The position numbers were made by a program, and so were the translations under genes. A DNA stretch of 7,858 nt from contig CBDUXP010000107.1 in NCBI GenBank assembly GCA_965371225.1, forward strand, positions 1 to 7,858. The letters run 5' to 3'. The notes beneath the pieces are model-generated. The model was given only the letters and a program-made list of their open reading frames with translations. It was not told where the DNA came from and searched no databases. Below are positions 1 through 7,858 of the stretch, piece after piece (position 1 is the first letter of the stretch; the number at the start of each line of letters is the position of its first letter). Source of the DNA: CBDUXP01 sp965371225 [NCBI: uncultured bacterium] (GTDB taxonomy: Bacteria > Abyssobacteria > SURF-5 > CBDUXP01).

Positions 1-2033
1 ATGTCCTGGGTGATGATGATGGCCCCGGTAATCCGCTCGTCGCTATCCCGCAGCGGTGTCAGATAGCACTGGAAGACGATGGGTTTGCCGCCGTGCACGC
101 CGAAGCTGGTCTGCATGCGCAGTTCGAAGGACGCGGTCGCCCCCTCGTCGATACAGCGCTGCACGTGGGCGGACGCGCCCGATTGCCGCAGGTCCGGATC
201 GGTCAGCAGGTTCACATGCTCCGCGAAGACCTCCCGCGACGGGGCGCCGACGAGATCGAGCGCGTGCTGGTTCGTCTCGATGATTTGGCCTTCCCGGTTG
301 CAGACGATCACCCCAATGGGGGCGTGGTCGACCAGCGACCGCCACCGCCGCTCGCTTTCCCGCCGGGCCTCGTCCGCGCGCTTCGAGGCGCTCATATCCT
401 CCACGGTGCCTTGACAGCCCCGGACCTCCCCGCTTGGGTCGAGCAGGGGCGCGACGTGGATACGCTGATTCACGAGCTTGCCCCAACTGGTGGTGTAGCT
501 GTACTCACCGTCCAGGTTCTGACCGGTTTCCATACAGCGTCGGAAGAGGTCCGCGACGCCGCCTTTCACGAGCGCGCGCGTACTCAGCGCATTCTTGCCG
601 GTGATCGCCTGCACATCGGGCGCGCCCAGCATCTCCGCCATGCGCGCATTCATGGTGAGCACCCGCCCGTCCGTGTCCACCGAGAAGATGCCCAGGGGGG
701 AATCCTCCACCAGCCTGCGGTACCGCTCCTCGCTGGCGCGCAGCGCGAGCTGTGCACGACGTTGTTCTGTGATGTCCCGGACCGTGCCGATCATGCGGAC
801 CGCCCGCCCGTCGCTGGCCCGTTCAGTTTCCCCCTGTTCGCTGACGATGCGCTCCGTCCCGTCGGGCCGGACGATCCGATGCTCGAAGGCGTAGCTTGGT
901 TCACCTCGCAGGCCCGCATCGACGGCCTCCTGGGCCAGGTGCCGGTCGTCCGGATGGATGCACTGCAAGAAGCCTTCAATGGTGGAGTTGAAATCGGCGG
1001 GAACCACGCCGAGGATCCCGTATAGTTCGTCCGAGAAGTGCACGGTATTGGTGGCGATGTCCCACATGCCGCTGCCCACGTGCGCGACCTGCTGGGCCCG
1101 GCGCAGGTGCCGTTCGCTGCGGCGCAGGGCCGTGTCCGACCGTTTGCGCGCCAGGGCGTTCCCCACGATTTGCCCCAGGATTCGCAGCAGCGCGATATCG
1201 TCCTCCGACCACGCGCGCTCCTCGCGCTCCGCGGCAAAACCCAGGAGGCCCACCATCTCTCCGGACAGCAACAGGGGGAGGATGACGATGGACTTCAAGC
1301 CCGCCTGTGTCCCCAGCAGGTGTTTGCCGGGCAAGTAGTCCCAGAGCGCGGCCACGCTGTGTACTTGGAGAATGTCGCCGCCGCGCAAGAGGGTCCAGCC
1401 CGGTCCCAGGTCCGTACGAATGTTCGTGAACAGGGCCTTCCGCGATGGGCGGTCTTCCTGCCGGAGGTCGTGCGTTAAGGTCCCGGTGGCACCGTCGTCG
1501 GAGGTTTCAAAGACGAACGCACTTTCGTCGCCGGTGAATTCCATCACCATCCGCAACGCGCGTTCGATGCCCGCGTCGATGTCTTGGGGGAGCACACTCA
1601 CGAACTCGGTCGCCAGTTGCATCAGGAGGTGCTCGAACTCCTGGCGCCGCCGGCGCGCCATCTCGGCGGCTTTCTGCCCCGTGACGTCTTGCACGAACCC
1701 CACCACGTGCGTCGGCTCGCCCTGCCCGTCGCGCACCACTTCGCCTACTTCGTGCAGCCAGCGCTCCGTCCCGTCCGGCCGCAGCAGCCGGTACTCGAAG
1801 TCCTGATCCTGGCCCTTACGGTATCCACACACCCGTGCCGCCCGCTTCTGCCGATCCTCGGGATGAATGAGCGCCTCCAGCGCTGTCTCGGGCTGGGGCG
1901 CGTCGGTGGTGGGCAGCCCCAGGATGCGATGCCCTTCCCGCGAGAACCGCAGGGTTCGGGCGCGCAGGTCCCACTCCCAGGTGCCAAGCCGGGCCAGTTC
2001 CTCTACCCGGGCCAGTCTCCGCTCTTCCTCCAC
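1..2033 (-). CDS. Multi-PAS/GAF sensor protein, C-terminus beyond window
   Basis: A continuous minus-strand frame runs from a GTG start at 2033 to the left edge: 677 residues with no stop. Domain order from the translation: PAS 1 (about residues 17-117, opening at TWEWDL and ending GFVQDVT, with an HPEDR box and an RPDGTERW core); GAF (about 130-298, starting near FEHLLMQLA and ending near LGQIVGNALARKR); PAS 2 (about 312-422, GMWDI, HPDDR, RPDGTER, ending VRDITEQ); PAS 3 (about 435-547, SPLGIFSVDTDGRV, ending GTVEDMSAS); PAS 4 (about 558 to the edge, APIGVIVCNREGQI, ending IIITQD). No membrane segment is visible, so it is probably a cytoplasmic sensor. This layout normally ends in a histidine kinase, GGDEF/EAL or sigma-54-type output, none of which is in the window. 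The start is chosen because an in-frame stop lies at 2076-2078 and GTG is the first good start after it, with an AGGGTGA stretch a few bases upstream. Signal and target are unknown. Confidence 0.9.
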   Translation of the reverse strand, partial: MEEERRLARVEELARLGTWEWDLRARTLRFSREGHRILGLPTTDAPQPETALEALIHPEDRQKRAARVCGYRKGQDQDFEYRLLRPDGTERWLHEVGEVVRDGQGEPTHVVGFVQDVTGQKAAEMARRRRQEFEHLLMQLATEFVSVLPQDIDAGIERALRMVMEFTGDESAFVFETSDDGATGTLTHDLRQEDRPSRKALFTNIRTDLGPGWTLLRGGDILQVHSVAALWDYLPGKHLLGTQAGLKSIVILPLLLSGEMVGLLGFAAEREERAWSEDDIALLRILGQIVGNALARKRSDTALRRSERHLRRAQQVAHVGSGMWDIATNTVHFSDELYGILGVVPADFNSTIEGFLQCIHPDDRHLAQEAVDAGLRGEPSYAFEHRIVRPDGTERIVSEQGETERASDGRAVRMIGTVRDITEQRRAQLALRASEERYRRLVEDSPLGIFSVDTDGRVLTMNARMAEMLGAPDVQAITGKNALSTRALVKGGVADLFRRCMETGQNLDGEYSYTTSWGKLVNQRIHVAPLLDPSGEVRGCQGTVEDMSASKRADEARRESERRWRSLVDHAPIGVIVCNREGQIIETNQHALDLVGAPSREVFAEHVNLLTDPDLRQSGASAHVQRCIDEGATASFELRMQTSFGVHGGKPIVFQCYLTPLRDSDERITGAIIITQD

Positions 2034-2040
2034 TGCGACG

Positions 2041-2130
2041 TCACCCTGCGCGGCTCGCGCAATTCTCCCTGCCGGTTATCGCCCCACTATGCAGCAGAAT
2101 TAGCGGTAACGCAAGGATTTTCCCGAACAT
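2041..2130 (-). other. Possible 29-residue upstream ORF before the PAS sensor
   Basis: An ATG at 2130 opens a 29-codon frame (MFGKILALPLILLHSGAITG...) that stops at 2041-2043, 7 nt before the GTG of the PAS protein and in a different frame. The first 17 residues are hydrophobic. It has no convincing Shine-Dalgarno site. It could be a short leader, the remnant of an N-terminal membrane segment separated by a frameshift, or chance. I do not claim it is expressed. Confidence 0.15.
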
Positions 2131-2143
2131 AGTTGTCCGGCAG

Positions 2144-2181
2144 GCCCGTCCGATCTGTGCCAAGTGAAACGCGGGACGGGC
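2144..2181. repeat. 8-bp perfect inverted repeat after the EVE gene
   Basis: GCCCGTCC (2144-2151) and GGACGGGC (2174-2181) are perfect complements with a 22-nt spacer. They lie just after the minus-strand EVE gene. No T-tract follows in the minus direction, so it is not a standard intrinsic terminator for that gene. A GCGGTTTT run follows in the plus direction, where no gene reads in. The role is unknown. Confidence 0.4.
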
Positions 2182-2191
2182 GCGGTTTTCC

Positions 2192-2608
2192 TCAGGGGGC
2201 CCGCCTGGCCATGCGCTCGACCGTGCGCCACTGGGCAGCGGTGACCGGCATGGCGCCCAGCCGGCTGTGCGTCGCCAGTTGCCAGTCGGCCAGGGCGGAG
2301 GTCGCCTTGACCTCCTTGAGCGTGACGGGGCGGGGGAGGGGCTGCACCGCCGCTACGTCCACCACGGCCCACTTCGCGTCATCCTGTTCCGGGTCGGGAT
2401 AAGGATCGCTCGCGATTTTCGCGATGCCGATGATCGCCTTCTCCTTGCCGGTGTGGTAGATGAACGCCAGGTCACCCGGCCGGCACTGGCGCAGGTTCTG
2501 GAGCGCGAGCGCGTTTTTGAGTCCGTCCCAGGAGGTCTGCCCGTCGCGCTCCAGGTCCGCGTAGCTGTAATTGTCCGGTTCCGTCTTGAACAACCATCGC
2601 TTCGGCAT
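2192..2608 (-). CDS. Stand-alone EVE-domain protein (THYN1-like)
   Basis: The product is 138 residues and is a single EVE domain, the usual size of bacterial EVE proteins. Family signatures are clear: WLFKTEPDNYSYADL (residues 5-19), TSWDGLKN (25-32), PGDLAFIYHTG (44-54), IGIAKI (60-65) and YPDP (70-73). EVE domains are PUA-like folds that bind modified bases in nucleic acids. Their ligand varies by lineage, and the cellular role of stand-alone bacterial copies is not well defined. The ATG at 2608 is preferred over one 27 nt upstream because a GGGAG motif sits 5 nt ahead of it and the domain begins immediately. It lies 78 nt downstream of the small membrane protein gene and 158 nt upstream of the PAS sensor, all on the same strand, with no obvious functional link. 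The family call is secure; the substrate is not visible. Confidence 0.93.
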   Translation of the reverse strand: MPKRWLFKTEPDNYSYADLERDGQTSWDGLKNALALQNLRQCRPGDLAFIYHTGKEKAIIGIAKIASDPYPDPEQDDAKWAVVDVAAVQPLPRPVTLKEVKATSALADWQLATHSRLGAMPVTAAQWRTVERMARRAP

Positions 2609-2686
2609 GCCCGCTCCCTTTCCCGCGTGGGGCACACTGTACCGGACCGCCCGTCGCCGCGCGCGGCTCGCCCATCGCGCGCCCGC

Positions 2687-2950
2687 TTACGCGTGGGGTT
2701 GCTTGAAGAAGCCGCTGAGCGCCAGCACCACGAAGGCAGCCGCGATCCCGCCGCCGATGGCGAGCACCAGGTAACCGCGTTGGGACGCGCGCCGGCTGGT
2801 CTCGACCCGGGCGGGAGGCGGGGTGGGCGACACCGTCACGTCGCCCGGCGGCAGGGGTCGGCCATCGTCCTGCGCGATAGCGCCACTTGCCGGCGCGAGC
2901 GCGAGCGCCGCGGCGCAGAGCACCATGCGGAGTCGCAGCGCAGGTCGCAT
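2687..2950 (-). CDS. Small exported, membrane-anchored protein of unknown function
   Basis: An 87-residue protein I do not recognise. It has an arginine-containing N-terminus, a hydrophobic stretch (about 9-22) and a plausible signal peptidase site after ASGAIA (residue 26). A proline-rich linker follows (about 30-50, with PLPPGD and PTPPP), then RRASQR and one strong membrane segment (about 60-82, GYLVLAIGGGIAAAFVVLAL), ending in a short tail FFKQPHA. The predicted form is a cleaved N-terminus outside, one membrane anchor, and about five residues in the cytoplasm. The start is 10 nt after the stop of the DoxX-like gene, so the two are probably co-transcribed and perhaps translationally coupled. 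The Shine-Dalgarno is weak (GACGGCG region). An internal ATG at residue 9 would leave a shorter signal peptide. The coding call rests on the coherent topology and tight spacing. Confidence 0.7.
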   Translation of the reverse strand: MRPALRLRMVLCAAALALAPASGAIAQDDGRPLPPGDVTVSPTPPPARVETSRRASQRGYLVLAIGGGIAAAFVVLALSGFFKQPHA

Positions 2951-2960
2951 GCGGGCGCCG

Positions 2961-3347
2961 TCAGTCGCCGGCGGGTTCGGCCGCGGGCGCGCCGCCCCGG
3001 AGGAACGCCGGCCGCCGCGCCCAGCCCACCGCCGCAAGCAACCCGAGCACTACGAGCGGGATCACCGGACTCTCGTCCACGCGCAGGTGGGAGTATGCGG
3101 CCCCCACCATCGTGCACACCAGCAGGGTCGCGGCATAGGGCGCCACGCGCGGCACGAGCAGGCTTACGCCGCAGCCGACTTCCAGAATGCCGGTGAACGA
3201 GCGGAACCACTGCGGATAGCCGAAGTGTTCGAAATTCTCCACCATGTCCGCGCGCGCTAACACCTTCGGCAGGCCCGACCCAACGGTGAAGAGCGCGAAC
3301 AGCAGCACGCTCACGATCCAGGTCGCGATAGTTTTTGCTCGGTCCAT
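2961..3347 (-). CDS. DoxX-like integral membrane protein
   Basis: A 128-residue protein with four hydrophobic segments, at about residues 7-25, 50-67, 71-88 and 95-110. The pattern SGLPKVL after the first helix, the HFGYPQWF loop and the GILEVGCGVSLLVPR second helix are typical of the DoxX / DoxX-like family of small four-helix membrane proteins. The family has been linked to quinone- or thiol-related redox and stress functions, but most members are uncharacterised. The C-terminus (about 111-128) is basic, then rich in Ala and Pro. The ATG at 3347 is chosen because the first helix starts right after MDRAKT and a GGACGGGG stretch precedes it. The gene lies 101 nt after the acyl-CoA synthetase and 10 nt before the small anchored protein. 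The family call is good; the function is open. Confidence 0.85.
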   Translation of the reverse strand: MDRAKTIATWIVSVLLFALFTVGSGLPKVLARADMVENFEHFGYPQWFRSFTGILEVGCGVSLLVPRVAPYAATLLVCTMVGAAYSHLRVDESPVIPLVVLGLLAAVGWARRPAFLRGGAPAAEPAGD

Positions 3348-3448
3348 GCCCCGTCCGTCCTCTCTCGCTTCCGGGCCCGCGTCCCCCCGACGGACGCGCG
3401 GCCAGCATAGCAAAGTTTCCGCGGTCGCCCAGGTGCGCGGTCAGGGGC

Positions 3449-5149
3449 TCAGGTCGCGCCGTCCTTCTCCACGCGCTCGCGGAGTTTGAACTTCTGAATC
3501 TTGCCGGTGACGGTCATGGGGTATTCGGTGACGAAGCGCCAGTGCCGGGGGATCTTGTAGTGTGCGATCTGGCCGTCAGCAAACGCGCGCAGCTCGTCCT
3601 CCGTCGCGGACTCCCCGTCGCGCAGTTGCACGAACGCCATCAGCTCCTCGCCGTATTTCGGGTCGGGGATGCCCACGACGGCGATCTGCGCCACTTTCGG
3701 GTGGGTAAAATAAAACGCCTCGATCTCGGCGGGATAGATGTTCTCGCCGCCACGGATGACCATGTCCTTCAACCGGCCGGTGATCTTCACGTAGCCGTCC
3801 GCGTCCATGGTGCCCAGGTCGCCGCTGTGCAGCCACCCCGCCGCGTCGATCGCGTGCGCGGTGGCGTCGCTCTGGTTGTAGTAGCGGCGCATCACGTGCG
3901 GCCCGCGGAAGCACACCTCGCCTTGCAGGCCGATGGGCTGCGTGTGATGCGAGTCGGGATCGACGATCTTGCATTCTTGATGGGGCAAACTGAGCCCCAC
4001 CGTTTGCGTCCGGCGGTCGAGCGAATCGTCGGGCCGGGTCAGGTGCGTGAGCGGGCTCGCTTCCGTTTGTCCGTACCCGATGAGGATGTCCCGGCAGTGC
4101 ATGTCGTCGATTACCCGGTTCATCAACTCGACCGGACACATGGCGCCGGCCATGATGCCCGTGCGCAGCGAGGACACGTCCAACTCCGGGAACACCGGAT
4201 GTTCCAGTTCCGCCACGAACATGGTAGGCACCCCGTGCAGCGCCGTGCAGCGCTCTTCGGCCACGGCGCGCAAGGTGGCTTCGGGTTCGAAGTGTTCGGC
4301 GGGGATGACGAGCGTCCCGCCGGTCACCGCGCACAGAAGGTTGCTCAGCACCATGCCGAAACAGTGGTAGAAGGGGACCGGGACGCAGAGCGAGTCCGCG
4401 TCCGTGAACCGCATGAGCTGCGCGGCGTAGTACGCATTGTTGAGAATGTTGCGGTGGGTGAGCGTGGCGGCTTTCGGCGCGCCCGTGGTGCCCGAGGTGA
4501 ACTGGATATTGATCTCGTCGTCCCGGTCCAGGGAGGCCTGCCGCTCCGCCAGCGTCTCGGGCGGCACGTCGTCCCCCGAGGCCAGCAGATCGGCCCAGGT
4601 GAGCCAGCCGTCGGCCGGCCGCGGCGTGCCCTCGGGATCCATCGGGTCCCAGACGATCAGCCGCTCCAGCGCGGGCAACTTCGCGGCGTTCCACGCGCCC
4701 GGCGGGGCGCCGTCGGCCTCCGGCGCCAGCTCGCGCAACATGCACACATACTCGGACGTCTTAAAGGTGGGGATGCAGCAGACGGTCTGGCAGTCCACCA
4801 GAGTGAGCGCGTGCTGCAGCTCGGAGAGGCGGTAGGCGGGATTGATGTTCACGCAGATGGCGCCGACCTTGGCCGTGGCCATCTGGAGCAGGAACCACTC
4901 GATGTTGCTGGTGGACCAGACGCCGACGCGGTCGCCGCGCTGGACGCCGAGCCCGAACAGGCCGCGGGCCACGCGGGCTGCCGCGGCGCTGAATTCGGCA
5001 TACGTCATCCGCCGGCCTTGGTGCCGCGAAACGACTGCCGTCTTGTCCGCGAACCGCGCCGCGACGACGTCCGTGTAGTCCGGGATTGTGTCACCCAACA
5101 GCGGCACATCGCCCGGCATGTGCATATAACTGGTCGTCAGTGGCGCCAT
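3449..5149 (-). CDS. Acyl-CoA synthetase, AMP-dependent, ACSF2-like
   Basis: A 566-residue adenylate-forming enzyme expected to activate a carboxylic acid with ATP and CoA, giving acyl-CoA, AMP and PPi in the cytoplasm. Motifs in order: phosphate loop TSGTTGAPK (218-226), PFYHCFGM (259-266), GYGQTEAS (358-365), WLHSGDLG (439-446), hinge and C-domain entry GRLKDMVIRGGENIYP (458-473), and the catalytic lysine in PMTVTGK (K550). The opening (PLTTSYMH...PLLGDTI) and NINPAYRLSEL (101-111) match the ACSF2/medium-chain type better than long-chain FadD. The ATG at 5149 has GGGGAGG 8 nt upstream. The frame stays open to 5482, but that extension is low-complexity and lies over the start of the divergent peptidase gene. 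All key residues are present, so it should be active. Chain length and exact substrate cannot be read from sequence. It is divergent from the M20 peptidase, which may supply a free acid (inference). Confidence 0.95.
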   Translation of the reverse strand: MAPLTTSYMHMPGDVPLLGDTIPDYTDVVAARFADKTAVVSRHQGRRMTYAEFSAAAARVARGLFGLGVQRGDRVGVWSTSNIEWFLLQMATAKVGAICVNINPAYRLSELQHALTLVDCQTVCCIPTFKTSEYVCMLRELAPEADGAPPGAWNAAKLPALERLIVWDPMDPEGTPRPADGWLTWADLLASGDDVPPETLAERQASLDRDDEINIQFTSGTTGAPKAATLTHRNILNNAYYAAQLMRFTDADSLCVPVPFYHCFGMVLSNLLCAVTGGTLVIPAEHFEPEATLRAVAEERCTALHGVPTMFVAELEHPVFPELDVSSLRTGIMAGAMCPVELMNRVIDDMHCRDILIGYGQTEASPLTHLTRPDDSLDRRTQTVGLSLPHQECKIVDPDSHHTQPIGLQGEVCFRGPHVMRRYYNQSDATAHAIDAAGWLHSGDLGTMDADGYVKITGRLKDMVIRGGENIYPAEIEAFYFTHPKVAQIAVVGIPDPKYGEELMAFVQLRDGESATEDELRAFADGQIAHYKIPRHWRFVTEYPMTVTGKIQKFKLRERVEKDGAT

Positions 5150-5259
5150 GGCCCAATCCTCCCCAATTATGCTTCCACTGTAGCACGGGGCCCGCGCACC
5201 GCGCCTTGCGTGAACGATTCGGGTAGACTCTCGCTTCGTTGAAGGGGGTGGAGGAAACG
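5150..5259. promoter_or_regulatory. Divergent intergenic region, acyl-CoA synthetase / M20 peptidase
   Basis: This 110-nt region must carry start signals for both flanking genes unless one is driven from elsewhere. It contains strong Shine-Dalgarno sites on each side: GGGGAGG on the minus strand (plus positions 5158-5164) and GGAGG on the plus strand (5250-5254, 5 nt before the ATG). I could not pick a convincing -35/-10 pair for either direction. TAGACT at 5224-5229 is a possible plus-strand -10 without a matching -35. Confidence 0.4.
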
Positions 5260-6693
5260 ATGCAGCGACATACGCGAGGACGATGCGCCACGTGGCTGCT
5301 GGCAGGACTGGTGGCGGTGGCGCCTGGGGCGTGGGCGCACGAATCGACCGAGACGCCGCCCACACCGGCGGAACGCCTCGCCGGCGCCGTTCGCTTTCGC
5401 ACCGTGTCGCACGAGGCGGGGCTGGACGTAGAACGGGACACGTTCCTCGGCCTGCACGCGTACCTGGCTGAGAGCTTTCCACGTACGCACGCGACGCTGA
5501 CGCGCGAGGTGGTGAACGAGTACAGCCTGCTCTATACGTGGCGGGGCACGGACCCGGGCGCCCAACCCTTTCTGCTGACCAGCCACTTGGACGTGGTGCC
5601 CGTCCCCGAGGACACGCGGGACCAGTGGGAGCACGCGCCCTTCGATGGCATCATCGCGGAGGGATTCATCTGGGGCCGCGGCACGCTCGATAACAAGTCC
5701 GGGGTGCTGGCCACGCTCGAGGCAGTCGAAGCACTGATTACCGACGGCTTTACCCCGCGGCGCACGATCTATCTGGCCTTTGGGCATGACGAGGAGGTGC
5801 GCGGGCCCGCTGGCGCCGCGAAGATCACGGAACTATTGCAAGCGCGCGGGGTGCGGTGCGAGTTCACCCTCGACGAGGGGATGTTTGTCCTCACCGGGAT
5901 GATGCCCGGCGTCGAGGGCCCGGTGGGGCTCATCGGCATCGCGGAAAAGGGTTCCTGCACCCTGGAGCTGACGGCCCACGCCCCCGGCGGGCATTCCAGC
6001 GTCCCGCCCCCCGACTCCGCCATCGGGCGGTTGGCGCGCGCCATCCAGCGGGTCGAAGCGTCTCCGCTTCCGGCCCGGTTGGGGGACGGCCCGGCCGCGG
6101 CCATGTTCGACGAAGTGGGCCCGCACATGACGTTTCCCCTGCGAGCCATCATCGCGAACCGGTGGCTCTTCAATTCGCTGCTCATCGGCCGGTTGGAGCA
6201 AAGCCCGGTGACGAACGCGCTGATCCGCACGACCACCGCGGTCACCATCGTGCGGGGCGGCGTCAAACGGAACGTGTTGCCGGGAAAAGCCACGGCCACG
6301 GTGAATTTCCGCCTGCTGCCCGGGGACACGGTGGAGGGTGTGGTCGCCCACGTGCGCAAGGCCATCGCGGACCCGGAGATCGATATCGCGGTGGTGGCGG
6401 GCCGGGAAGCTTCCGCCGTCTCCGATCACACCGCCCCCGCGTTCGAGCGGATCCGGGCGAGCGTGGAAGCGGTCATGCCCGATGTGGTGGTGGTGGCGCC
6501 GGGCCTCGTGGTGGCCGGCACGGACACGAAGCACTACGCGAAGATTGCGGACAACAGTTACCGGTTCCTGCCTATGCGGCTGAGGGGCGAGGACACCTCG
6601 CGCTTCCACGGCGTGAACGAGCGTATCGCCGAGACCAATTACGCGGAAATGATCGCGTTCTATACGACGCTCATCCGCCGCAGCGACGGCTGA
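5260..6693 (+). CDS. Exported M20 metallopeptidase, PM20D1 / carboxypeptidase S-like
   Basis: A 477-residue dinuclear metal amidohydrolase. The signal peptide is about residues 1-26 (hydrophobic WLLAGLVAVAPGAWA, cleavage after AWA), so it acts in the periplasm or outside. Catalytic and metal residues of the M20 family are all visible: H109 and D111 in HLDVVP, D144 in GTLDNK, E178/E179 in GHDEEV, D205 in FTLDEG, and H450 in SRFHGVNE. The dimerisation/lid domain begins around GIAEKGSCTLEL and HAPGGHSS (226-247). The run from LDEG through AEKG to GHSS and the end SYRFLPMRL...FHGVNERI resemble mammalian PM20D1 and yeast carboxypeptidase S more than DapE or ArgE. Relatives hydrolyse dipeptides or N-acyl amino acids; PM20D1 also runs in reverse. 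The ATG at 5260 is preferred over an in-frame TTG at 5239 because GGAGG lies 5 nt ahead and the signal peptide then starts cleanly. The substrate is unproven. Confidence 0.95.
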   Translation: MQRHTRGRCATWLLAGLVAVAPGAWAHESTETPPTPAERLAGAVRFRTVSHEAGLDVERDTFLGLHAYLAESFPRTHATLTREVVNEYSLLYTWRGTDPGAQPFLLTSHLDVVPVPEDTRDQWEHAPFDGIIAEGFIWGRGTLDNKSGVLATLEAVEALITDGFTPRRTIYLAFGHDEEVRGPAGAAKITELLQARGVRCEFTLDEGMFVLTGMMPGVEGPVGLIGIAEKGSCTLELTAHAPGGHSSVPPPDSAIGRLARAIQRVEASPLPARLGDGPAAAMFDEVGPHMTFPLRAIIANRWLFNSLLIGRLEQSPVTNALIRTTTAVTIVRGGVKRNVLPGKATATVNFRLLPGDTVEGVVAHVRKAIADPEIDIAVVAGREASAVSDHTAPAFERIRASVEAVMPDVVVVAPGLVVAGTDTKHYAKIADNSYRFLPMRLRGEDTSRFHGVNERIAETNYAEMIAFYTTLIRRSDG

Positions 6694-6730
6694 GCCCTGG
6701 TCGGGCGCGGCATGACCGTATGGCCCATGC

Positions 6731-6748
6731 GCACAAATGTGCTAGAGT
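6731..6748 (+). promoter_or_regulatory. Possible extended -10 promoter with overlapping dyad
   Basis: TGCTAGAGT (6740-6748) fits an extended -10 (TGN followed by TAGAGT). Directly upstream and overlapping, GCACAAATGTGC (6731-6742) is a perfect dyad with arms GCACA/TGTGC, in the position of an operator. No good -35 is seen at 16-18 nt. The predicted transcription start near 6755 coincides with the first base of the closing stem of the structured leader, which supports the pairing of promoter and RNA. The regulator is not identified. Confidence 0.35.
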
Positions 6749-6754
6749 AGGGGA

Positions 6755-6882
6755 GTGCGAGGGTCCGTCGTCTGGCGGACCATCGTTTGTTAGGAGCCGA
6801 ACGGGCGCATCCGCTGCGGGATGCGCCTCGCACCACAGGAGCTTGGCGTAGCGAACCGCCGATCGCAGTCAAAGCCTCGCAC
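6755..6882 (+). ncRNA. Candidate structured leader RNA or cis-regulatory element
   Basis: No convincing coding signal covers this stretch, but it folds compactly by eye. P1 is GTGCGAGG (6755-6762) with CCTCGCAC (6875-6882). P2 is GTCCG/CGGAC (6763-6767/6776-6780). P3 is GGCGCATCC/GGATGCGCC (6804-6812/6819-6827), nine perfect pairs with a 6-nt loop. P4 is TTGGCG/CGCCGA (6843-6848/6857-6862), six pairs including one G-U. Three hairpins closed by an end-to-end stem is a typical riboswitch or small-RNA shape. The 3' strand of P1 is part of a 9-mer, GCCTCGCAC, that also occurs at 6825-6833, so P1 has a competing partner. AGGAGC (6792, 6837) precedes, and TCGCA (6828, 6863) follows, each of P3 and P4. 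I do not recognise a known class: it lacks the SRP apical motif, the cobalamin box and TPP core motifs, and I see no 6S match. It could act on the downstream A-type/NqrA-like genes or be an independent RNA. Confidence 0.45.
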
Positions 6883-6888
6883 AGTCCC

Positions 6889-6933
6889 GTCGCCTCCCCC
6901 CGTGTTGTCTGCCCGTCCGGGCCCTGGGGCGAC
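6889..6933 (+). repeat. Inverted repeat just upstream of the A-type protein gene
   Basis: GTCGCCTC (6889-6896) pairs with GGGGCGAC (6926-6933), eight pairs including one T-G. Inside is a smaller hairpin, GCCCG/CGGGC (6911-6921 region). It begins 6 nt after the closing stem of the leader RNA and ends 31 nt before the ATG at 6965. There is no T-tract. It could be the expression platform of a leader that controls translation, or a GC-rich coincidence. Confidence 0.35.
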
Positions 6934-6964
6934 CGCTGCGCCGAGACGCTTGGCCCGAGCGCCC

Positions 6965-7270
6965 ATGCACATCACCCCGAGCGCCCACGCGAAACTCCAC
7001 GACCTGCTGCGCCGCTCCCGTGCGGCGTCCGTGGGTTTTCACTTCGGCAAGCTGGGCGGCTGTCATGGCGCCGTGCCGCGCCTGCGTCCAGGCGCGACGC
7101 CGCGCCCTGGGGAACGGCGGTACGACTTCGCGGGGCTGCCGCTGTTCATGCGCCCGCGCGAATTCGCGGAACTGGAGCCGTACACGCTCGACTACGCCAA
7201 GGGGCTGTTCGTGAGCCGCTTCGTGCTGGAAGCGGACTGCCACGCGTGCGTCGCCGCTCACCTGTGCTGA
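6965..7270 (+). CDS. Divergent A-type (IscA/HesB-like) protein, putative Fe-S or iron carrier
   Basis: A 101-residue protein close to the usual length of IscA (about 107). It follows the family outline: ITPSAHAKLHDLL at the N-terminus, GFHFGKLGGCHG (residues 24-35) where IscA has a SGCSG loop, then YDFAGLPLFM (53-62), LDYAKGLFVSRFVL (75-88) where IscA has LDFVKEGLNEGFKF, and a C-terminal cysteine pair. Cysteines are C33, C92, C95 and C101. The normal CXC ending is CX2C here (DCHAC) and a fourth cysteine is the last residue. A-type proteins carry Fe-S clusters or iron to target enzymes; I infer a related role, perhaps for the NqrA-like complex, because that gene starts 31 nt downstream. The ATG at 6965 is chosen since the domain begins there. 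An in-frame ATG at 6821 would add 48 low-complexity residues encoded within the structured leader. The Shine-Dalgarno is weak. A non-cluster role is possible. Confidence 0.7.
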   Translation: MHITPSAHAKLHDLLRRSRAASVGFHFGKLGGCHGAVPRLRPGATPRPGERRYDFAGLPLFMRPREFAELEPYTLDYAKGLFVSRFVLEADCHACVAAHLC

Positions 7271-7301
7271 CCCCCATGCGCATCCCCCAGGCGAAGCCCG
7301 C

Positions 7302-7858
7302 ATGATCCCGGTGCGGGTGAGCGGCGGCCATCGCCTCATACTCGACGGTGCGCCGAGCGCCGACGTGGAGGTCGTGCCGCCGCCCGATGAACTGCGGCTG
7401 CCCCGCCGCCAGCGGTTCGTAGAGTTCACGGAGGTGCACGTGCAGGAGGGGGAGCGGGTGGCCGCCGGCCAGGCGCTGGCCCGCGGGCCGCACGAATGCG
7501 CATTCCCGTTGGTGGCGCCCGTGGGCGGGCAGGTGGCGCAGATTCTGGACGAGGTCATCGTGCTGCGCGTGGACGAGCCCAGTGCGTGGCGCGCGCGCGC
7601 GTTCCCGCCGCTGCCGTGGCAGAACGCGGCGCCGGACGTGTTGCGCGACCGGATTCGCGACGCCGGGTTGTGGCCGACCCTGTACGCGGCGCCCGATGGG
7701 GACATCCCCTGGCGCTTGGCCGACGACGCGCGACCGCCCGCGTTCATCGTGATCGGCGCAGTGCACGGGGAACCGTACTTGGCGCACCCGGCGGTGGTGT
7801 TGGAGGGCAGTGGCGACGCGCTCGTGGAGGCGGCCCACATCCTGCAGCGCATGTCCGG
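7302..7858 (+). CDS. NqrA/RnfC-family protein, N-terminal part
   Basis: An open frame from the ATG at 7302 to the right edge gives 185 residues with no stop. The start MIPVRVSGGHRLILDGAP resembles the NqrA opening (MI.ikkGLdlpi.GaP). A lipoyl-like barrel-sandwich section follows: VHVQEGERVAAGQALAR (45-61) and PLVAPVGGQVAQIL (69-82), shared by NqrA and RnfC. RIRDAGLWPTL (117-127) and PPAFIVIGAVHGEPYLAHP (145-163) line up with the NqrA segments around SGLW and FVTAMDTNPLAADP, but the usual RPF after GLW is absent. NqrA is the peripheral cytoplasmic subunit of the sodium-translocating NADH:quinone reductase; RnfC is its distant relative in RNF. DELRLPRRQ (29-37) looks more RnfC-like, so this may be an intermediate or divergent branch. 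It is probably co-transcribed with the A-type gene 31 nt upstream. The Shine-Dalgarno is weak (AGGCGAAG, about 10 nt ahead). Confidence 0.75.
   Translation, partial: MIPVRVSGGHRLILDGAPSADVEVVPPPDELRLPRRQRFVEFTEVHVQEGERVAAGQALARGPHECAFPLVAPVGGQVAQILDEVIVLRVDEPSAWRARAFPPLPWQNAAPDVLRDRIRDAGLWPTLYAAPDGDIPWRLADDARPPAFIVIGAVHGEPYLAHPAVVLEGSGDALVEAAHILQRMS

Follow-up and report, generated by a model that had tools for sequence, protein, structure and literature searches.

A candidate cis-acting leader RNA with a predicted four-way junction upstream of A-type-like and NqrA-like genes

Two candidate leader RNAs have been published for nqrA. One is nqrA-II, a candidate riboswitch of the Pasteurellaceae with 36 unique representatives, covariation and a ligand that is still unproven, and the other is the nqrA motif of Marinomonas, a separate candidate unrelated to nqrA-II (both from the available sections of PMC11109978). 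The locus described here combines a gene for an NqrA-like protein with one for a protein resembling A-type iron-sulfur carriers, and lies near the end of the window, by which we mean the whole stretch of 7,858 nucleotides that was analysed. A limited literature search gave no on-topic report of this gene context, its result being a comparative-genomics paper that, judging by title and opening lines, deals with another subject (metal-tolerant bacteria), and the available part of an account of NQR evolution (PMC4014512) does not mention an A-type neighbour. Our analysis suggests that a long leader likely precedes the two genes and that a candidate cis-acting role for this leader is plausible, with sensing unsupported.

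The NqrA-like assignment is the firmer of the two. The frame, as far as it extends within the window, matches Pfam RnfC_N (E 5.5e-7) and the NCBIfam model for NqrA, NF003761 (E 9.5e-15, 54 bits, relative to a cut-off of 450 that applies to the whole protein), and solved RnfC and NqrA chains also match its product with E values of 0.007-0.03. The A-type assignment of the preceding frame is weak, and draws on a nearly full-length match to NCBIfam TIGR00049 (E 2.1e-4, 21.5 bits, cut-off 58.8) that spans profile positions 2-90 of 106. Searches of this protein against Pfam with E up to 10 returned no family beyond a weak SH3_9 match (E 0.24), the best solved structure, HI1723, was not significant (E 2), and an AlphaFold model built without an alignment was uninformative (mean pLDDT 36). 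A-type carriers have a CGC at their C-terminal end. The protein predicted here has a single Cys in GGCHG, and CHAC...C at the C-terminal position where CGC is expected.

The coordinates of these genes, of the promoter-like boxes and of the elements of the leader are collected in Table 1.

Table 1. Positions in the window of the genes, promoter-like boxes and predicted RNA elements discussed in the text.
Feature	Position	Strand	Remark
Box TGCTATGCT	3404-3412	-	Gene starting at 3348, implied leader 48 nt
Box TGCTACAGT	5177-5185	-	AMP-binding gene, implied leader 20 nt
M20 peptidase gene	likely ATG 5260, stop 6691-6693	+	
Intergenic gap, M20 to A-type-like gene	6694-6964		271 bases
Extended -10 promoter-like box TGCTAGAGT	6740-6748	+	TGNTANNNT match
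Four-way junction, 79 nt	6755-6833	+	P1a closes hairpins P2, P3 and P4
P1a	6755-6760/6828-6833	+	
P2	6762-6769/6774-6781	+	
P2 as terminator-like site, tail ATCGTTTGTT	6762-6781	+	8-pair hairpin
P3, loop UUAGGAGC	6784-6789/6798-6803	+	
P4	6804-6812/6819-6827	+	
Second copy of the 3' strand (CCTCGCAC)	6875-6882	+	Forms alternative closing stem P1b with 6755-6761
Hairpin 5' of the A-type start codon, 8 outer pairs	6889-6933	+	Pair probabilities 0.86-1.00 (6755-7020 folded)
Divergent A-type iron-sulfur carrier-like protein, 101 aa	6965-7270	+	TIGR00049
NqrA-like protein, N-terminal part, truncated by window end	7302-7856	+	

Both the promoter of the A-type-like gene and its transcript start are inferred from the DNA. 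As a rule of thumb, transcription begins at a spacing of 7 from the -10 box, so the RNA expected from the TGCTAGAGT box would start at 6756, to within one or two bases. This is one base inside P1, whose first base is 6755, and implies a leader of about 209 nt; it also lies upstream of 6882, the position beyond which a start would have spoken against the cis-regulatory RNA proposed in a sequence-only reading of this DNA. A sigma-70 scan at the 6740-6748 promoter found no -35 box, and a second, poorer box (4 of 5 positions) would give the gene a 193-nt leader. The number of TGNTANNNT boxes in the window is not in excess (three, compared with a mean of 1.98 in 200 shuffles, 59 of which have at least three). 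Each of the three reads TGCTANNNT and has a gene start downstream of it on the correct strand, which suggests a common extended -10 promoter of this organism. When 4 of 5 box positions are allowed, as is the case for the boxes of two of the four other genes, the other implied leaders are 23 nt for EVE (measured to 2605, or about 20 nt from its ATG at 2608), 48 nt for the gene starting at 3348, 20 nt for the AMP-binding gene and 23 nt for M20, and 3 of the 8 genes examined are without such a box. The gene starting at 3348 is small, membrane-like and, by eye, DoxX-like, and its only Pfam match is CBP_BcsR, below the cut-off.

Codon calculations indicate that the leader is non-coding. An open frame of 149 codons runs into the A-type-like gene from an ATG at 6821, and we rejected it as an N-terminal extension because its codon statistics are non-coding before about 6965: the log-likelihood, for which six frames elsewhere in the window, the A-type one not among them, served as the training set, is -0.40 per codon for 6821-6964 vs +0.27 from 6965, and GC3 is 0.69 for the extension vs 0.86 for the frame from 6965. 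A coding leader would have spoken against the sequence-only reading, but the codon signal begins only near 6965. The motif AGGAGC occurs twice in the leader, in the P3 loop (6792-6797) and in its second half (6837-6842); a leader peptide was rejected since, by eye, neither AGGAG has a start codon 5-10 bases downstream.

The leader opens with an 8-mer, GTGCGAGG (6755-6762), that is the exact complement of both 6826-6833 and 6875-6882. The sequence-only reading had pointed to this arrangement, and we confirmed both the duplication of GCCTCGCAC, with identical copies at 6825-6833 and 6874-6882, and the ability of 6755-6762 to pair with either copy. Its end-to-end stem of 8 pairs (6755-6762/6875-6882) holds as an exact complementarity but is reduced to 7 pairs in the calculated folds, as G6762 and C6827 are occupied by P2 and P4, leaving a closing stem of 6 pairs with the near copy or 7 with the far one. 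The enclosed hairpins, given as 5, 9 and 6 pairs, needed a similar revision. The 9-pair hairpin (6804-6812/6819-6827) is present in the predicted folds, as is a 6-pair one, but the hairpin given as 5 pairs has 8 (6762-6769/6774-6781) and there are two of 6 pairs (6784-6789/6798-6803 and 6843-6848/6857-6862). The 8-pair hairpin proposed just 5' of the start codon (6889-6896/6926-6933) was recovered as described. Among 5000 shuffles of 6740-6964, 22 contain an 8-mer whose complement occurs twice further downstream, as do 4 of 306 real 225-nt tiles, all four of which overlap this site. Taken alone, neither an 8-nt inverted repeat (48% of shuffles, 47% of tiles) nor a repeated 9-mer (19% of shuffles, 33% of tiles) is unusual. 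Tandem duplication as the origin of the GCCTCGCAC pair was set aside as unsupported because 12% of 2000 shuffles attain the observed alignment score of 20.0 (shuffle mean 15.7).

The two closing stems are mutually exclusive, sharing the 5' strand that begins at 6755, and equilibrium folding of truncated RNAs, which does not model kinetics, shows them exchanging with transcript length. The near stem P1a dominates (0.67-0.999) for transcripts ending before 6885, with the exception of an end at 6855 (0.42), and again from 6945 on, and the far stem P1b dominates (0.75-0.997) for ends at 6885-6935, its probability being 0.997 at 6885 and 0.015 at 6965. Such an exchange is possible, but no output is visible, because there is no Shine-Dalgarno sequence, no consistent effect on exposure and no terminator. 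By eye, no Shine-Dalgarno sequence precedes the A-type ATG, and no terminator-like site occurs within 6834-6965. Forcing P1a leaves 6945-6978 with an average unpaired probability of 0.42-0.46, and forcing P1b with one of 0.43-0.47, and the choice of stem moves exposure of the AUG in opposite directions depending on transcript length (unpaired probability with P1a/P1b forced 0.68/0.66 for an end at 7000, 0.68/0.43 at 7020 and 0.61/0.71 at 7060). The proposal of a cis-regulatory sensor RNA is thus supported as far as the long non-coding leader and, in calculation, the two exclusive stems are concerned, but the further step to a switch is unsupported.

The comparison with Rfam that the sequence-only reading suggested did not match the leader to any known RNA family. 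No Rfam 15 model reaches its gathering score anywhere in the window; with E up to 10, the region 6660-7000 gave two hits, both outside the leader fold, and 6750-6890 gave xerDC only (13.2 bits vs a gathering score of 72.5). ARAGORN found no tRNA or tmRNA genes in the window.

Neither did we find a homologous leader among the genome contigs, viral contigs, plasmids and phages searched. Pattern searches of the genome contigs for the NqrA-like and M20 proteins gave 85 and 74 hits and no relatives, which does not amount to absence because each set of patterns consisted of six short exact peptides. In the viral contigs, the A-type-like protein gave 9 pattern hits and no relatives, and the NqrA-like protein 7 pattern hits with one locus (L003, E 5e-5, residues 22-75), which, judged by eye from its frames, is a chance match. 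Leader DNA patterns retrieved 0, 36 and 42 viral loci. Searching the leader against 81 loci, nhmmer gave no hit, and blastn with 7-letter words gave pieces of 15-29 bases among the matches listed, the best having E 0.010 (L062). A covariance model built from the single sequence gave best E values of 1.1 and 1.7 in 78 viral loci; run on the window and 4 plasmid loci, it matched in the window only, finding the element itself plus two weak minus-strand matches (15.4 and 12.6 bits). In plasmids, tblastn with the NqrA-like protein returned 4 records (best E 3e-3), and the three of these annotated as NqrA have no annotated A-type gene in the stretch fetched and no Rfam match. The A-type-like protein found one plasmid record (E 0.9), and the leader DNA found 3 plasmid records and 1 phage record (best E 0.8 and 0.9, respectively). 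For the M20 protein, relatives are plentiful yet distant (153 records in plasmids, none reaching 60% identity, and 7 in phages).

Among the plain alternatives to a functional leader, the strongest is chance structure in GC-rich DNA, followed by an M20 terminator at P2. If this were ordinary GC-rich intergenic DNA, stems would form by chance in a long leader or spacer with no selected structure, and several observations fit such an origin, beginning with a GC content that stays at 0.64-0.78 along the leader (50-base windows) and the ease with which 8-nt inverted repeats arise in shuffled sequence. As calculated, 6755-6833 has a minimum free energy of -46.8 kcal/mol and a z of -4.61 (300 shuffles), the most unusual of nine stretches examined. 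When 1556 windows, each of 79 nt, are compared over both strands of the contig (60 shuffles), none has a lower z than 6755-6833 (-4.28), which speaks against chance, although this rank flatters the junction because window length and grid were fixed after the fold was seen; that its 5' end falls where the -10 box would place the transcript start also argues for something more than chance. When 6755-6833 itself is shuffled, 9 of 20,000 sequences are as stable and 17 of 10,000 form such a closed junction. In the fairer control, where the gap 6694-6964 is shuffled and position is left free, 34 of 800 shuffles contain a 79-nt window as stable as the junction and 51 of 800 a closed four-way junction of the same length, as chance structure would predict. 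A coarser run in steps of 3 put 14 of 480 shuffles at or below -46.8, on a grid where the real gap itself reaches only -44.3. In the contig itself, none of 28 real tiles of 271 nt covers the element in full; two of them hold a 79-nt window that folds to a lower energy (-49.4), and a closed junction of this length turns up in another two. The lower-energy windows belong to tiles 5963-6233 and 7318-7588, within the M20 and NqrA-like frames. The minus strand of 6755-6833 is almost as unusual as the element (z -3.87). Next in rank come 3815-3893 (-) in the AMP-binding gene (z -3.80) and 1325-1403 (-) in a long frame, 3-2033 (-), that by eye is sensor-kinase-like (z -3.76); that windows within other frames of the contig reach -3.8 again fits chance. 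The leader as a whole is no stabler than its shuffles (z -0.09 for 6740-6970, z -1.17 for 6755-6964), and 6834-6882 and 6883-6964 on their own are ordinary (z -0.03 and -0.07), so any structural signal, which is suggestive only, is limited to the opening portion of the leader. For a single sequence this signal is borderline; we place selected structure in the first 79 nt at somewhat under even odds, and give serious, if tentative, weight to chance structure.

The second plain alternative, that P2 and its T-rich tail form an intrinsic terminator of the upstream M20 gene and the remaining structure is incidental, appears unlikely. Of the 7 terminator-like sites listed for the window, P2 comes first; it lies 68 bases past the M20 stop on the same strand, in a region (6600-7400) with 3 sites, two of them overlapping, where 0.3 are expected. 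Its tail ATCGTTTGTT is a weak U-tract, however, the window-wide count of 7 compares with an expected 3.5 (sd 2.2), and if the 6740-6748 promoter is right P2 would lie some 7 bases into the following transcript, which it would impede. At the other extreme, a ligand-sensing switch is possible by analogy, and a true riboswitch, whose junction would bind Na+, iron, NAD(H) or flavin and control the genes through P1a and P1b, could account for the two exclusive closing stems and would suit an NqrA-like gene downstream in the same direction; the two unrelated nqrA-leader candidates published for Marinomonas and the Pasteurellaceae (available sections of PMC11109978) lend it some precedent. Against it stand the lack of an Rfam match, a mean exposure of the start region that is nearly equal in both states with AUG shifts either way, the lack of a terminator-like site within 6834-6965, the lack of any homologous leader, and with it of covariation, in the collections searched, and the position of the leader next to the A-type gene rather than nqrA. 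We consider this explanation improbable, and hold it similarly improbable that an undescribed four-way-junction leader, beginning at the operon's first transcribed base, swaps its stem partner during transcription as iron-sulfur, Na+ or redox state changes.

The reading we prefer, with a probability of roughly 0.38, is that of a real long 5' leader (about 6755-6964) that acts in cis and carries a 79-nt cloverleaf-like junction starting at, or right beside, its first transcribed base. The junction would fold as soon as it is transcribed, and may either stabilise the 5' end of the mRNA or offer a protein or ligand a place to dock. Once 6875-6882 emerges, the closing stem could change partner, so that transcription might pass through a point of choice. 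A ligand, a protein partner and an influence on expression are all, at this stage, pure conjecture. If real, this would be an orphan leader RNA outside Rfam that is tied to a pair of A-type carrier and NqrA-like genes, and a place to ask whether iron-sulfur supply shares its control with the entry of electrons into respiration.

Several described riboswitches, among them NiCo and SAM-I, are built on four-way junctions. This is also true of the yybP-ykoY Mn2+ riboswitch (available part of PMC6754395); the likeness to the fold predicted here lies in a closing stem and helices that meet at a four-way junction. In contrast to these riboswitches, the present leader is matched by no Rfam model with E up to 10, except for the sub-threshold xerDC. 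The Na+-I riboswitch (DUF1646 motif) is likewise a leader RNA of genes linked to Na+ gradients, but it is a two-stem (P1, P2) RNA according to the available part of PMC9337991, whereas a four-way junction is predicted here; no words starting with nqr or NADH occur in the text of PMC9337991. The likeness to nqrA-II is that both are structured RNAs, nqrA-II having four stem-loops upstream of nqrA. The available sections of PMC11109978 place nqrA-II directly before the nqrA start codon, whereas here the A-type frame 6965-7270 intervenes, and nqrA-II has 36 unique representatives with covariation, whereas the present leader is a single example that no Rfam family matches. If real, it would constitute a third leader type for nqrA-related genes.
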